Shown here: one piece after another, positions 1 through 64,000 of the stretch | Position numbering within the stretch: position 1 is the first letter of the stretch | Layout: each line of letters begins with the position of its first letter | Assembly: GCF_025340265.1 (NCBI RefSeq) | Contig: NZ_CP022707.1 | Span: forward strand, 1,550,501-1,614,500 | DNA length: 64,000 nt | From: Novosphingobium sp. 9 | GTDB taxonomy: Bacteria > Pseudomonadota > Alphaproteobacteria > Sphingomonadales > Sphingomonadaceae | Direction: 5' to 3' | Translations under genes and position numbers: made by a program | The notes under the pieces: generated by a model | Seen by the model: only the letters and a program-made list of their open reading frames with translations | Told to the model about the DNA's origin: nothing | Databases searched by the model: none

Positions 1-526
1 TGTCGTCGAGGATCAGCATGTTGCGGGCATTGAGATAGAGCACGCGCACGCGTTCGACCGTCAGGTGCGCCATGTCGATGGTGAGATAGTCGATCAACGC
101 CTGCCACGATCCGATCACCGGCGCCTCGCGCACTTTCTGGCGGGCAAGGCGTGTGGCGGCGACGGTGACGATCTTGAGCGCGGCAACCGTCGCCTCGCCC
201 ATGCCGGGGTGCCCCGTGAGCGTGCGCGCATCGGCCTGCAACACGGCGGCGAGCGAGCCGAAGCGCTGGAGGAGCGTGCGCGCCAGCGGTTTCATGTCGC
301 GCCGGGGCACCGCCTGCATCAGCAGCAGTTCGATTACCTCGTGGTCGGCCAGCGCCTCGGCCCCGCCGTCGAGCAGCCGCGCGCGCAGGCGCTGACGGTG
401 GCCGGAGGGATCGTGACCCGGTTTTGCAACACGGCTTGTGGAAACCTCAGGCGCCGAATCGCGTTGGTCGCGCGGGGCGGGGTGCGCTGCGGGCATGTCG
501 GCGAAGAGAGGCGTATCGTCCGGCAT
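1..526 (-). CDS. radC: RadC family DNA repair/JAB-domain protein, C-terminus cut by window edge
   Basis: The reading frame on the minus strand starts with ATG at 526 and runs open off the left edge, so about 175 residues are seen. The visible part has the RadC N-terminal half: a helix-hairpin-helix region (GHRQRLRARLL, then ADHEVIELLLMQAVPRRDMK, then LQRFGSLAAVL and HPGMGEATVAALK) followed by the start of the JAB/MPN-like domain (LTVERVRVLYLNARN). The metal-binding HxHxD segment would lie beyond the edge. RadC proteins have an ill-defined role and are usually described as DNA repair or accessory proteins. The gene is divergent from the ydbH-type gene, about 40 bases away. Confidence 0.9.
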   Translation of the reverse strand, partial: MPDDTPLFADMPAAHPAPRDQRDSAPEVSTSRVAKPGHDPSGHRQRLRARLLDGGAEALADHEVIELLLMQAVPRRDMKPLARTLLQRFGSLAAVLQADARTLTGHPGMGEATVAALKIVTVAATRLARQKVREAPVIGSWQALIDYLTIDMAHLTVERVRVLYLNARNMLILDD

Positions 527-568
527 CGGCAGTGAGACATTGCCTTTCGTCGCGGCCCGGCGCAAGTG

Positions 569-3500
569 ATGGAACGAATGGCGGATAAGGATAATCCCGG
601 CGACGACTGGACCCGCGAGGCGGAGGGCGAGAGCCTGCCTGCGGGAGAGCGCGACGATGCACTGCATCGCGGCGGAAAAACGCGCGTCTGGCGCAGGGCC
701 GTGGTCGCCGTGCTGCTGGTCGGCGTGGCGGCGGGCGGCACGGCCTGGGTGCTGCGCAAGCGCATCGCCGACGATCTGATCGCCTCCGAACTCAAGGCCA
801 TGGGCCTGCCCGCGCAGTATAAAGTGCGCACGATCAGCCCGTCCGAGCAGGTGATCACCGACCTTGTGATCGGCGATCCGGCCCGGCCCGACCTGACGGT
901 CAAGGAAGTCCATGTCGCCACGCGGCTGTGGTGGGGGCTGCCGGGGATCGGGCGGATCACGCTGGTCGCACCGCGCCTCTATGGCACCGTCCATCACGGC
1001 AAGCCCAGCTTCGGCGCGCTCGACAAGGTGCTGTTCACTGGCAGCAAGGAACCGTTTCGCCTGCCCGATCTGGACATCGCGGTGCGCGACGGGCGGGCGC
1101 TGATCGATGCCGATCAGGGCCGCGTGGCGCTCAAGCTGGAAGGACAGGGCGAGCTTCGCGGCGGCTTCACGGGCACGCTGGCGGCGTTGACGCCGGGGTT
1201 GAAGGTCAATGGCTGCCAGACCGGCAAGCTGACCGCCTATGGCAAGTTGTGGGTCCGGGCGGAGCGCCCCTCGTTCGAAGGGCCGATCCGGCTGGCTTCG
1301 GCTTCGTGCCCCGCAAAAGGCTTCACGCTGGCGCAAAGCGCGGTGCAGGCGAAGCTGACGCTCGACCAGCATCTCGATGGCGGCGATGCGGTGCTGGGTA
1401 TTGCAGCCGGGGCTTTCTCGCTGGATCGCCAGCGCGCCGCCAGCCTCAAGGGCAGCGTGCGCGCCAGCCTGCGCGGCGGTAATGTGACGGCACGCTATAC
1501 CCTGACCGGAGGGGTATCGTTACCGACTTTGCCCGGCTCTCAACCCTGACGTTCGACGGGCAGGGGCGAGGGAGCGCGAACTTCGCGCACTTCGATGCCG
1601 AAGGGACAGTCTCTGGCACCGGCCTTGTGCCGGGTGACGCGCCGGATCGCGCGCTCGCCAAGGTGCAGGCGGCGGGCGAGGGCACACTGCTGGTGCCGCT
1701 GCTCCAGAAGATGCGCGGCGCGCTCGTTCGCGAAGGGCGCGGCAGTCGCTTTCAGGCCGAGATGGTCGCGCGGCGCAGTGTCGATGGCTACAGCCTGGTG
1801 GTGCCGATGGGCACGCTGACCGGGCGTAGCGGCCAGACGGTGCTCGCGCTCTCAAGGCTGCAACTGCTGACCTCGGGCCATGGCATGCCGCGTATGAGCG
1901 GAAACTTCTTCACCGGCGGAGTCGATCTGCCGAAGATCACCGGCCGCATGGAAGCCGGGCGCGATGGCCATCTGGGCTTGCAGGTTTCCATGGAGGAGTA
2001 CCGCGCGGGCAATGCGCTGGCAGCGCTGCCGCGCCTCAGTGTCCATCAGGCCCCCGGTGGCGCGCTGACCTTCGGTGGTGCCGCAAGGTTGAGCGGCGCG
2101 CTGCCGGGCGGTGAGGCGCGCAATCTGGTGATCCCGCTCGACGGGCATGTCTCGGCAGGCGCCGATCTGGCGCTGTGGGAGCGCTGCACGGACATTTCGT
2201 TCGATGGCCTGACGCTGGCCAACCTGACGCTCGATGCGCGCAAGCTCTCGGTCTGCCCGACGCCGGGCAAGCCCATCGTCACCCGGCAGGGCGAGGCATG
2301 GCATGTCGCCGCCGGGGTTTCCGCGCTCGACCTTACCGGCAAGCTTGGCGCGACGCCGGTGCATATCGCCAGCGGCCCGGTCGGCTTCGCGTGGCCGGGC
2401 ATGGTCAAGGCGCAGAACCTGCGCATCGCGCTGGGGCCGCAGGAGAGTGCCTCGCTGTTCCACGTCGCCGATCTGGAAGCGAAGCTGGGCAAGGATATCG
2501 CGGGCACTTTCGGCGGCGCGGACGTCTCGCTTGCCGCCGTGCCGCTCGACCTGCACGATACGGCGGGCAAGTGGGCCTATGCGCAAGGGCGCTCACGCTC
2601 AGCGATGCCAGCTTCCGCCTGCAGGATCGCGAAAAGGTCAGCCGGTTCGAGCCGTTGGTGGCGGAAGGCGGCACGCTGCGCCTGTTCGACAACCGCATCA
2701 CCGCCGAAGCCCGCCTGCTGGAGCCGGGTACGCATCGGCTGGTCACGCAAGTCTCGATCCTGCACGACCTGCGCGATGCCTCGGGCCATGCCGACCTTGC
2801 GGTGCCGGGGATCACGTTCGACAAGCAGCTTCAGGCAGCCCAGCTTTCCTCACTGGCGCTGGGTATCGTCTCCGATCTCAAGGGCACGGTCACGGGCTCG
2901 GGCCGGATCGACTGGAATGCGAAGGGCGTGACCAGCCACGGCCAGTTCGCCTCCAAGGGGCTGGACTTTGCCGCCGCCTTCGGTCCGGTGACGGGGCTTT
3001 CGGGCACGATCCACTTCACCGACCTGCTGGGGCTGGTGACGGCGCCGAACCAGAGTGTCGCGATCAAGGGTATCAATCCCGGCATCGCGGTGTCGGACGG
3101 GGTGCTGTCGTACCAGATCAAACCGGGGCACGAATTGCAGGTGAACGGCGCGAAGTGGCCGTTCATGGACGGCACGCTCGAATTGCTGCCCACCACCATG
3201 CGCCTCGGGATTGCCGAGACGCGGCGCTATACGCTGAAGGTCACCGGCCTGAACGCGGCGACCTTCGTGCAGAACCTTCAGGTCGGCAATATCAACGCGA
3301 CCGGCGTGTTCGATGGCGAAGTGCCGCTGGTGTTCGACCAGAATGGCGGGCGGATCGAGGAGGGCGTACTGCGCTCACGCGATCCGGGCGGCTCGGTCGC
3401 CTATCTGGGCGCGCTGACCTACAAGGATCTGGGCACGATGGGCAATTTCGCCTTCCAGGCGCTGCGCTCGGTCAAGTACAAGGCGATGGAGATCGATCTG

Positions 3501-3824
3501 GGCGGTTCGCTCTCCGGCGATATCCTGACGCGCATCCGCTTCGACGGGCTCAGCCAGGGTGATGGCGCGAAGCAGAACTTCCTGACCAAGCGTATCGCCA
3601 AGCTGCCCATCCGCTTCATCGTCAATATCAAGGCGCCGTTCTTCTCGCTGTTCGGCTCGGTCCGCTCGCTCTATGATCCGACTTTCGTGACCGATCCGCG
3701 CACGCTCGGTCTGATCGGGACCGACGGCAAGCCGGTGAAAACGCCGGTACTTGTGGCGCCTCCACCCCCTGTCCCTTCCACCTCCTCCAACATTCAGCCT
3801 TTAGACAGCGAGAAAAGACCATGA
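569..3824 (+). CDS. ydbH: YdbH-family AsmA-like lipid transport protein, frameshifted twice as sequenced
   Basis: A single protein of about 1,085 residues is spread over three frames: 569 to about 1513, about 1513 to 2589, and about 2589 to 3824. The N-terminus has a membrane anchor (VVAVLLVGVAAGGTAWVL, about residues 45-62). The rest is the long beta-rich repeat typical of AsmA-like/YdbH proteins, and the end matches the family's conserved C-terminal dicarboxylate-like region. In E. coli YdbH acts with TamB and YhdP in moving phospholipid to the outer membrane. The next two genes encode YnbE and YdbL homologues, which supports the call. Both frame changes sit at short G runs (1511-1514 and 2587-2589), and adding one G at each restores a continuous protein. 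Start could be the ATG at 569 or 578. Confidence 0.82.
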
Positions 3825-3880
3825 CGTCGTATGTATCGACCGCTTCATCGACAGGTGAGTCTCTCGAGGCGCGCAGGGCA

Positions 3881-4114
3881 ATGAAGCAGATCGGAAGGCA
3901 GTGGCTCGGAAGGCATTTGGCCTCACGCGGGCTTCGTGCCGGGACGGTGCTGGTGGCGGCCGGCTCGTCTGCCTTGCTGGGCGGGTGCATCAATGTCACC
4001 GCGCCCGACAAGCCGATCGTGATCGAGCTGAACGTGAATATCCGCCAGGAAGTGATTTACAAGCTGGCTGCCGATGCGGCCAAGACGATCGACGACAACA
4101 AGGATATCTTCTGA
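3881..4114 (+). CDS. ynbE: YnbE-like lipoprotein
   Basis: Small lipoprotein of 77 residues from the ATG at 3881. An upstream in-frame ATG at 3821 overlaps the end of ydbH but adds a poor N-terminus. A signal peptide ends in the lipobox LLGGC, and the mature part reads INVTAPDKPIVIELNVNI, the conserved YnbE core. In E. coli YnbE is the outer-membrane lipoprotein partner of YdbH. The gene lies between ydbH and ydbL and its stop overlaps the ydbL start (ATGA), so the three genes are probably translated together. Confidence 0.85.
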   Translation: MKQIGRQWLGRHLASRGLRAGTVLVAAGSSALLGGCINVTAPDKPIVIELNVNIRQEVIYKLAADAAKTIDDNKDIF

Positions 4115-4515
4115 TGACTATGCTTCGTTCCGGCAGTTTCGCGATGACCGGCCTCGCTGCCGCCGCACTGGTGGTGACGGGCTTTGCCGCCGCTCCCGCC
4201 ATGGCCCAGAGCCGCAGCCCCGCTTACGCCGCCGCACGCGCGGCCGGGCAGGTGGGTGAGCAGGCTGACGGCTATCTCGGTGTCGTCGGCAACCAGAGCG
4301 CCGATGTGAAGGCCATGGTGCGCGACATCAACAACCAGCGCCGCGCCGTCTACACGCAGGGCGCTGCGGGCAAGGGCACGATCGAGGAGTTTGCCTTCGT
4401 TTCGGCCTGCCGTCTGATCTCGGAGACCAAGCCGGGCGAGAAGTATCAGGCGCCCGACGGCAGCTGGAAGACGCGCGGCGCCGGTGCGCCTGACCGCGAT
4501 CCGCGCTGCCCCTGA
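4114..4515 (+). CDS. ydbL: YdbL-family (DUF1318) periplasmic protein
   Basis: A 133-residue protein with a signal peptide (hydrophobic stretch LAAAALVVTGFAAAPAMA, cleavage likely after AMA). The mature part has the DUF1318 pattern YLGVVGNQSADVKAMVRDIN, then NNQRRAVYTQGAAGKG, where a lysine-processing repressor-like segment is expected. YdbL is thought to modulate assembly of the YdbH-YnbE bridge. It is the last gene of the operon; the ATG overlaps the ynbE stop by four bases and a rho-independent terminator follows at 4646. Two cysteines occur near the C-terminus (SACRLI and DPRCP), which could form a disulfide. Confidence 0.85.
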   Translation: MTMLRSGSFAMTGLAAAALVVTGFAAAPAMAQSRSPAYAAARAAGQVGEQADGYLGVVGNQSADVKAMVRDINNQRRAVYTQGAAGKGTIEEFAFVSACRLISETKPGEKYQAPDGSWKTRGAGAPDRDPRCP

Positions 4516-4645
4516 TACATCGGTGCCGATCGGTTGCGCTGAATGCACCTGCGCAGCCGGTCTGGCCCTGTCCCTGATCCGGGACGAATTGTCCTACCCT
4601 GTTCATTGCCCCCGGATTTGGTCACGGAACGGATACGTTCCAGCC

Positions 4646-4674
4646 AATCCCGCGCAATTCTGCGGGATTTTTCT
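4646..4674 (+). terminator. Rho-independent terminator of ydbH-ynbE-ydbL
   Basis: AATCCCGC and GCGGGATT form an 8-base-pair stem with an 8-base loop, followed by a T-rich stretch. Confidence 0.8.
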
Positions 4675-4781
4675 GTTTTCCGTCAGAAATATGATTGCAT
4701 CTTCCCGCGTCGGCTGAATTTGCATCGGGCGTCACGGCCCGGATAGCTCGCAAGTGGGCGCAAACCCGCTGGGAGGTGCGG

Positions 4782-4810
4782 TTGACTCAACTGGGGGGGC
4801 ACCCTAAGGG
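4782..4810 (+). promoter_or_regulatory. Promoter of the atpI-B-E-F'-F operon
   Basis: TTGACT, a spacer of exactly 17 bases, then TAAGGG. This fits the -35/-10 form seen before the tRNA and acpP genes in this window. The likely transcript start is about 60 bases before the atpI ATG. Confidence 0.6.
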
Positions 4811-4876
4811 GTCGGCGCCTTCGGCAGGCAGCCGTTGTGCGTGTCCAAGCGTTCCCTGTATTGTGAGGAGCCTGAC

Positions 4877-5197
4877 ATGAACGACGAGCCGTCTGCCCAG
4901 GACCCTGTTGGCGAGGATGCCCGTATCGATGCGCTGGATGAGAAGCTCAAGGCTCTCAGGCAGCGGGAAGATGCGCGCAACCGGCCGGTAGGGGGTGCGG
5001 AAGCCGACGAGAACTATCGTGTCGGCAATCGCGTCCTCGCCGAACTGCTGGGGGGGCTTGCGGGCGGACTGTTTCTTGGCTGGGTGATTGATCGCTTCGC
5101 CGGAACGTCGCCCTGGGGTCTGTTGTCGATGATGTTCTTCGGGATATTCGTCGGCTTCAGGAACATTCTTAGGATTACGAGCAAGCGTCCTGAATGA
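4877..5197 (+). CDS. atpI: ATP synthase accessory protein AtpI
   Basis: A 106-residue AtpI homologue, first gene of the Fo operon. The N-terminal part is charged and helical (about residues 15-45). Two membrane helices follow: ELLGGLAGGLFLGWVIDRF and LLSMMFFGIFVGFRNILR. The WVIDRFAGTSPWG loop between them is typical of AtpI. AtpI helps assembly of the c-ring and may affect magnesium or calcium handling. The start is set by GAGGAG at 4865-4870, seven bases before the ATG. Confidence 0.9.
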   Translation: MNDEPSAQDPVGEDARIDALDEKLKALRQREDARNRPVGGAEADENYRVGNRVLAELLGGLAGGLFLGWVIDRFAGTSPWGLLSMMFFGIFVGFRNILRITSKRPE

Positions 5198-5254
5198 CCC
5201 TGTGGTAAGGGCCAGGAGGGGCGCTTATGCTCGCAGGCGACGGGATTTTTTCAG

Positions 5255-6040
5255 GTGGCAGCCGAAGGCAAGGTCGATCCGATGCACCAGTTCACCATCC
5301 AGCCGTTGTTCGGCTCGGATGGATGGAACATTGCGGGCTATAATGTCGCCTTCACCAACAGCGCGTTGTGGATGGCGCTGGCGACGGTTGTGCTGATCGT
5401 CTTCGTGGCCGGTGGCCTCAAGCGCCAGGTCGTGCCCGGTCGCTGGCAGATGGCGGTGGAGACCTTCACCGGTTTCGTCGCCGGGATGCTGGCCGCCAAC
5501 GTCGGCCCCAACGGCAAGAAGTATGTGCCGTACATCTTCTCGCTGTTCATGTTCATCCTGTTTGCGAACTTCCTGGGCCTGATGCCGCTCGGCGTGCTCG
5601 GCGTGCATCCCTTCACGTTTACCAGCCACTTCACGGTGACGGGCGTTCTGGCGCTGCTGTCGTTCGCGATCGTGCTGGTCGTCGGTTTCGCCAAGCACAA
5701 GCTTCACTTCTTCTCGCTGTTCGTGCCGCACGGTACGCCCGTGGCGATGATCGTTCCGATCTTCTTCGTCGAACTGGTCTCGTTCCTGGTGCGTCCGTTC
5801 AGCCTCGGCCTTCGTCTTTTCGTGGCCATGATGGCCGGGCACGTCCTGCTTGAAGTGCTTTCGAGCTTCGTGATCAGCTCGGGCAACGCCAACATCGGCC
5901 TGTTCGCGGTCGCCGGCATTCCCAGCTTCGTGCTGATGATCGGCATCTGCGCGCTGGAACTGCTGGTTGCCGGCATCCAGGCCTACGTCTTCGCTCTTCT
6001 CACCTGCGTCTATCTCAACGACGCCGAGAACCTTCACTGA
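5255..6040 (+). CDS. atpB: F0F1 ATP synthase subunit a
   Basis: A 261-residue membrane protein with at least five hydrophobic helices; it forms the two proton half-channels next to the c-ring. The essential arginine lies in [14 protein letters not shown] in the penultimate helix region, and the [11 protein letters not shown] segment is also characteristic. The first plausible start is GTG at 5255; an ATG ([11 protein letters not shown]) lies ten codons later and could be used instead. It lies 57 bases after atpI and 40 before atpE. Confidence 0.95.
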
Positions 6041-6080
6041 GTTTATCTCGCTCGATTTTCTACCAAAGGGAGTTTTTGTA

Positions 6081-6305
6081 ATGGAAGCAGATGCTGCAAA
6101 GCTGCTCGGCGCCGGTTTCGCTGCGATCGGTTGCGGCCTCGCCTCGATCGGCGTGGGCAACGTGTTCGCCAAGTTCCTTGAAGGCGCGCTGCGCAACCCC
6201 GGTGCTGCCGACGCGCAGCAGGGCCGTCTCTTCATCGGTTTCGCCGGTGCCGAGCTTCTCGGTCTTCTCTCGTTCGTCATCGCCGCGCTGCTGATCTTCG
6301 CCTGA
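6081..6305 (+). CDS. atpE: F0F1 ATP synthase subunit c
   Basis: A 75-residue hairpin of two membrane helices joined by the polar loop [11 protein letters not shown]. The proton-binding carboxylate is the glutamate in [10 protein letters not shown] of helix 2; the first helix carries the GxGxAxxGxG-like packing motif ([10 protein letters not shown]). The start at ATG 6081 has AGGGAG upstream at 6067-6072; a longer open frame upstream is not the start. Coordinates and length are normal for an alphaproteobacterial c subunit. Confidence 0.96.
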
Positions 6306-6412
6306 TCGCACCAGCGACGAACGTTTCGTCCGTCCGCTCCCTCTCGGCCTTTGGCGAGATGCGGGGCGGGCGGACCGGATTTTTCACGGCCACTTCGAGA
6401 CAGGGCTGACCA

Positions 6413-6907
6413 ATGCCTCAGATCGACCAGCTAGCCGCGACCTATTCCAGCCAGATCTTCTGGCTGCTGATCTTCTTCGGGCTGACCTTCTTCGTGGTCG
6501 GCCGGGGCATGGTGCCCAAGGTCATGGATACGGTTGCGCAGCGCGACAAGCAGATTGCCGACGACCTGCGCGCCGCCGAGCAGGCGCGCGACCAGGCCGA
6601 TGCCGAAGAGGCCGCATGGCGCCAGCGTGAAAACGCGAACCGTGCGCAGGCCCAGGGCCTGATCGCCGAGGCGCGTGCCAAGGCTTCGGCCGCCACCGCC
6701 GACCGCCTTGCCGCCGCGCAGGGCACCATCGATGCCCGCATTGCGCAGGCCGAGGCTCGTATCGAGGAAGCCCGCCGTTCGGCGGCTGCCGAGATTGAGG
6801 ACGTGGCCGCAGATGCCGCTCGCGACATCGTTGCGCGCGTGGCGGGCCTCTCCGTCGAGGACGCCGCTGTCCGCGCCGCCGTCAAGGAGAGCCTCGTTCA
6901 TGGCTAA
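6413..6907 (+). CDS. atpF2: F0F1 ATP synthase subunit b'
   Basis: A 164-residue stalk protein with one N-terminal membrane helix (FWLLIFFGLTFFVVGRGM) and a long alanine, glutamate and arginine-rich coiled coil. Sphingomonads and other photosynthetic-lineage alphaproteobacteria carry two unequal b-type subunits that pair as the peripheral stalk. This one begins MPQIDQLAATYSSQIFW, the usual form of the b' copy. It overlaps the second b gene by eight bases. Confidence 0.9.
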   Translation: MPQIDQLAATYSSQIFWLLIFFGLTFFVVGRGMVPKVMDTVAQRDKQIADDLRAAEQARDQADAEEAAWRQRENANRAQAQGLIAEARAKASAATADRLAAAQGTIDARIAQAEARIEEARRSAAAEIEDVAADAARDIVARVAGLSVEDAAVRAAVKESLVHG

Positions 6908-7454
6908 TACCATGCTGCTGGCGCTTGCCGCCGCCGCTGCCGGCTCGCCCTATGACGCCGTGCACGCCGAACCCCGTCTGCTGGGTATTGCCCCGCCGAT
7001 GGCCATCGTCAGCGCCTCGATGCTGGTGCTGCTGATCATTCTGGTCTGGAAGGGTGTCCCCGCGATGCTCGGCCGCGGGCTCGACGGCAAGATCGCCGAG
7101 ATCAAGGCCCAGCTCGAAGAAGCCCGCACCCTGCGCGCAGAGGCCGAGGCGCTCCGTCATGAATATGCCGAGCGTATCGCCAACGCCGAAAAGGAAGCGG
7201 CGGCCATGCTCGAACATGCCCGTCACGAAGCAGGCGCCATTGTCGCCAAGGCCGAGGCCGACACGGCAGAGACGATCGCCCGCCGCGAAAAGATGGCCGA
7301 AGACAAGATTTCGGCTGCCGAACGCGCTGCCGTGATCGGTCTGCAGAACCAGGCCGCCAAGGCTGCCGCCGAAGCCTCGCGCGTCGTCATCGCCGCCAAC
7401 CACGGCGCCGATGCGGACAAGGGCCTCGTCGATCAGGCGATCGCCGGGATCTGA
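6900..7454 (+). CDS. atpF: F0F1 ATP synthase subunit b
   Basis: A 184-residue peripheral stalk subunit. A membrane helix (MAIVSASMLVLLIILVWKGV, about residues 32-51) is followed by a long charged coiled coil (KIAEIKAQLEEARTLRAEAE onward). It is the second of two b-type subunits in this operon and the last gene before a terminator at 7484. The F1 genes are not in the window, as expected where Fo and F1 are at separate loci. Confidence 0.92.
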   Translation: MANTMLLALAAAAAGSPYDAVHAEPRLLGIAPPMAIVSASMLVLLIILVWKGVPAMLGRGLDGKIAEIKAQLEEARTLRAEAEALRHEYAERIANAEKEAAAMLEHARHEAGAIVAKAEADTAETIARREKMAEDKISAAERAAVIGLQNQAAKAAAEASRVVIAANHGADADKGLVDQAIAGI

Positions 7455-7483
7455 TTTCCCGGAAGGTTCGCAACAAGAACACG

Positions 7484-7517
7484 AAAGCCTCCGCCCTTCG
7501 GGTCGGGGGCTTTTTTT
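7484..7517 (+). terminator. Terminator of the Fo operon
   Basis: A hairpin (AAAGCC...GGCTTT with a TTCG tetraloop region) ends in seven T residues. Confidence 0.8.
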
Positions 7518-7565
7518 GTTGTGCAATCGGGGCGTAGGCTGATCGGGTAGGGAAAAGGAGCCCGC

Positions 7566-8189
7566 ATGGCACTGGTCATTGTATCGAGCGCAAGTGGGCA
7601 GCATGCGAGCGTCGTCTATGAGGCGGCACTGCTCTCAGGTATGATGGTACAAGGCTATGCGAGCCTTGCCCTTCATGGCCCTGTCGCATTGCTCCATTGT
7701 CCCTATCTCGGTTCTCTTGATGATCTCATCGATGGACAATCCGCCTCATCCTTCGTGATCGCTTGCGGCGACAATAGCGTGCGTGAGAGTGTGTCGCGGC
7801 GGCTTGAGGAGGCGGGCTCGCAGGCCGCGACGGTTTGCCATCCTGCGGCGATCCTCTCGCCCAGCGCGATTGTCGGATCGGGGGCTATGTTCTTGGCGGG
7901 GGCCATCCTCGGCCCGCGCGCCGCAATCGGTGATGGCACGATCGTCAATCATGCAGCCAGTGTCGATCATGATTGCGTGGTCGGCCCCTTTGCCAATCTG
8001 TGCCCCGGCGCGCGGCTCGGGGGCGCGGTTCATGTCGGCGAGGGCGCGTTTATCGGGATCAATGCCTCGGTTTTGCCGGGTCTTAGACTGGGTGCCGGAT
8101 GCGTGATCGGCGCCGGCGCCGTTGTCACGCAAGACGTACCGGAAGGCGCTACCGTTGTCGGCGTTCCGGCACGGCAGATCGGGCGTTGA
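7566..8189 (+). CDS. NeuD/PglD-family sugar O-acyltransferase
   Basis: A 207-residue protein with the two-part NeuD/PglD layout: an N-terminal nucleotide-sugar binding region (about residues 1-75) and a C-terminal left-handed beta helix made of hexapeptide repeats (ILSPSAIVGSGAMFLAGAIL, then GDGTIVNHAASVDHDCVVGP, then VHVGEGAFIGINASVLPGLR). The histidine in HAASVDHDC is in the usual catalytic place. Such enzymes acetylate amino-sugars for surface glycans, using acetyl-CoA. AAAGGAG precedes the ATG. No other glycan genes lie nearby, so the substrate cannot be inferred. Confidence 0.8.
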   Translation: MALVIVSSASGQHASVVYEAALLSGMMVQGYASLALHGPVALLHCPYLGSLDDLIDGQSASSFVIACGDNSVRESVSRRLEEAGSQAATVCHPAAILSPSAIVGSGAMFLAGAILGPRAAIGDGTIVNHAASVDHDCVVGPFANLCPGARLGGAVHVGEGAFIGINASVLPGLRLGAGCVIGAGAVVTQDVPEGATVVGVPARQIGR

Positions 8190-8195
8190 GGCGCC

Positions 8196-8741
8196 TTATT
8201 TCCGCCCCTTCTTCCACTCGGCGATCCGCGCTTTCGTCGCCGCGATCAGTTCGTCCATCGTTGCCACCTGCTGCACGCCGTAGCGGGCGGCGGTGATATC
8301 GACATTGCCCTTGCGCCAGTAGCCTTGCGGGCACAGTACGATCAGCTTGCCGTCGCGGGCATGGAGGCCCAGTTCCATCAGGCTGACCGGGCTCTGCGTT
8401 CCTGGCGCGAGGTACATCACGATCACGTCGGCGCTGTCGAGCGCGGCGAGTTCCCACCCCACCTGCTGGCGAAAGTTCGGATCGGAGGCCTCGGGCTTCC
8501 ACGCCGGGTTCCAGTCCGCCCGGCGCGGATTGAGCACGGTGACGTCCTGATCCTTGAGCGCGGCGATCAGGTCCGCCTGCCAGTCGGTGGCATGGCCCAT
8601 GTCGATACTGCCGCCCAGGAACACGCGGGGATGTGCGTGGTCGGCGGGGAGGGCCTGAGGCGAGGTCACGACGACCGGTGCGGCCCATGCCGGGACTGAA
8701 ACCGCGCCGAGCGAGGCCGCGAGGAGGAGAGGGCGCAGCAT
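8196..8741 (-). CDS. Nucleoside 2-deoxyribosyltransferase-like protein with signal peptide
   Basis: A 181-residue protein. The first 20 residues form a clear export signal (LLLAASLGAVSVPAWA), unusual for this fold. The rest matches the nucleoside 2-deoxyribosyltransferase-like family: VFLGGSIDMGHATDWQ near the start, NPRRADWNP, WELAALDSADVIVMYL, and SLMELGLHA with the glutamate in the usual catalytic position. The family cleaves or transfers the deoxyribose of nucleosides, but members of this branch are poorly characterised. It lies five bases after gloB on the same strand. Confidence 0.75.
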   Translation of the reverse strand: MLRPLLLAASLGAVSVPAWAAPVVVTSPQALPADHAHPRVFLGGSIDMGHATDWQADLIAALKDQDVTVLNPRRADWNPAWKPEASDPNFRQQVGWELAALDSADVIVMYLAPGTQSPVSLMELGLHARDGKLIVLCPQGYWRKGNVDITAARYGVQQVATMDELIAATKARIAEWKKGRK

Positions 8742-8746
8742 CGCCG

Positions 8747-9517
8747 TCAGAACGTGTTCTTGGCGTCGCGCAGGGCAGCGAAGGTGGCGATGGCATCTCC
8801 GGCGATGCCCCAGTGGCTCTGGAGGTCCGGCTCATCGGCCCGAAGGAAGGGGTTGCTCGCCAGTTCGCGCTTCAGCACGGTCGGCACGGTGGCACGACCT
8901 TCCTTGCGCGCTTGCGCCACGTCGTCCGCATAGGCGGCGAGGGCGGCGTTCTGAGGGTCCGCATGCAGTGCGAAGCGCGCGTTGCTCTCGGTATATTCGT
9001 GCGCGCAGTAGAGCAGCGTTTCGGGCGGCAGTGCCTTGATCCGCTCGATGCTGGCCCAGAACTGCTCCGCCGTGCCCTCGAACATGCGTCCGCAGCCAAG
9101 AGCAAAGACCGAATCGCCCACGAAGGCGATACTCGCTTCGGGCAGATGGTAGGCGACATGGCCGAGGGTGTGGCCGCCCACGTCGATCACGTCCGCCGTA
9201 TAGGCACCGATGCGCAGAGTATCACCTTGCGAAACCTGCCGGTCGACGCCCTCGATCTTTCCGGCATCGCCTGCGGGCGCGCTGATCGTGCAGCCCGTCG
9301 CGGCCTTGATGGCAAGGTTCCCGCCTGCATGATCGCGATGCCAGTGGGTGTTCCAGACCTGCGTGATCGTCCAGCCCATGCGGGTTGCCTGTGCGAGGTA
9401 TTCCGCCGCATCGGGCGTGTCGATGCATACCGTCTCGCCGCTCGCGGGATCGTGGAGCAGGAAGCCGTAGTTGTCGGACAGGCACGGGAACTGATGGACT
9501 TGGAGTGCTGCGGTCAT
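8747..9517 (-). CDS. gloB: Hydroxyacylglutathione hydrolase (glyoxalase II)
   Basis: A 256-residue metallo-beta-lactamase-fold enzyme that hydrolyses S-lactoylglutathione to lactate and glutathione in methylglyoxal detoxification. The metal-binding motif THWHRDHAGG begins at about residue 57. GGHTLGHVAYHL and the C-terminal CAHEYTESNARFAL support glyoxalase II over other family members. The Shine-Dalgarno AAGGAGATC is close to the ATG and lies in a 7-base inverted repeat (9522-9542), which may fold the ribosome site away. Confidence 0.93.
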   Translation of the reverse strand: MTAALQVHQFPCLSDNYGFLLHDPASGETVCIDTPDAAEYLAQATRMGWTITQVWNTHWHRDHAGGNLAIKAATGCTISAPAGDAGKIEGVDRQVSQGDTLRIGAYTADVIDVGGHTLGHVAYHLPEASIAFVGDSVFALGCGRMFEGTAEQFWASIERIKALPPETLLYCAHEYTESNARFALHADPQNAALAAYADDVAQARKEGRATVPTVLKRELASNPFLRADEPDLQSHWGIAGDAIATFAALRDAKNTF

Positions 9518-9521
9518 GGGT

Positions 9522-9542
9522 GATCTCCTTGGAGGGGAGATC
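9522..9542 (-). promoter_or_regulatory. Inverted repeat covering the gloB ribosome binding site
   Basis: GATCTCC and GGAGATC are perfect complements seven bases apart. In gloB mRNA the second arm is the Shine-Dalgarno region. Whether it forms in the cell is not known. Confidence 0.45.
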
Positions 9543-9557
9543 TAGGGGCTCGCAGCA

Positions 9558-9959
9558 TCAATAGGAAGGTGTTTGGGATGTACCTTCGGGAAGGGCAGGC
9601 GAGAAGGTCCTGCTCGCTAACGCGATCTGTGCGCTCAGCATGACCAGAGGCAGGGCGAGTTCGCGCCCGGTATGCCAGTCTCCGGCATACAACATGTAAC
9701 CGCAGGTGATGCCCACGAGCGCGCAGATCGTGCGTCCTGCGACCGTGATGCGCGTGTTCGTCGCGACGCCGTCGGGTTTCAAGGCGGAGCGCAAATACAG
9801 CGCTATCAGGATGAGCCAGAGCGGCAGAGCGAGAAAAACGGCAGCGTCTTCGATGAATGCAGGCGCAGCGATGATGTCTACCCAGGCAAGCAGGAGCAGC
9901 CCTCCCGCAATCGGGGCGGTATAGGGAGCCGATGCCTGCAAGGTGTCGCGCCAAGTCAT
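9558..9959 (-). CDS. Small integral membrane protein of unknown function
   Basis: A 133-residue protein, mostly hydrophobic, with about four membrane helices (for example APIAGGLLLLAWVDIIAAPAF and FLALPLWLILIALYLRSAL). I do not recognise the family. The start is taken at the ATG at 9959; a longer frame starts at 9992 but overlaps the rpsA terminator. It lies just before gloB on the same strand and may share its transcript. Confidence 0.55.
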   Translation of the reverse strand: MTWRDTLQASAPYTAPIAGGLLLLAWVDIIAAPAFIEDAAVFLALPLWLILIALYLRSALKPDGVATNTRITVAGRTICALVGITCGYMLYAGDWHTGRELALPLVMLSAQIALASRTFSPALPEGTSQTPSY

Positions 9960-9990
9960 GGTGCAAAGCCTATCACGTCTGCGCCAAAGC

Positions 9991-10024
9991 AAAAGCCCGC
10001 CCGGATTTCTCCGGACGGGCTTTT
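9991..10024 (-). terminator. Terminator of rpsA
   Basis: A stem of about 13 pairs (AAAGCCCGTCCGG with its complement) is followed on the minus strand by a short T run. It also reads as a terminator on the plus strand. Confidence 0.8.
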
Positions 10025-10056
10025 GTGTTCACCTGACGGTGAGGCTGGGTCCGATC

Positions 10057-11763
10057 TTACGAACGGCCCTTCAGAGCCTCGCCCAGGATGTCGCCGAGCG
10101 AAGCGCCCGAGTCCGACGAACCGTACTGCTCCACGGCTTCCTTCTCTTCGGCCAGCTGGCGGGCCTTGACCGAGAAGTTCGGCTTCTTCGAACGATCGAA
10201 GCCGGTGACCATGGCGTCGAGCTTCTGGCCAACCTGGAAGCGGTCGGGGCGCTGCTCGTCGCGGTCGCGGCCGAGGTCCGAACGCTTGATGAAGCCGGTG
10301 GCGCCATCTTCGCCAGCCTGGACTTCCAGGCCGCCGTCGCGGACTTCGAGGATGGTGACGGTCACGGTCTCGCCGCGGCGCAGGGTGCCACCAGCAGCGG
10401 CAATGCCGGCTGCCGGAGCGCCACGCTCAAGCTGCTTCATGCCGAGCGAGATGCGCTCCTTCTCGACGTCGACATCGAGAACCACGGCCGAAACCTGCTC
10501 GCCCTTGCGGTGCAGGGCCAGAGCGTCCTCGCCCGAGATGCCCCATGCGATGTCCGACATGTGAACCATGCCGTCCACGTCGCCGTCGAGGCCGATGAAC
10601 AGACCGAACTCGGTCGCGTTCTTGACTTCGCCTTCGACCTGCGAACCAACAGGGTGCTTCTCGGCGAAGGCTTCCCAGGGGTTCTGCTGAGCCTGCTTGA
10701 GGCCGAGCGAGATGCGGCGCTTTTCCGAATCGACTTCGAGCACGACCACTTCGACTTCCTGCGAGGTCGAGACGATCTTGCCGGGGTGGACGTTCTTCTT
10801 GGTCCAGGACATTTCCGACACGTGGACGAGGCCCTCGATGCCGGCTTCCAGTTCCACGAAGGCGCCGTATTCGGTGATGTTGGTGACAGTGCCCTGCAGC
10901 TTGGCGCCGACCGGGTACTTGACCGATGCACCTTCCCACGGATCGCTCTCCAGCTGCTTCATGCCGAGGCTGATGCGCTGGGTGTCCTGGTTGATGCGGA
11001 TGATCTGGACCTTCACGGTGTCGCCGATGGCGATCACTTCGCTCGGGTGGTTGACGCGCTTGTAGCTCATGTCGGTGACATGGAGCAGGCCGTCGATGCC
11101 GCCGAGGTCAACGAACGCACCGTAGTCGGTGATGTTCTTGACCACGCCCTCGATGACCTGGCCTTCGCTCAGCTTGTCGATCAGCTCGCTGCGCTGCTCG
11201 GCGCGGGTCTCTTCGAGAACGGCGCGACGCGACACGACGATGTTGCCGCGGCGACGGTCCATCTTGAGGATCTGGAAGGGCTGCGGCACATCCATGAGCG
11301 GGGCGACGTCGCGCACCGGACGGATGTCGACCTGCGAGCCGGGAAGGAACGCAACGGCGCCGTCGAGGTCGACGGTGAAGCCGCCCTTGACGCGGCCGAA
11401 GATCACGCCTTCGACGCGCTTGCCTTCGCCGAACTCGTTCTCGAGCTTGTCCCAGGCCGCTTCGCGGCGGGCGCGGTCGCGCGACAGCATCGCTTCGCCG
11501 TCGGCGTTCTCGACGCGGTCGACGTAGACTTCGACTTCGTCACCGACCTTGAGGCCGTGCTCGTCCTCGCCACGGGCGAATTCGCGAAGCGGCACGCGGC
11601 CTTCGCTCTTCAGGCCCACGTCGATGACGGCCTTGTCGTTCTCGATGGCGGTGATGGTGCCCTTGACGACGCGACCCTCGAAGCCGTCGTCGGCAGCGCC
11701 GCCGAGCTGCTCGTCGAGCATCGCCGCGAAATCGTCGCGGGTCGGATTGGCAGAAGTAGCCAT
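10057..11763 (-). CDS. rpsA: 30S ribosomal protein S1
   Basis: A 568-residue protein with six S1 (OB-fold) repeats that bind mRNA and bring it to the 30S subunit. Repeats are visible as the recurring GVVKNITDYGAFVDLGGIDG, TVTNITEYGAFVELEAGIEG and EVKNATEFGLFIGLDGDVDG segments. Length is normal for alphaproteobacteria. A promoter at 11935-11963 gives a leader of about 165 bases; S1 usually represses its own mRNA through this region. Confidence 0.97.
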   Translation of the reverse strand: MATSANPTRDDFAAMLDEQLGGAADDGFEGRVVKGTITAIENDKAVIDVGLKSEGRVPLREFARGEDEHGLKVGDEVEVYVDRVENADGEAMLSRDRARREAAWDKLENEFGEGKRVEGVIFGRVKGGFTVDLDGAVAFLPGSQVDIRPVRDVAPLMDVPQPFQILKMDRRRGNIVVSRRAVLEETRAEQRSELIDKLSEGQVIEGVVKNITDYGAFVDLGGIDGLLHVTDMSYKRVNHPSEVIAIGDTVKVQIIRINQDTQRISLGMKQLESDPWEGASVKYPVGAKLQGTVTNITEYGAFVELEAGIEGLVHVSEMSWTKKNVHPGKIVSTSQEVEVVVLEVDSEKRRISLGLKQAQQNPWEAFAEKHPVGSQVEGEVKNATEFGLFIGLDGDVDGMVHMSDIAWGISGEDALALHRKGEQVSAVVLDVDVEKERISLGMKQLERGAPAAGIAAAGGTLRRGETVTVTILEVRDGGLEVQAGEDGATGFIKRSDLGRDRDEQRPDRFQVGQKLDAMVTGFDRSKKPNFSVKARQLAEEKEAVEQYGSSDSGASLGDILGEALKGRS

Positions 11764-11934
11764 TGGGTATCAGGTTCCTGTTTCGTACGATTTTACCGGC
11801 CAGGCGGTTTTCTCCGCCGGTCTTTCTCCGCAAGCCGCCCCATGCGACGTGCGGGCCAAAAGGGCCGAACTGCCGTGGCGGCCGGATGCCGGACACGGCG
11901 CCCGTTCAGGCGCGAGGCCCGACCAGACCGGCGG

Positions 11935-11963
11935 CGCTTACGCCTGAGACAGGCAAAATGCAA
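11935..11963 (-). promoter_or_regulatory. Promoter of rpsA
   Basis: On the minus strand TTGCAT, 17 bases, then TAAGCG. Confidence 0.5.
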
Positions 11964-12109
11964 GGGATTTGGGGCGCTCGGCGCCTGGAAAAGGGGGTGG
12001 GCGACGCGGGCGGTCCGGGCGAGTGGATCGGCGGCGCCCGGCTTGCGGAGGCGGCCTCTCCGCCCACCGCCTGACAGCCGCAAGGCGGACTACCGGTGTG
12101 CCTTGCGCG

Positions 12110-12132
12110 AAAAGGCGGAGACTCCCTCCGCC
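12110..12132 (-). terminator. Terminator after cmk
   Basis: On the minus strand GGCGGAG and CTCCGCC form a perfect 7-base-pair stem with a 5-base loop, followed by TTTT. Confidence 0.65.
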
Positions 12133-12184
12133 GCTGCCTGCCGCCGATACTGTCACCGGACAGGCCTGGCCGCAATCGCGTCGG

Positions 12185-12841
12185 TCAGTCCCGCGCGGCT
12201 GCCCTTGCCGACTCGACGATGGCGATGGCGCGGGCGATCGCCTCGTCGCGGCCCAGATCGGAGGTGTCGAGCATCACGGCATCGTCAGCGGCAACGAGCG
12301 GGGCGTCCTTGCGGTTGCGGTCGCGCTCGTCGCGTGCGGCAAGGTCGGCGGCGATGTCTGCCAGCGCAACTTTGCGGCCCTGACCCTGCATTTCGAGGAA
12401 GCGGCGCTGGGCGCGGGCTTCGACCGAGGCGATGACGAAGAGCTTGGCGGGGGCCTCGGGAGCGATCACCGTGCCGATGTCGCGTCCGTCGAGCACGGCG
12501 CCGCCGGGCTGCGTCGCGAAGCTGCGCTGGCGTTCGAACAGCGCCTGACGCACTGCCGGATGGATCGAGACGCGGCTCGCCAGCCCGCCGGTCGCTTCGG
12601 AGCGCAGTTCGGGGTCGCCGAGCAGCGCATCGGGGAATGAACAGGCGGCGAGGGCTGCGGCGCTGTCATCCGGGTTGCCGCCGTCGAGGAAGCACTGATA
12701 GCCGACCGCGCGGTAGAGCAGGCCGGTGTCGAGATGCGGCAGGCCGAAATGTGCCGAGAGCGCGCGGGCGATGGTGCCCTTGCCCGAGGCGGTCGGCCCG
12801 TCGACGGCGACGATCAGCCCGTTTGCTCTCAGGCTGCTCAT
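12185..12841 (-). CDS. cmk: Cytidylate kinase
   Basis: A 218-residue P-loop kinase that converts CMP and dCMP to the diphosphates. The Walker A motif [12 protein letters not shown] lies at about residues 15-26, and [12 protein letters not shown], the mononucleotide-binding segment, follows. [20 protein letters not shown] is also typical. Its start overlaps the aroA stop (ATGA), so it is translated after aroA. The aroA-cmk-rpsA order is the common alphaproteobacterial one. Confidence 0.95.
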
Positions 12842-14181
12842 GCCCCCGCCAGCCCTTCGAGCATCGATTCGAACACCGGGAAGCTGGTGGCGATCGGGCG
12901 CACGTCGTCCACTTCCACGCCCTCGCGACTGACGAGACCGGCGACGGCCATCGACATGGCGATGCGATGGTCGAGGTGGGTGGCGATCTCGTGTGCGGTG
13001 CCGGGCAGGCGCTCGCCGCCGGTGCCGGTGATGACCATGCCGTCCTCGGTCTCGCGCACGGTGGCGCCCGCTGCGGCGAGGGCCGTCGCCATCACCGCGA
13101 TGCGGTCCGATTCCTTGACGCGCAGTTCCTCAAGGCCGGTGGTAGTGGTGACGCCCTCTGCCATCGCGGCGGCGACGAACAGCACCGGGAACTCGTCGAC
13201 CATGGCAGGCACGATGGCGGGATCGACGTCGATGCCCTTGAGCGCCGAGTGCTTGACCAGCAGGTCGGCGACCGGCTCACCGCCGACTTCGCGGGGGTTC
13301 ACTTCCTCGATATGGCCGCCCATCTGGCGCAGCACTTCGATGATCCCGGCGCGGGTCGGGTTGAGGCCGACGTTCTCGATCAGTACTTCGCTGCCCGGCA
13401 CGATCAGCGCCGCGACGATGAAGAACGCGGCCGACGAAGGGTCGCCCGGAACCTCGATGGTCTGGGGCTGCAATTCCGCCTCGCCCCGGATCGAGATGAC
13501 GCGGGCGCCGTCGCTGTCGGTTTCGACCGTAAGCTCGGCGCCGAAGCCGCGCAGCATTCGCTCGGAGTGGTCGCGGGTCGGCACGGGCTCGACCACGGTG
13601 GTGATCCCCGGCGTGTTGAGGCCGGCCAGCAGGATCGCGCTCTTCACCTGTGCCGAGGCCATCGGCAGGCGATAGCGGATCGGCACGGCGGGCGAGGCGC
13701 CCTTGAGGATAAGGGGAAGACGGCCTCCATCGGTGGCCTCGAAGCTGGCGCCCATCGTCGAGAGCGGATCGATCACACGGCCCATCGGGCGCTTGGAAAG
13801 CGAGGCGTCGCCCACGAAAGTCGCGGTGATGGGGTGGGTGGCGACAAGGCCCATCAGCAGACGCGTCGAAGTGCCCGAATTGCCCATGTCGAGCGGTGCC
13901 TTGGGTTGCAGCAGCGAGCCGACGCCGACGCCATGGACCGACCATGCGCCTTCGCCGGTGCGCTCCACCTGTGCGCCCATGGCGCGCATCGCGGCGGCGG
14001 TGGAGAGGACGTCCTCGCCTTCGAGCAGGCCCGTCACTTTCGTCTCGCCCACGGCCAGCGCGCCCAGCATGATCGAGCGGTGGCTGATCGACTTGTCGCC
14101 CGGAACCCGGATTCGGCCCTTCAGTGGGCCGGAGGGCAGGAAGCGGCGAGGGCGCATCTGGGCGGGATCGGCGTGACTCAC
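12838..14181 (-). CDS. aroA: 3-phosphoshikimate 1-carboxyvinyltransferase (EPSP synthase)
   Basis: A 447-residue EPSP synthase, which joins shikimate 3-phosphate and phosphoenolpyruvate in aromatic amino acid synthesis. Active-site segments are [15 protein letters not shown] near the start, [13 protein letters not shown], and [12 protein letters not shown]. The start is GTG at 14181. Sequence features resemble the class II (glyphosate-tolerant-type) enzymes, but that subclass assignment is an inference. Confidence 0.95.
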
Positions 14182-14255
14182 GAGGGCAGGTCTTTCCTAA
14201 GGGCGAATGCTGACAGGCGAACGATGCCGCAAAACGGCGAAAATCGGGGCGGCTT

Positions 14256-14284
14256 TTGACAGCGGGGGCCGCCTATGGCAAGGC
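14256..14284 (+). promoter_or_regulatory. Promoter of the FYDLN gene
   Basis: TTGACA, 17 bases, then CAAGGC, close to the CAAAGG -10 of two tRNA promoters in this window. It gives a leader of about 100 bases. Confidence 0.45.
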
Positions 14285-14394
14285 GCGCGCCCTGATGTGA
14301 GCGGAACGCTTGATTTTGCGCGCCGCTCTTTCCATCAAGTACAAAGATTTTCACGCCCGGGCCTGCATGCCCGCGCCATCTTCGAGGACTATTC

Positions 14395-14715
14395 ATGGCA
14401 AAGCCTGAGTGGGGCGCCAAGCACGGCTGCCCGAAATGCGGCACCCGCTTCTACGATCTGGGCAAGGACGATCCGGTAACCTGCATCGAATGCGGCAATA
14501 CCTGGAACCCCGAGCCGGTGCTCAAGTCCAAGCAGCCGATTCCCTTCGAGGAAATCCAGAAGAAGGAATCGGTCGAGCAGGAAGACACCGATCTGGCCGA
14601 TGACGATCTGGACATCGACGAGGACGGCGATTCGCCCGACAACGATGTCGATCTCGGCGGTGACGACGATCTGGGCATCGGCGGCGGTGACGACGATGAG
14701 GATCACGACAACTGA
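14395..14715 (+). CDS. FYDLN acid domain protein (TIGR02300 family)
   Basis: A 106-residue protein in two parts. The first 45 residues form a zinc ribbon with two CxxC pairs (GCPKCGTRFYDLGKDDPVTC, then IECGN). The second half is almost all aspartate, glutamate and glycine (for example DLADDDLDIDEDGD), strongly acidic and probably disordered. The family is widespread in alphaproteobacteria and has no firm function. Zinc binding and an acidic tail would suit nucleic-acid mimicry or a transcription or ribosome partner, but that is inference. A terminator follows. Confidence 0.88.
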   Translation: MAKPEWGAKHGCPKCGTRFYDLGKDDPVTCIECGNTWNPEPVLKSKQPIPFEEIQKKESVEQEDTDLADDDLDIDEDGDSPDNDVDLGGDDDLGIGGGDDDEDHDN

Positions 14716-14737
14716 TCGGTTGATCCCCTGATCCAGC

Positions 14738-14773
14738 AAAAAGGGCGGTGCCGGTTCGGTGCCGCCCTTTTTG
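14738..14773 (+). terminator. Terminator of the FYDLN gene
   Basis: AAAAGGGCGG and CCGCCCTTTT enclose a 13-base loop and end in a T run. Confidence 0.85.
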
Positions 14774-14841
14774 TTTTGGGGGAGGTTGGCAGGGTTGCCG
14801 AAGGGGCAGGCGAAAAAAATCGCACCTTCGAATTTTTTCTC

Positions 14842-14870
14842 TTGCCAACTTTTTCCAGCCCGCTTAGAGG
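14842..14870 (+). promoter_or_regulatory. Promoter of tRNA-Ala
   Basis: TTGCCA, 17 bases, then TAGAGG, followed by a GC-rich discriminator. Confidence 0.65.
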
Positions 14871-14959
14871 GCGGCCTCCCAAGCGGCGGTGCTTCTCCGG
14901 AACGCTCCGAAACGAGGGAAACGGGTTGCTCCTCCCAGGGGTAACTAGTTGAAATGATT

Positions 14960-15035
14960 GGGGCCTTAGCTCAGCTGGGAGAGCGCCTGCATGGCATGCA
15001 GGAGGTCAGCGGTTCGATCCCGCTAGGCTCCACCA
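14960..15035 (+). tRNA. tRNA-Ala (GGC)
   Basis: 76 bases including an encoded CCA. The acceptor stem GGGGCCT pairs with AGGCTCC (one G-U pair). The anticodon stem CCTGC/GCAGG holds loop ATGGCAT, giving anticodon GGC. The T loop is TTCGATC. Two near-identical terminator hairpins lie downstream. Confidence 0.97.
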
Positions 15036-15071
15036 TTTCAAAACACATTGCAGTTTCGCATGATGCGATAC

Positions 15072-15105
15072 GCTGGTTGACGAGGTTTCGTCCACCGGCG
15101 TTTTT
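15072..15105 (+). terminator. First of two tandem terminators after tRNA-Ala
   Basis: Outer stem GCTGGT/ACCGGC and inner stem GACG/CGTC around AGGTTT, then GTTTTT. Confidence 0.75.
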
Positions 15106-15126
15106 CGCTATAACGCTCATGCATCA

Positions 15127-15160
15127 GCCGGTCAGCGAGGTTTCGCCCACCGGCTTTTTT
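15127..15160 (+). terminator. Second of two tandem terminators after tRNA-Ala
   Basis: Outer stem GCCGGT/ACCGGC and inner stem GCG/CGC around AGGTTT, then six T. It differs from the first copy at only a few bases. Confidence 0.8.
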
Positions 15161-15254
15161 GGCGTATTCACGCCGCTTGATCTGGCGCCTTGCGGCGCTG
15201 CTGGAAAGGTCCGGGCAAGTGACTCGGGCCGAACGAAGTTGAGGAACGGGTTTC

Positions 15255-16715
15255 ATGTTCGACTCTCTTTCGGATCGTCTCGGCGGCGTCTTCGACAAGC
15301 TGCGCGGTCGCGGCGCGCTCAAGGAGCAGGACGTCCGCGACGCCATGCGCGAAGTGCGCATCGCGCTGCTGGAAGCCGATGTCGCGCTGCCGGTGGTCCG
15401 CCGCTTCGTCGATCAGGTGACGGAACAGGCCATCGGCCAGTCGGTGCTGCGTTCGGTTACGCCGGGCCAGCAGGTCGTCAAGATCGTCAACGATGCGCTG
15501 GTCGAGATGCTGGGCGGCGACAAGCCTGCCGATCTCGATCTGGAAGCCGTGCCGCCGGTCGTCATCATGATGGTCGGCCTTCAGGGCTCGGGCAAGACCA
15601 CCAGCACTGCCAAGATCGCGCGCCTTCTCCGCGAGAAGCACGGCAAGAAGGTGATGATGGCCTCGCTGGACGTGAACCGTCCGGCGGCGCAGGAGCAGCT
15701 TCGCGTGCTGGGCGAGCAGGTCTCGGTCGCCACGCTGCCGATCATCGCCGGGCAGCAGCCCACCGAGATCGCCACGCGTGCCATGCAGGCCGCCCGCCTT
15801 CAGGCCGTGGACGTGCTGCTGCTCGACACTGCGGGTCGCCTCCACGTCGACACCCAGTTGATGGACGAGATGAAGGCGGTGGCCGCGATCGCCACCCCGC
15901 GTGAGACGCTGCTGGTCGTCGATTCGCTGACCGGTCAGGACGCGGTGAACGTCGCGCAGTCGTTCTCGGGCGAGGTCGATCTGACTGGCGTCGTGCTGAC
16001 CCGTATGGACGGCGATGCACGCGGCGGTGCGGCATTGTCGATGCGCGCCGTTACCGGCAAGCCGATCAAGTTCGCCGGTACCGGCGAGAAGATGGACGCG
16101 CTCGAAGTGTTCCATCCGGGCCGCGTCGCCAGCCGTATCCTGGGCATGGGCGACGTCGTCAGCCTGGTCGAGAAGGCCGCCGAAGCGGTCAAGGTCGAGG
16201 AAGCCGAGGCCCTTGCCAAGCGCATGGAGCAGGGCAAGTTCGACATGAATGACCTGCGCACGCAGCTTAATCAGATGCAGAAGATGGGCGGCCTCGGTGC
16301 GCTGGCAGGCATGATGCCGGGCCTCAAGAAGGCCAAGGCGGCGATGCAGCAGTCGGGCATGGACGACAAGGTTCTGCTGCGCATGGATGCGATCATCGGT
16401 TCGATGACGCCCAAGGAGCGCGCGAACCCGGCGCTGCTCAACGCCAAGCGCAAGATCCGTGTCGCCAACGGTTCGGGTACGCAGGTGCAGGACGTCAACA
16501 AGCTGCTCAAGATGCATCTGGAAATGGCCAAGGCCATGAAGCAGATCAAGAAGATGGGCGGCCTCAAGGGGCTCGCGGCGATGTTCGGCAAGGGCGGCCT
16601 TGGCGGTGCGATGCCGGGTCTCGACGGGCTTGGCGCGGGTGGTGCAGGTGGCCTTGGTGGCATGCCCGGTCTCGGCGGCGGCGCTCCCGATCTCAGCAAG
16701 TTTCTGAAGAAATAA
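15255..16715 (+). CDS. ffh: Signal recognition particle protein Ffh
   Basis: A 486-residue SRP GTPase that binds 4.5S RNA and signal sequences and docks on FtsY (also here, 41700-42662). The N domain spans about residues 1-95. The G domain carries GLQGSGKTTSTAKIA, DTAGRLHVD and TRMDGDARGG. The methionine-rich M domain follows from about residue 300, with a glycine- and methionine-rich tail. First gene of ffh-rpsP-rimM-trmD-rplS. Confidence 0.97.
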   Translation: MFDSLSDRLGGVFDKLRGRGALKEQDVRDAMREVRIALLEADVALPVVRRFVDQVTEQAIGQSVLRSVTPGQQVVKIVNDALVEMLGGDKPADLDLEAVPPVVIMMVGLQGSGKTTSTAKIARLLREKHGKKVMMASLDVNRPAAQEQLRVLGEQVSVATLPIIAGQQPTEIATRAMQAARLQAVDVLLLDTAGRLHVDTQLMDEMKAVAAIATPRETLLVVDSLTGQDAVNVAQSFSGEVDLTGVVLTRMDGDARGGAALSMRAVTGKPIKFAGTGEKMDALEVFHPGRVASRILGMGDVVSLVEKAAEAVKVEEAEALAKRMEQGKFDMNDLRTQLNQMQKMGGLGALAGMMPGLKKAKAAMQQSGMDDKVLLRMDAIIGSMTPKERANPALLNAKRKIRVANGSGTQVQDVNKLLKMHLEMAKAMKQIKKMGGLKGLAAMFGKGGLGGAMPGLDGLGAGGAGGLGGMPGLGGGAPDLSKFLKK

Positions 16716-16753
16716 TCACACGTTTTCGAAAATTCACAGGAAGGTAGAATCAC

Positions 16754-17179
16754 ATGTCCGTTTCCATTCGTCTTTCGCGCGGCGGTGCCAAGAAGCGTCC
16801 GTACTACAAGATCGTCGTTGCCAACTCGACCGCGCCGCGTGACGGCAAGTACCTGGAGCAGGTCGGCACCTACAACCCGCTGCTCGCCAAGGACGACGAG
16901 AACCGCGTGCGTCTGGTCGAAGACCGCGTTCGCCACTGGCTGAGCGTTGGCGGCCAGCCGACCGACCGCGTCGCCCGCCTGCTCGACAAGGCCGGCATCA
17001 AGGAGCGCAAGGCTACCGTGAACCCGAAGCAGGCAGAGCCGGGCAAGAAGGCCAAGGAGCGTGCAGAAGAGCGCGCCGAGAAGATCCGTGAGGCCGAAGA
17101 GGCCGCTGCTGCTGCAGCGGCCGCTCCCGCCGAGGAAGCTCCGGCTGCCGAGGGCGCTGAGGAATCGACCGAGGCGTAA
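16754..17179 (+). CDS. rpsP: 30S ribosomal protein S16 with long C-terminal extension
   Basis: A 141-residue protein. The first 80 residues are S16 ([20 protein letters not shown], then [14 protein letters not shown] and NPLL segments). The remaining 60 residues are a lysine-, alanine- and glutamate-rich tail (for example [20 protein letters not shown]) absent from the E. coli protein but common in alphaproteobacteria. It lies between ffh and rimM. Confidence 0.95.
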
Positions 17180-17182
17180 GTC

Positions 17183-17698
17183 TTGGCTTCCAGCTCGAAG
17201 GATCGCCCTGTCACGCTTGCCGCCGTCTCCGGCGCGCATGGCGTGACAGGCGAAGTTCGCCTCAAGCTGTTCGGTGAAGGCGTGGCGGCGCTCAAGCGCT
17301 ACCGCGCCTTCAACGATTCACAGCTCACGCTTTCCAAGCTGCGCGACGACGGCAAGGGCGGCGCCATTGCCCGCTTCGACGAGGTGAAGGATCGCACCGC
17401 GGCCGAGAAACTGCGCGGCACCGTGCTGACCGTTCCGCGTTCGGCCATGCCGGACCTTGCAGAAGGCGAGTATTATCACGCCGACCTGCTGGGGCTTCCC
17501 GCCGTCTCGGACGACGGGCAGGCGCTGGGCGTGGTGATCGCGGTCGAGAACTTCGGTGCCGGTGACGTGCTCGAAATCGAGCGCGCCGAACCGGACGAGA
17601 AGGGCCGTCGCCAGCGCTTCATGGTGCCAATGATTGCTGCCGCCGTTCCCGAATGGGACGACGAGAAGCTGGTGGTCGTCGCGGCCTTCGCCGAATGA
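17183..17698 (+). CDS. rimM: Ribosome maturation factor RimM
   Basis: A 171-residue RimM that assists maturation of the 30S head and binds S19. The N-terminal RimM domain shows [17 protein letters not shown], and the PRC-barrel part shows [15 protein letters not shown] and [18 protein letters not shown]. The start is TTG at 17183, three bases after the rpsP stop; no good ATG fits. The position between rpsP and trmD is the conserved order. Confidence 0.93.
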
Positions 17699-17711
17699 TG
17701 CGAGCTTTCCG

Positions 17712-18458
17712 ATGACCTTCAACGCCACTGTCCTTACGCTCTATCCCGAGATGTTCCCCGGTCCGCTGGGCGTCAGCCTTGCCGGGCGCGCGCTGGAGCG
17801 CGGGGACTGGGCGATGAACGCGGTGCAGATCCGCGACTTCGCGACCGACAAGCATCGTACCGTCGACGATACGCCTGCAGGCGGCGGCGCAGGGATGGTG
17901 CTCAAGGTCGACGTGCTCGCCTCGGTGATCGACCATGCGCGCACGATCAGCCCCGAGGCACCGGTGCTGGCGATGACGCCGCGCGGGAAGCCGATCACGC
18001 AGGCGCGCGTGCGCGAACTCGCGGCAGGGCCGGGCGTCACCATCCTGTGCGGCCGCTTCGAAGGCTTCGACGAGCGCATCTTCGAGGGGCGCGAGGTCGA
18101 GGAAGTCTGCGTGGGCGACATCGTCCTGTCGGGCGGAGAATGCGGCGCGCTGCTGCTGCTCGACGCTTGCATTCGCCTGCTTCCCGGCGTAATGGGCGCG
18201 GCTTCCAGCGGGACCGAGGAATCGTTCGAGGACGGCCTTCTCGAGTACCCGCACTATACCCGACCCGTCGAATGGGAAGGGCGCACGATCCCTGAAGTGC
18301 TGCGATCGGGGGATCATGCGAAGATTGCTTCATGGAGGAAACTCCAGGCGGAGCAGGATACTCGGTCACGCAGGCCGGACCTTTGGGAACGTCGTGGTGA
18401 CGTTCGGGGCCGATCTGCCTCTGGCGCGCGGCGAAAGCATGAGGATACCAGGTCATGA
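17712..18458 (+). CDS. trmD: tRNA (guanine-N1)-methyltransferase TrmD
   Basis: A 248-residue SPOUT-class enzyme that makes m1G37 in tRNA with S-adenosylmethionine. It begins [17 protein letters not shown] and shows [29 protein letters not shown] and the knot segment [20 protein letters not shown] longer open frame upstream is not the start. Its stop overlaps the rplS start (ATGA). Confidence 0.96.
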
Positions 18459-18823
18459 ACCTGATTCAGCAGATCGAAGCCGAAGAAATCGCCAAGGCCG
18501 GCAAGACCATTCCCGAATTCCGTCCGGGCGACACCGTCCGCGTCGGCGTGAAGGTCGTCGAAGGCACCCGCACCCGCGTCCAGGCTTTCGAAGGCGTGTG
18601 CATCGCGCGTTCGAACCGTGGCATGGGTTCGAACTTCACCGTGCGCAAGATGAGCTTCGGTGAAGGCGTCGAGCGCGTATTCCCGCTCTACTCGCCGAAC
18701 ATCGATTCGATCGAAGTCGTGCGTCGCGGTGTCGTGCGTCGCGCCAAGCTGTACTACCTGCGTGGTCGTACCGGCAAGCGCGCGCGTATCGCCGAGCGTC
18801 GCGACACCCGCGCAGAAGGCTGA
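18455..18823 (+). CDS. rplS: 50S ribosomal protein L19
   Basis: A 122-residue protein at the 30S-50S interface. Typical segments are [55 protein letters not shown] and [16 protein letters not shown]. Last gene of the ffh operon, with a terminator about 45 bases after the stop. Confidence 0.97.
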
Positions 18824-18868
18824 TCGTTCGGTCACGAACGACGCCGCCCTGCAAAGGCGCGTTTCAGG

Positions 18869-18904
18869 AAGGGGTGATCCGGTCTACCGGGTCACCCCTT
18901 TCTT
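18869..18904 (+). terminator. Terminator of the ffh-rplS operon
   Basis: GGGGTGA pairs with TCACCCC around an inner CCGG/CCGG stem, then a T-rich end. Confidence 0.85.
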
Positions 18905-18908
18905 GCTT

Positions 18909-18931
18909 GTGGTTTATCCGCAGTAAACCAC
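18909..18931. repeat. Perfect 8-base inverted repeat
   Basis: GTGGTTTA and TAAACCAC flank a 7-base loop. No T run follows, so it is not a standard terminator. Confidence 0.6.
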
Positions 18932-19124
18932 GCATTTTACAGGCTTCGGGCCTGTGGATAACCGCCAGGGTGGTCAATCGGGCCGCTTGAAGTTCCCGTT
19001 GGCTGTTTCCTAATGAGCCGGCGAGTCGGAGCGTCAGGCGGGGTGCTTATCCCTCTTGCCCTCCATTCGATGCTACGAACGACGGAGAAACACGATAAAC
19101 TGCGAGTTTCGGCCAGTTTAGGCT

Positions 19125-19153
19125 TTGACACCGTCGTCAAAATTGGCTCAATT
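19125..19153 (+). promoter_or_regulatory. Possible promoter of the HU gene
   Basis: A consensus TTGACA is followed at 17 bases by the weak hexamer TCAATT. Confidence 0.3.
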
Positions 19154-19228
19154 CCGTGCCGTTCGAGAGGCAGCTGAAGTTTTTTCCCACCAACCATAGT
19201 TCCACTGAAAGGCTAGGGGGTTCCCATA

Positions 19229-19501
19229 ATGAACAAGAACGATCTGATCAGCGCGGTCGCTGAAACCAGCGGTCTGACCCGCAGCGACGCCACCAAGGCT
19301 GTTGAAGGCGTGTTCGACGCGATCACCGGCGCGCTGAAGGCTGGCGACGAAGTTCGTCTGGTCGGCTTCGGCACGTTCTCGGTCGCCAAGCGCAAGGCGT
19401 CGACCGGTCGCAACCCGCGCACCGGCGAGCCGATGGAAATCAAGGCTTCGGCTCAGCCGAAGTTCAAGGCCGGCAAGGGCCTGAAGGACGCGGTCAACTA
19501 A
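19229..19501 (+). CDS. hup: HU-family nucleoid DNA-binding protein
   Basis: A 90-residue histone-like protein, full length for HU. It begins MNKNDLISAVAETSGLTR. The DNA-bending arm holds the family signature GFGTFSVAKRKASTGRNPRTG followed by PKFKAGKGLKDAVN. HU dimers compact and bend DNA. It is a single gene with its own terminator. Confidence 0.96.
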   Translation: MNKNDLISAVAETSGLTRSDATKAVEGVFDAITGALKAGDEVRLVGFGTFSVAKRKASTGRNPRTGEPMEIKASAQPKFKAGKGLKDAVN

Positions 19502-19548
19502 GACCGATTGTTCCGGCGACCCGGCACTGCCTCCCGGGTCGCACAAAT

Positions 19549-19583
19549 ACGCCGCGCGAACTTCGGTTCACGCGGCGTTTTTT
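19549..19583 (+). terminator. Terminator of the HU gene
   Basis: ACGCCGCG pairs with CGCGGCGT around an inner GAAC/GTTC stem with a TTCG loop, then six T. Confidence 0.88.
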
Positions 19584-19653
19584 GTTGGTCAGGATATTCG
19601 CCCTTCCGGGCTAGAGGGGAGGCGCCGTTACAGCGCCTCCATGCGATTATCCC

Positions 19654-20541
19654 TTATCCGCCCTCGCTGGCATCGATGACACGCGTAGCAACTGCATAGA
19701 GCGAGATCGCGGCGGCATTACTGACATTAAGGCTTTCCATGGCCTCGCTGATCGGCAACTTGGCGATCGCGTCGCAGTGCTGGACAATGTTGTGGCGCAT
19801 GCCGTCACCTTCTGCGCCGAGCACGAGTGCGACAGGGCCAGCGGGCAGGGCGCCTTGCAGGGTCGATTTGGCCGCCCCGTCCAGACCGATGCGCCAGTAA
19901 CCGGCCTCGGCGATGTCCTCCAGGGCGCGGGCCAGATTTACCACCCGCACCCAGGGCACCACTTCAAGCGCTCCCGAAGCCGATTTGGCCAGCGTGCCCG
20001 ATTCGGGCGGGGCATGGCGATCCTGCGTCACGATCGCGCAGGCGTTGAACGCCGCAGCCGAGCGCAGGATGGCGCCGACGTTGTGCGGGTCGGTCACCTG
20101 ATCCAGCACCAGCACCGGGCGCGAGGCATCGCCATCGAGCACGTCTTCAAGGAAGATGTCCTCCAGCGGGTCGCAGTCGAGCACGAGGCCCTGATGCGGC
20201 GCGTCGCGGGCGACGAGTCGCGCCAGATCGGCAGGCTGTGCCCATTCGACCGGGAAGTCGTCGGGCAGTTCGCCATCCAGCGACGCGACGCCTTCGCGAG
20301 TCGCCCAGAGCTTGCGATGGCGGCGCTCGGGATTCTTCAGCGCCGCTTCCACGGCATGACGGCCCCACAGGCGCACCGAACCGCTGCTTCCGCGACCGCT
20401 GCCACGGCCGCCCTGCATGCGTCCGGCGCGGCCACGCAGTGCGCCGCGCTTGCGCGTGCCGCCTTCGCCGCTGCCATTGTCGCGGGTGTCATCACCGGAT
20501 CCTCCATAGGTCCCGGCGCGACCACGGCCACGATTGCTCAT
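19654..20541 (-). CDS. rlmB: 23S rRNA (guanosine-2'-O)-methyltransferase RlmB/TrmH-like
   Basis: A 295-residue SPOUT-family 2'-O-methyltransferase. The N-terminal 50 residues are rich in glycine and arginine and may be a disordered RNA-binding tail. A substrate-binding domain (LWGRHAVEAALKNPERR) follows, then the three SpoU motifs: LDQVTDPHNVGAILRSA, LVLGAEGDGM and SLNVSNAAAISLY. The last gives the cofactor knot. RlmB modifies G2251 in E. coli; the exact target here is inferred. ATG at 20541 is preferred over a TTG one codon upstream. Confidence 0.9.
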   Translation of the reverse strand: MSNRGRGRAGTYGGSGDDTRDNGSGEGGTRKRGALRGRAGRMQGGRGSGRGSSGSVRLWGRHAVEAALKNPERRHRKLWATREGVASLDGELPDDFPVEWAQPADLARLVARDAPHQGLVLDCDPLEDIFLEDVLDGDASRPVLVLDQVTDPHNVGAILRSAAAFNACAIVTQDRHAPPESGTLAKSASGALEVVPWVRVVNLARALEDIAEAGYWRIGLDGAAKSTLQGALPAGPVALVLGAEGDGMRHNIVQHCDAIAKLPISEAMESLNVSNAAAISLYAVATRVIDASEGG

Positions 20542-20599
20542 CAAAACGTCCTTTCAGCAAAAAAATCGTAATTTCTGGTCCGCTCTGCCAGCGAGGGCA

Positions 20600-20628
20600 T
20601 TGACAGGCAAGAGAAGCTTCGGCAAAGG
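20600..20628 (+). promoter_or_regulatory. Promoter of tRNA-Tyr
   Basis: TTGACA, 17 bases, then CAAAGG, followed by a GC-rich discriminator. Confidence 0.6.
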
Positions 20629-20709
20629 CGCGTCTCCTCGGCACGGGGCGCTCTTCGGAACGCTCCAAATCGCGGATCCGAAAGGATTTGCAAGCCAGCA
20701 AGCTGGTGT

Positions 20710-20795
20710 GGACAGATGGCCGAGTGGTTAAAGGCAGCAGACTGTAAATCTGCCCGCGCAAGCGTACGTTGGTTCGAATCCAGCTCTGTCCACCA
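20710..20795 (+). tRNA. tRNA-Tyr (GTA)
   Basis: 86 bases including encoded CCA; a class II tRNA with a long variable arm. The acceptor stem GGACAGA pairs with TCTGTCC. The anticodon stem GCAGA/TCTGC holds loop CTGTAAA, giving anticodon GTA. Confidence 0.97.
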
Positions 20796-20949
20796 CCAGC
20801 TTCCCTCGCTCTGAGAGCCACCCCGCAAGGGGAACAGGAAAAGCGCAACTCACCTTACAGAGCTGTTTGCCGGGTTTGTACCCGGTCTCGTCGGAAGACA
20901 TCCGGTCTTCGTGTCCGCGCCCATTGCGGTCCTTTCGCGGAGCCCGTAG

Positions 20950-21708
20950 ATGCACACAATGTCCAACGATATTCTCGATAATCAGGGGCGCGGTGAAGCG
21001 TCCTGGCGCTGGCCGACGGTTCATCCCGAAGGTCGCAAGTTCGGTGCCATCGCCGGTGCGGTCGCGCTGGTGGTATGGATCATCTGGGGGCCGTGGTTTG
21101 GCTGGCCGCTGGCCGTGCTCACCTATTGCGTCCTGGCCTTCTTCCGCGATCCGGTGCGCGTCACGCCGCAGGATGATGCAGCGATCGTCGCGCCCGCCGA
21201 TGGCCTCGTCACGCTGATCCAGAAGGTCGCGCCCCCGCGCGAGATGACCATGGACGATGGCAGCGGCACGCGTCCGCTCGATGCCACGCCGGTCACGCGC
21301 GTCTCGATCTTCATGAGCGTGTTCGATGTTCACATCAACCGCACGCCGATCGGCGGCACCGTGCGCCGCGTCGTCTACATTCCCGGCAAGTTCGTGAACG
21401 CGGATCTCGACAAGGCGAGCGAGGAGAACGAGCGTCAGCATATCCTCGTCGAGCGCAGCGATGGCGTGCGGATCTGCTTCACGCAGATTGCAGGCCTTGT
21501 CGCGCGCCGCATCGTGCCGTTCGTAAAGCCGGGCGATATAGTCGCTGCCGGTCAGCGTGTCGGTCTGATCCGCTTCGGCAGCCGCGTCGACGTCTATCTG
21601 CCCGCAGGCACCGAGCCTCTGGTGTTGATGGGCCAGAAGATCGTCGCGGGCGAAACCGTGCTGGGGCGTATCGGTACGGGCAATGTGATTGAAGGCATCG
21701 CGCAGTGA
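20950..21708 (+). CDS. psd: Phosphatidylserine decarboxylase proenzyme
   Basis: A 252-residue enzyme that makes phosphatidylethanolamine from phosphatidylserine. N-terminal membrane segments ([20 protein letters not shown]) precede the catalytic part. [20 protein letters not shown] contains the conserved histidine region, and [11 protein letters not shown] holds the Gly-Ser site of self-cleavage that yields the pyruvoyl group. It is of the short bacterial type. pssA follows directly, its start overlapping the psd stop. Confidence 0.94.
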
Positions 21709-22604
21709 TGGATCGCGGGGAGAGCGGTCAGGCGGCGGATGGCTTCGAGGACGATATGCTCGACGATGCCGCTGACATGTACGATGCCCGAGGCCGCTGG
21801 CCGCGTCGGCGTCTTGCTGCGGGCCTGTCGGTTCGGGCGATCGTGCCCAACGCGATCACGGCGGCAGCGCTCTGCTCGGGGTTGACCGGTATCCGCTTTG
21901 CGATTGCCGGAGATTTCGAAAAGTCGGTGCAGGCGGTGATCGTCGCGGCACTGCTTGACGGGATCGACGGGCGCGCCGCGCGCCTGCTCAAGGCCGAGAC
22001 CCGCTTTGGTGCGGAACTGGATAGCCTTGCCGATGCGATCTCGTTCGGTGTGGCGCCTGCGCTGATCGTCTATCTGTGGACGCTCAATGCGCTGCCGGGG
22101 CTGGGCTGGATCGCGGCGCTCGCCTTTGCCATTTGCTGTGTCCTGCGTCTGGCGCGCTTCAATGCGCGGCTCGACATGCTGGACCAGCCGCACAAGTCGG
22201 CAGGCTTCCTGACCGGCGTTCCGGCACCGCTGGGCGCTGGTCTCGCGTTCCTGCCGATGTACCTGTGGATCGGCACCAGCCGTCCCGAGTTCGCCAATCC
22301 TGTGGTGGTCAGCCTGTGGATGCTGATCAATGCTTTCCTGATGATTTCGAACCTGCCAACGCTCAGCTGGTCGCGTCTCAGCCCGCCGCGCGGTGTGCGT
22401 ATCGGACTGATTGCGCTGGTTGGCCTGACCGTCTCGGCACTGCTGATCGAGCCCTGGCTGACGCTGGTAGGCCTGACGGTCTTCTACCTCGCGCTGCTGC
22501 CCTTGGGCCTGATCACCTATCTGCGCGTCAAGCGGCAAGGTTTTCCGGCGAAAGCCACTCCAGCCGGGGCGAGCGCAGCGTTGCCGGACGACGGCGCCCA
22601 CTGA
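21708..22604 (+). CDS. pssA: CDP-diacylglycerol-serine O-phosphatidyltransferase
   Basis: A 298-residue membrane enzyme making phosphatidylserine from CDP-diacylglycerol and serine, the substrate for the neighbouring psd. The CDP-alcohol phosphotransferase motif DG(x)2AR(x)8G(x)3D(x)3D is complete, beginning DGRAARLLKAETRFG. About eight hydrophobic helices are seen. The ATG overlaps the psd stop (TGATG); a GTG one codon earlier is also possible. The last 77 bases overlap a gene on the opposite strand. Confidence 0.94.
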   Translation: MDRGESGQAADGFEDDMLDDAADMYDARGRWPRRRLAAGLSVRAIVPNAITAAALCSGLTGIRFAIAGDFEKSVQAVIVAALLDGIDGRAARLLKAETRFGAELDSLADAISFGVAPALIVYLWTLNALPGLGWIAALAFAICCVLRLARFNARLDMLDQPHKSAGFLTGVPAPLGAGLAFLPMYLWIGTSRPEFANPVVVSLWMLINAFLMISNLPTLSWSRLSPPRGVRIGLIALVGLTVSALLIEPWLTLVGLTVFYLALLPLGLITYLRVKRQGFPAKATPAGASAALPDDGAH

Positions 22605-22809
22605 TCCCGCGCGGGCGCGGGGCCTGTGCCGGGATCGGCATGGCCACGCGCTCGACGCGCTTCCAGGTGACGGTCAGTTCCCCGGAGCAATGCACGATGC
22701 GGCTGCCGAGGCCGAGTGCCCTGCGGCCATGGGTCAACCATGCCAGAGCGATGACGAGCCCCGAGAAGAGGGCTGCGAGCGTGAAGAGGCTGGCGGCGAA
22801 CGCAGTCAT
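22528..22809 (-). CDS. Small membrane protein behind three LexA boxes
   Basis: A 93-residue protein of no family I recognise. It has one N-terminal membrane helix (about residues 4-25, FAASLFTLAALFSGLVIALAW) and then a basic, proline- and arginine-rich tail (for example RPRGISGRRRPATLRSP). AAAGGA lies upstream of the ATG at 22809; a longer frame from 22842 is less likely. The promoter is overlapped by three LexA-type boxes (22880-22958), so the gene should be induced by DNA damage. Its 3' end runs antisense into pssA. Size and layout resemble SOS-induced division inhibitors such as Caulobacter SidA, but no sequence similarity is claimed. Confidence 0.65.
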   Translation of the reverse strand: MTAFAASLFTLAALFSGLVIALAWLTHGRRALGLGSRIVHCSGELTVTWKRVERVAMPIPAQAPRPRGISGRRRPATLRSPRLEWLSPENLAA

Positions 22810-22879
22810 GACCTGATCCTTTGCCTTCGGGCTCCATCGCATTGTCCAATGCGGTCTGCCACTGGGTGATTGGTACTTG

Positions 22880-22894
22880 GTTCTCTGAATGTTC
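22880..22894. promoter_or_regulatory. LexA box 1
   Basis: GTTCTCTGAATGTTC, an exact match to the alphaproteobacterial GTTC-N7-GTTC consensus. It lies just downstream of the predicted minus-strand start point. Confidence 0.75.
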
Positions 22895-22904
22895 CGATGT
22901 GCTG

Positions 22905-22933
22905 TTGTTCGTTTTTTGTTCCGTCCTTGTCAA
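22905..22933 (-). promoter_or_regulatory. SOS promoter of the small membrane-protein gene
   Basis: On the minus strand TTGACA (22933-22928), 17 bases, then GAACAA (22910-22905). LexA box 2 covers the -10 and spacer. Confidence 0.6.
22907..22921. promoter_or_regulatory. LexA box 2
   Basis: GTTCGTTTTTTGTTC, exact GTTC-N7-GTTC, over the -10 element of the minus-strand promoter. Confidence 0.8.
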
Positions 22934-22943
22934 GCGAAATGCG

Positions 22944-22958
22944 GAACAAGGGTGGAAC
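22944..22958. promoter_or_regulatory. LexA box 3
   Basis: GAACAAGGGTGGAAC, the consensus in the opposite direction, just upstream of the -35 element. Confidence 0.75.
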
Positions 22959-23009
22959 AAGTCTCGCGCCTCAAGAAAGAAATGCGCGATTTTAGAACGT
23001 TAACCCGCC

Positions 23010-23336
23010 TTACGCGGCATCATCCTGACGCTGGCGGGCCTGATGCAGGCGATGCGTGACGGGCTTGGGAATCGCCTTGTGATGGCGCCCCGAGGGATTC
23101 GCGCCAGCCGGTTTGTCTGCTCGACCGGATACACGAATCCTCTGGCGCCGCGTATTCGCCTGACGATCGCGCGCGGTATCGACCCAGTGCGTTTCGAGAT
23201 GAAGCGGCTCCTGCCGCCTGAGCCATTCGCGGTACAGGGCGTGGATGGCCGACCCGTTGGCAAGCATCGTCCGGCGTACCAAGGCGATGCAGATCACGGC
23301 AGCGGCGGCGAACAGGATCGGGGCGAGGGCGGTCAT
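23010..23336 (-). CDS. Small membrane protein, possible paralogue of the SOS-linked gene
   Basis: A 108-residue protein of unknown function with one N-terminal membrane helix (APILFAAAAVICIALV, about residues 5-20) and a long basic tail rich in arginine, histidine and glutamine. It begins MTALA, close to MTAFA of the gene at 22809, with the same layout of helix and basic tail. AAAGGA precedes the ATG at 23336. No LexA box is seen upstream of it. A short LYREWLRRQEPLHLETHW segment after the helix may be a folded part. Confidence 0.55.
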   Translation of the reverse strand: MTALAPILFAAAAVICIALVRRTMLANGSAIHALYREWLRRQEPLHLETHWVDTARDRQANTRRQRIRVSGRADKPAGANPSGRHHKAIPKPVTHRLHQARQRQDDAA

Positions 23337-23749
23337 CGAGGTTCCTTTCCTGCAATCGCAGTCGTGATGCCCCCGAATGGCCACTTCCGGCGACCATTCC
23401 CCCTTTCCATCTCGTCCGACCCGGAGGGCGGACTGTCTTTGCGATCCGTTAACTATTGCGTGTTTTCCACAGGGGAAAGCCGCAGGAATGGCCGCGTTCC
23501 CGACTTGTCGCGATTTGCAGGGCATCTCGCGGCGGCAGGTGCGGTGGCTGCGGTGAATTGGTGCTGGCGTTGACGGGCTTTTGCGCGTAAGGGGCCCGCG
23601 TTCGATCCCTTGGCGCCGAATTGTCGGTACGCGAATCGGGTCGGCACTCCACATGGGATGCACACATACCGGTGCCGCAGCGGACCAGGCCCTTCGGGCT
23701 ACCGCACGGTTCCAGCATCCCAGAGGTTGAACCGGAAAAGGAAGTATTT
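23337..23749. other. rpsB upstream region
   Basis: 413 bases with no convincing gene. Its right end probably forms the rpsB leader, with a long-range stem at 23655-23721. I see no clear promoter hexamers. Confidence 0.6.
23655..23721 (+). promoter_or_regulatory. Candidate structured leader of rpsB
   Basis: GGGATGC (23655-23661) is a perfect complement of GCATCCC (23715-23721). Between them lies a small GGCCC-TTC-GGGCT hairpin. The stem ends 28 bases before the rpsB ATG, so it could serve S2 feedback control. Confidence 0.4.
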
Positions 23750-24502
<753 letters not shown>

Positions 24503-24540
24503 TAGGCTCCCGGCGACGACAACTTCGTCATGGAATTGTC

Positions 24541-24570
24541 GCGCGCCGGGTCCACGAGGGCCCGGCGCGC
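24541..24570 (+). promoter_or_regulatory. Strong hairpin between rpsB and tsf
   Basis: GCGCGCCGGG and CCCGGCGCGC form a perfect 10-base-pair stem with a 10-base loop and no T run, so it is more likely a processing or attenuation element than a terminator. A weaker CCCGTA/TACGGG hairpin follows at about 24588. Confidence 0.55.
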
Positions 24571-24661
24571 AACCCATATTCAGGGCCCCCGTACTTTTAC
24601 GGGAATGAACCTAACGGGCCTCCTTTGTGCGGGGCCTGACCAGACAAGAGGATTTTGAGCG

Positions 24662-25584
24662 ATGGCTTACACCGCAGCAGACGTGAAGAACCTGCGTGAG
24701 CGCACCGGCGCCGGCATGATGGACTGCAAGAAGGCCCTCGACGAAACCGGTGGCGATCTCGAAGCCGCCGTGGACGCGCTGCGCGCCCGCGGTCTGGCCG
24801 CTGCCGCCAAGAAGTCGAGCCGCACCGCCGCTGAAGGCCTGGTGGGCGTTGCCGTCACCGGCACCCGCGGCGTTGCCGTCGAGGTGAACTCGGAGACGGA
24901 CTTCGTTGCCAAGAACGACCAGTTCCAGGACTTCGTGCGCAAGACCACCGAAGTCGCGCTGGGCGTGGATGGCGACGACGTCGAAGTGCTCAAGGCTGCT
25001 GCCTACCCGACCGGCGGCACCGTCAGCGACGCGCTGACCAACAACGTTGCCACCATCGGCGAGAACCAGCAGGTTCGCCGCATGAAGACGGTTTCGGTCT
25101 CGGAAGGCCTGATCGTTCCCTACATGCACAACGCCGCCGCACCGAACCTCGGCAAGATCGGCGTGCTCGTCGCGCTCGAATCGTCGGCTCCTGCCGACGT
25201 GCTCGACACGCTGGGCAAGCAGATCGCCATGCACATCGCAGCGGCTTTCCCGCTCGCGCTGAACGCTGACGATCTCGACGCCGACCTGATCGCCCGCGAG
25301 CGCAAGATCGCCGAGGAGAAGGCCGCCGAGTCTGGCAAGCCGGAAGCCGTGCAGGCCAAGATGGTCGACGGTGCGATCGCCAAGTACGCCAAGGAAAACG
25401 CACTGCTCTCGCAGCTGTTCGTGATGGACAACAAGACCCGATCGACCAGGTCGTGGCGGCTGCCGGCAAGGAAGCCGGTGCCAAGATCGTCCTCAAGGAC
25501 TTCGTGCGCTTCCAGCTCGGCGAAGGCATCGAGAAGGAAGTCACCGACTTCGCTGCCGAGGTTGCCGCTGCTGTTGCAGGCTGA
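24662..25584 (+). CDS. tsf: Elongation factor Ts, frameshifted near the end as sequenced
   Basis: EF-Ts exchanges GDP for GTP on EF-Tu and is essential. The N-terminal signature [19 protein letters not shown] and the dimerisation and core domains are intact to residue 259. At 25437-25439 the run CCC needs one more C: with it the protein continues [20 protein letters not shown] to a stop at 25582-25584, giving 308 residues, the normal length. Without it the frame reads nonsense to 25597. The essential role makes a sequence error more likely than a real mutation. Confidence 0.92.
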
Positions 25585-25634
25585 TCTTCGCGGCTGATCC
25601 CCACCCGCGCAGGGAGGAGGTCACCGGAATGGAA

Positions 25635-25671
25635 AAAAGGGCCGGGGAGCGATGGCTTCCCGGCCCTTTTT
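25635..25671 (+). terminator. Terminator of rpsB-tsf
   Basis: AAAAGGGCCGGG pairs with CCCGGCCCTTTT around a 12-base loop, then T. Confidence 0.88.
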
Positions 25672-25830
25672 CTGTGCGCTCACGCCTCGGGGCTACGCCG
25701 CGTCCGTTTTCCTACAGGGCATCGTTCGCGGTAGGATGCCGCGATGGACTTTGCTGATTGCCTCTTGCCGAACGGTGCCGACGTTCACTCTGTGAGAGCA
25801 GGTGTGCCTGCCCGCAATGCCGCGTGCGAA

Positions 25831-25968
25831 GTGTCACCTTGCGCAAATGGCGAGGTGACACTTCCGGCGGGCAAGGTGACGGGTGAATGGCTGAAATCCG
25901 CCGGTTCGGGCCAAGGTGACATTTCATCCCTGAACCGTGTCAACTGTGTCAACCAAGGTGTCACCTTG
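25831..25968. repeat. Cluster of AAGGTGACA / TGTCACCTT repeats
   Basis: Copies: TGTCACCTT at 25832-25840, AGGTGACA at 25853-25860, AAGGTGAC at 25873-25880, AAGGTGACA at 25913-25921, and the palindrome CAAGGTGTCACCTTG at 25954-25968. Just before the last is a direct repeat GTGTCAACTGTGTCAACC (25937-25954). Orientation is mixed and spacing irregular. A related AAGGTGACAC occurs at 40077-40086. Confidence 0.7.
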
Positions 25969-25996
25969 CGATGTGGGCGCTGTCGTGGCGGGGGCT

Positions 25997-26605
25997 TCAG
26001 TAGGCGGCGGTGAAGCGTGCCCGGCTGTGCTTGTGGGCCTCCAGTTCGTCGATCATGGCGATGGCGTAGTCGGCGAAGCTGATGCGGCTTTCGCCCTGCG
26101 CATCAGTGACGAGGTGATCGGTATCGGTGCGATAGTGGCCAGTACGTTCGCCCTCGAAGATCAGCGCGGCGGGCGAGAAGAAGGTCCAGTCGATGTCGGT
26201 CGTCGTTTTGAGGACATCGAGGAAGACAATGCCGCCCATCGCCATGGGCTTCCACTCTGCCGGGAAGTCGGGCGAATCGATCAGGCGCTGGCCATCGGGG
26301 CCGAGCAGGCTGGCCGCGCCGCCCGTCACCAGCAGGCGGGGAACCCCGGCGCTGCGGATGGCGGAGAGCAATGTTTCGGCGGTCACGTCGAAATGCAGCG
26401 CGCTGACAACGGCATTGCACCCGGCAATCAGCGGGGCGAGGGCTGCGGGATCGCCGGCATCGGCCGCAAGCGGGGTGATTCCCGCGGCAGTCGGGATCTT
26501 TTCCGGATGGCGGGCGAGGGCGAGCACCTCGTGATCGCGCGCTGCGGCTTCGAGGGCGATCTGCGATCCGGCGCGGCCACTGGCGCCGAGGACGGCAATC
26601 TTCAT
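25997..26605 (-). CDS. NAD(P)-binding SDR-like protein (NmrA/YwnB type)
   Basis: A 202-residue Rossmann-fold protein. The dinucleotide site GASGRAGSQI is at residues 7-16. RLLVTGGAASLLGPDGQRL and VLKTTTDIDWTFFSPAALIF match the NAD(P)H-binding NmrA-like proteins of the YwnB type. These act as reductases or redox sensors; the substrate is not predictable. It is divergent from an HxlR regulator, a common pairing in which the regulator senses reactive species and controls this gene. The ATG at 26605 is used. Confidence 0.82.
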   Translation of the reverse strand: MKIAVLGASGRAGSQIALEAAARDHEVLALARHPEKIPTAAGITPLAADAGDPAALAPLIAGCNAVVSALHFDVTAETLLSAIRSAGVPRLLVTGGAASLLGPDGQRLIDSPDFPAEWKPMAMGGIVFLDVLKTTTDIDWTFFSPAALIFEGERTGHYRTDTDHLVTDAQGESRISFADYAIAMIDELEAHKHSRARFTAAY

Positions 26606-26620
26606 GGGACAATCCTTGGT

Positions 26621-26637
26621 GGTTACTGATAGTGACC
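26621..26637. promoter_or_regulatory. Candidate HxlR operator
   Basis: GGTTACT-GAT-AGTGACC is a near-perfect inverted repeat (one mismatch) between the divergent starts. Confidence 0.55.
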
Positions 26638-26659
26638 AGGTGTGATAGAGAGGGCGTCT

Positions 26660-27100
26660 ATGCAAGAAGGCACTTTGCTCGCACCGGGTCACCCGGAAGT
26701 AACCGCACTGGACCGCGAGGTCCCTTTGCGGGCGCCCGATGTCTATGCGGCGGACTGTCCCACGCGGCAGCTTCTGGACCGGGTGGCGGACAAGTGGAGC
26801 GTGCTGATCCTCACCACGCTCGGCACTGGCGAGATGCGTTTCAACGCGCTGCGGCGGCGGATCGAGGGGATTTCGCAGAAGATGCTGAGCCAGACATTGC
26901 GCTCGCTGGAGCGCGACGGGCTGGTGCTGCGGCAGGTCGTACCTACGGTGCCGGTTTCGGTCAGCTACGCCATCGCGCCGCTGGGCGCCGAACTGCTCGA
27001 TTCGCTGCGCGCGATGATCGACTGGGCGGAGCGGCGGATGGCGCAGGTGGCGCTGGCGAGGGTGGCCTACGATGTCGAGATGGAGCGTCTGAACGGCTGA
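26660..27100 (+). CDS. HxlR-family transcriptional regulator
   Basis: A 146-residue winged-helix regulator. The HxlR core is clear: [19 protein letters not shown] with the conserved cysteine, then [20 protein letters not shown], the recognition helix, then [15 protein letters not shown] and a beta wing. HxlR proteins often sense aldehydes, hypochlorite or quinones through that cysteine. The ATG at 26660 has AGAGGG upstream; a GTG at 26642 would lie next to the operator and is less likely. It is divergent from the SDR gene. Confidence 0.85.
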
Positions 27101-27212
27101 GCGGAGAGGCCTCCACGGTCCAGAGGAGCGCCTTCCACAGGGCAACCCCTTGGCAAGGACGCCGCACGCTCCTACAGCCGGGGCCGTCTGTCCCCCAGGA
27201 GAACCTGAAACC

Positions 27213-27935
27213 ATGAGTGCCCCCCGCTACAAACGCGTCCTGCTGAAGCTGTCGGGTGAGGTTCTGATGGGCAGCCAGCCTTTCGGCATCGACCCAGACT
27301 TCGTGTCCGAGATGGCTAAGGAAGTGAAGGCGGCGAAGGAGACCGGTCTCGAGGTCTGCCTCGTCATCGGTGGCGGCAATATCTTCCGCGGTATGGCCGG
27401 TGCGGCCAAGGGCATGGACCGCGCGCAGGCCGATTACATGGGTATGCTGGCGACGGTGATGAATGCGCTGGCGATGCAGAACGCGCTGGAGCAGCTGGGC
27501 GTGGAAACCCGCGTGCAGTCTGCGGTGCAGATGGATCAGGTCTGCGAGCCGGTGATCCGCCGCCGTGCCGAACGTCACCTCGAAAAGGGGCGCGTGGTGA
27601 TTTTCGCGGCGGGCGTCGGCGCGCCGTACTTCACCACCGATTCGGGTGCTGCCCTGCGTGCGGCCGAGATGAAGTGCGACGCGCTGCTCAAGGGCACCAG
27701 CGTCGATGGCGTCTATGACTGCGACCCCAAGACGAACCCGGCTGCGACCCGTTACGATACAGTCGATTACGATCGTGTCCTCGCTGACAATCTGAAGGTG
27801 ATGGATGCTTCCGCCGTGGCCCTGTGCCGCGACAACGATATTCCGATCGTCGTGTTCTCGATCCGCGAGAAGGGCAATCTGGCCCGCGTTCTCGCCGGTG
27901 AAGGCACCCAGACGCTCGTCCAGAAAGGAGCCTGA
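27213..27935 (+). CDS. pyrH: Uridylate kinase
   Basis: A 240-residue UMP kinase of the amino-acid kinase fold. It begins [20 protein letters not shown] with the nucleotide-binding lysines, and [28 protein letters not shown] and [16 protein letters not shown] [14 protein letters not shown] follow. It supplies UDP for RNA and envelope precursors. AGGAGA precedes the ATG. It starts the pyrH-frr-uppS-cdsA-dxr-rseP-bamA-ompH-fabZ cluster. Confidence 0.96.
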
Positions 27936-27938
27936 ACC

Positions 27939-28496
27939 ATGGCAAAGTACGACAAGGCCGATCTCGAGCGTCGCATGAGCGGCGCGATCGAAGCACTCAA
28001 GCATGACCTTTCGGGTCTGCGTACGGGCCGCGCGAACACCGCGCTGCTCGAACCGATCATGGTGACGGTCTATGGCAGCGCGATGCCGATCACGTCGGTT
28101 GCCACGCTCTCGGCGCCCGAGCCGCGCATGCTCTCGGTGCAGGTGTGGGACAAGTCGAACATCGGTCCGGTCGAAAAGGCGATCCGCTCGGCAGGGCTGG
28201 GGCTCAACCCGATCAACGACGGCAACACGCTGCGCCTGCCGATCCCCGATCTGACCGAGGAGCGTCGCAAGGAACTGGCCAAGCTCGCCAGCTCCTACGC
28301 CGAGAAGGCCCGTGTCGCCGTGCGCAACGTGCGCCGCGACGGTATCGAGAACCTCAAGGCGGACGAGAAGAAGAAGGAAATCTCGGAAGACGAGCGCAAG
28401 CGCGGTGAAACCGAGGTCCAGAAGCTGACCGACGACATCATCAAGTCGCTGGACGAAGTCTTCGGTGCGAAGGAAAAGGAAATCCTCGGCAAGTGA
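27939..28496 (+). CDS. frr: Ribosome recycling factor
   Basis: A 185-residue RRF that with EF-G splits post-termination ribosomes. [19 protein letters not shown] is the usual N-terminal segment, and [21 protein letters not shown] the hinge. It starts three bases after the pyrH stop, the conserved order. Confidence 0.97.
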
Positions 28497-28527
28497 TGTC
28501 GGGTTTCTGCGGGGTGAGGGAGGCCTG

Positions 28528-29220
28528 ATGGCCAAGAAGGACGTCGTCGTGGGCGCCCGGCATGTCGCCATCATCATGGACGGCAACGGGCGCTGGGCGA
28601 AGAAGCGCCATCTTCCGCGTGCGCTGGGGCACCAGCGCGGCGTGGAGGCGGTGCGCCGGATCGTGCGCGGCGCCCGCGAACTGGGACTGGAAGCGCTGAC
28701 GCTTTACGCCTTCTCCACCGAGAACTGGCGGCGCCCGGAGGACGAGGTTTCGGACCTGATGGGCCTGATGAAGCGCTTCATCATGTCCGACCTCGACGAG
28801 TTCGCAGCGGCGGGCGTGCGCCTCAAGATCATCGGTGATTACCGTGCTTTCCGCCCCGATCTGGTCGAACTGATCGACGGTGCGGTGGCCAAGACCGCCG
28901 CGAACACCGGCACGACGCTGGCCGTTGCGCTGAACTACGGCGCGCAGGATGAGATCGCCCGTGCCGCCACCAAGGCGGCGGCACTGGGGCCGATCACGGC
29001 GGAGAGCATCTCCGCGCAGCTGGATACGGCGGATATGCCGCCGCTTGACCTGCTGATCCGCACTTCGGGCGAAGTGCGCCTGTCGAACTTCCTGCTGTGG
29101 CAGGCTGCCTATGCCGAAATGATGTTCACTGAAGTGCTCTGGCCGGACTTTACGGTCGAGCATCTGCGTGAGGCGCTCGACGATTTCCGAAATCGGGAGC
29201 GCCGTTATGGCGGACGCTGA
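28528..29220 (+). CDS. uppS: Undecaprenyl diphosphate synthase
   Basis: A 230-residue cis-prenyltransferase that makes the C55 lipid carrier of peptidoglycan and O-glycan synthesis. The substrate site [30 protein letters not shown] and [18 protein letters not shown] are all present. GAGGGAGG precedes the ATG. It overlaps cdsA by 14 bases. Confidence 0.96.
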
Positions 29221-29926
29221 GCGAATTTCGGCCAAGGTCGAAGGGCGCAAGTCCGACCTCAAGGTTCGCACCCTTTCCGCGATCGTGATGCTGGCGATTG
29301 CCGGTAGCGCCCTATGGCTGGGCGGTTTGTTCTGGCGCGGTTTCGTGATCGCGGTGGCGGCAGGTGTGTTCTGGGAATGGGTGCGGCTCGTTCACGCGAT
29401 CACGCCAAGTCCGGTAAAGCGCGGCCTGTGGAATGCAGCGGGTATCATCTATGTGATCATCGCTGCGGCGACGTTGGCGCTGCTGCGTGATGCGCCGATG
29501 GGCGCGATGGCCGTGCTCGTGCTACTTGGGCTCGTGATTGCGACCGATGTCGGCGCCTATTTCAGCGGGCGGACCTTTGGTGGCCCCAAGATCGCCCCGC
29601 GCATCAGTCCATCCAAGACCTGGGCTGGACTGATCGGCGGTATGGTTCTGGCGGGAGCCGTCATGGTCGCCAGCTTCTGGTGGGCCGGATACCCGCTCGG
29701 CGCTGCCGTCGTCGGTGCAGCACTGCTGGAAGGCGCGCTGGCTGCCGTGGTCGCGCAGGCAGGTGATTTCTTCGAGAGCTGGATGAAGCGCCGCGCGGGC
29801 GTGAAGGATTCCAGCGGCCTGATCCCCGGTCACGGCGGGCTGTTTGATCGCGTCGATGGTCTGCTGGCGCTGTGCTTCGTGCTCGGGCTCTATTTCTCGG
29901 CGCTGCGTGCAGGTGGTTATCTATGA
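29207..29926 (+). CDS. cdsA: Phosphatidate cytidylyltransferase
   Basis: A 239-residue membrane enzyme making CDP-diacylglycerol, the precursor for pssA and pgsA products in this window. The family signature is near the C-terminus ([20 protein letters not shown], then GLFDRVDG). About six membrane helices. It starts inside uppS and its stop overlaps the dxr start. Confidence 0.94.
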
Positions 29927-31080
29927 GCCAGCGCTCCATCACTGTGCTGGGCGCGACCGGGTCGATCGGCGCCTCGACGCTTGATCTGATCCGCCGTGAT
30001 CGCCCGAACTGGCGGGCCGTCGCGTTGACGGCCAATGGCAATGCTGTCGAACTGGCAAAGCTTGCACGGGAGTTCGCAGCGGAATTGGCGGTTGTTGCGG
30101 ATGAAACCTGCCTGCCCGCTCTGCGCGAAGCGCTGGCTGGCAGCGGTATCGAAGCGGCTGGCGGTCCTGCGGCTCTGATCGAAGCTGCCGCGCGTGATGC
30201 CGAGGTCACTGTGGCGGCCATCGTCGGCTGTGCAGGGCTTGCGCCCACCATGGCAGCGATCGAGCGCGGCAGGGTGATCGCGCTGGCCAACAAGGAAGCG
30301 CTGGTCTCTGCGGGCGAAGTGATGACGGCGGCGGTGGCACGGCACGGGGCAACACTGCTGCCGGTCGATTCCGAGCACAACGCGATTTTCCAGTGCCTGC
30401 AGGGCAACGATCTTGAGGATGTGCGCTGGATCACGCTGACTGCCAGTGGCGGCCCGTTCCGAGATTGGTCCGCAGAGCAACTGGCAAGGGCGACACCGGC
30501 GGAAGCGGTGCGCCATCCCAACTGGTCGATGGGCGCCAAGATCAGCGTTGATTCGGCGACGATGTTCAACAAGGGGCTTGAACTGATCGAGGCGCATCAT
30601 CTGTTCCCCGTCGGCCTCGACAAGCTTCGGATCATCGTTCACCCGCAATCGGTAGTACATTCGATGGTCGAGTACCGCGATGGATCGACGCTGGCGCAAC
30701 TGGGGCCGTCCGATATGCGGGTGCCGATCGCTTCATCCCTGGCTTACCCCGCGCGTATGGAAACGCCGTGCGCGCCCCTGGACCTTGCCGCGATTGGCGA
30801 GCTTACCTTCCGGGCGCCTGACGAAGTACGTTTTCCGGCGACGCGTCTGGCGCGCGCAGCCGCTTTGGCGGGCGGTGCAATTCCCGCCGTTCTGAACGCG
30901 GCGAACGAGATTGCGGTGGCCGCGTTCCTCGATGGTCACATTTCATTCACGCGTATTGCGGCACAAGTGGAGGATGTCCTTTCCCGCTATGCGCCGCCTC
31001 CGCCGCAGTCCCTTGCCGACGTACTCGCCGTGGATGCCGAGGCGCGTGTCCGTTCGCGCGAATTGACCGAGGCGACCTGA
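29923..31080 (+). CDS. dxr: 1-deoxy-D-xylulose 5-phosphate reductoisomerase
   Basis: A 385-residue enzyme of the MEP isoprenoid pathway, feeding UppS. The NADPH site VLGATGSIGASTLDLI is at the N-terminus. LANKEALVSAGEVM, LPVDSEHNAIFQC and WSMGAKISVDSATMFNKGLE form the metal and substrate site. It overlaps the cdsA stop by four bases. Confidence 0.96.
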   Translation: MSQRSITVLGATGSIGASTLDLIRRDRPNWRAVALTANGNAVELAKLAREFAAELAVVADETCLPALREALAGSGIEAAGGPAALIEAAARDAEVTVAAIVGCAGLAPTMAAIERGRVIALANKEALVSAGEVMTAAVARHGATLLPVDSEHNAIFQCLQGNDLEDVRWITLTASGGPFRDWSAEQLARATPAEAVRHPNWSMGAKISVDSATMFNKGLELIEAHHLFPVGLDKLRIIVHPQSVVHSMVEYRDGSTLAQLGPSDMRVPIASSLAYPARMETPCAPLDLAAIGELTFRAPDEVRFPATRLARAAALAGGAIPAVLNAANEIAVAAFLDGHISFTRIAAQVEDVLSRYAPPPPQSLADVLAVDAEARVRSRELTEAT

Positions 31081-31081
31081 T

Positions 31082-32467
31082 ATGACGAGCGCACCCGGAT
31101 TGCTGACCACCGTCTTTGCCTTTGCTCTGGTGCTCGGCCCGTTGGTGCTGTTCCACGAACTGGGGCACTATCTGGTCGGTCGCCTGTTCGGCGTGAAGGC
31201 CGACGCCTTCTCTATCGGGTTCGGGCGCGAGATCGTCGGGTGGACCGACAAGCGCGGTACACGCTGGAAACTGTCGATACTGCCGCTTGGTGGCTATGTG
31301 CAGTTTGCAGGCGACATGAATCCGTCGAGTGCTCCCTCGCCACGCGAGGATGGGCTGACGCCTGCCGAGCGGGCACGGACATTTCATGCCAAGCCATTGT
31401 GGCAGCGCTCGCTGATCGTGCTCGCGGGCCCGATGACGAATCTGATGCTGGCCATCGCGGTTTTTGCGGCGTTCAATTATGGCTATGGCAGGGTTGAGGC
31501 GGACCCGGTGGTATTGGGTTTTGCGCAGCATTCGGATGCCCGCGACGCAGGGCTGCGTGTCGGAGATCGCGTTCTTGCGGTGGACGGGCAGAAGGTCGCA
31601 AGTTTTACCGACATTGCGCCTCTGGTGGCGCCGTACCCTGGGCGGACACTGCCACTTGCGATTGAGCGAGATGGGCGTGACTTTGTGCTGCCGGTACATT
31701 TGTCCGCGCAGGAAGTTTCCGACCAATTCGGTAATGTCGCGCGTGTTGCCGACCTTGGCGTGGATTACATGCCGGCGGTGATTGGTCGCTTCTCGAAGGA
31801 TTCTCCAGCCGAGTATGCAGGCATGCAGATCGGAGATCGGATCGTCGCCGTCGATGGCAGCCCGGTGCGCAGTTTCATGGATCTGATCGATGCAGTGTCT
31901 CCCAATCCGGGGCGTACGGTCAACGTCGTGATCGACCGAAGTGGGCAGTCGATGGCGATGGAGGTGCATCTTGAAGCTGCATCTGCTCTTGATGAGCAAG
32001 GGCGCAGGATCACCATCGGACGACTGGGGATTGCCAATAGTCCAGGACGGATAGTGCCTGTCGGCGCATTTGAAGCGGTGGGGCTCGCTTCGTCGCAGAG
32101 CGTGTCGCTGATGCGCACGATGCTGGATGGAATTGGTCAGATCGTTACCGGCGAGCGTTCGGTCAAGGAACTGGGCGGTCCGATCAAGATCGCGAAATAT
32201 TCTGGCGAGCAATTCAGCCTAGGCTGGCCCGAGTTCGTCAACTTCGTGGCGCTGATCTCGATTAATTTGGCATTCATCAACCTGCTGCCAATCCCAGGGC
32301 TGGACGGCGGACATCTGGCTTTCTACGTGGCCGAATTCGTTCGTCGCAGGCCGCTGGGGGCTCGCAGTCAGGAATGGGCTATCCGCACCGGCGTGATGCT
32401 GGTACTCGCGCTCATGCTGTTCGTGACCGTCAATGATCTGGCTTCGCTGCCGATATTCGGTGGATAG
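31082..32467 (+). CDS. rseP: RIP metalloprotease RseP
   Basis: A 461-residue site-2 protease, which cuts membrane proteins such as anti-sigma factors within the membrane. The zinc motif FHELGHYLVG lies in the first helix (about residue 22), and the C-terminal NLLPIPGLDGGHL gives the third ligand. Two PDZ domains are seen (GFAQHSDARDAGLRVGDRVL and DSPAEYAGMQIGDRIVAVDG). It sits directly before bamA. Confidence 0.94.
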   Translation: MTSAPGLLTTVFAFALVLGPLVLFHELGHYLVGRLFGVKADAFSIGFGREIVGWTDKRGTRWKLSILPLGGYVQFAGDMNPSSAPSPREDGLTPAERARTFHAKPLWQRSLIVLAGPMTNLMLAIAVFAAFNYGYGRVEADPVVLGFAQHSDARDAGLRVGDRVLAVDGQKVASFTDIAPLVAPYPGRTLPLAIERDGRDFVLPVHLSAQEVSDQFGNVARVADLGVDYMPAVIGRFSKDSPAEYAGMQIGDRIVAVDGSPVRSFMDLIDAVSPNPGRTVNVVIDRSGQSMAMEVHLEAASALDEQGRRITIGRLGIANSPGRIVPVGAFEAVGLASSQSVSLMRTMLDGIGQIVTGERSVKELGGPIKIAKYSGEQFSLGWPEFVNFVALISINLAFINLLPIPGLDGGHLAFYVAEFVRRRPLGARSQEWAIRTGVMLVLALMLFVTVNDLASLPIFGG

Positions 32468-32641
32468 CCTGGAGAAATTTTACCAGCGACATACTCTTGC
32501 CGACTTTGCTTGCTTGATTGCCTTCACGCCATCAGGCAGATGGCTTCGATTGCTTGCCGGGCGGGCAGGCAGCCTGTCAGGGCGGTGATGGGTCCTCGCG
32601 TTAGTGCTTACGGGATTTTGCGTAGAATGATGGGATGGGAA

Positions 32642-35266
32642 ATGGGTCGCAGTACTGAAGCCCGACGCTCGCCGCATCTTGCGGCCGTGCTGCTCGGCAC
32701 CACGATCCTTGCCGGCACGCCAGTTGCCGCCATGGCCCAGGACGCTGCGCCGGCCCCAGCCGCCGCGCCTGCTGTCGCGGCGACGCCTGCTGCTGCGCCC
32801 GAGCCTGCGGTGACGATCAAGTCGCTGCAGGTCACGGGGGCTGAACGCCTCGAGCCGCAGACGGTGCTCAGCTACATCAAGCTGCGCGTTGGCCAGCAAT
32901 ACACCAAATCGGCGGCTGACCAGGCGCTGAAGGACCTTTACGAGACCGAACTCTTTGCGGACGTCCAGGTCAGCAATGACGATGGTAATGTCACGGTTCA
33001 GGTGAAGGAAAATCCGGTGATCAACCGGATCATTCTGGAGGGTAACAAGCGCATCAAGGACGACAAGATCCGTCCGGAGATCAAGCTCGCGCCGCGCCAG
33101 ATCTTTACCCGCTCCAAGGTTCGTGCCGACGTCGCCCGCATTATCGAGCTGTACAAGCGTCAGGGACGCTATGCCGCAACGGTCGAGCCGAAGATGGTCA
33201 AGCTTGACCAGAATCGCGTGGATATCGTTTTCGAGATCACCGAGGGCGACAAGTCCAAGGTGCGGCAGATCAATATCATCGGTAATGATCACTTCTCGGA
33301 CGCGGAACTGCGTGCGCAGATGATGACCAAGCAGTCGCGCTTCTTCCGTGTATTCAGCTCGGGCACCACGTACGATCCCGATCGTATGGCCTTCGACCAG
33401 CAGAAGCTGCGTCAGTTCTATCTGACGCAGGGTTATGCTGACTTCCGCGTGGTTTCGGCAGTCGCCGAACTGACGCCGGACAAGAAGGACTTCATCATGA
33501 CTTACGTGGTGGAGGAAGGTAAGCGCTACAAGTTCGGCGATGTGAAGGTCGATAGCCAGATCCGTGACTTCGACGGTGAACGCCTCGCCAAGACGCTGCC
33601 GATGCACAAGGGCGACTGGTACAACGCCAAGCAGGTCGAAGACACGATCGACAACCTGAACGAGACCGCAGGCGCCTTCGGTTACGCTTTCGCTGACGTT
33701 CAGCCGCAGTACCATCGCAACAAGGACGACCTGACGATGGGGATCACTTTCCTCATCCAGGAAGCCCCGCGCGTCTATGTCGAGAAGATCGACATCAATG
33801 GCAATACGCTGACGCAGGACAAGGTCATCCGTCGCGAGTTTCGTTTGTCGGAAGGCGATGCCTTCAACTCGCTGCAGGTCAAGCGTTCGACCAATCGCAT
33901 CAAGTCGCTCGGCTATTTTCAGGAGAAGTTCGAGGTCGAGCAGAAGCCCGGAAGTGCCCCTGATCGCGCTATCCTCGAAGCCAACGTGGAAGAGAAGCCG
34001 ACCGGTCAGCTCCAGCTGTCGGCAGGCTTCTCGAGCATCGAAAGCTTTATCTTCCAGGCCTCCATCCAGCAGCGTAACTTCCGTGGTCGCGGCCAGACGG
34101 TCGGCCTGTCGGGCAGCTATTCGTACTATTCGAAGTCAGTGCAGGCCAGCTTCGTCGAGCCTTATCTGTTCGACAAGAACATCTCGCTGGGCGTCGATAT
34201 CTATCGCCGCGACTACAACAGCTGGAACACGCTCGATTCGGACCGCAATACGACCTACGAGCAATCAACCACTGGTTTCCAGGTTCGCGCAGGCGTGCCG
34301 CTGACGGAATTCCTGACTGCGATTGCTCGTTATACGCTGAACTACGATGACGTTTCCCTGGATAAGAGCACGTACTATTCGTATCGTCTTGATCCCAGCC
34401 AGCTGACGTGTGACCCGCTTTATGCAGGTCAGTATCTTTGCGACGCAGTGGGCAAGCGCCTCAGCTCGATTGTCGGTGGCTCGCTGATCTATGATACCCT
34501 CGATAACCGCATGCGGCCTACGAAGGGTATCTCGGCGTCGATCAACCTCGACGTTTCGGGGCTTGGTGGCGACGTTCATTACGTTAAGGCACGCGCGCAG
34601 GCCGCGAAGTACTGGAACGTGGGTAGCGGCTTCATCTTCTCGATGTCTGCCGAAGGCGGCGCTATCGTCGGATACGATGGCGATGACGTTCGTCTGACGG
34701 ATCGCTTCTTCCTTGGCTCGCCTCAGATGAGCGGCTTTGACATTCGCGGTATCGGTCCGCGCGTGCTGCGCAAACCGATCACCGATGGTGTCGAATCCAC
34801 CAAGCGCAGTGATTGGACGGATGACGCGCTGGGCGGCAAATATTACTACCTTGCTCGTGCCGAAATGGAGATCCCGCTCGGTGCCGGTGCGCGCGATATG
34901 GGCCTGCGTCCGTCTGTCTTCGTGAATGCAGGCGCGGTCTGGGGCGTGAAGGCGCCCAAGACGTCGAACTGTACAACGGGTTGTATCGCAACTTACACAC
35001 AGACGAATACCGACGGCACGACCTCGACCGTTACGAGCGCGACCAACTCCGAAACGGGCGGTGCGAACGTGCCAACCGGTGAGTATCTGTACAACTTCAA
35101 CGAGTATTATGTCGGTGACAGCTGGAGGCCGCGTCTTGCGGTCGGCATCGGCGTGAACTGGAATTCGCCTTTCGGACCTCTGCGCATCGACCTTGCCAAG
35201 GCGCTGCTCAAGGAAGACGGCGACGATACGAAGACTATCACTTTCAACGTGGGAACCCAATTCTGA
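32642..35266 (+). CDS. bamA: Outer membrane protein assembly factor BamA
   Basis: An 874-residue outer-membrane insertase. From ATG 32642 there is a signal peptide ending at AMAQ and an alanine/proline linker. Five POTRA domains follow to about residue 440, then a 16-strand barrel with the DIRGIGPR turn and a C-terminal TFNVGTQF ending in phenylalanine. An upstream ATG at 32588 in frame is also possible. The start of ompH overlaps its stop. Confidence 0.95.
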   Translation: MGRSTEARRSPHLAAVLLGTTILAGTPVAAMAQDAAPAPAAAPAVAATPAAAPEPAVTIKSLQVTGAERLEPQTVLSYIKLRVGQQYTKSAADQALKDLYETELFADVQVSNDDGNVTVQVKENPVINRIILEGNKRIKDDKIRPEIKLAPRQIFTRSKVRADVARIIELYKRQGRYAATVEPKMVKLDQNRVDIVFEITEGDKSKVRQINIIGNDHFSDAELRAQMMTKQSRFFRVFSSGTTYDPDRMAFDQQKLRQFYLTQGYADFRVVSAVAELTPDKKDFIMTYVVEEGKRYKFGDVKVDSQIRDFDGERLAKTLPMHKGDWYNAKQVEDTIDNLNETAGAFGYAFADVQPQYHRNKDDLTMGITFLIQEAPRVYVEKIDINGNTLTQDKVIRREFRLSEGDAFNSLQVKRSTNRIKSLGYFQEKFEVEQKPGSAPDRAILEANVEEKPTGQLQLSAGFSSIESFIFQASIQQRNFRGRGQTVGLSGSYSYYSKSVQASFVEPYLFDKNISLGVDIYRRDYNSWNTLDSDRNTTYEQSTTGFQVRAGVPLTEFLTAIARYTLNYDDVSLDKSTYYSYRLDPSQLTCDPLYAGQYLCDAVGKRLSSIVGGSLIYDTLDNRMRPTKGISASINLDVSGLGGDVHYVKARAQAAKYWNVGSGFIFSMSAEGGAIVGYDGDDVRLTDRFFLGSPQMSGFDIRGIGPRVLRKPITDGVESTKRSDWTDDALGGKYYYLARAEMEIPLGAGARDMGLRPSVFVNAGAVWGVKAPKTSNCTTGCIATYTQTNTDGTTSTVTSATNSETGGANVPTGEYLYNFNEYYVGDSWRPRLAVGIGVNWNSPFGPLRIDLAKALLKEDGDDTKTITFNVGTQF

Positions 35267-35994
35267 TGAAGACCATCTCGAAGGCAACCCTGCTGGTTGC
35301 AACTGTCGCTCTGGGCGCCGTCTCGGCTCAGCCCGCGTTTGCCGCGAAGAAGGCCGCTCCTGTGCCGACAGCAGCGGCGGCTGCTCCGGCCGCCGGCGGC
35401 ACGATTGTGCAGGGTCTGGGTATCGCCAATTTCGATGCCATCGTCGCTAACTCGACCGCCTATCAGACGGCCGAGACGCAGCGCCAGACCACGTACAAGA
35501 CCCAGTTCGACCAGGCGAAGACCCGCAGCGATGCGATCAATGCCCAGCTCAAGCCGCTGATCGACAAGTTCAATGCCGATCGTTCGGGTGGTAAGGCAAC
35601 CGATGCCCAGCTGCAGCAGGAAGCGCAGCAGATCCAGGGTATCCAGGAGAACGGCAAGCGCGAACTGCAGCAGATTCTGGCGCCCGTCGGTCTCTCGCAG
35701 CAGTACGTGCAGGAGCAGATCGAGGACAAGCTCAATGATGCCGTGAAGTCGGCGATGAGCAAGAAGGGCGTCTCGATCCTGCTGTCGCCGGACGCGATTC
35801 TTGCACTCAATGGCGGTGCGTACAACCTCAATCAGGACATCCTGAACGACCTCAACGCCGCTATTCCTTCGGCGCAGCTGGTTCCGCCTGCTGGCTGGGA
35901 GCCGCGTCAGGTTCGTGAACAGCGCGCACAGCAGCAGGCCGCAGCGCAGCAGGCGCCTGCCGCTTCGGGCACCGCGGCGCCGACCGGCCGCTGA
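35266..35994 (+). CDS. OmpH/Skp-family periplasmic chaperone
   Basis: A 242-residue protein with a signal peptide ([13 protein letters not shown]) and an OmpH-like core: [20 protein letters not shown], then a long helical arm rich in glutamine, alanine and lysine. It carries a longer alanine- and proline-rich tail than E. coli Skp. Such proteins hold unfolded outer-membrane proteins for BamA, encoded just upstream. Confidence 0.88.
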
Positions 35995-36013
35995 TCGCAG
36001 GAACGTATCCGGC

Positions 36014-36466
36014 ATGAGCGACGGTAACGAGACGGTGTACGATACCGCGAAGATCCTGGCGGCGCTTCCGCACCGCTACCCGATGCTGCTGGTCGACCGT
36101 GTGGTCTCCTTCGACGAGGAGGAGATCCATGCGGTGAAAGCAGTCAGCTTCAACGAGGATTTCTTCCAGGGGCACTTTCCGGGCCGGCCGATCATGCCGG
36201 GTGTTTTGCAGATCGAGGCGCTGGCGCAGGCGGCTGGTATCCTTGCCATCGAAAGCCTCGGGCTCGCCGGAACCGGTAAGCTCGTCTATTTCATGGCGAT
36301 CGAGGAAGCCAAGTTCCGCAACCCTGTAACGCCGGGCAATTTGCTCGACCTGCGCGCTGGCTTCGTTCAGAAGCGTTCGCGGGTCTGCAAGTTCTGGGGG
36401 AAGGCCTCCATCGGTGACAAGGTGACCTGCGAGGTCAACTTCACCGCGATGATTGCGGACGCCTGA
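36014..36466 (+). CDS. fabZ: 3-hydroxyacyl-ACP dehydratase FabZ
   Basis: A 150-residue hot-dog-fold dehydratase of fatty-acid elongation. The catalytic histidine is in the [12 protein letters not shown] segment, and [20 protein letters not shown] carries the catalytic glutamate. In many Gram-negatives lpxD lies before and lpxA after it; neither is here. Confidence 0.96.
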
Positions 36467-36500
36467 TCCCGCTATATCCGGCGCCTTGGCGGAGTTCCCC

Positions 36501-36528
36501 TTGCAATTTGCGGGGGACGCTGTATGGG
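36501..36528 (+). promoter_or_regulatory. Promoter of rpmE
   Basis: TTGCAA with TATGGG at 16 bases. Confidence 0.4.
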
Positions 36529-36583
36529 CGCCGCTTTCCAAGCCAGGCCGGTCGGAACCGGCCAGATGCGAAAGAGACACGAC

Positions 36584-36811
36584 ATGAAGGCCGATACCCA
36601 TCCCGACTACCACATGATCACGGTGCAGATGACCGACGGCACCACCTTCCAGACCCGCTCGACCTGGGGTAGCGAAGGCGACACGCTGGTGCTCGACATC
36701 GACCCGACGTCGCACCCGGCATGGACCGGTGGCACCAAGCAGTTGCAGGAAGGTGGCCGTGTTGCGCAGTTCAACAAGCGCTTCGGTGGTCTTTCGCTCA
36801 AGAAGAACTGA
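36584..36811 (+). CDS. rpmE: 50S ribosomal protein L31, zinc-free type
   Basis: A 75-residue L31. [20 protein letters not shown] and [13 protein letters not shown] are diagnostic. The four cysteines that hold zinc in the zinc-type protein are missing, so this is the zinc-free form. The ATG at 36584 is the start; a longer frame upstream is not. A terminator follows. Confidence 0.94.
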
Positions 36812-36839
36812 GTTCGAGACGTCCTTTATGGGCATGAAG

Positions 36840-36868
36840 AAGGCGGTCCCTGCGGACCGCCTTTTTTT
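36840..36868 (+). terminator. Terminator of rpmE
   Basis: AGGCGGTCC and GGACCGCCT with a 4-base loop, then seven T. Confidence 0.9.
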
Positions 36869-36946
36869 GTGCATTGATTTGCAAGGCTGACAGTTCGGTT
36901 CGGTTCGCTCCGCCTTATCGCGACACCTTGGCGCGGATATGGAGAA

Positions 36947-37654
36947 TTACGCCCAGGGCTTTTCACGATACCAGCGGGTAATCACATATTTGTTGCCTTT
37001 GCGAACCTTCATCGCGTGATGAAGTGTGGCAGCGTTGAGTGAGCCGTCGGGGCGCCGGTTGTTCCACGCGACAAGCTTCCCGGCTTCAGGCTGGATGACT
37101 TTGTCGATCGCCTTGAAGCGGGTCGCTCCGCCAGCCTCGACATTGTTTAGATAGACCATGAAGGTCCAGGTGCGCTGGCCGGCGATGGCGCAATAGCGCT
37201 GAAAGTCTGGATTGGCGGGCTCGAAATAGTCTGTGTGGGCCTTGAACTCCTGCCCCGGCTCATAACGTTGCCCCTGAAGTGGCTCTCCATAAATCGGATC
37301 GATGCCGGAAAGTTCAGTCAGTTTGTTGGCCAAGTGTGCAACGGCGGGCTCGCTTGGCGCCAGATCGCAAGTCGAGCTCGTACGAAATTTGCGATCACCA
37401 TTGTGGTCGGCGAGCGTGGAAGGACGGTGTTGTTCTTCAATCAGCGTAATAAGATCGCGACAGTGGTCGGCGTCCAGGAAACCGCGCTGAAGGAACATTT
37501 CGATCCTGGGGAGGGCACGCGCTGGAGAGCCCGTGCGGCGAGGCCTTCCCCAATTGTCGATTCGCAAGGCATTTTCATCACTTGCTTGGTATAACGGCGG
37601 CCTGCTCAAGAAAATCGACCTTTGTTTGTCTCGGGTGCGTTTTTCGCTTGGCAA
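36947..37654 (-). CDS. 2OG-Fe(II) oxygenase, prolyl 4-hydroxylase type
   Basis: A prolyl-4-hydroxylase-like oxygenase. The iron site is HTDYF plus the distal histidine in TLHHAMKVRKGNKYVITRWY, whose lysine binds 2-oxoglutarate. The core begins at about RIEMFLQRGFLDADH. The longest frame starts with TTG at 37654, which would place its start in the tRNA-His promoter; an ATG at 37499 with AGGA upstream gives a 183-residue protein and may be the true start. The substrate is unknown. Confidence 0.8.
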   Translation of the reverse strand: MPSEKRTRDKQRSIFLSRPPLYQASDENALRIDNWGRPRRTGSPARALPRIEMFLQRGFLDADHCRDLITLIEEQHRPSTLADHNGDRKFRTSSTCDLAPSEPAVAHLANKLTELSGIDPIYGEPLQGQRYEPGQEFKAHTDYFEPANPDFQRYCAIAGQRTWTFMVYLNNVEAGGATRFKAIDKVIQPEAGKLVAWNNRRPDGSLNAATLHHAMKVRKGNKYVITRWYREKPWA

Positions 37655-37676
37655 GCAGGCCGCGCTGGTGCAAAGG
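37648..37676 (+). promoter_or_regulatory. Promoter of tRNA-His
   Basis: TTGGCA, 17 bases, then CAAAGG, as in tRNA-Tyr. Confidence 0.5.
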
Positions 37677-37723
37677 CGCCGCTCCCGCGAAGCTTACCGC
37701 AACGGTGGCTTTTGCAGAAGTGT

Positions 37724-37801
37724 GGCGATCGTAGCTCAGTTGGTTAGAGCGCCGGTTTGTGGTACCGGAGGTCGTGGGTTCGAACCCCATCGATCGCCCC
37801 A
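37724..37801 (+). tRNA. tRNA-His (GTG)
   Basis: 78 bases including the extra G at position -1, which pairs with C73, and encoded CCA. The acceptor stem GCGATCG pairs with CGATCGC. The anticodon stem CCGGT/ACCGG holds loop TTGTGGT, giving anticodon GTG. Confidence 0.97.
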
Positions 37802-38056
37802 TTTCTCCCTTTTCCATCTACGCCGATGAGATGCCTGCGACTGCAGGGTGCACAAGCAAGTGCATATGTCTTTGCGCCTGCTCTGTCGGTCGGCTGCGAT
37901 AGATTCGCATAGATCATATCCGTTTTGCTCTATCCCGCTCGCAACCTCCAAGCTGACAATCGGTTAAGTAACGTTGCTTGGCCCGTCGCATGCTGCTAAC
38001 GGCCACCCCTTGCCCGAGCGCGAAGGCGCTTCCGGATCCCATGACGGGGCGCATGA

Positions 38057-40018
38057 ATGAGTGATGCTACTTCGCAGGGAGCCGATACCCCGCTGGCCGT
38101 GACCACCGTCACGTCGGCGCCGGCTGCCGCTACAGGCCACGGACATGGTTCGGGCAATCTCACGAAGCTGGCCTTCGGGGCTATCGGTGTCGTCTTCGGC
38201 GACATCGGCACAAGCCCGATCTACGCTTTTCGCGAGACGTTTGTTGGTCCGCATCCGCTGGCGATTGACGAACTGCACATCCTTGGCGTCGTCAGCCTGA
38301 TCTTCTGGTCGATGACGCTGGTGGTGGCGCTGCAGTACGTCACCGTGCTGATGCGGGCTGACAACAAGGGGCAAGGCGGCAGCCTTGCGCTTGTTGCGCT
38401 GATTTCCGGACATATCCGCAAGTCGCGTTATTCCGGTCTCGTCGTGCTGCTGGGCGTTTTCGCGACGTCGCTGTTTTACGGCGATTCGATGATTACGCCT
38501 GCGGTTTCGGTGCTCTCAGCGGTTGAAGGTCTGACCGTAGTCCAGACCAGCCTTGCGCCGTTTGTCATGCCGATCGCGCTGGTCCTGCTGGTCTGCCTGT
38601 TCGTGATCCAGAAGAGCGGCACCGCCAAGGTCGGTGCGTTCTTTGCGCCCGTTATGGTGCTCTATTTCTCGGTTCTCGCGATTCTCGGGATCTATCATCT
38701 GGTGCAGCTTCCGCATGTGCTGGTGGCGCTCAATCCCTGGTATGCGATCCAGTTCTTCCTCACCGACAAGGTGCTGGGTTTTCTGGCTCTCGGATCGGTC
38801 GTGCTGGCGGTAACCGGCGCCGAGGCGCTCTATGCCGATATGGGGCACTTCGGGCGGAGCCCGCTGCGCGTCTCGTGGTTTGCCTTCGTCATGCCCTGCC
38901 TGCTGATCAACTATTTCGGGCAGGCCGCGATGATTCTCGGCCTCGATGACGACATGGCCGCGCAAGCGATGCGCAACCCGTTCTTCAACCTCGCACCTGA
39001 TCATCTGCGCCTGCCGCTAGTGATCCTGGCGACCTGTGCGACGTTCATTGCCAGCCAGGCGGTGATCTCCGGTGCATTCTCGATCACCCATCAGGCAATG
39101 CAACTGGGCTTCATCCCGCGGCTATCGACCCGCCACACCAGCGAGCATGAGGTTGGGCAGATTTATATCCCCTTCGTCAACTGGGCGCTGATGATCGGTG
39201 TCATCGCGCTGGTGCTGGTGTTCCAGAACTCCTCGAATCTCGCGTCGGCCTACGGTATCGCGGTTACCGGGGCGATGCTGATCGACACCTGTTTGATGAG
39301 CGTACTGGTGCTGGTACTTTGGCGCTGGAAGTGGTGGCTGGCAGCGCCGGTCATCCTGACCTTCTTCGTGGTCGATGGCGGCTACTTTGCCGCCAACGCC
39401 ACCAAGATTCCGGACGGTGGCTGGTTCCCGCTGATGATCGGCGGTATCGCTTTCACCTTGCTGACGACGTGGAACAAGGGCCGCCGCCTGATGCGCCAGC
39501 GCATGACCGAGGCGGCGCTCCCGCTCAACGTCTTCGCCAAGAGCGCGCATGGCTCGGCGACTCGTGTTCCCGGTACGGCGATCTTCATGGCGTCGAGCTC
39601 TGCGGGCGTTCCTTCGGCGCTGCTCCACAACATCAAGCACAACAAGGTGCTGCACGAGCGGGTGGTGGTGCTGACCGTCGAAGTTCAGGACGTGCCCTAT
39701 GTGGAGCCGACCGAGCGCTATGAAGTGCAGGAACTGGGGCAGGGCTTCTTCCGCATGTCGCTGCGCTATGGCTTCATGGAAGAGACCGACGTGCCTGCCG
39801 CACTTGCGCACAACCAGCTGTGCGGCGGTCCGTTCGAGATGATGAAGACCAGCTTCTTCCTCTCGCGTCAGACCCTTGTCCCCTCGGACAAACCGGGCAT
39901 GGCGATCTGGCGCGAAAAGCTGTTTGCGTGGATGATGCGCAATGCCGCCAGTGCGATGGTGTTCTTCCGTCTGCCTACCAACCGCGTGGTTGAACTGGGC
40001 AGCCAGCTCGAGATTTGA
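38057..40018 (+). CDS. kup: Low-affinity potassium transporter Kup
   Basis: A 653-residue potassium-proton symporter of the Kup/HAK family. The N-terminal membrane motif [20 protein letters not shown] is diagnostic, and about twelve membrane helices precede a cytoplasmic tail of about 190 residues. The ATG at 38057 follows tRNA-His by about 250 bases. Confidence 0.95.
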
Positions 40019-40076
40019 ACGGTCTTTTGTGTCGTCCTGACCTGCCTCGCCAGGCGGCTGTTCGAGATTTGTGCGT

Positions 40077-40098
40077 AAGGTGACACTCAGGTTGACAC
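40077..40098. repeat. Related AAGGTGACAC / GGTTGACAC repeat pair
   Basis: AAGGTGACAC at 40077-40086 and GGTTGACAC at 40090-40098, after kup. The same core is clustered at 25831-25968. Confidence 0.4.
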
Positions 40099-40261
40099 GG
40101 TCCTGAGGCTCTTTCTCCCTCTGCCATCAACGCTACATCTGCGGCGTTCGCAGTCGTGCAGGAACGCTGCGTTGTCGTCTGAACCGACGATGCCAGAGAT
40201 CGCGTGCTCCCTACAGGTTTCTTCATGGCACGATCACAGGCTGTAGGAAAACTGGGTGCGC

Positions 40262-40966
40262 TCAGGCTTGCACAGGGTTGTCCAGAAACTGCGACAGAAC
40301 TTGCAGGGCGCGGGCGAACTCAGGGGCGGGAAGCGCATCGCAGTCATGATCGCAGGCAAGCGTTACGATCTGGGCATGGGTGGGCAGATGGCATCCGAAC
40401 TCGGCAGGATTGGCGCCATAGGGATCTTGCTCACCCTGAAGGATGAGTAGTGGCGTCGTCACGCTGGCGAGATGCCGGATGCGATAAGGCTCCTGAGCGC
40501 GTTCGGGATGCCGGAACGGGTAGCCGAAGCAGGCGACCCGTCCGAGTTTGGGATGCCCCGCGAGCATGGTGACGGATACGCCGCCCGCTGAATGGGTGAC
40601 GAAATCGGCTGGGCCCTCTGGCAGCTTGGCCAGCATGCTCCTGAGCTGTCGCGCATCATTGGCCGCGACGCCGAAACACCGTGTGTAGAGGTGATCGTAG
40701 CGCCGGTTGTCGGCAAGGATGCAGATCAGTCGCAGCAAACGGCGTTGCCAGCGCTTTACGCAGGAAAAAGGGTGCTCGCCCGATGTGGTGACCAGCGAGG
40801 GAGCCAGCCGCGCAAGTCTGATCGCAATGTCCGTCTCGGACCTGAAATAGGCTGAATCGAACCAGAGCAGCGGACGGCCACAGGCTTCCAGCATCGCGAG
40901 CATTTGCCGGATAGAGTCGGATTCGCGGGCCTTGTTTGTGCGGCCGACGACAATGATGGGGCGCAT
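40262..40966 (-). CDS. Alpha/beta hydrolase
   Basis: A 234-residue protein with an alpha/beta hydrolase layout. The nucleophile elbow is FVTHSAGGVS (GxSxG variant with THSAG). TPLLILQGEQDPYG carries the acid residue and CDHDCDALP the likely histidine. It resembles the small KANL3/Tex30-like hydrolases. Substrate unknown. Confidence 0.72.
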   Translation of the reverse strand: MRPIIVVGRTNKARESDSIRQMLAMLEACGRPLLWFDSAYFRSETDIAIRLARLAPSLVTTSGEHPFSCVKRWQRRLLRLICILADNRRYDHLYTRCFGVAANDARQLRSMLAKLPEGPADFVTHSAGGVSVTMLAGHPKLGRVACFGYPFRHPERAQEPYRIRHLASVTTPLLILQGEQDPYGANPAEFGCHLPTHAQIVTLACDHDCDALPAPEFARALQVLSQFLDNPVQA

Positions 40967-41034
40967 CGAGGTGAAACCCAGGAAAGGGAGGCGAACGAGC
41001 AGCCGTTCTCAGTATTACCGCCGTAATCGCAGGA

Positions 41035-41703
41035 TCAGTCGTGCGGCGGGTTCTCGATTACCTGGTCCTTCGCGTCCTCACCCATACCGTGCTTCATCAC
41101 CAGCGGGATCTGCGAGAATGTGAAGAGGAACGAGGCGGTCGTGAAGCCCCAGACCTTCGCCTTCAGCCAGACGTCGAAGCTGACGGTGTAGACCAGCACA
41201 GTGTTGGCGATGGCCAGCACAAGGAAGAACCACGCCCAGTTGCGCGAGAGCTTCAGCCAGCCTTCCTCGGTCAGCCCCTCGAACGCGGCTTCCAGCAGAT
41301 AGCGCAGCATCGGCTTGCCCCGGAACAGCCCGGCGAACAGCACCACCGAGAACATCAGGTAGACAGCGGTAGGCTTGATCTCGATCCAGATCGGGTCGCG
41401 CAGCAGGATGGTGAGCGTGCCGAAGCCCATGATCAGCACCGTCGTTAGCCACAGCATCGGCGAAATTCGCCCTAGCCGCCACTTCGAGACGATCAGCGCC
41501 ACCACTGTCGCGATCATGAAGCCTATGGTGCTGCGGGTGATCGCCAGCATCGTGCCCACGGCGTCTGTGTCCTGCTTGGGCGCATAGTGGCGATAGACCA
41601 GGAAGAAGACGAGCAGTGGCCCGTAATCGACGACGAGGTTAAGCCAGGAGCTTTTCGGCTTGGTGTTTTCGGCAGGCGTTTGTGTAGTCATGGAATGGGT
41701 CAC
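41035..41703 (-). CDS. yciB: Septation/inner membrane protein YciB (IspZ)
   Basis: A 222-residue membrane protein with five or six helices. The N-terminal LVVDYGPLLVFFLVYRHY and the C-terminal ANTVLVYTVSFDVWLKAKVWG are characteristic. YciB links division and envelope synthesis. It begins at GTG 41703, overlapping the ftsY stop, although an ATG at 41691 is also possible. Last gene of the dapF-mtaB-ftsY-yciB run. Confidence 0.9.
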   Translation of the reverse strand: MTHSMTTQTPAENTKPKSSWLNLVVDYGPLLVFFLVYRHYAPKQDTDAVGTMLAITRSTIGFMIATVVALIVSKWRLGRISPMLWLTTVLIMGFGTLTILLRDPIWIEIKPTAVYLMFSVVLFAGLFRGKPMLRYLLEAAFEGLTEEGWLKLSRNWAWFFLVLAIANTVLVYTVSFDVWLKAKVWGFTTASFLFTFSQIPLVMKHGMGEDAKDQVIENPPHD

Positions 41704-42662
41704 GCAATTCCGGCGATCACCCGCGCGAGCAGGTCGGGATTGAAGGGGCGCAGGTCGTCGATCTTTTCGCCGACGCCGATGGCATGGATGGGCAGGCCGT
41801 ATTGTTCTGCCGCCGCGACCAGGACGCCGCCGCGCGCGGTGCCGTCCAGCTTGGTCATGATCAGGCCGGAAACGCCCGCCACTTCCTTGAAGATCTCGAT
41901 CTGCGAGAGCGCATTCTGGCCGTTGGTGGCATCGAGCACCAGCACCACGTCATGCGGCGCTTCGGGATTGAGGCGGCCCAGCACGCGGCGGATCTTGGCC
42001 AGCTCGTCCATCAGTTCGCGCTTGTTTTGCAGGCGGCCTGCGGTGTCGACGATCAGCGCGTCGATACCGGTATCGGTCGCGGCCTTGACGGCATCGAACA
42101 CTACTGAGGCCGGATCGCCGCCCTCGGGGCCGGTGACGATGGGAATCGACAGGCGATCGGCCCAGACTTTCAGCTGGCCGATGGCGGCGGCACGGAAAGT
42201 GTCTCCGGCGGCCAGCATCACCGAGTAATCCTGTTCCTGGAACAGGTGAGCCAGCTTGGCGATGGTGGTGGTTTTGCCCGAGCCGTTGACGCCGATGACG
42301 AGGATCACCTGCGGACGCGGGAAGGCGATGATGTCCAGCGGCTTGGCGACTGGACGCAGGATTTCGGCGATTTCTCGGGCGACCACTTCCATGATCGCGC
42401 GCTCGTCTGCATCGCGTTCGAAGCGTTCCTCGGCAAGGCGCGCGCGGATGCGGGCGGCCGCGCGTGGGCCGAGGTCCGACATGATGAGCGCGTCTTCCAG
42501 ATCGTCGAGCTGGCTGTCGTCGAGGCGGGTCTTGCCGACGATCCCGGCCAGGTTGCCGGAAAGGCGCTCGGAGGTGCGACGGAAACCGCCCAGCAGGCGA
42601 CCGGACCAGTCATCCTGCACGGCGCCCGATACGGGTTCTGCCGGAGGGGTCTCGCTGCTCAT
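41700..42662 (-). CDS. ftsY: Signal recognition particle receptor FtsY
   Basis: A 320-residue SRP receptor, the partner of Ffh at 15255-16715. The GTP-binding motifs are GVNGSGKTTTIAKLA, DTAGRLQNKRELMDEL and TKLDGTARGGVL. The acidic A domain of E. coli is nearly absent, as in other alphaproteobacteria. It overlaps mtaB by four bases. Confidence 0.96.
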   Translation of the reverse strand: MSSETPPAEPVSGAVQDDWSGRLLGGFRRTSERLSGNLAGIVGKTRLDDSQLDDLEDALIMSDLGPRAAARIRARLAEERFERDADERAIMEVVAREIAEILRPVAKPLDIIAFPRPQVILVIGVNGSGKTTTIAKLAHLFQEQDYSVMLAAGDTFRAAAIGQLKVWADRLSIPIVTGPEGGDPASVVFDAVKAATDTGIDALIVDTAGRLQNKRELMDELAKIRRVLGRLNPEAPHDVVLVLDATNGQNALSQIEIFKEVAGVSGLIMTKLDGTARGGVLVAAAEQYGLPIHAIGVGEKIDDLRPFNPDLLARVIAGIA

Positions 42663-43840
42663 TCCAGTATTCCTTCAAAAACTCTTGTCGGCACCACTTG
42701 GAGCAAGGTGCCGGGTGCGGCCTCCGTACCTGCCGGGAGACGCACGGGGGCGAAGTTCTCCGCATGGCCGGTGCCGCCGCGTTCGGCCAGCACGGTTAGC
42801 GTCTTGCCCACGTGGCTGGCAAGCCAGCTTTCGCGGATTTGCGCGACTCTCTGCCGTAATTGGGCGGCGCGTTCGCGCACCGTCACAGGATGGACCTGCG
42901 GCATCCGGGCTGCGGGAGTACCGGGGCGCTGCGAGAACGGGAAGACGTGGCCGTGTACGATTTCCAGCGCGGAGATTATCGAGAGGTTGTCGGCATGGGC
43001 TTGCTCATCCTCGGTCGGAAATCCAGCGATGAGGTCGGCGCCGATGGCGATCTCAGGGCGGCGGGCCTTCAGCCCCTCGACCAGCAAGAGTGCCTGTGCG
43101 CGAGAGTGGCGGCGCTTCATGCGCTTGAGGATCAGATCGTTGCCGTGCTGGAGCGAGAGATGCAGGTGCGGCATCAGCCGTGCCTCGCAGGCCAGAAGCT
43201 CGAACAGAAGCGGGTCCACTTCGGCGCCGTCCACCGACGATAGGCGCAACCGGGCGAGCTGGGGGAAACGCGCGAGGATCGCTGCGCACAGGGTGCCGAG
43301 CGCCGGGGCATCGGGCAGGTCCCCACCCCACGAGGTGAGGTCGACGCCGGTGAGCACCACTTCGTGAACGCCCGCTTCGACATGGACTGACACATCGGCA
43401 AGCACGTCTGCCACCGCGCGCGAGCGGCTGGGGCCGCGCCCTTGCGGGATCACGCAGAACGTGCAGGCGTGGTCGCAGCCGTTCTGTACCTGCACAAAAC
43501 CGCGTGTGTAGCCGCGCCTTGCCTGAACCGGGGGAGCAGGCGCGGCGTTCCAGACGCGCGGGTCGAGCTTGGCGGTATTGGCAACAAGGCCATCGACTTC
43601 GGGCATGGCCGCCAGCATCTCGCGCTCGACCTCGGCTGCACAGCCGGTGACGATCAGGCGGGCGTCGGGACGGGCCCGGCGGGCCCGGCGGATCGCCTGC
43701 CGGGTCTGGCGAACGGCCTCGGCGGTGACGGCGCAGGAGTTGACGACGACGAGGTTGTCTTCGGCGGCCAGCAGCGCACGCATCTCTTCGCTTTCGGCAA
43801 GGTTCAGCCGACAGCCCAGCGAATGGACTTCAAGGCTCAA
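42659..43840 (-). CDS. mtaB: tRNA t6A37 methylthiotransferase MtaB
   Basis: A 393-residue radical SAM enzyme that adds a methylthio group to t6A37 of tRNA. The N-terminal cluster cysteines are in SLGCRLNLAES, VVNSCAVTAEA and VTGCAAEVER; the radical SAM motif is NGCDHACTFCVIPQGRG. The start is TTG at 43840, overlapping the dapF stop. Confidence 0.92.
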   Translation of the reverse strand: MSLEVHSLGCRLNLAESEEMRALLAAEDNLVVVNSCAVTAEAVRQTRQAIRRARRARPDARLIVTGCAAEVEREMLAAMPEVDGLVANTAKLDPRVWNAAPAPPVQARRGYTRGFVQVQNGCDHACTFCVIPQGRGPSRSRAVADVLADVSVHVEAGVHEVVLTGVDLTSWGGDLPDAPALGTLCAAILARFPQLARLRLSSVDGAEVDPLLFELLACEARLMPHLHLSLQHGNDLILKRMKRRHSRAQALLLVEGLKARRPEIAIGADLIAGFPTEDEQAHADNLSIISALEIVHGHVFPFSQRPGTPAARMPQVHPVTVRERAAQLRQRVAQIRESWLASHVGKTLTVLAERGGTGHAENFAPVRLPAGTEAAPGTLLQVVPTRVFEGILE

Positions 43841-44661
43841 ACGCGCAGCCCGAATGCGGCAGGATCGAAGCTGCCGCGATAGGCTTCGACCGCAGGCCCT
43901 GTCATCACGATCTCGTCATCCTCACGCCACTCGATCACAAGCGGGCCGCCGGGAAGCGTCACGGTCACGCGCCGGTCGACCAGCCCGCGCCGCATGGCGC
44001 CGATGGCGGTTGCGCAGGCGCCGGTCCCGCAGGCGAGCGTCAGGCCAGCGCCGCGCTCCCACACGCGCAGGGTGATCGCATCGCGCGCGGTGATGGCCGC
44101 GACGTTTACATTGATGCGCTCGGGAAACAGTGGGTCGGTCTCGACCAATGGGCCGAGCCGGGCCATGTCGATGGCATAGGGATCGGCGACGAAGAAGATG
44201 ACGTGCGGATTGCCGACATTGACGGCGATCGGGTTGACCAGCTCTTCCCAGGCGACCGGCATCGCGTGGGTGTCCATCGGATAGCCGAGCGGGATCGCCT
44301 CCCAGTCGAACCGGGGCTTGCCCATCTCGACCGAGATGCCGGCTGCGTCAGGCCGCGTGCTGACCACACCACCACGCGTCTCGATCCGTGCCGGCGTGCC
44401 ATGCAGCAGCCCAACCGCACGGGTGGCGTTGCCGCAAGCCTCCACCTCGCTGCCATCGGCATTGAAGATACGCATCGTAAAGTTGCAGGTTTCGGACGGC
44501 TGGAGCACGATCAACTGATCGCACCCGATGCCGGTGTGGCGATGGGCGATGGCGGCCGCGAATGCCGCGTCGATCGGCGGGAGGGGAGCACGGCCTTCGC
44601 GTGCGTCGAGCACGACGAAATCGTTGCCCAGCCCGTGCATCTTGGTGAAGTCGATCCGCAT
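43837..44661 (-). CDS. dapF: Diaminopimelate epimerase
   Basis: A 274-residue enzyme converting LL- to meso-diaminopimelate for peptidoglycan and lysine. The two catalytic cysteines are in EACGNATRAVG and LACGTGACATA. HGLGNDFVVLDAREG is the usual N-terminus. First gene of the four-gene run ending in yciB. Confidence 0.95.
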   Translation of the reverse strand: MRIDFTKMHGLGNDFVVLDAREGRAPLPPIDAAFAAAIAHRHTGIGCDQLIVLQPSETCNFTMRIFNADGSEVEACGNATRAVGLLHGTPARIETRGGVVSTRPDAAGISVEMGKPRFDWEAIPLGYPMDTHAMPVAWEELVNPIAVNVGNPHVIFFVADPYAIDMARLGPLVETDPLFPERINVNVAAITARDAITLRVWERGAGLTLACGTGACATAIGAMRRGLVDRRVTVTLPGGPLVIEWREDDEIVMTGPAVEAYRGSFDPAAFGLRV

Positions 44662-44712
44662 GGGCGCGATGTATGCGCTCGGACGCCTCAGGTCCAGTGG
44701 CGCCAGGCCGGT

Positions 44713-46440
44713 CTACCGGTTTCCGATCTGGCGCTTGCCTGTCTGGGTTGGCTTGTCCGGTTCGGGTTTATCGACCAGGGTCAGTTGCGGACGGATGGCG
44801 GCGACTGTGGCGGCAGGCAGGCTTGAACCGTGCTTGACCAGCCATTCCTGCAAGTCCTTGGCCGGGCGGGGGCGACCATATAGGTATCCTTGGCCCTTGA
44901 TGGCGCGATATTGACGCAGACGTTCGAGAATGGCGCCGGTTTCGATGCCCTCCACCGTCACTGGCAGGTTGAGCCCTTCGCCGAGCAGCGCGATGGCGTG
45001 GACAATTGCGGCGTTGTCCTCGTTCTCGGTAAGGTTGGTTACGAAGCTGCGGTCGATCTTGATGCGGTCGAACGGCAGGTTGCGCAGCTGTGCGAGTGAG
45101 CTGTAGCCGGTGCCGAAATCGTCGAGACTGACGCGCACGCCCTGGTTCTTGAGGCTGGCGATCAGTGTTCGGACCTGGGCGATGTTCTCGTGCAGGCACG
45201 ATTCGGTGATTTCGATCTCAAGACGCTGCGGCGGGAAATTCGCTTCCGCCAGCATCTTCATCAGCTTCTGCGCGAACCAGGGATCTCGCAATTGAAGCGG
45301 GGAGATGTTGACCGACAGCGAGAGCGAGGCGTCCCAGCCCATCGCATCTTCCAGCGCCTGCTGGATCACGCTTTCCGAAAGACTTCCGATAGCACCGATT
45401 TCTTCGGCAATCGGAATGAACAGGTCGGGCGAGACCAAGCCGAAGCTGGGCGAGTCCCAGCGCGCGAGCATCTCGAAACCGGTCAGCGTGCCGGTTTCGA
45501 GATCGATCTGCTGTTCGTAGAACGGCACGAATTCGCCGCGCGCGATACCATCGCGGATGCCCGCTTCCAGCTGGCCGCGCATACGCATCTCGTCGGCCAT
45601 CGAGGCCTCGAACCAGTAGTGTCCGTTCCGGCCGTTGCGTTTGGCATGGTACATGGCAATGTCGGCCATATCGAGCATCGAGCGCGGATCGATCGGCTCG
45701 CTCGGATTGTTGCGGCGGGCCCGGCTGGCGACATCGCTACGGGCGATCCCGACCGAGGCGCTGACACCCAGGCTGAGCTTGCGGATCATCGTCCCCGAAC
45801 CGACCGCACGCACGATCTGGTCTGCAACATGATCGGCGGTTTCCAGACGATTCTCCGGCAAGGACATCGAGAGCGCGAATTCGTCTCCGCCAACTCGGGC
45901 AACAGCGGCGCCCGCCGGAACGATCGAGGCTATGCGAGCGGCGATTTCCTGCAGAAGGAGGTCGCCGGTCTGATGGCCGTGGTAGTCGTTAACCTGCTTG
46001 AAGTTGTCCAGATCGATCATCATGACAACCACGATGCGATCGTCGCGGCCTGCATTTTCGAGCAGAGAAGCTGTCACTTCCGCGAAGGTCCGCCGGTTCA
46101 GAAAACCGGTGAGGGCATCGGTCCGCGCGATCTGGCGGGCGTCGTTTTCCGCAGCCCGATGCGTTTCGACTTCCTTGAGCAGATCGCGATAGCGACTCCA
46201 TCCGAACAGCAGAATCGCGACGTTCAGGAGAAACGCGTCGACCATGAAGTTCTGCGGCCCCTGGCCCCGACCGGCAAGGGCGTCGATCACGTGAGGGCCA
46301 ACGGAAACGCCCGTGGCGATGAACAGCATGATCGAGGCCGAAACGATACCCAACGCTACGACATCGACTTTTGCAGCCTCGGTCCCGATACCGGTCGTGT
46401 TACCGACAAGGTTTTTCTTCAAGAACGAAAAGACGGCCAC
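44713..46440 (-). CDS. GGDEF-EAL cyclic di-GMP signalling protein
   Basis: A 575-residue protein. Two membrane helices lie near the N-terminus (about residues 27-47 and 64-81). The GGDEF domain has DALTGFLNRRTFAE and an intact ARVGGDEFALSM, without an RxxD inhibition site just before it. The EAL domain has GFEMLARWDSP, EITESCLHEN, LDDFGTGYSSLAQL, KIDRSFV and VEGIETG, so its metal site looks complete. It could both make and degrade cyclic di-GMP. The start is GTG at 46440. Confidence 0.92.
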   Translation of the reverse strand: MAVFSFLKKNLVGNTTGIGTEAAKVDVVALGIVSASIMLFIATGVSVGPHVIDALAGRGQGPQNFMVDAFLLNVAILLFGWSRYRDLLKEVETHRAAENDARQIARTDALTGFLNRRTFAEVTASLLENAGRDDRIVVVMMIDLDNFKQVNDYHGHQTGDLLLQEIAARIASIVPAGAAVARVGGDEFALSMSLPENRLETADHVADQIVRAVGSGTMIRKLSLGVSASVGIARSDVASRARRNNPSEPIDPRSMLDMADIAMYHAKRNGRNGHYWFEASMADEMRMRGQLEAGIRDGIARGEFVPFYEQQIDLETGTLTGFEMLARWDSPSFGLVSPDLFIPIAEEIGAIGSLSESVIQQALEDAMGWDASLSLSVNISPLQLRDPWFAQKLMKMLAEANFPPQRLEIEITESCLHENIAQVRTLIASLKNQGVRVSLDDFGTGYSSLAQLRNLPFDRIKIDRSFVTNLTENEDNAAIVHAIALLGEGLNLPVTVEGIETGAILERLRQYRAIKGQGYLYGRPRPAKDLQEWLVKHGSSLPAATVAAIRPQLTLVDKPEPDKPTQTGKRQIGNR

Positions 46441-46628
46441 TGCGATCCCCTGATTTCCAGCACACAGGGATAGGCCGATTGGTCTGAAATTTCGGTTAAA
46501 TCATCACAATGCGTGAATATGCGTAATACGCTGGAGATTTCGCGCACCAGTAGAGACTTCCGGAAGAGGCAAGGCATGAGAAGCAGTGTGCTTCCCATGC
46601 CCTGAACATGTTGGTCCCCGAGGGGCAA

Positions 46629-47567
46629 TTAGGCCTTTATCAGGCCGATTTCGCGCAGGCGTTCCTGCAGATAGTCGTCCGCGGTGATCGAGACCGGATA
46701 GCGGTCGGGGTTTTCGGCGGAGACGCAGCCGGGCAGCGTGTGGAACGGGAAATCGCTCCGCAGATGCAGGAAGTACGGCATCGAGTAGCGGCTGTGCGAC
46801 GCGCGCTCGCCGTCCGGGTTACGCACGCGGTGCGTGGTCGAAGGCAGAACATGGTTGGTCAGGCGCTGCAGCATGTCGCCGATGTTGATGACGATCGCGC
46901 CTTCGGGTGGGGCGACCGAAAGCCAGCGCCCGTCCTTGCTGAGCAGCTCGAGGCCTGCTTCCTGTGCGCCGAGCAGCAGGGTGATGAGATTGATGTCCTC
47001 ATGCGCGCCAGCGCGGATCGCGCCGCCAGCGCCTTCGCCGATCGGCGGGTAGTGGAGCAGGCGCAGCACCGAATTGCCGTCCTCGATCGCCGGATCGAAC
47101 CAGTCGGCGCCGATGCCGAGGTCTATGGCAATCGCGGAAAGAATGCGGGCTCCGGCCTTGTCGAACTGCGCGTAAAGCTCGGTGAAGGTCTCCTCGAAAC
47201 CGTCGATCTCGCTGGGCCAGATGTTGGGGGCCATGGTGGCAGCCAGCGGCGAGCCTGCGGGCAGATCCCGGCCGACGTGCCAGAACTCCTTAAGATCCTT
47301 TTCCTTCGCGCCCTTGGCCACTTCGGTGCGGAACGGGGTGTAGCCGCGCGCGCCGCCCTGGCCGGTCTTGAAGTACTGCATCTTGGTTTCGACCGGCAGG
47401 GCAAAGAACTGCGCGGTAAGGTCCCAGGCGCGCTCGATCAGTGCCAGGTCGATGCCGTGGTCGCGCACCATGGCGAAGCCGAAGGTGCGAAAGCTCTCGC
47501 CGATGCGGGCGGGAAATTCGGCGGTGTCGTTCTCAAGGCTGAGAACAGGAATCTGTGCAAGGTCCAT
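46629..47567 (-). CDS. 2OG-Fe(II) oxygenase, isopenicillin N synthase-like
   Basis: A 312-residue member of the IPNS/plant-type 2-oxoglutarate oxygenases. The iron ligands are HED in GAHEDINLITLLLG and the histidine in LPSTTHRVRNP; the 2-oxoglutarate arginine and serine are in RASHSRYSMPYFLH. The N-terminal DIOX_N part is IPVLSLENDTAEFPARIGES. It is not an antibiotic gene by context; bacterial members act on varied small molecules. Confidence 0.88.
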   Translation of the reverse strand: MDLAQIPVLSLENDTAEFPARIGESFRTFGFAMVRDHGIDLALIERAWDLTAQFFALPVETKMQYFKTGQGGARGYTPFRTEVAKGAKEKDLKEFWHVGRDLPAGSPLAATMAPNIWPSEIDGFEETFTELYAQFDKAGARILSAIAIDLGIGADWFDPAIEDGNSVLRLLHYPPIGEGAGGAIRAGAHEDINLITLLLGAQEAGLELLSKDGRWLSVAPPEGAIVINIGDMLQRLTNHVLPSTTHRVRNPDGERASHSRYSMPYFLHLRSDFPFHTLPGCVSAENPDRYPVSITADDYLQERLREIGLIKA

Positions 47568-47784
47568 CTGTCAGTCCGTGTCCAGTGTCGCATCCGCTGC
47601 GAGGGCGTGGGCCTTGTCCGTGACCGGGACGAAAGCGCCAGCGTGCGGCGGGAGTTGTCATGTGCGACGCATATCGCATTTGGGTGAGCGGTTGAATCGC
47701 GTTGTCTTGCGCGAGTGAATCGCTATGCGCCTTCCATAAGGCATCGCGCCGCAGGGCGAAACGGAAAGGCGAGGGCTTTACGCA

Positions 47785-48192
47785 ATGCGCTACTGGCTGA
47801 TGAAATCGGAACCCGACGCCTATGGCTGGCGCGATCTCGTGCGCGAGGGGGAGGGGACCTGGGACGGCGTGCGCAACCATCGTGCGGCGAACAACCTGCG
47901 CGCGATGGAGGTTGGCGACCGGGCGTTCTTCTACCACTCCAACATCGGCAAGGAGATCGTCGGGATTGCCGAGATCAGTGCGGCAGGCCTGATCGACCCG
48001 ACCGACGAGACCGGTAAGTGGGCGGCGGTGAAAGTGAAGCCGATCGAAAAGCTGCCGCGCGCGGTGACGCTGGCCGAGATCAAGGCTGACCCGAATCTGG
48101 CTGAGATGGAACTGGTGCGGCTTTCGCGCCTATCGGTTGCGCAAGTCACGGCCTCGGAGTGGGATTACATTCTGGGATTGGCGAAGAAGTAG
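47785..48192 (+). CDS. EVE domain protein
   Basis: A 135-residue PUA-like EVE domain protein, a family that can bind modified bases in DNA or RNA. MRYWLMKSEPDAYGWRDL and GDRAFFYHSNIGKEIVGIAE are diagnostic. Many genomes carry one such gene alone, as here. The surroundings do not indicate a restriction system. Confidence 0.92.
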   Translation: MRYWLMKSEPDAYGWRDLVREGEGTWDGVRNHRAANNLRAMEVGDRAFFYHSNIGKEIVGIAEISAAGLIDPTDETGKWAAVKVKPIEKLPRAVTLAEIKADPNLAEMELVRLSRLSVAQVTASEWDYILGLAKK

Positions 48193-48201
48193 CTTGTGGC
48201 C

Positions 48202-48226
48202 GGAACAATCCGCCCGTTTGCATGTT
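48202..48226 (+). promoter_or_regulatory. Candidate EcfG general-stress promoter of csbD
   Basis: GGAAC at 48202-48206 and GTT at 48224-48226, 17 bases apart, fit the sigma EcfG form GGAAC-N16/17-GTT. It lies about 65 bases before the csbD ATG. Confidence 0.55.
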
Positions 48227-48291
48227 TTTCCTTGTGACAGCGGCCGATGGCTCGGTCGCGCTGGAAACAACCAACCACAAGGAGCAGCACC

Positions 48292-48474
48292 ATGGGTGAA
48301 CTCAAGGACAAGGCCAAGGGCATCGGCAACGAAATCGCCGGCAACGTCAAACAGATGGTCGGCAATGCCCAGGACGATCCGGCGCTGAAGGCCGAAGGCA
48401 AGGCGCAGGAAACCAAGGGCGAGGCGCAGAATCTCGTTGGCAAGGTCAAGGGCGCGTTTGGCGACAAGATCTGA
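48292..48474 (+). CDS. CsbD-family stress protein
   Basis: A 60-residue hydrophilic helical protein: MGELKDKAKGIGNEIAGNVK, then ALKAEGKAQETKGEAQN and LVGKVKGAFGD. CsbD proteins are induced in stationary phase and by general stress in many bacteria. The EcfG-like promoter upstream fits that. ATG 48292 with AAGGAGC upstream. Confidence 0.92.
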   Translation: MGELKDKAKGIGNEIAGNVKQMVGNAQDDPALKAEGKAQETKGEAQNLVGKVKGAFGDKI

Positions 48475-48541
48475 CGAATTGGATGATGGTCGGGCGCCGA
48501 TAATTCGCGATTTGCGAACAGTCTGACTGACAGACTCCCGG

Positions 48542-48567
48542 AAGGGCCGCCGTAAAGGCGGCCCTTT
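48542..48567 (+). terminator. Terminator of csbD
   Basis: AAGGGCCGCC and GGCGGCCCTT form the stem (loop GTAAA region), followed by TTTT. Confidence 0.85.
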
Positions 48568-48680
48568 TGTCATGCGCAAAAGGTTCCTCGTTCAACGACT
48601 TGTCCAGACACGCGTCCCGTTTCGGGAAAGGTGCATTTGCGTGCTTGGCATAAAGGTAAACAAATCCTTAACTGCACGTC

Positions 48681-48926
48681 ATGCAGACGATGAAACGACG
48701 CGCACTTGTTCTGACCGACGATACGGCACGGCACTGGTTCCGTCGTTCGTTGCCGCCGCATGTGCGCAGGCGCCCGGTCGAGGCCGAAGGCTGGGCGGCT
48801 CCGGATGGGGTTGCAGCTGAAAATGCACAGGCGAAGCGGCGCTGGAACGGGGCCGGGCGGGACTGGCAGCGATTCGCGCAGGCCTACGGCGCATGCTTCG
48901 CGGCGATCACGATCTATCTGACCTGA
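48681..48926 (+). CDS. Small hypothetical protein
   Basis: An 81-residue open frame on the plus strand between csbD and the convergent MFS gene. Basic and aromatic (TARHWFRRSLPPHVRRRP, ending AYGACFAAITIYLT). No family recognised and no good ribosome site before the ATGs at 48681 or 48690. It could be a chance open frame in high-GC DNA. Confidence 0.35.
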   Translation: MQTMKRRALVLTDDTARHWFRRSLPPHVRRRPVEAEGWAAPDGVAAENAQAKRRWNGAGRDWQRFAQAYGACFAAITIYLT

Positions 48927-48974
48927 GGGCTACGCCCTGAATATTGCCGTGCCGAGAGCGGCGGTGGCGCTGGC

Positions 48975-50288
48975 TCAGTCCTCGTGCGCGGCGCGTTCGG
49001 CGCGATAGAGCAGCAGGCCGAGCCACGCTGCGGCAAGGCAACTGGCGGCGACCACCAGGAACTGGTCGATCACCCTGAGGCCGATCAGCGTCATCACGCC
49101 GGTCATCGCTGCACCCAGAACCATCGCGCCCGAATTGACGACATTGTTTGCAGCTACCGTGCGCGCGGTCTGCGACTTGTCGACGAAGGTGGTGAGGAAA
49201 GCATAGAGCGGCACCACGAACATGCCGCCGCTGACGGCAATGCCCAGCAGCGTGCCCAGCAGCGGGATCGCCAGCGGCTGGACGAGGAAGGTGGAGACAT
49301 CCATCAGGTGCCCCTTGGGAGCATGCGGCACCCAGGCGTTGCACACCACTTCGAAGCCGACGAGGAACACCCCCATTGCGATCACCGAAACGGGTGACCA
49401 TCGTGCCGAAACCTTGCCTTTGAGCAGGGCGTTGATGATGACTGAGCCGATGGCGACGCCGACCGAGAAGATCACCAGGAACAGGCTGGCCACTTCCTTG
49501 CTGGCCTGAAGGATGTTCTTGGTCAGCGGCGGGAAGTGGACGAACAGCACGGTGCCGATCGCCCAGAAGAAGCTGATCGCGCAGATCGCCAGAAATACCC
49601 GGCGATCGTGCATGGTCGTGCGCACCAGCCGGATCGAGGCGCGGATGAAGTGATAGTCCAGCGGCTCGCATTCGCCCATCGGAGGGGCGGGGGGCACTCG
49701 CCAGCTGACAAGATAGCCGATCACTGCCGTTATCATGACCATGATCGCTGCGGTATCGACGCTGATCCAGCCTGCGACGATGGTGCCTGCCAACACAGCC
49801 AGATACGTGCCCGCCTCGACAAGTCCGGTGCCTGCCAGCACTTCGTTTGCATGCAGGTGTTGGGGCAGGATGGCGTACTTGATCGGGCCGAAAAAGGTCG
49901 AATGAACCCCCATCGCAAACAGCGCGAGCAGCATCAGTGGGATGGCGACCGTTTCCAGCGCGATATGCTGCCAGGCCAGTGCCAGCCCCGTGCCGCCTGC
50001 TGCCATGATGAAGATCTCGCACAGCTTGATAAGGCGGATGATCCTCGCCTTGTCGCGCATGTCGGCAAGCTGCCCGGCGATGGCCGAGAGCACGAAGAAG
50101 GGAATGATGAAGATTGCCGAGGCAATGGCGCTGAAGCGCGCCTCCTGCGCTTCGGAATGGTATACGCTGTATACCACGAACAGCACCATGGCGTTCTTGA
50201 ACAGGTTGTCGTTGAACGCGTTGAGAAGCTGCGTGAGGAACAGGGGCAGGAACCGGCGCGCGCGGATCAGTTGGGTCGTGGTGGTCAT
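48975..50288 (-). CDS. MFS transporter, LplT-like (lysophospholipid transporter family)
   Basis: A 437-residue twelve-helix MFS protein. FLPLFLTQLLNAFNDNLFKN at the N-terminus and STFFGPIKYAILPQHL are typical of the LplT/MFS family linked to acylglycerophospholipid recycling. Here it is a free transporter, not fused to an acyltransferase. It lies next to pgsA (divergent), so phospholipid turnover is a plausible role, by inference. Confidence 0.78.
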   Translation of the reverse strand: MTTTTQLIRARRFLPLFLTQLLNAFNDNLFKNAMVLFVVYSVYHSEAQEARFSAIASAIFIIPFFVLSAIAGQLADMRDKARIIRLIKLCEIFIMAAGGTGLALAWQHIALETVAIPLMLLALFAMGVHSTFFGPIKYAILPQHLHANEVLAGTGLVEAGTYLAVLAGTIVAGWISVDTAAIMVMITAVIGYLVSWRVPPAPPMGECEPLDYHFIRASIRLVRTTMHDRRVFLAICAISFFWAIGTVLFVHFPPLTKNILQASKEVASLFLVIFSVGVAIGSVIINALLKGKVSARWSPVSVIAMGVFLVGFEVVCNAWVPHAPKGHLMDVSTFLVQPLAIPLLGTLLGIAVSGGMFVVPLYAFLTTFVDKSQTARTVAANNVVNSGAMVLGAAMTGVMTLIGLRVIDQFLVVAASCLAAAWLGLLLYRAERAAHED

Positions 50289-50478
50289 AACGACTTTTGC
50301 TTGAACGCGCCTTTTTCAACTCGCCGCTGTGGCTTGCCCGGGACACTTAATGGCCTGAGGCGAGGGCACAAGCCCTGATCGCCACTTTATTGCCACACTG
50401 TCGCGACGCTCGGTGTCCTTTTTCAGGATCTCGCCCTTTTTCGGGAAGCGGGGCCTTTTTCGGGGGGAGACCGGCGCT

Positions 50479-51083
50479 ATGGCCTTTCATAGAATGCTGA
50501 CCGTCCCGAATCTCCTGACGCTTTCGCGCATCTTCGCTGTCCCGCTGCTGGCTTTCTGGCTGTGGTGGCCGACCTGGCATCTGGGCTACGGTCTGGCCTT
50601 CGCGCTGTACTGCCTGATGGGGCTGACCGACTATTTCGATGGCTATCTGGCGCGCGCCAGCGGCGCGGTATCGCGGCTCGGCATCTTCCTCGACCCCATC
50701 GCCGACAAGATCATGGTCGCCGCGGTCATTCTGGTGCTGACGGCACAGGGCATCCTGACTGGACCTTATGTCAGCGACATGCATGTGATCGCCGGTCTGA
50801 TCATTCTCATTCGCGAGATTGCAGTCTCGGGCCTGCGCGAATTTCTGGGGGGCTGCAGGTTTCGGTGCCGGTCAGTCGGCTGGCCAAGTGGAAGACGACC
50901 TTCCAGCTGGTTTCGCTGGGCGCGCTGATTCTGGGGGGCGCAATGCCATGGTGGAACGTGACCATCGGCATCGAGATGAATATCCCCCACACCATTGGTC
51001 TTGTGACGCTGTGGGCGGCTGCTGCGCTTACATTGATCACAGGCTGGGATTACCTGCGGGTCGGCCTCAAGCACATGGACTGA
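50479..51083 (+). CDS. pgsA: CDP-diacylglycerol-glycerol-3-phosphate 3-phosphatidyltransferase, frameshifted
   Basis: PgsA makes phosphatidylglycerophosphate, the first committed step to phosphatidylglycerol and cardiolipin. The CDP-alcohol motif DG(x)2AR(x)8G(x)3D(x)3D is complete (DGYLARASGAVSRLGIFLDP). After REFLGG the frame breaks at the six-G run 50847-50852; with a seventh G the protein continues LQVSVPVSRLAKWKTTFQLV to a stop at 51083, about 201 residues, the normal length. Confidence 0.92.
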
Positions 51084-51246
51084 TGGCACGGGTTGCGTTC
51101 ATTGCAATCTAGGTTGTCCCGCTTGCGCTTGGCATGATGCTGCCCGCTCCTCAGGTGGAGCCTGACCGGGGGAGGTCAGCAACAGGAGCCATGACATCGC
51201 CACCACTCCCTCTCGCCGTACCGATGCGCATCACGCTGCTGAAGGC

Positions 51247-52416
51247 ATGAAGACGCCTCCGGTTCTGACCGGCTCGGTTGTCTATGCGCTCGCCGTTGCA
51301 GCGGGGCTGACGGTGGCCAACATCTACTACAACCAGCCGATGATCGGGCAGATCGAGCGAGAGATCGGGGGCAGTCTGGTGACGTATGTCCCCACGGCAA
51401 CCCAGCTTGGCTATGCTTTCGGCCTGTTCGTGCTGGTGCCGCTGGGCGATCTGGTCGAGCGCAAGCGGTTGATCGTGGCGCAGTGTCTGGCCCTGACGCT
51501 GGCGCTCGCACTGACGGCATGGGCACCGACGAGCGGTATCCTGCTGGCAGGCGCGCTGGCCGTTGGCGTGGTGGCCTCGGTCGCACAGCAGATCATTCCC
51601 TTCGCAGCCAATCACGCCCCGCCGGAAAAGCGCGGGTCCGTGGTCGGCGTCACGATGGCTGGACTGCTCTGCGGTATCCTGCTTAGCCGTACCCTTGCAG
51701 GTGTCGTCGCCCAGCATTGGGGCTGGCGCGAGATGTTCTGGCTGGCAGTGCCGCTGGCGCTCGGTGCGGCAGGGCTGATGGCGGTGATGTTGCCGCGCTC
51801 ACAGCCGGATCGGGCGGGGATGAGTTACGGCGGGCTCATGGCCTCGATGTGGCATCTGTGGCGCGATCTTCCCGCGCTGCGACTGGCGACCTATACCCAG
51901 TGCACGCAGTTCGGCGTGTTCAGCGTGTTCTGGACGATCCTGGCGCTGCACCTTCAGGAGCCGCGCTTCGCGATGGGACCGCAGGCGGCAGGCCTGTTCG
52001 GCATTCTTGGCGCGGCAGGTGTGCTGGCAGCCCCGCTGGCTGGTCGCTTTGCCGACAGGCGCGGCCCGCATGGCGTGGTCGTGGCGGCAACGGTGCTGAC
52101 GTTCGCCTCGTGGCTGGTGTTCGCGTTCTGGCAGTCGATCGCCGGGCTGATTGTTGGCGTGGTGCTGCTCGATTTCGCGATCCAGTCCTGCCAGGTGTCG
52201 AACCAGAGCATTATCTATGCCCTGCGTCCCGAGGCGCGGTCACGGATCAACACCGTCTATATGGGCAGCATGTTCCTTTCAGGCGCGGCGGCGTCCGGCG
52301 CGGCGACGACGGTGTGGCATGCATATGGCTGGACTGGGGTTTCGACGCTCGGGCTGTGTATTGCCGCGATCGGCGTGGCCTTGCAGACGCTCCGCCGCAA
52401 GGCCAAGTCTACCTGA
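51247..52416 (+). CDS. MFS transporter
   Basis: A 389-residue twelve-helix MFS protein of the arabinose-efflux/Bcr-like group. VANIYYNQPMIGQIEREIGG and the loop LGDLVERKRLIVAQCLALT (with the GDxxERKR motif) support it. It converges on oxyR with adjacent stop codons. Substrate unknown. Confidence 0.85.
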   Translation: MKTPPVLTGSVVYALAVAAGLTVANIYYNQPMIGQIEREIGGSLVTYVPTATQLGYAFGLFVLVPLGDLVERKRLIVAQCLALTLALALTAWAPTSGILLAGALAVGVVASVAQQIIPFAANHAPPEKRGSVVGVTMAGLLCGILLSRTLAGVVAQHWGWREMFWLAVPLALGAAGLMAVMLPRSQPDRAGMSYGGLMASMWHLWRDLPALRLATYTQCTQFGVFSVFWTILALHLQEPRFAMGPQAAGLFGILGAAGVLAAPLAGRFADRRGPHGVVVAATVLTFASWLVFAFWQSIAGLIVGVVLLDFAIQSCQVSNQSIIYALRPEARSRINTVYMGSMFLSGAAASGAATTVWHAYGWTGVSTLGLCIAAIGVALQTLRRKAKST

Positions 52417-53313
52417 TTAGCCGGCGCGCAGTTCGTCCGCGAGCAGGCGAAATTCGTCTGCTCGCGGAGAGTTCTTGCGCCACACCAGCGCGATCTCGCG
52501 ATTGGCATTGGGGGAGATCAGCGGACGGGCGACCACGTCCGTCCCGTTGAGAATGCCCGCGTCGATCGCCATTTCAGGCAGCATCGTGAGGCCAAGGCCG
52601 TTATCGACCATCTGCACCAGCGTGTGCAGCGAGGTGCCGATCATCGTTGCAGAGGCGCGCAGCTCGGGGCGGTTGCAGGCCGCGAGTGCGTGATCCTTCA
52701 GGCAATGCCCGTCTTCGAGCAGGAGCAGGCGGTTCTCGTCGATGATCTCGGGGCGGACTTCCGCCGGGGGATCGCGCGGATCGTCGGCGGGGAAGGCGAC
52801 GAAGAAGGCGTCGAGTTCGATCGTCTCCTTCTCCACTTCGCCGGTCGAGAAGGGCAGGGCGAGCAGCACGCAGTCGGCGCGCCCGTGATGGAGCGATTCG
52901 ATCGCCTGCTGGCTGGGCTCTTCGCGCAGGAAAAGCTTGAGGCTTGGCCGCTCGCGACGCAGGCGCGGAAGCATGCGAGGCAGCAGGAACGGCGCGATCG
53001 TGGGGATCACGCTCATGCGCACTTCGCCCGAAAGCGGCTTGCCGCTGGACTGCACAAGTTCGGAGAGTTCCTCGGTCTCGCGCAAGATACGGTGGGCCTT
53101 CTCGACCACCGCATTACCCAGCGGGGTGAAGCGGACGGCGCGCTTGGTGCGCTCGACCAGTACGACGCCCAGCAGCGCTTCCAAATCGCGCAGGCCCGCC
53201 GACAGAGTAGACTGCGAGACGAAGCAGGCTTCGGCAGCGCGACCGAAATGGCCATGCTCATGCAGCGCAACCAGATATTGCAGCTGCTTGAGCGTGGGCT
53301 GATAGACCGTCAT
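52417..53313 (-). CDS. oxyR: Hydrogen-peroxide sensor OxyR
   Basis: A 298-residue LysR regulator. The helix-turn-helix is in HFGRAAEACFVSQSTLSAGL. The C-terminal domain carries the OxyR redox pair C204 and C213 in EDGHCLKDHALAAC, with the same 9-residue spacing as Cys199/Cys208 in E. coli OxyR; this sets it apart from other LysR proteins. No catalase or ahpC gene is adjacent. Confidence 0.92.
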   Translation of the reverse strand: MTVYQPTLKQLQYLVALHEHGHFGRAAEACFVSQSTLSAGLRDLEALLGVVLVERTKRAVRFTPLGNAVVEKAHRILRETEELSELVQSSGKPLSGEVRMSVIPTIAPFLLPRMLPRLRRERPSLKLFLREEPSQQAIESLHHGRADCVLLALPFSTGEVEKETIELDAFFVAFPADDPRDPPAEVRPEIIDENRLLLLEDGHCLKDHALAACNRPELRASATMIGTSLHTLVQMVDNGLGLTMLPEMAIDAGILNGTDVVARPLISPNANREIALVWRKNSPRADEFRLLADELRAG

Positions 53314-53333
53314 GCGTTCCGAGCCTCTCCGGC

Positions 53334-54578
53334 TCAGTCGCTTGTTGTCGGGGAGGCGTCGGTCGTCGGGGCGGCGTCCTTTGCCGGGGCGGCGGGCGCG
53401 GCATCAACAACATCGTCGACGTGAGTCATCTTGAGGCGACCGTTCTCGACCGCGAAGGCGAGCTTGCCCTCGACCAGATCGACCGCATCGTGGCCGAATA
53501 CCTCGTAGCGCCAGCCGGTGAGCACCGGCAGGTTCTTGCGCACGCCCGAGGCCAGCATTTCCAGCTCGTCGCTGCGGGCAAGCAGGCGTGCGGCGACGTC
53601 GATCTCGCGCGCGCGGATCTTGAGTAGCAGCTTGAGCAGGTCCGCGACTAGCACGCCTTCCTTGCCGAGCGGCGCGCCGCGCGGGGTGCGCGGGGGCATG
53701 TCGTCCTCGGTCATCGGCTGGGCTTTGGCGATGGCATTCATCAGCCGCTTGCCGATCTCGTTGTCCTTCCACCCTTGCGAGAGGCCGCGCACCTTGGCGA
53801 GGTCGGCCTGGGTTTTGGGCGGGTGGCTGGCGAGGTCGGCCAGTGTCTCGTCGCGGGCGATGCGGCCGCGCGGCAGGTTCTTGCCCTGCGCTTCGATCTC
53901 GCGCCATTCGGCAATGGCCCTCAGGCGACCGAGCACTTGCGGATTGCGGCCCGGTGCCTTGATGCGCTTCCACGCCTGCGCGGGATCGCTGCGATAGTGC
54001 TCGGGATCGGCGAGCTTTTCCATTTCCTCGTCCAGCCACTGGCCACGCCCGGTCTTGATCAGGCGCTTGAGCATCTTGGGGAAGATCTTGGACAGGTGTG
54101 TCACGTCGCCGATGGCATATTCGATCTGACGCTCAGTCAGGGGGCGGCGCGACCAGTCGGTAAAGCGCGCGCCCTTGTCGATGGTGAGACCCTGCCACGA
54201 TTCGACGAGGTTGGAATAGCCGATCTGTTCGGACTGGCTGATCGCCATCATCGCGATCTGCGTGTCGAAGATCGGATGCGGGGTGCGACCGGTGGCGTTG
54301 AAGATGATCTCCACATCCTGACCGCCGGCATGGAAGACCTTGAGGACGTCCTCGTTGCGCGTCAGCAGGTCGTAGAGCGGGGTCATGTCGAGACCTTCCG
54401 CCATCGGATCAATGGCCGCCGCTTCCTCGGTATTGGCGATCTGCACGAGGCAGAGTTCGGGCCAATAGGTGTTTTCGCGCATGAATTCGGTATCGACCGT
54501 CACGAATTCGGATTTCGCGAGGCGTTCACACAGTTCGGCGAGCGTGTCGGAGGTCGTGATGAGCGGATGTATCTTCAT
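53334..54578 (-). CDS. rnd: Ribonuclease D
   Basis: A 414-residue DEDD-family 3'-5' exonuclease that trims tRNA. Exonuclease motif I is VTVDTEFMREN, II is FHAGGQDVEIIFN and the third is EYAIGDVTHL. An HRDC domain follows from about residue 215. Its tail is alanine- and proline-rich. Close to oxyR, both on the minus strand. Confidence 0.93.
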   Translation of the reverse strand: MKIHPLITTSDTLAELCERLAKSEFVTVDTEFMRENTYWPELCLVQIANTEEAAAIDPMAEGLDMTPLYDLLTRNEDVLKVFHAGGQDVEIIFNATGRTPHPIFDTQIAMMAISQSEQIGYSNLVESWQGLTIDKGARFTDWSRRPLTERQIEYAIGDVTHLSKIFPKMLKRLIKTGRGQWLDEEMEKLADPEHYRSDPAQAWKRIKAPGRNPQVLGRLRAIAEWREIEAQGKNLPRGRIARDETLADLASHPPKTQADLAKVRGLSQGWKDNEIGKRLMNAIAKAQPMTEDDMPPRTPRGAPLGKEGVLVADLLKLLLKIRAREIDVAARLLARSDELEMLASGVRKNLPVLTGWRYEVFGHDAVDLVEGKLAFAVENGRLKMTHVDDVVDAAPAAPAKDAAPTTDASPTTSD

Positions 54579-54642
54579 GTGTCGGTGGCGTTACGACGAA
54601 GATGAACGGCGATCAACCGGCGCTGGAGGGCACTGTCACGAT

Positions 54643-54885
54643 TCAGCGCTGTCTGCGACCGAAAATCCTCTGCAACAGTCCGGTCAGGCCCTTGGGGCGG
54701 TCCGGTTCGAGCGCTTCGGCGACCTGCTCGGGGGTGATCAGGCGGCGGCGCAACTGGCTGCCGGTCACATGCGAGCCGGGTAGGGGTAAGTGCCACGCGA
54801 ACTCGTCGGAGCTTTCGGTGCCGGTGTACTCTTCGCGCGCCGCATCGTCCTCGCGGTGGCGGTTTTCGGCGGATTCGCCGGTCAT
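54643..54885 (-). CDS. Small conserved-type hypothetical protein
   Basis: An 80-residue frame on the minus strand, starting at ATG 54885. It has an acidic N-terminus (ENRHREDDAAREEYTG) and a basic C-terminus ending in LTGLLQRIFGRRQR. A central segment EFAWHLPLPGSHVTGSQLRRR looks conserved-like. No family recognised. It lies 64 bases before rnd on the same strand. A longer frame from 54954 exists. Confidence 0.55.
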   Translation of the reverse strand: MTGESAENRHREDDAAREEYTGTESSDEFAWHLPLPGSHVTGSQLRRRLITPEQVAEALEPDRPKGLTGLLQRIFGRRQR

Positions 54886-55068
54886 TTCGGATATATCTCC
54901 GGTCTTCTTCGTTGGTGGCACCCGTAAAGAGGGTGTAACCGCATGTGGTTTCATCCGTATTGCGGATCAAGGTTTCCACGGACGAAAGGATAGAGGCGCC
55001 GGGGGCTTGCGTGCGGTCTTGTTGATGCGAAAAACACGCGGCATCTGGAAATCGCGGCGGCTCTGGAC

Positions 55069-55074
55069 TAGAGG
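55069..55074 (+). promoter_or_regulatory. Possible -10 element of aspS
   Basis: TAGAGG, as at the tRNA promoters, 45 bases before the ATG. The -35 region is weak (TGGAAA at 17 bases). Confidence 0.35.
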
Positions 55075-55119
55075 GCGCGGCTTGCAACACGCTTCACCCG
55101 ACAATCACGCGGACACGCC

Positions 55120-56940
55120 ATGACCCATCCCTATCGTTCCCACACCTGCGGCGCCCTGACCTCTGCCGAGGTCGGCCAGACTGTCCGCCTCTCGGGCTGG
55201 GTCCATCGCAAGCGCGATCACGGCGGCGTCCTGTTCGTCGACCTGCGCGATCACTACGGCATGACCCAGGTCGTGACCGACAGCGACAGCCCGGCGCTGG
55301 CCGTGCTCGATTCGCTGCGTGCGGAATCGGTCGTGACGATCGAGGGCGTGGTGAAGGCGCGCAGCGAAGGCACGGTGAACCCGAACCTCGCGACCGGCCA
55401 GATCGAGGTCTATGCCCGCGCCGCCACGGTGCTGGGCAAGGCCGAGGAACTGCCGATGCCGGTGGCAGGTGAGCAGGAGTACCCGGAAGACATCCGCCTG
55501 CGCTACCGCTTCCTCGACCTGCGCCGCGAGACGCTCCACGCCAACATCGTCAAGCGCACGAAGATCATCTCGGACATGCGCCGCAAGATGGAAGGCATCG
55601 GCTTCACCGAATATGCGACGCCGATCCTGACCGCCTCGTCGCCAGAGGGCGCGCGCGATTTCCTGGTGCCAAGCCGCATCCACGCGGGCAAGTTCTATGC
55701 GCTGCCGCAGGCGCCGCAGCAGTACAAGCAGCTGCTGATGGTGGCCGGGTTCGACCGTTACTTCCAGATCGCGCCCTGCTTCCGCGACGAAGACCCGCGT
55801 GCCGACCGCCTGCCGGGCGAATTCTACCAGCTCGACCTCGAAATGAGCTTCGTCACGCAGGAAGAAATCTGGGAAACTATGGAGCCGGTACTCCAGAGCG
55901 TGTTCGCCGATTTCGCCGAGGGCAAGCCGGTCACCCCGGCTGGCAGCTTCCGCCGTATTCCGCACGCCCAGTCGATGCTGGACTACGGCTCGGACAAGCC
56001 GGACCTGCGCAACCCGCTGATCATCAAGGATGTGACCGAGCACTTCGTCGATTCGGGCTTCGGCATCTTCGCAGGGATCGTCGCGAACGGCGGCAAGATC
56101 CGCGCGATCCCGGCACCGGGCGCAGGTGCGGGCAGCCGCAAGTTCTTCGACGAGATGAACGTGTGGGCACGCGGCGAGGGCTATTCGGGCCTTGGCTACA
56201 TCAATATCAAGGACGGCGTTCCCGGCGGCCCGATCGCCAAGAACCACGGCGAGGAAAAGACTGCCGCGCTGATCGAAGCGCTGGGCCTTGGCCCCAACGA
56301 CGGCGTGTTCTTCGCGGCGGGCAAGGAAGAGCAGGCGGCCAAGCTGGCAGGGCTCGCCCGTATCCGTACCGGCGAGCAGCTGGACCTGATCGACAAGGAC
56401 CGCTTCGAGCTGTGCTGGATCGTCGACTTCCCGTTCTATGAGTGGGACGAGGACAACAAGAAGGTCGACTTCGCGCACAACCCGTTCTCGATGCCGCAGG
56501 GCGGGATGGAAGCGCTGGAGAATCAGGACCCGCTGACGATCAAGGCCTACCAGTACGATCTGGTCTGCAACGGCTTCGAGATCGCTTCGGGCTCGATCCG
56601 TAACCAGAGCCCCGAACTGATGGTCAAGGCCTTCGAGATGGTGGGTCTGACCAAGGCCGACGTCGAGGAGCGCTTCGGCGGTCTGTACCGCGCATTCCAG
56701 TACGGCGCCCCGCCGCACGGCGGCATGGCAGCTGGCGTCGACCGTATCGTGATGCTGCTGTGCGGCGCGCAGAACCTGCGTGAAGTGGCGCTGTTCCCGA
56801 TGAACCAGCGCGCGGAAGACCTGCTGATGGGCGCGCCGACTCCGGCAGAGCCCCGTCAGCTTCGCGAACTGCATATGCGCGTGGTCGAGCCGCAGAAGCC
56901 TGCGGTAGCTGGCAACGTGGTGACGCCCAGCGCGGGCTGA
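55120..56940 (+). CDS. aspS: Aspartyl-tRNA synthetase
   Basis: A 606-residue class II synthetase of the bacterial type. The anticodon-binding OB domain is at the N-terminus ([20 protein letters not shown]). Catalytic motifs include [20 protein letters not shown] and [19 protein letters not shown], and the C-terminal [17 protein letters not shown] bacterial GAD insertion is present. Whether it is discriminating cannot be told from sequence inspection. Confidence 0.96.
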
Positions 56941-57096
56941 CCCTTCGCGTTCCGATGTGCGCCGGGCGAATGCCCGGTTGTCGATAGCAGCGCCCGTGCT
57001 ACTCCCTTGGCTTGCAAGGAGAGCGGCACGGGCGTCTGTCGTTTCAGATGGGCGGTTTCGGTCGTTGCTCCGGTCATATGGGAAAGGGAAGCAGGC

Positions 57097-57513
57097 ATGA
57101 TCGGCATTTCGTTCGTGACGCTGGGCTGCGACGACGTGGCGCGGGCCAAGGCGTTCTATCGCGAGGGGTTCGGCTGGGAGCCGGATTTCCAGATGGACGA
57201 TCTGGCGTTTTACAAGATGGGCTCGCTCACCTTCGCGCTGTGGGAAAAGGCGCAGCTGGAAGGCGACATGAAGCGTGCTTGTGCGCCTGCGGGCAGCTTT
57301 TCACTGGCCCACAACGTCGAAAGTCAGGCGGCGGTCGAGGCGCTGATGGATCGGCTGGTCGCGGCGGGCGGCACGTTGCTGCGCGCCGCGGATGCGCCGG
57401 AATATGGCGGCTGGCGCGGCTATGTCGCTGATCCTGAAGGCAATGCCTGGGAAATCGCGTGGAACGAACAATGGTCCGTTGACGCCAGTGGCACGGTGAC
57501 ATTCGACGTTTGA
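57097..57513 (+). CDS. VOC (glyoxalase/bleomycin-resistance) family protein
   Basis: A 138-residue VOC protein with two beta-alpha-beta-beta-beta units. FVTLGCDDVARAKAFYREGF starts the first, and YGGWRGYVADPEGNAWEIAW is the second. The bound metal ligands and substrate cannot be assigned. AAAGGGA precedes the ATG at 57097. Confidence 0.82.
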   Translation: MIGISFVTLGCDDVARAKAFYREGFGWEPDFQMDDLAFYKMGSLTFALWEKAQLEGDMKRACAPAGSFSLAHNVESQAAVEALMDRLVAAGGTLLRAADAPEYGGWRGYVADPEGNAWEIAWNEQWSVDASGTVTFDV

Positions 57514-57579
57514 GCGGGTTTGCGGCAACGCTCGTCGATCAGGTGCGTTTGCGCCGGGGAACACCTGTGTCGGCCCCTC

Positions 57580-57608
57580 TTGCCAGCGCGCCGGGTTCTG
57601 ACTAGGGC
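57580..57608 (+). promoter_or_regulatory. Promoter of acpP
   Basis: TTGCCA, 17 bases, then TAGGGC. Confidence 0.55.
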
Positions 57609-57654
57609 GAACTCTGAATTTATTGATCCTCCGGATGTGTGAAGGGATTTTAGA

Positions 57655-57891
57655 ATGAGCGATACTGCGGATCGGGTTAAGAAGATCGTCGTCGAGCACC
57701 TGGGCGTCGAAGCCGACAAGGTCACCGAAGATGCAAGCTTCATCGACGATCTGGGCGCAGACTCGCTCGACATCGTCGAGCTGGTCATGGCCTTCGAGGA
57801 AGAGTTCGGCGTTGAGATCCCCGACGATGCTGCTGAGAAGATCAGCACCGTCTCGGATGCGATCAAGTACATCGACGAGAACAAGGGTTAA
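57655..57891 (+). CDS. acpP: Acyl carrier protein
   Basis: A 78-residue acidic protein. The phosphopantetheine serine is in [20 protein letters not shown]. It carries acyl chains through the fatty acid cycle and lies just before fabF, the conserved order. A terminator at 57931 separates the two. Confidence 0.97.
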
Positions 57892-57930
57892 TCCCTGGGG
57901 CTGATCTTTCAGCCTTTGCTCCGGGTGGGG

Positions 57931-57953
57931 CCGCCTTGCAAAAGGCGGTCTTT
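57931..57953 (+). terminator. Terminator of acpP
   Basis: CCGCCTT and AAGGCGG, loop GCAA, then TCTTTT. It may act as an attenuator allowing some read-through to fabF. Confidence 0.6.
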
Positions 57954-58121
57954 TGCCGGAACCCGGATTGAAATCGACAGGCTCGCCCTCTAAGGGGGCG
58001 GGCCTGTTGCCGTCTTGGCTGGTGATGGCTACATCGTGCCTTCGCCGAGTGAAGCCGCTTCGGCCCTGTGTTGTTTTTTGGCCTGCCGCCACAATTGGAG
58101 GCCGCCAATTGGAGAGCGTGA

Positions 58122-59381
58122 ATGCGTCGCGTCGTCGTAACCGGACTTGGTCTTGTCACCCCGCTGGGAGCTGACGTCGAGACCACCTGGGCCAACATCC
58201 TTGCCAGCAAGTCTGGCGCAGGCACGATCACCAAGTTCGACACGGCCGGGCAGAAGTGCACGATCGCCTGCGAAGTGAAGCCTGCCGATCACGAGTATGG
58301 CTTCGACGCGAACAAGCGCGTCGATCACAAGATCCAGCGCCAGGTCGATCCGTTCATCGTGTTCGGCATCGATGCCGCGGGCCAGGCGCTCGAAGACGCC
58401 GGTCTCACCGACATGAGCGAGGAAGATAAGCTCATGGCCGGTTGCTCGATTGGTTCGGGCATCGGCGGTCTGCCGGGCATTGAAAGCGAATCGCTGGTGC
58501 TCGACCAGAAGGGCCCCGGCCGCGTCTCGCCGCACTTCGTGCACGGGCGCCTCATCAACCTGATCTCGGGTCAGGTCTCGATCAAGTACGGCCTCAAGGG
58601 GCCGAACCACGCGGTCGTCACCGCATGCTCGACCGGCGCGCACTCGATCGGTGACGCGGCCCGCATGATCAAGGACGGCGATGCCGACATCATGCTGGCA
58701 GGCGGCGCCGAATCGACCGTGTGCCCGATCGGCATTGCCGGTTTCGCGCAGGCCCGCGCGCTCAATACCAGCTTCAACGATCGCCCCGAGGCGGCGAGCC
58801 GCCCCTACGACAAGGACCGTGACGGCTTCGTCATGGGCGAGGGCGCCGGTGTTCTGGTGCTCGAAGAGTACGAGCACGCCAAGGCGCGCGGCGCGAAGAT
58901 CTACTGCGAAGTGATCGGCTATGGCCTCTCGGGCGATGCCTATCACGTCACCGCCCCGCATCCCGATGGCGACGGCGCCTACCGCTCGATGGCCATGGCG
59001 CTGAAGAAGGCTGGCATGACGCCTGCCGACATCGACTACATCAACGCCCACGGCACCTCGACCATGGCCGACACGATCGAACTGGGCGCGGTGCGCCGTC
59101 TGTTCGGCGATGACATTGGCAAGGTTTCGATGAGCTCGACCAAGTCGGCCATCGGCCACTTGCTGGGTGGTGCCGGTGCGGTCGAATCGATCTTCTGCAT
59201 CCTGGCGCTGCGCGACCAGATCGTGCCGCCCACGCTGAACCTCGATACGCCTGACGAGGGCTGCGAGGGCGTCGATCTGGTGCCGCACGTTGCCAAGAAG
59301 CGCGAAGTGCGCGCCGTGCTCAACAACAGCTTCGGGTTTGGCGGGACCAACGCCAGCCTGGTGATGCGCAAGATCGACTGA
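58122..59381 (+). CDS. fabF: 3-oxoacyl-ACP synthase II
   Basis: A 419-residue condensing enzyme. The nucleophile cysteine is in AVVTACSTGAHSIGDAARMI; histidines are in INAHGTSTMADTIELGA and SAIGHLLGGAGAVESI. The start ATG 58122 gives MRRVVVTGLGLVTPLG, the family's usual N-terminus. Its stop overlaps the mltG start. Confidence 0.96.
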   Translation: MRRVVVTGLGLVTPLGADVETTWANILASKSGAGTITKFDTAGQKCTIACEVKPADHEYGFDANKRVDHKIQRQVDPFIVFGIDAAGQALEDAGLTDMSEEDKLMAGCSIGSGIGGLPGIESESLVLDQKGPGRVSPHFVHGRLINLISGQVSIKYGLKGPNHAVVTACSTGAHSIGDAARMIKDGDADIMLAGGAESTVCPIGIAGFAQARALNTSFNDRPEAASRPYDKDRDGFVMGEGAGVLVLEEYEHAKARGAKIYCEVIGYGLSGDAYHVTAPHPDGDGAYRSMAMALKKAGMTPADIDYINAHGTSTMADTIELGAVRRLFGDDIGKVSMSSTKSAIGHLLGGAGAVESIFCILALRDQIVPPTLNLDTPDEGCEGVDLVPHVAKKREVRAVLNNSFGFGGTNASLVMRKID

Positions 59382-60355
59382 TGCTGTCGCGTCGCGGCTG
59401 CGTCGGAACTGCGGCGCTTGCCGTTGGCGCTCTTGCAGGAATAGTCTGGCTGCTGGGTGGCTGGTACGGTTCGGGTCCTTTGAAGAAGGATGCGACCTTT
59501 CTGGTGCCCAGCGGCGCCACGCTGCCAACTGTCGCTGCGCGGTTGCAGGAAAAGGGCCTGATCGGCTCGGCGACCGGCTTCACCCTGCGGGCCCGCGTGT
59601 TTGGCGGCGGCGGGGCGATCAAGGCGGGCGAGTTCGCGATCCCCGCTCACGCCAGCGCCGCACGGGTGCTGGCGATCATCACCAGCGATGACATGGTCCA
59701 GCGCTTCGTGACCATTCCCGAGGGGATGCCCTCGATCATGGTCTATGACCGGCTGGAAGCGAACAAGCAGCTGACCGGCAATCTCGCCGTGCCTGAAGAG
59801 GGCTCGGTCCTTCCCGACACCTATCTGATAGACAAGGGCGAAACCCGCGAATCGGTGCTGCGTCGCATGCAGGCGGGCATGGCCCGCACGGTCGAGGAAC
59901 TTTGGGCGAAGCGCGGCGCCAACCTCGTGGTCAAGACGCCCGAGCAGGCCGTGATCCTGGCGTCCATCGTCGAGAAGGAAACCGGCAAGCCCTCCGAGCG
60001 TGCGATGGTGGCCGGGCTCTATTCCAACCGCCTGCGCACCGGCATGCTGCTTCAGGCCGATCCGACAATCATCTACCCGATCACCAGGGGCAAACCGCTG
60101 GGGCGCCGGATCAAGCAATCGGAAATTCAGGCGGTCAACGACTACAACACCTATACTCGCGTAGGCCTGCCGCTGCACCCCATCACCAATCCGGGCCGCG
60201 CCTCGATCGAGGCGGTGCTGCACCCGGCGGCGACTAAGGCGCTCTATATGGTGGCAGATGGCACCGGCGGTCATGTCTTCGCCGATACGCTGGCCGAGCA
60301 TAACCGCAACGTGGCCAAGTGGTTCGCCATTCGCCGCGCGCGGGGCGATATGTGA
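59381..60355 (+). CDS. mltG: Endolytic transglycosylase MltG
   Basis: A 324-residue inner-membrane protein that cuts nascent glycan chains and may set their length. One N-terminal helix (TAALAVGALAGIVWLLGGWY) is followed by a LysM-like domain and the catalytic domain with the glutamate in ILASIVEKETGKPSER. LQADPTIIYPITRG and NTYTRVGLPLHPITNPGRAS complete the family signature. Confidence 0.94.
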   Translation: MLSRRGCVGTAALAVGALAGIVWLLGGWYGSGPLKKDATFLVPSGATLPTVAARLQEKGLIGSATGFTLRARVFGGGGAIKAGEFAIPAHASAARVLAIITSDDMVQRFVTIPEGMPSIMVYDRLEANKQLTGNLAVPEEGSVLPDTYLIDKGETRESVLRRMQAGMARTVEELWAKRGANLVVKTPEQAVILASIVEKETGKPSERAMVAGLYSNRLRTGMLLQADPTIIYPITRGKPLGRRIKQSEIQAVNDYNTYTRVGLPLHPITNPGRASIEAVLHPAATKALYMVADGTGGHVFADTLAEHNRNVAKWFAIRRARGDM

Positions 60356-60477
60356 GCGACAGGGCGCGGGTGCGTGGAGCCGGGCGCGAGTAGGGGAGTC
60401 ATCCACCGTTCAGCCCGGCGTTCCTAGTCGCTTGGTTGGCCCATGCGGGCGGCACGGACAGTCTTTCTGGAGAGGTC

Positions 60478-60908
60478 ATGCGATACGTTCTGGCGCCGGT
60501 TCTGGCTCCACTGATGATTCTGACGCCGCTCGCTGCGGCGTCGGCGGAAACGCCGCAGCAGGCGCAGCAATTGCCGCAGCAAGCTGTGCCCTCCTCGTCG
60601 CTCGGCACCCCATGCCCGATGCCGACGTGACGCCGGACCGCAGCTTCAAGGTGGAATGCGGCTATCGTTATCGCTTCACAACGCGTGGCTCGGTCGATTC
60701 CATTGTCGATTTCTATGCGCGGCAGGCGCGGGAAAACAGGCTCGTGCTTGCGAAGGATACGCGTGACCAGTTCCCCTATACCCGGATGCTCGGTTTCGAT
60801 GAAAAGGGCGGTGTGAGGCTGCTGTTCGTGCAGATCGAGCGCAAGGTCGGTGTCAACACGGCCACGGTGACGTTTCGGACGCGCAAGGCAGCTGCCAGCT
60901 GCAATTGA
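60478..60908 (+). CDS. Small secreted hypothetical protein, frameshifted as sequenced
   Basis: A secreted protein of about 143 residues in two frames. From the ATG at 60478, with GGAGAGG upstream, comes a signal peptide (LAPLMILTPLAAASA). After LGTP the frame breaks at the four-C run 60608-60611. With one more C it continues MPDADVTPDRSFKVECGYRY and on to DQFPYTRMLGFDEKGGVRLL and the stop at 60908. I do not recognise the family; two cysteines could form a disulfide. Confidence 0.68.
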
Positions 60909-61038
60909 TCGAGAGGCGCTTGTAGCTGATACGCAGCCCCGCTGGAAAGTGGGCCTTGTGGCACCGGCGGTTGCAAAGCGCGTGCACCTCATGGCACGAT
61001 CCGCCGAATGATCCTTGTGCGTGTGTCCGGGGCCTTTG

Positions 61039-61596
61039 ATGCGTAATCCCAATCTTCCGCACCCCGACGAAGGGCTCGCCTCTTCGCGTAGGCGCGGGGC
61101 GCCCTTGCTCGTTACTGCCGAACTGCCGCCTGATGTCCAGGGCTGGGCAGACCAGTTGCGTCAGCAGCATTATCCGCCCGAGCGAAACCGGTTGCGCGCC
61201 CATGTGACGCTGTTCCACGCGCTGCCGCCCTCGGTCGAGGCGGAAGTGGTGCAGGTGCTGGCAGGCCTTGCTGCAAAGCCGTCGCCCCATGCCGAGATCT
61301 GCGGGGTGATGAAGCTCGAAAACGGCACCGCCTTTGCTGTCAATTCGCCGGAGATGGTGGATCTTCACGCCGATATCGCCGAGCGAATGCACGGTCTGCT
61401 TTCGCGTCAGGATGCACAGCCTCTCCGGTTGCATATTACCATCCAGAACAAGGTTGAAACGCGTCTTGCGCGCGCCTTGCAGGGCGAACTCGCCGCGAAT
61501 TTCCGGCCACGTTTGTTCCGCTTTCAGGGCTTCGGGCTCTATGCCTGGGAGGAGGGATTGTGGCGTCCGTTGCGCACGATTGTTTTTCGTCGCTGA
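61039..61596 (+). CDS. 2'-5' RNA ligase/cyclic phosphodiesterase-like protein
   Basis: A 185-residue 2H phosphoesterase-like protein. Two HxT/S-type motifs are seen: AHVTLFHALP at about residue 55 and LHITIQNKVE at about 140. They would act on 2',3'-cyclic or 2'-5'-linked RNA ends. The ATG at 61039 is used; a GTG at 61015 would add eight residues. Confidence 0.75.
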   Translation: MRNPNLPHPDEGLASSRRRGAPLLVTAELPPDVQGWADQLRQQHYPPERNRLRAHVTLFHALPPSVEAEVVQVLAGLAAKPSPHAEICGVMKLENGTAFAVNSPEMVDLHADIAERMHGLLSRQDAQPLRLHITIQNKVETRLARALQGELAANFRPRLFRFQGFGLYAWEEGLWRPLRTIVFRR

Positions 61597-61611
61597 AGGT
61601 CATTTTCCCTG

Positions 61612-61640
61612 TTGACCAATTTGCGACCCACCCCTAGAGG
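61612..61640 (+). promoter_or_regulatory. Promoter of tRNA-Met
   Basis: TTGACC, 17 bases, then TAGAGG, with a GC-rich discriminator. Confidence 0.65.
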
Positions 61641-61704
61641 ACGCGGCCTGCACCGCAGCAACGGTGCACCAGATCGCATCTTCACTGGCTGAAGATCACG
61701 ATGT

Positions 61705-61781
61705 GGCGGAGTAGCTCAGCTGGTTAGAGCAGCGGAATCATAATCCGCGTGTCGGGGGTTCGAGTCCCTCCTCCGCTACCA
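61705..61781 (+). tRNA. tRNA-Met (CAT), elongator type
   Basis: 77 bases including encoded CCA. The anticodon stem GCGGA/TCCGC holds loop ATCATAA, giving anticodon CAT. The first acceptor pair is G-U, and the molecule lacks the initiator's C1-A mismatch. A lysidine-type tRNA-Ile with the same anticodon cannot be fully excluded. Confidence 0.9.
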
Positions 61782-62211
61782 CTGTTTTCAAACGGTTTTT
61801 CTGAAATTGTTGGAATCGTTCGGCTTATTTGGGCGAGCGTTTAGAAAGATAGTGCTCTTTCAGCCTGCGGGTTGCTGAAGTCATCAAGGGCGCATCATTC
61901 TGCCTGCATGCAGTGCAAAGCTAATGGTAGTGCTGAGCAACGGAGGCCGAGCTGCCGGGATCGGCTCTTGCTTCCTGTATGGCTGCCGTATGCTGGGCAT
62001 ACTTTCACCTCCTCTTCATGGTAGCCGCCGCCCCGCTCAAATGCGCGAAAACGCCCAGCGAGTGCTGGATGGTCGCTGGGTGGTGTTGAAAAGCAGGGCG
62101 CAATGATCTGCATTTTCTTCGAGATGTTGGGGGCGGTTGCGGGCGAGAAACGGATGTCACCGCCCGCAGTCTGCCTCTTCGGCCCGTTGAGCGAGAGCGC
62201 CAGGGGTTGTT
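61782..62211. other. Intergenic region between tRNA-Met and the efflux operon
   Basis: 430 bases. No convincing gene, terminator or repeat seen. No integrase or attachment-site duplication follows the tRNA. Confidence 0.6.
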
Positions 62212-63639
62212 TCAGGCGGCAGGTGTCCAGCCGCCGCCGAGTGCGCGGATAAGGTCGATGCTGGCCTCGACACGGCGTGTGTCGAGTGCGATCACTGCGC
62301 GCCGGACCCGCAATGCAGTCGTTTGTGTGGTGACGACAGTAAGGTAGTCCTCGGCGCCTTTGCGATAGCGATTGAGGCTGAGCTGTTCTGTTTGCCCGGC
62401 CTGCTGCTGTGCCGCAGTTTCGGCCCTGGTCTCATCGCCCAGGTGATGCAGGCGCGAGAGGCTGTCTTCGACCTGCTGGAAGGCATCGAGAACGCAAGTG
62501 CGGTAGTCTGCCGTTGCCTGTGTCCACTGCGCGCGAGCCTCTTCGACCTTGGCGTGACGCTTGCCGCCATCGAAGACTGAAAGCACGGCGCGTGGTCCCA
62601 GCGACCAGAAGATGTTGGATGCGCTCAGCAGTCCGGCGATGCCGGTGTTCTCCAGCCCACCTTCGCCGCCGAGCATCAGTTGGGGGAAGAATGCGGCCTT
62701 GGCGACGCCGATACGCCGGTTGGCCGCGAACATGCGCCGCTCGGCAGCGGCAACGTCGGGGCGACGTTCCAGGAGCGTGGACGGCACCCCAACGGGCGTG
62801 TCCGGTATGGTGGGCATCTGGGTGGACGCGGCCAGTGAGAAGGAACTGGCAGGTGTGCCTATCAGGCTGGCTATCGCATGTTCCAGCAGGGCGCGCGAAT
62901 TGTTGAGGTCCGCGAGCTGCGCACGAGCTTCCTGCAACTGTGTGCCCGACTGGCCTGTCTCGATGCCGCTGGCGATGCCATCTGCGAAACGGCGGCGGGT
63001 CATCGCATCGGCGCGGCTGTAATCATCGACCGTTTCACGCAGCAGTTCGATCTGCCGGTCATCACCGCGCAATTCCACATATGTATGCGCTAGCTCGGCC
63101 TCCAGGCTGAGACGGATCGCGGCAAGGTCATCGGCACTGGCCTGCGCGTCCGCGCGTCCTGCGGCGACGGAATTGCTGACCCGCCCCCACAGGTCGACCT
63201 CGTAGCTTACTGCACCGCCCAAGGCGTCGTCGGAGTAGGTGTCCGGCTGGGTGCTGCCTCTCAGCGGACGATTGTCAGACTGGCGATCATACATCGGATC
63301 GGCGCCCAGCCCAATATGGGGCAACGCCGCCGAGTGCGCTTCCTTCAGATCGGCTTGTGCTTCCTGATAACGGCCCAAGGCCGCCTGCAACGTGGGGTTG
63401 TCACTGCCGATCTTCGTCTCCAGCCCATCCAGGGTCTGATCGCCGTACACTGTCCACCATGCGCCGGAGATAGCCGGGGAGGCGGGGGAGGCGGGCTGCC
63501 ATGGCCCGGCCTCCTTGTAGGCAGCAGGTGCCGTGACGATCGGCGGATGATAGGCGGGGGCCTGCGAGCAGGCTGCCAGTGCAGTGGAGGCCAGCACTGC
63601 CAGCGTGAGGGCACGCCATCCCGCGGAACGGTCAGCCAT
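62212..63639 (-). CDS. RND efflux outer-membrane factor (NodT/OprM type)
   Basis: A 475-residue outer-membrane lipoprotein channel of the TolC group. The signal peptide ends in the lipobox LAACSQ. YEVDLWGRVSNSVAAGRADA is the usual inner motif, followed by two related halves of long helices; VGVPSTLLERRPDVAAAERR is diagnostic. Its start overlaps the stop of the adaptor gene, so the two share a transcript. Confidence 0.92.
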   Translation of the reverse strand: MADRSAGWRALTLAVLASTALAACSQAPAYHPPIVTAPAAYKEAGPWQPASPASPAISGAWWTVYGDQTLDGLETKIGSDNPTLQAALGRYQEAQADLKEAHSAALPHIGLGADPMYDRQSDNRPLRGSTQPDTYSDDALGGAVSYEVDLWGRVSNSVAAGRADAQASADDLAAIRLSLEAELAHTYVELRGDDRQIELLRETVDDYSRADAMTRRRFADGIASGIETGQSGTQLQEARAQLADLNNSRALLEHAIASLIGTPASSFSLAASTQMPTIPDTPVGVPSTLLERRPDVAAAERRMFAANRRIGVAKAAFFPQLMLGGEGGLENTGIAGLLSASNIFWSLGPRAVLSVFDGGKRHAKVEEARAQWTQATADYRTCVLDAFQQVEDSLSRLHHLGDETRAETAAQQQAGQTEQLSLNRYRKGAEDYLTVVTTQTTALRVRRAVIALDTRRVEASIDLIRALGGGWTPAA

Positions 63640-64000
63640 GCGCGTTCTCCACCTGGACCTGTTGGCCCTGTGTGATTGAATCCGCCGGATTATCGACGAC
63701 CTGCATGCCTTGCGACACGCCGGAGATCACTTCCACGGTGCTGCCCATATCGCGGCCGAGCGTGACGTTGTGCAGGGCAATGCGATGATCGGGCGTGACG
63801 GTTGCCACTTGTGTGCCGGCAGAACGGAAGATCAGTGCGCTTGAAGGGATGGTCACGGTGTGGACGTCACCGGGCAGGTCGAAATCGACTTCGGCATAGC
63901 CGCCGGGCTTCAGTTTACCGTCGGGGTTATCGACCAGAAGCTGGACATTGAGCGTACCATTGCCGGTGTTGATGACACCGGCCGAGCCCACGACGTGCGC
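63632..64000 (-). CDS. RND efflux periplasmic adaptor subunit, cut by window edge
   Basis: Only about 120 C-terminal residues are seen; the frame runs open off the right edge. GNGTLNVQLLVDNPDGKLKP and GGYAEVDFDLPGDVHTVTIP, then SALIFRSAGTQVATVTPDHR, match the beta-barrel and membrane-proximal domains of HlyD/MFP adaptors. The inner-membrane pump would be expected just upstream or beyond the edge. Confidence 0.9.
   Translation of the reverse strand, partial: AHVVGSAGVINTGNGTLNVQLLVDNPDGKLKPGGYAEVDFDLPGDVHTVTIPSSALIFRSAGTQVATVTPDHRIALHNVTLGRDMGSTVEVISGVSQGMQVVDNPADSITQGQQVQVENAHG

Follow-up and report, generated by a model that had tools for sequence, protein, structure and literature searches.

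A small membrane protein gene with conserved LexA boxes and an antisense-encoded Ala-Ala end beside pssA in Sphingomonadaceae

Introduction

SOS division inhibitors differ among bacterial groups. YneA of Bacillus and SosA of Staphylococcus are SOS-induced division inhibitors that are cleared by proteases, and both are Gram-positive proteins with extracytoplasmic C-terminal parts. SulA of E. coli, which belongs to family PF03846, inhibits FtsZ. Peptides of the TisB/DinQ type in E. coli also combine a single membrane helix with SOS control, and they are shorter than the protein described here and subject to antisense RNA control. In the Alphaproteobacteria, SidA and DidA of Caulobacter crescentus are small membrane proteins that inhibit division (PMC4211646). 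SidA, a LexA-controlled inner-membrane protein of 29 residues, blocks division through FtsW; DidA, a small transmembrane protein, is induced by DNA damage through DriD and independently of the SOS response (PMC4211646). The alphaproteobacterial LexA motif is GTTC-N7-GTTC (PMC7987155, PMC12700426), and some 97% of the SOS promoters of Caulobacter have just one box (PMC12700426). In a search of the literature, mostly outside subscription papers, we found no SOS division inhibitor described in sphingomonads.

Here, we analyse a locus of Novosphingobium sp. 9 in a window of 64 kb, the whole stretch of DNA under study, from a genome of 4.39 Mb in two contigs. The original prediction, made from this DNA alone, was that LexA boxes control a small membrane protein and that this protein is a candidate SOS effector, possibly a division inhibitor. 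Like SidA, the protein is alphaproteobacterial, has LexA boxes at its promoter and is predicted to be a small inner-membrane protein. Unlike SidA, it is 93 residues long (52-117 in the family), has a long basic tail and, in most members, ends in Ala-Ala. Whereas Caulobacter SOS promoters mostly carry one box, this one carries three. It resembles DidA as a candidate small, damage-induced transmembrane division inhibitor, but has the LexA boxes expected of SOS control. In contrast to the extracytoplasmic C-terminal parts of YneA and SosA, its tail is predicted to be cytoplasmic and its end resembles an ssrA degron. The Ala-Ala end, an antisense overlap with pssA, a DnaA-box-like element in relatives and a tandem paralogue are features beyond those noted in the original prediction.

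Results and Discussion

Three LexA boxes on one promoter

The features of the gene and its promoter are as follows.

22528..22809, minus strand: gene for a 93-residue protein with one N-terminal membrane helix, a basic tail and the C-terminus ...ENLAA
22817..22822, minus strand: probable ribosome-binding site AAAGGA, from sequence
22880..22894, minus (gene) strand: putative LexA box GAACATTCAGAGAAC, downstream of the expected transcription start
22905..22933, minus strand: promoter, with TTGACA at 22933-22928, a 17-base spacer and GAACAA at 22910-22905
22907..22921, minus (gene) strand: putative LexA box GAACAAAAAACGAAC, between -35 and -10 and overlapping the -10
22944..22958, minus (gene) strand: putative third LexA box, GTTCCACCCTTGTTC on the gene strand, upstream of the -35 and opposite in orientation to the other two

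Three exact GTTC-N7-GTTC elements, one of them reversed, had been predicted within 79 bases, and all are present: the motif reads on the plus strand at 22880-22894 and 22907-22921 and on the minus strand at 22944-22958. The minus-strand promoter (TTGACA, 17 bases, GAACAA) is also as described, with boxes over the -10, immediately downstream of the start point and immediately above the -35. GAACAA taken alone is a poor -10 hexamer; TTGAC is conserved in homologues. Beyond these three, the 64-kb window contains no exact GTTC-N7-GTTC. The prediction further held that three exact copies in 80 bases were very unlikely by chance. A total of three per window is not rare in itself, being reached in 17 of 100 shuffles. 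Because the box count of the window alone is not significant, the case rests on the clustering of all three boxes within 79 bases on one promoter and on the conservation of two of the three positions in relatives, and neither of these is a product of chance. Between promoter and gene, positions 22838-22853 of the leader form a perfect 6-bp inverted repeat with a 4-base loop, in a stretch where relatives have a DnaA-box-like element.

The same motif is found upstream of three known SOS genes of this genome. At lexA (TIGR00498), GTTCTCACATTGTTC begins 57 bases beyond the upstream end of the matched region; at recA (PF00154), GTTCACCCCTTGTTC begins 35 bases before the first ATG of the recA frame, which contains a second exact site inside; and at uvrA, identified by NCBIfam, GTTCCAGATTTGTTC lies just ahead of the probable start. 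Single sites mean little, because the genome holds 139 exact GTTC-N7-GTTC sites compared with 74 for the reversed control pattern. The gene studied here has three exact copies on its promoter and boxes that are conserved in relatives. Together, the fixed place of the boxes across the family and the motif upstream of lexA, recA and uvrA support the LexA control that had been predicted, and we regard it as almost certain that the 22528..22809 gene is under LexA control.

The SOS genes themselves show some irregularities in this assembly. recA was matched as two pieces in different frames (contig C2:1332411-1333195; L099, L100), which reflects a frameshift or an assembly error. uvrA changes frame at about 2266-2332 of L053 (C1:1230665-1230731), with repeat-like sequence at the junction, and a peptide similar to the junction also occurs in an ORF at L053 526-792; insertion of a repeat element or an error of assembly may explain this. 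The two-frame recA and uvrA are probably, though not certainly, sequencing errors, and because each is read in two frames it is uncertain whether the SOS system encoded in this particular assembly is functional. A second LexA-like match lies at contig C2:928173-928700 (L097) and scores 61.8 bits, below the family cut-off.

The protein was predicted to have 93 residues, one helix and a basic tail, and this holds. Its hydrophobic core spans residues 4-22, the net charge after the core is +9, and homologue alignments identify 22809 as the conserved start. AlphaFold2 gives a helix over residues 2-40 followed by a tail of falling confidence (mean pLDDT 72). The positive-inside rule would place the tail in the cytoplasm. 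By sequence, it is thus a small single-pass membrane protein under putative LexA control, as SidA is. The absence of a recognised family also holds: Pfam and NCBIfam yielded zero matches to this protein and only single weak matches to other members, PADLOC found nothing, and PHROGs returned weak matches only. PDB sequences gave no useful match, and tblastn against a plasmid collection found no relative of this protein. In the literature searched, again mostly outside subscription papers, we found no description of the gene.

Conservation beside pssA in Novosphingobium

The gene converges with a neighbour on the opposite strand.

21705..22604, plus strand: pssA, CDP-alcohol phosphatidyltransferase family, convergent (Pfam PF01066, PF08009; synteny)
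22528..22604: antisense 3'-3' overlap of the gene with pssA, 77 bases

Relatives beside pssA were found by single-sequence search, and a profile search matched 73 of 195 genomes of the genus. We read 65 genus loci. Fifty-nine adjoin pssA and represent 51 genomes (eight were taken twice) and 49 distinct proteins; the other six (L010-L014 and L016; E 6e-4 to 0.0098), which are neither beside pssA nor associated with a box, were dropped as chance matches elsewhere. We left L153 and L166 uncounted, as these have a box and an Ala-Ala end on a piece of sequence from which pssA is absent, and also L167, which has no box. Among the named homologues, 17 of 19 are from Novosphingobium, and the others come from one Sphingomonas sp. 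and one Porphyrobacter MAG.

At least one exact box lies within 200 nt of the start in 59/59 pssA-side genus loci, and two or more boxes precede 41 of the 49 distinct proteins. In these 41, the boxes are spaced by 27 (21 cases), 28 (14), 26 (2), 29 (1) or 17+11 (3). In 48 of the 49 distinct homologues, TTGAC starts 10-12 bases ahead of the first box, and the spacers are also conserved, with GAACAAAAAGAGAAC and GAACATTGATAGAAC as common forms. The conserved pair corresponds to the forward boxes at 22880 and 22907, while none of the other genus loci read showed a counterpart of the third box (22944) in the same place and orientation. Conservation of the boxes across sphingomonads had been proposed as a check on the original prediction, and two of the three positions are conserved. 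All 49 distinct proteins end in Ala-Ala, in a set that was gathered by box and not by end. In a divergent alignment of 30 genus members, only Phe9 and the last two Ala are invariant.

The same box and end across the family

How far does the gene extend beyond the genus? A profile search matched only 37 of 397 genomes in the family, and we therefore turned to a sample based on pssA, comprising 59 genomes of different genera, 57 of them with pssA, in which the opposite strand downstream of pssA was scanned without use of the protein. An exact GAAC-N7-GAAC was present at this place in 52/57 genomes. In the same 57, the control patterns were found in 3 (CAAG-N7-CAAG), 3 (spacer of 6), 1 (spacer of 8), 0 (AGAC-N7-AGAC) and 14 (ACAG-N7-ACAG), and the box in its other orientation in 3. 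Both the box and a small one-helix ORF were found in 51/57, the ORF having been chosen by its hydrophobic start and start codon, not by its end. Each of the 51 has a single hydrophobic segment (the hydrophobic start was preselected, its singleness was not). The ORFs encode 52-117 residues (median 79), the charge after the helix is positive in 50/51 (mean +6.8, compared with about 0 before it), and only one box accompanies 41 of them. Ala-Ala ends 44/51 ORFs compared with 74/945 frames of 45 or more codons from these regions; the genes themselves are counted in this background. The remaining seven end in FAV, ALA, VHA, VRR, AVA, IRA and YAR, and some of these may have been wrongly chosen. Where sequence similarity is too low to recognise the gene, its place, its regulation and its final two residues do so, and about 50 genera provide a ready test set.

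The exceptions in the family vary in kind. Five genomes have no exact box on that strand in the stretch scanned (L195, L204, L212, L230 and L232), and a sixth, L246, has the box but no chosen ORF. L195, L204 and L230 have a one-mismatch box together with an Ala-Ala ORF, one-mismatch boxes alone being weak evidence, and L204 carries, in addition, an exact box in the opposite orientation. A contig end truncates L212. At L232, a more distant exact box with a small ORF was not convincing. In Sphingomonas parapaucimobilis, WP_347091504.1 (L265 1624-2103, minus strand) is annotated as a hypothetical protein with a start upstream of the LexA box; the true start is likely codon 82 of the annotated CDS, in which the box falls at about codon 18. 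Passages of a Sphingopyxis transcriptome paper (PMC6472365) in which SOS genes are listed make no mention of this gene, which counts against the role proposed below.

Outside the family, we sampled 29 loci or slices from other families of the order, 16 with pssA and 13 not judgeable, and the box was absent at 15 of the 16 loci with pssA. Twelve loci in the order sample (L199-L210) belong to the same family; two are within the 57 and ten were uncounted. At one locus from another family, L216, two LexA boxes lie about 1.25 kb from pssA, together with a small membrane ORF that does not overlap pssA. This ORF may be an independent or a moved relative.

Could the protein be a toxin? An SOS-induced membrane toxin that acts by reducing the proton motive force or by slowing growth in general, as TisB and DinQ do in E. 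coli, would share most of the features described so far. A small, basic, single-helix protein under SOS control with several boxes fits such a role, as does rapid drift of the sequence around an invariant Phe9 and final Ala-Ala, and DinQ is a toxic single-transmembrane SOS peptide (PMC3567139). At 52-117 residues with a long basic tail, however, the family is longer than such peptides. dinQ is under antisense RNA control, whereas the only Rfam matches in the window are four tRNAs, and thus no known antitoxin RNA. A selected degron, for which we argue below, also suits a reversible checkpoint better than a toxin. We therefore consider a toxin unlikely.

The Ala-Ala end is encoded antisense to pssA

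The stop codon and the two Ala codons of the gene sit opposite Val-Lys-Arg-Gln of PssA. This arrangement recurs: in all 49 loci measured, out of 51, the gene overlaps the convergent pssA by 17-173 bases and its stop codon lies inside pssA, in the same phase in 47. The facing PssA motif is mostly [VI]-[KR]-[RQ] and comes just after the last PssA membrane helix. Of the elements of the ssrA tag, its terminal Ala-Ala matters most to ClpXP, and on folded GFP the three residues 'laa' are insufficient while five are enough (PMC7652416). The genome's own tmRNA tag, ANDNEALALAA, likewise ends in Ala-Ala, and the protein studied here has the C-terminal Ala-Ala of an ssrA-type ClpXP substrate.

An Ala-Ala end that arises as a by-product of the conserved PssA tail was at first a serious objection, and the Arg codons of pssA argue against it. 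Where an Arg of PssA faces the penultimate Ala, its codon is CGG in 35/38 cases, CGA in 2, CGT in 1 and CGC in 0. Elsewhere in the same pssA genes, CGC is the commonest Arg codon (238/529, with CGG at 171/529). Two codons further on, CGC accounts for 24/37 and CGG for 8/37; at the codon in between, which is less constrained, CGG accounts for 6/16. The CGG bias has a binomial P of about 2e-14 and a Fisher P of 2e-10 against the codon two further on, and both values are optimistic because the genomes are related. This bias indicates that the antisense-encoded Ala is probably under selection, and it is an unusual kind of evidence for selection on a C-terminal degron-like dipeptide. We think it fairly probable that the Ala-Ala end is a degron, likely for ClpXP.

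The reading frame as a whole also behaves as a gene. Between close homologues, differences at codon positions 1/2/3 number 9/2/23 and 11/5/30, and even the weakest of nine homologue pairs, L118-L120, gives 10/17/32. Given this third-position excess, and given that CGC never faces the penultimate Ala despite its frequency in the rest of pssA, it is scarcely credible that the ORF is spurious or that its Ala-Ala end merely mirrors the PssA tail, even though its last codons do lie antisense to a conserved basic motif.

The overlap raises a different possibility, namely that the gene acts on its neighbour. After damage, a transcript running antisense into the end of pssA, or binding of the protein to PssA, could lower phospholipid synthesis and slow envelope growth. 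The overlap in every locus measured, its nearly constant phase and the retention of the place beside pssA across genera are what this explanation would lead one to expect. Yet the protein sequence itself appears to be selected, as seen in the third-position excess, the conserved N-terminal part and the Ala codon bias, and the block may simply never have been rearranged. In most loci with a long enough piece, the order is psd-pssA, the reversed small gene and rpsB (rpsB was not found in the 6.2 kb of L133). We consider action on the neighbour very unlikely.

A DnaA-box-like element in relatives

The DnaA box is TT(A/T)TNCACA, and LexA and DnaA both repress uvrB, recN and dinJ in E. coli (PMC6015884). 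In relatives of the gene described here, the LexA boxes are followed by a 9-mer that fits this consensus, TTWTCCACA, which in the listed cases lies 33-95 bases ahead of the start. It is found in 37/49 distinct genus leaders and 13/51 family leaders, compared with permuted-word control means of 0.02 and largest values of 3 (genus) and 2 (family). A LexA box followed after 8-38 bases by TTWTCCACA occurs in 20/60 genus genomes, and 26 of the 27 places are at the pssA-side locus, with one elsewhere; the reversed control of the combination gave two matches, in 2 genomes. The E. coli examples concern other genes, and the combination here is seen in relatives, not in the window, where the gene's own leader has no TTWTNCACA and so lacks the mark of a DnaA-controlled promoter. 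In this genome, TTWTCCACA has only 23 sites, compared with 16 for the reversed control. We lean slightly towards DnaA input at this promoter in relatives. If the element is real, the gene would tie a damage checkpoint to replication initiation in those lineages.

A proposed role in division control

We propose that the gene encodes a family-wide, LexA-repressed, short-lived small membrane effector. Its regulation is well supported by sequence. The likeliest role is that of a division inhibitor, which we put at about even chances; the anatomy of the protein would fit it, as would the failure to find the SulA family in 21 genomes. From the boxes, promoter, conservation, gene position, single helix and Ala-preserving codon bias, we infer a series of events in which LexA binding, topology, degradation, target and effect on division are all putative. 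In undamaged cells, LexA would occupy two or three boxes that cover the promoter and the start region, and the gene would be kept tightly off. DNA damage would lead to LexA cleavage and a burst of the one-helix inner-membrane protein, with its basic tail facing the cytoplasm. The helix would most likely bind a membrane component of the division machinery, and septation would be held. Once synthesis stopped, ClpXP or a similar protease could remove the protein by way of Ala-Ala as an ssrA-like degron, and division would resume.

Any likeness to SulA is one of possible role only. As predicted, the protein differs from SulA in sequence: PF03846 does not match it, and this family had no match in 21 genomes (this one and 20 related), with E. 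coli as positive control. Nor did we find any known division inhibitor to which its sequence or fold could be linked; the structural model is one helix and a poorly predicted tail. An auxiliary envelope or repair factor that aids survival after damage, for example by anchoring or modulating another SOS protein while division goes unblocked, is equally compatible with the regulatory evidence. A partner gene is absent from the unit, though, and double boxes would suggest that leaky expression is harmful, so we regard such a factor as quite unlikely. For the division inhibitor, a more specific version is that the family shares a previously unrecognised checkpoint protein, retained at a single locus in most genera, whose sequence drifts while its degron codons are kept within the antisense pssA, and which is gated by LexA and, in many lineages, by DnaA. 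Such gating would make the gene respond to damage plus the state of replication initiation. We offer this fuller version only tentatively.

A tandem paralogue

A second, related gene lies upstream in the window.

23010..23336, minus strand: tandem paralogue, 108 aa, ending ...DDAA (profile E=2.2e-6)

No LexA box was found in the 420 bases upstream of this paralogue. Several genus loci likewise have a paralogue upstream of the SOS gene, and among the 19 distinct paralogues read, none has an exact box in the 250 bases upstream and 13 end in Ala-Ala. In the window, TTTTCCACA, one of the 23 TTWTCCACA sites of this genome, is found on the plus strand at 23463-23471, about 127 bases upstream of the paralogue.
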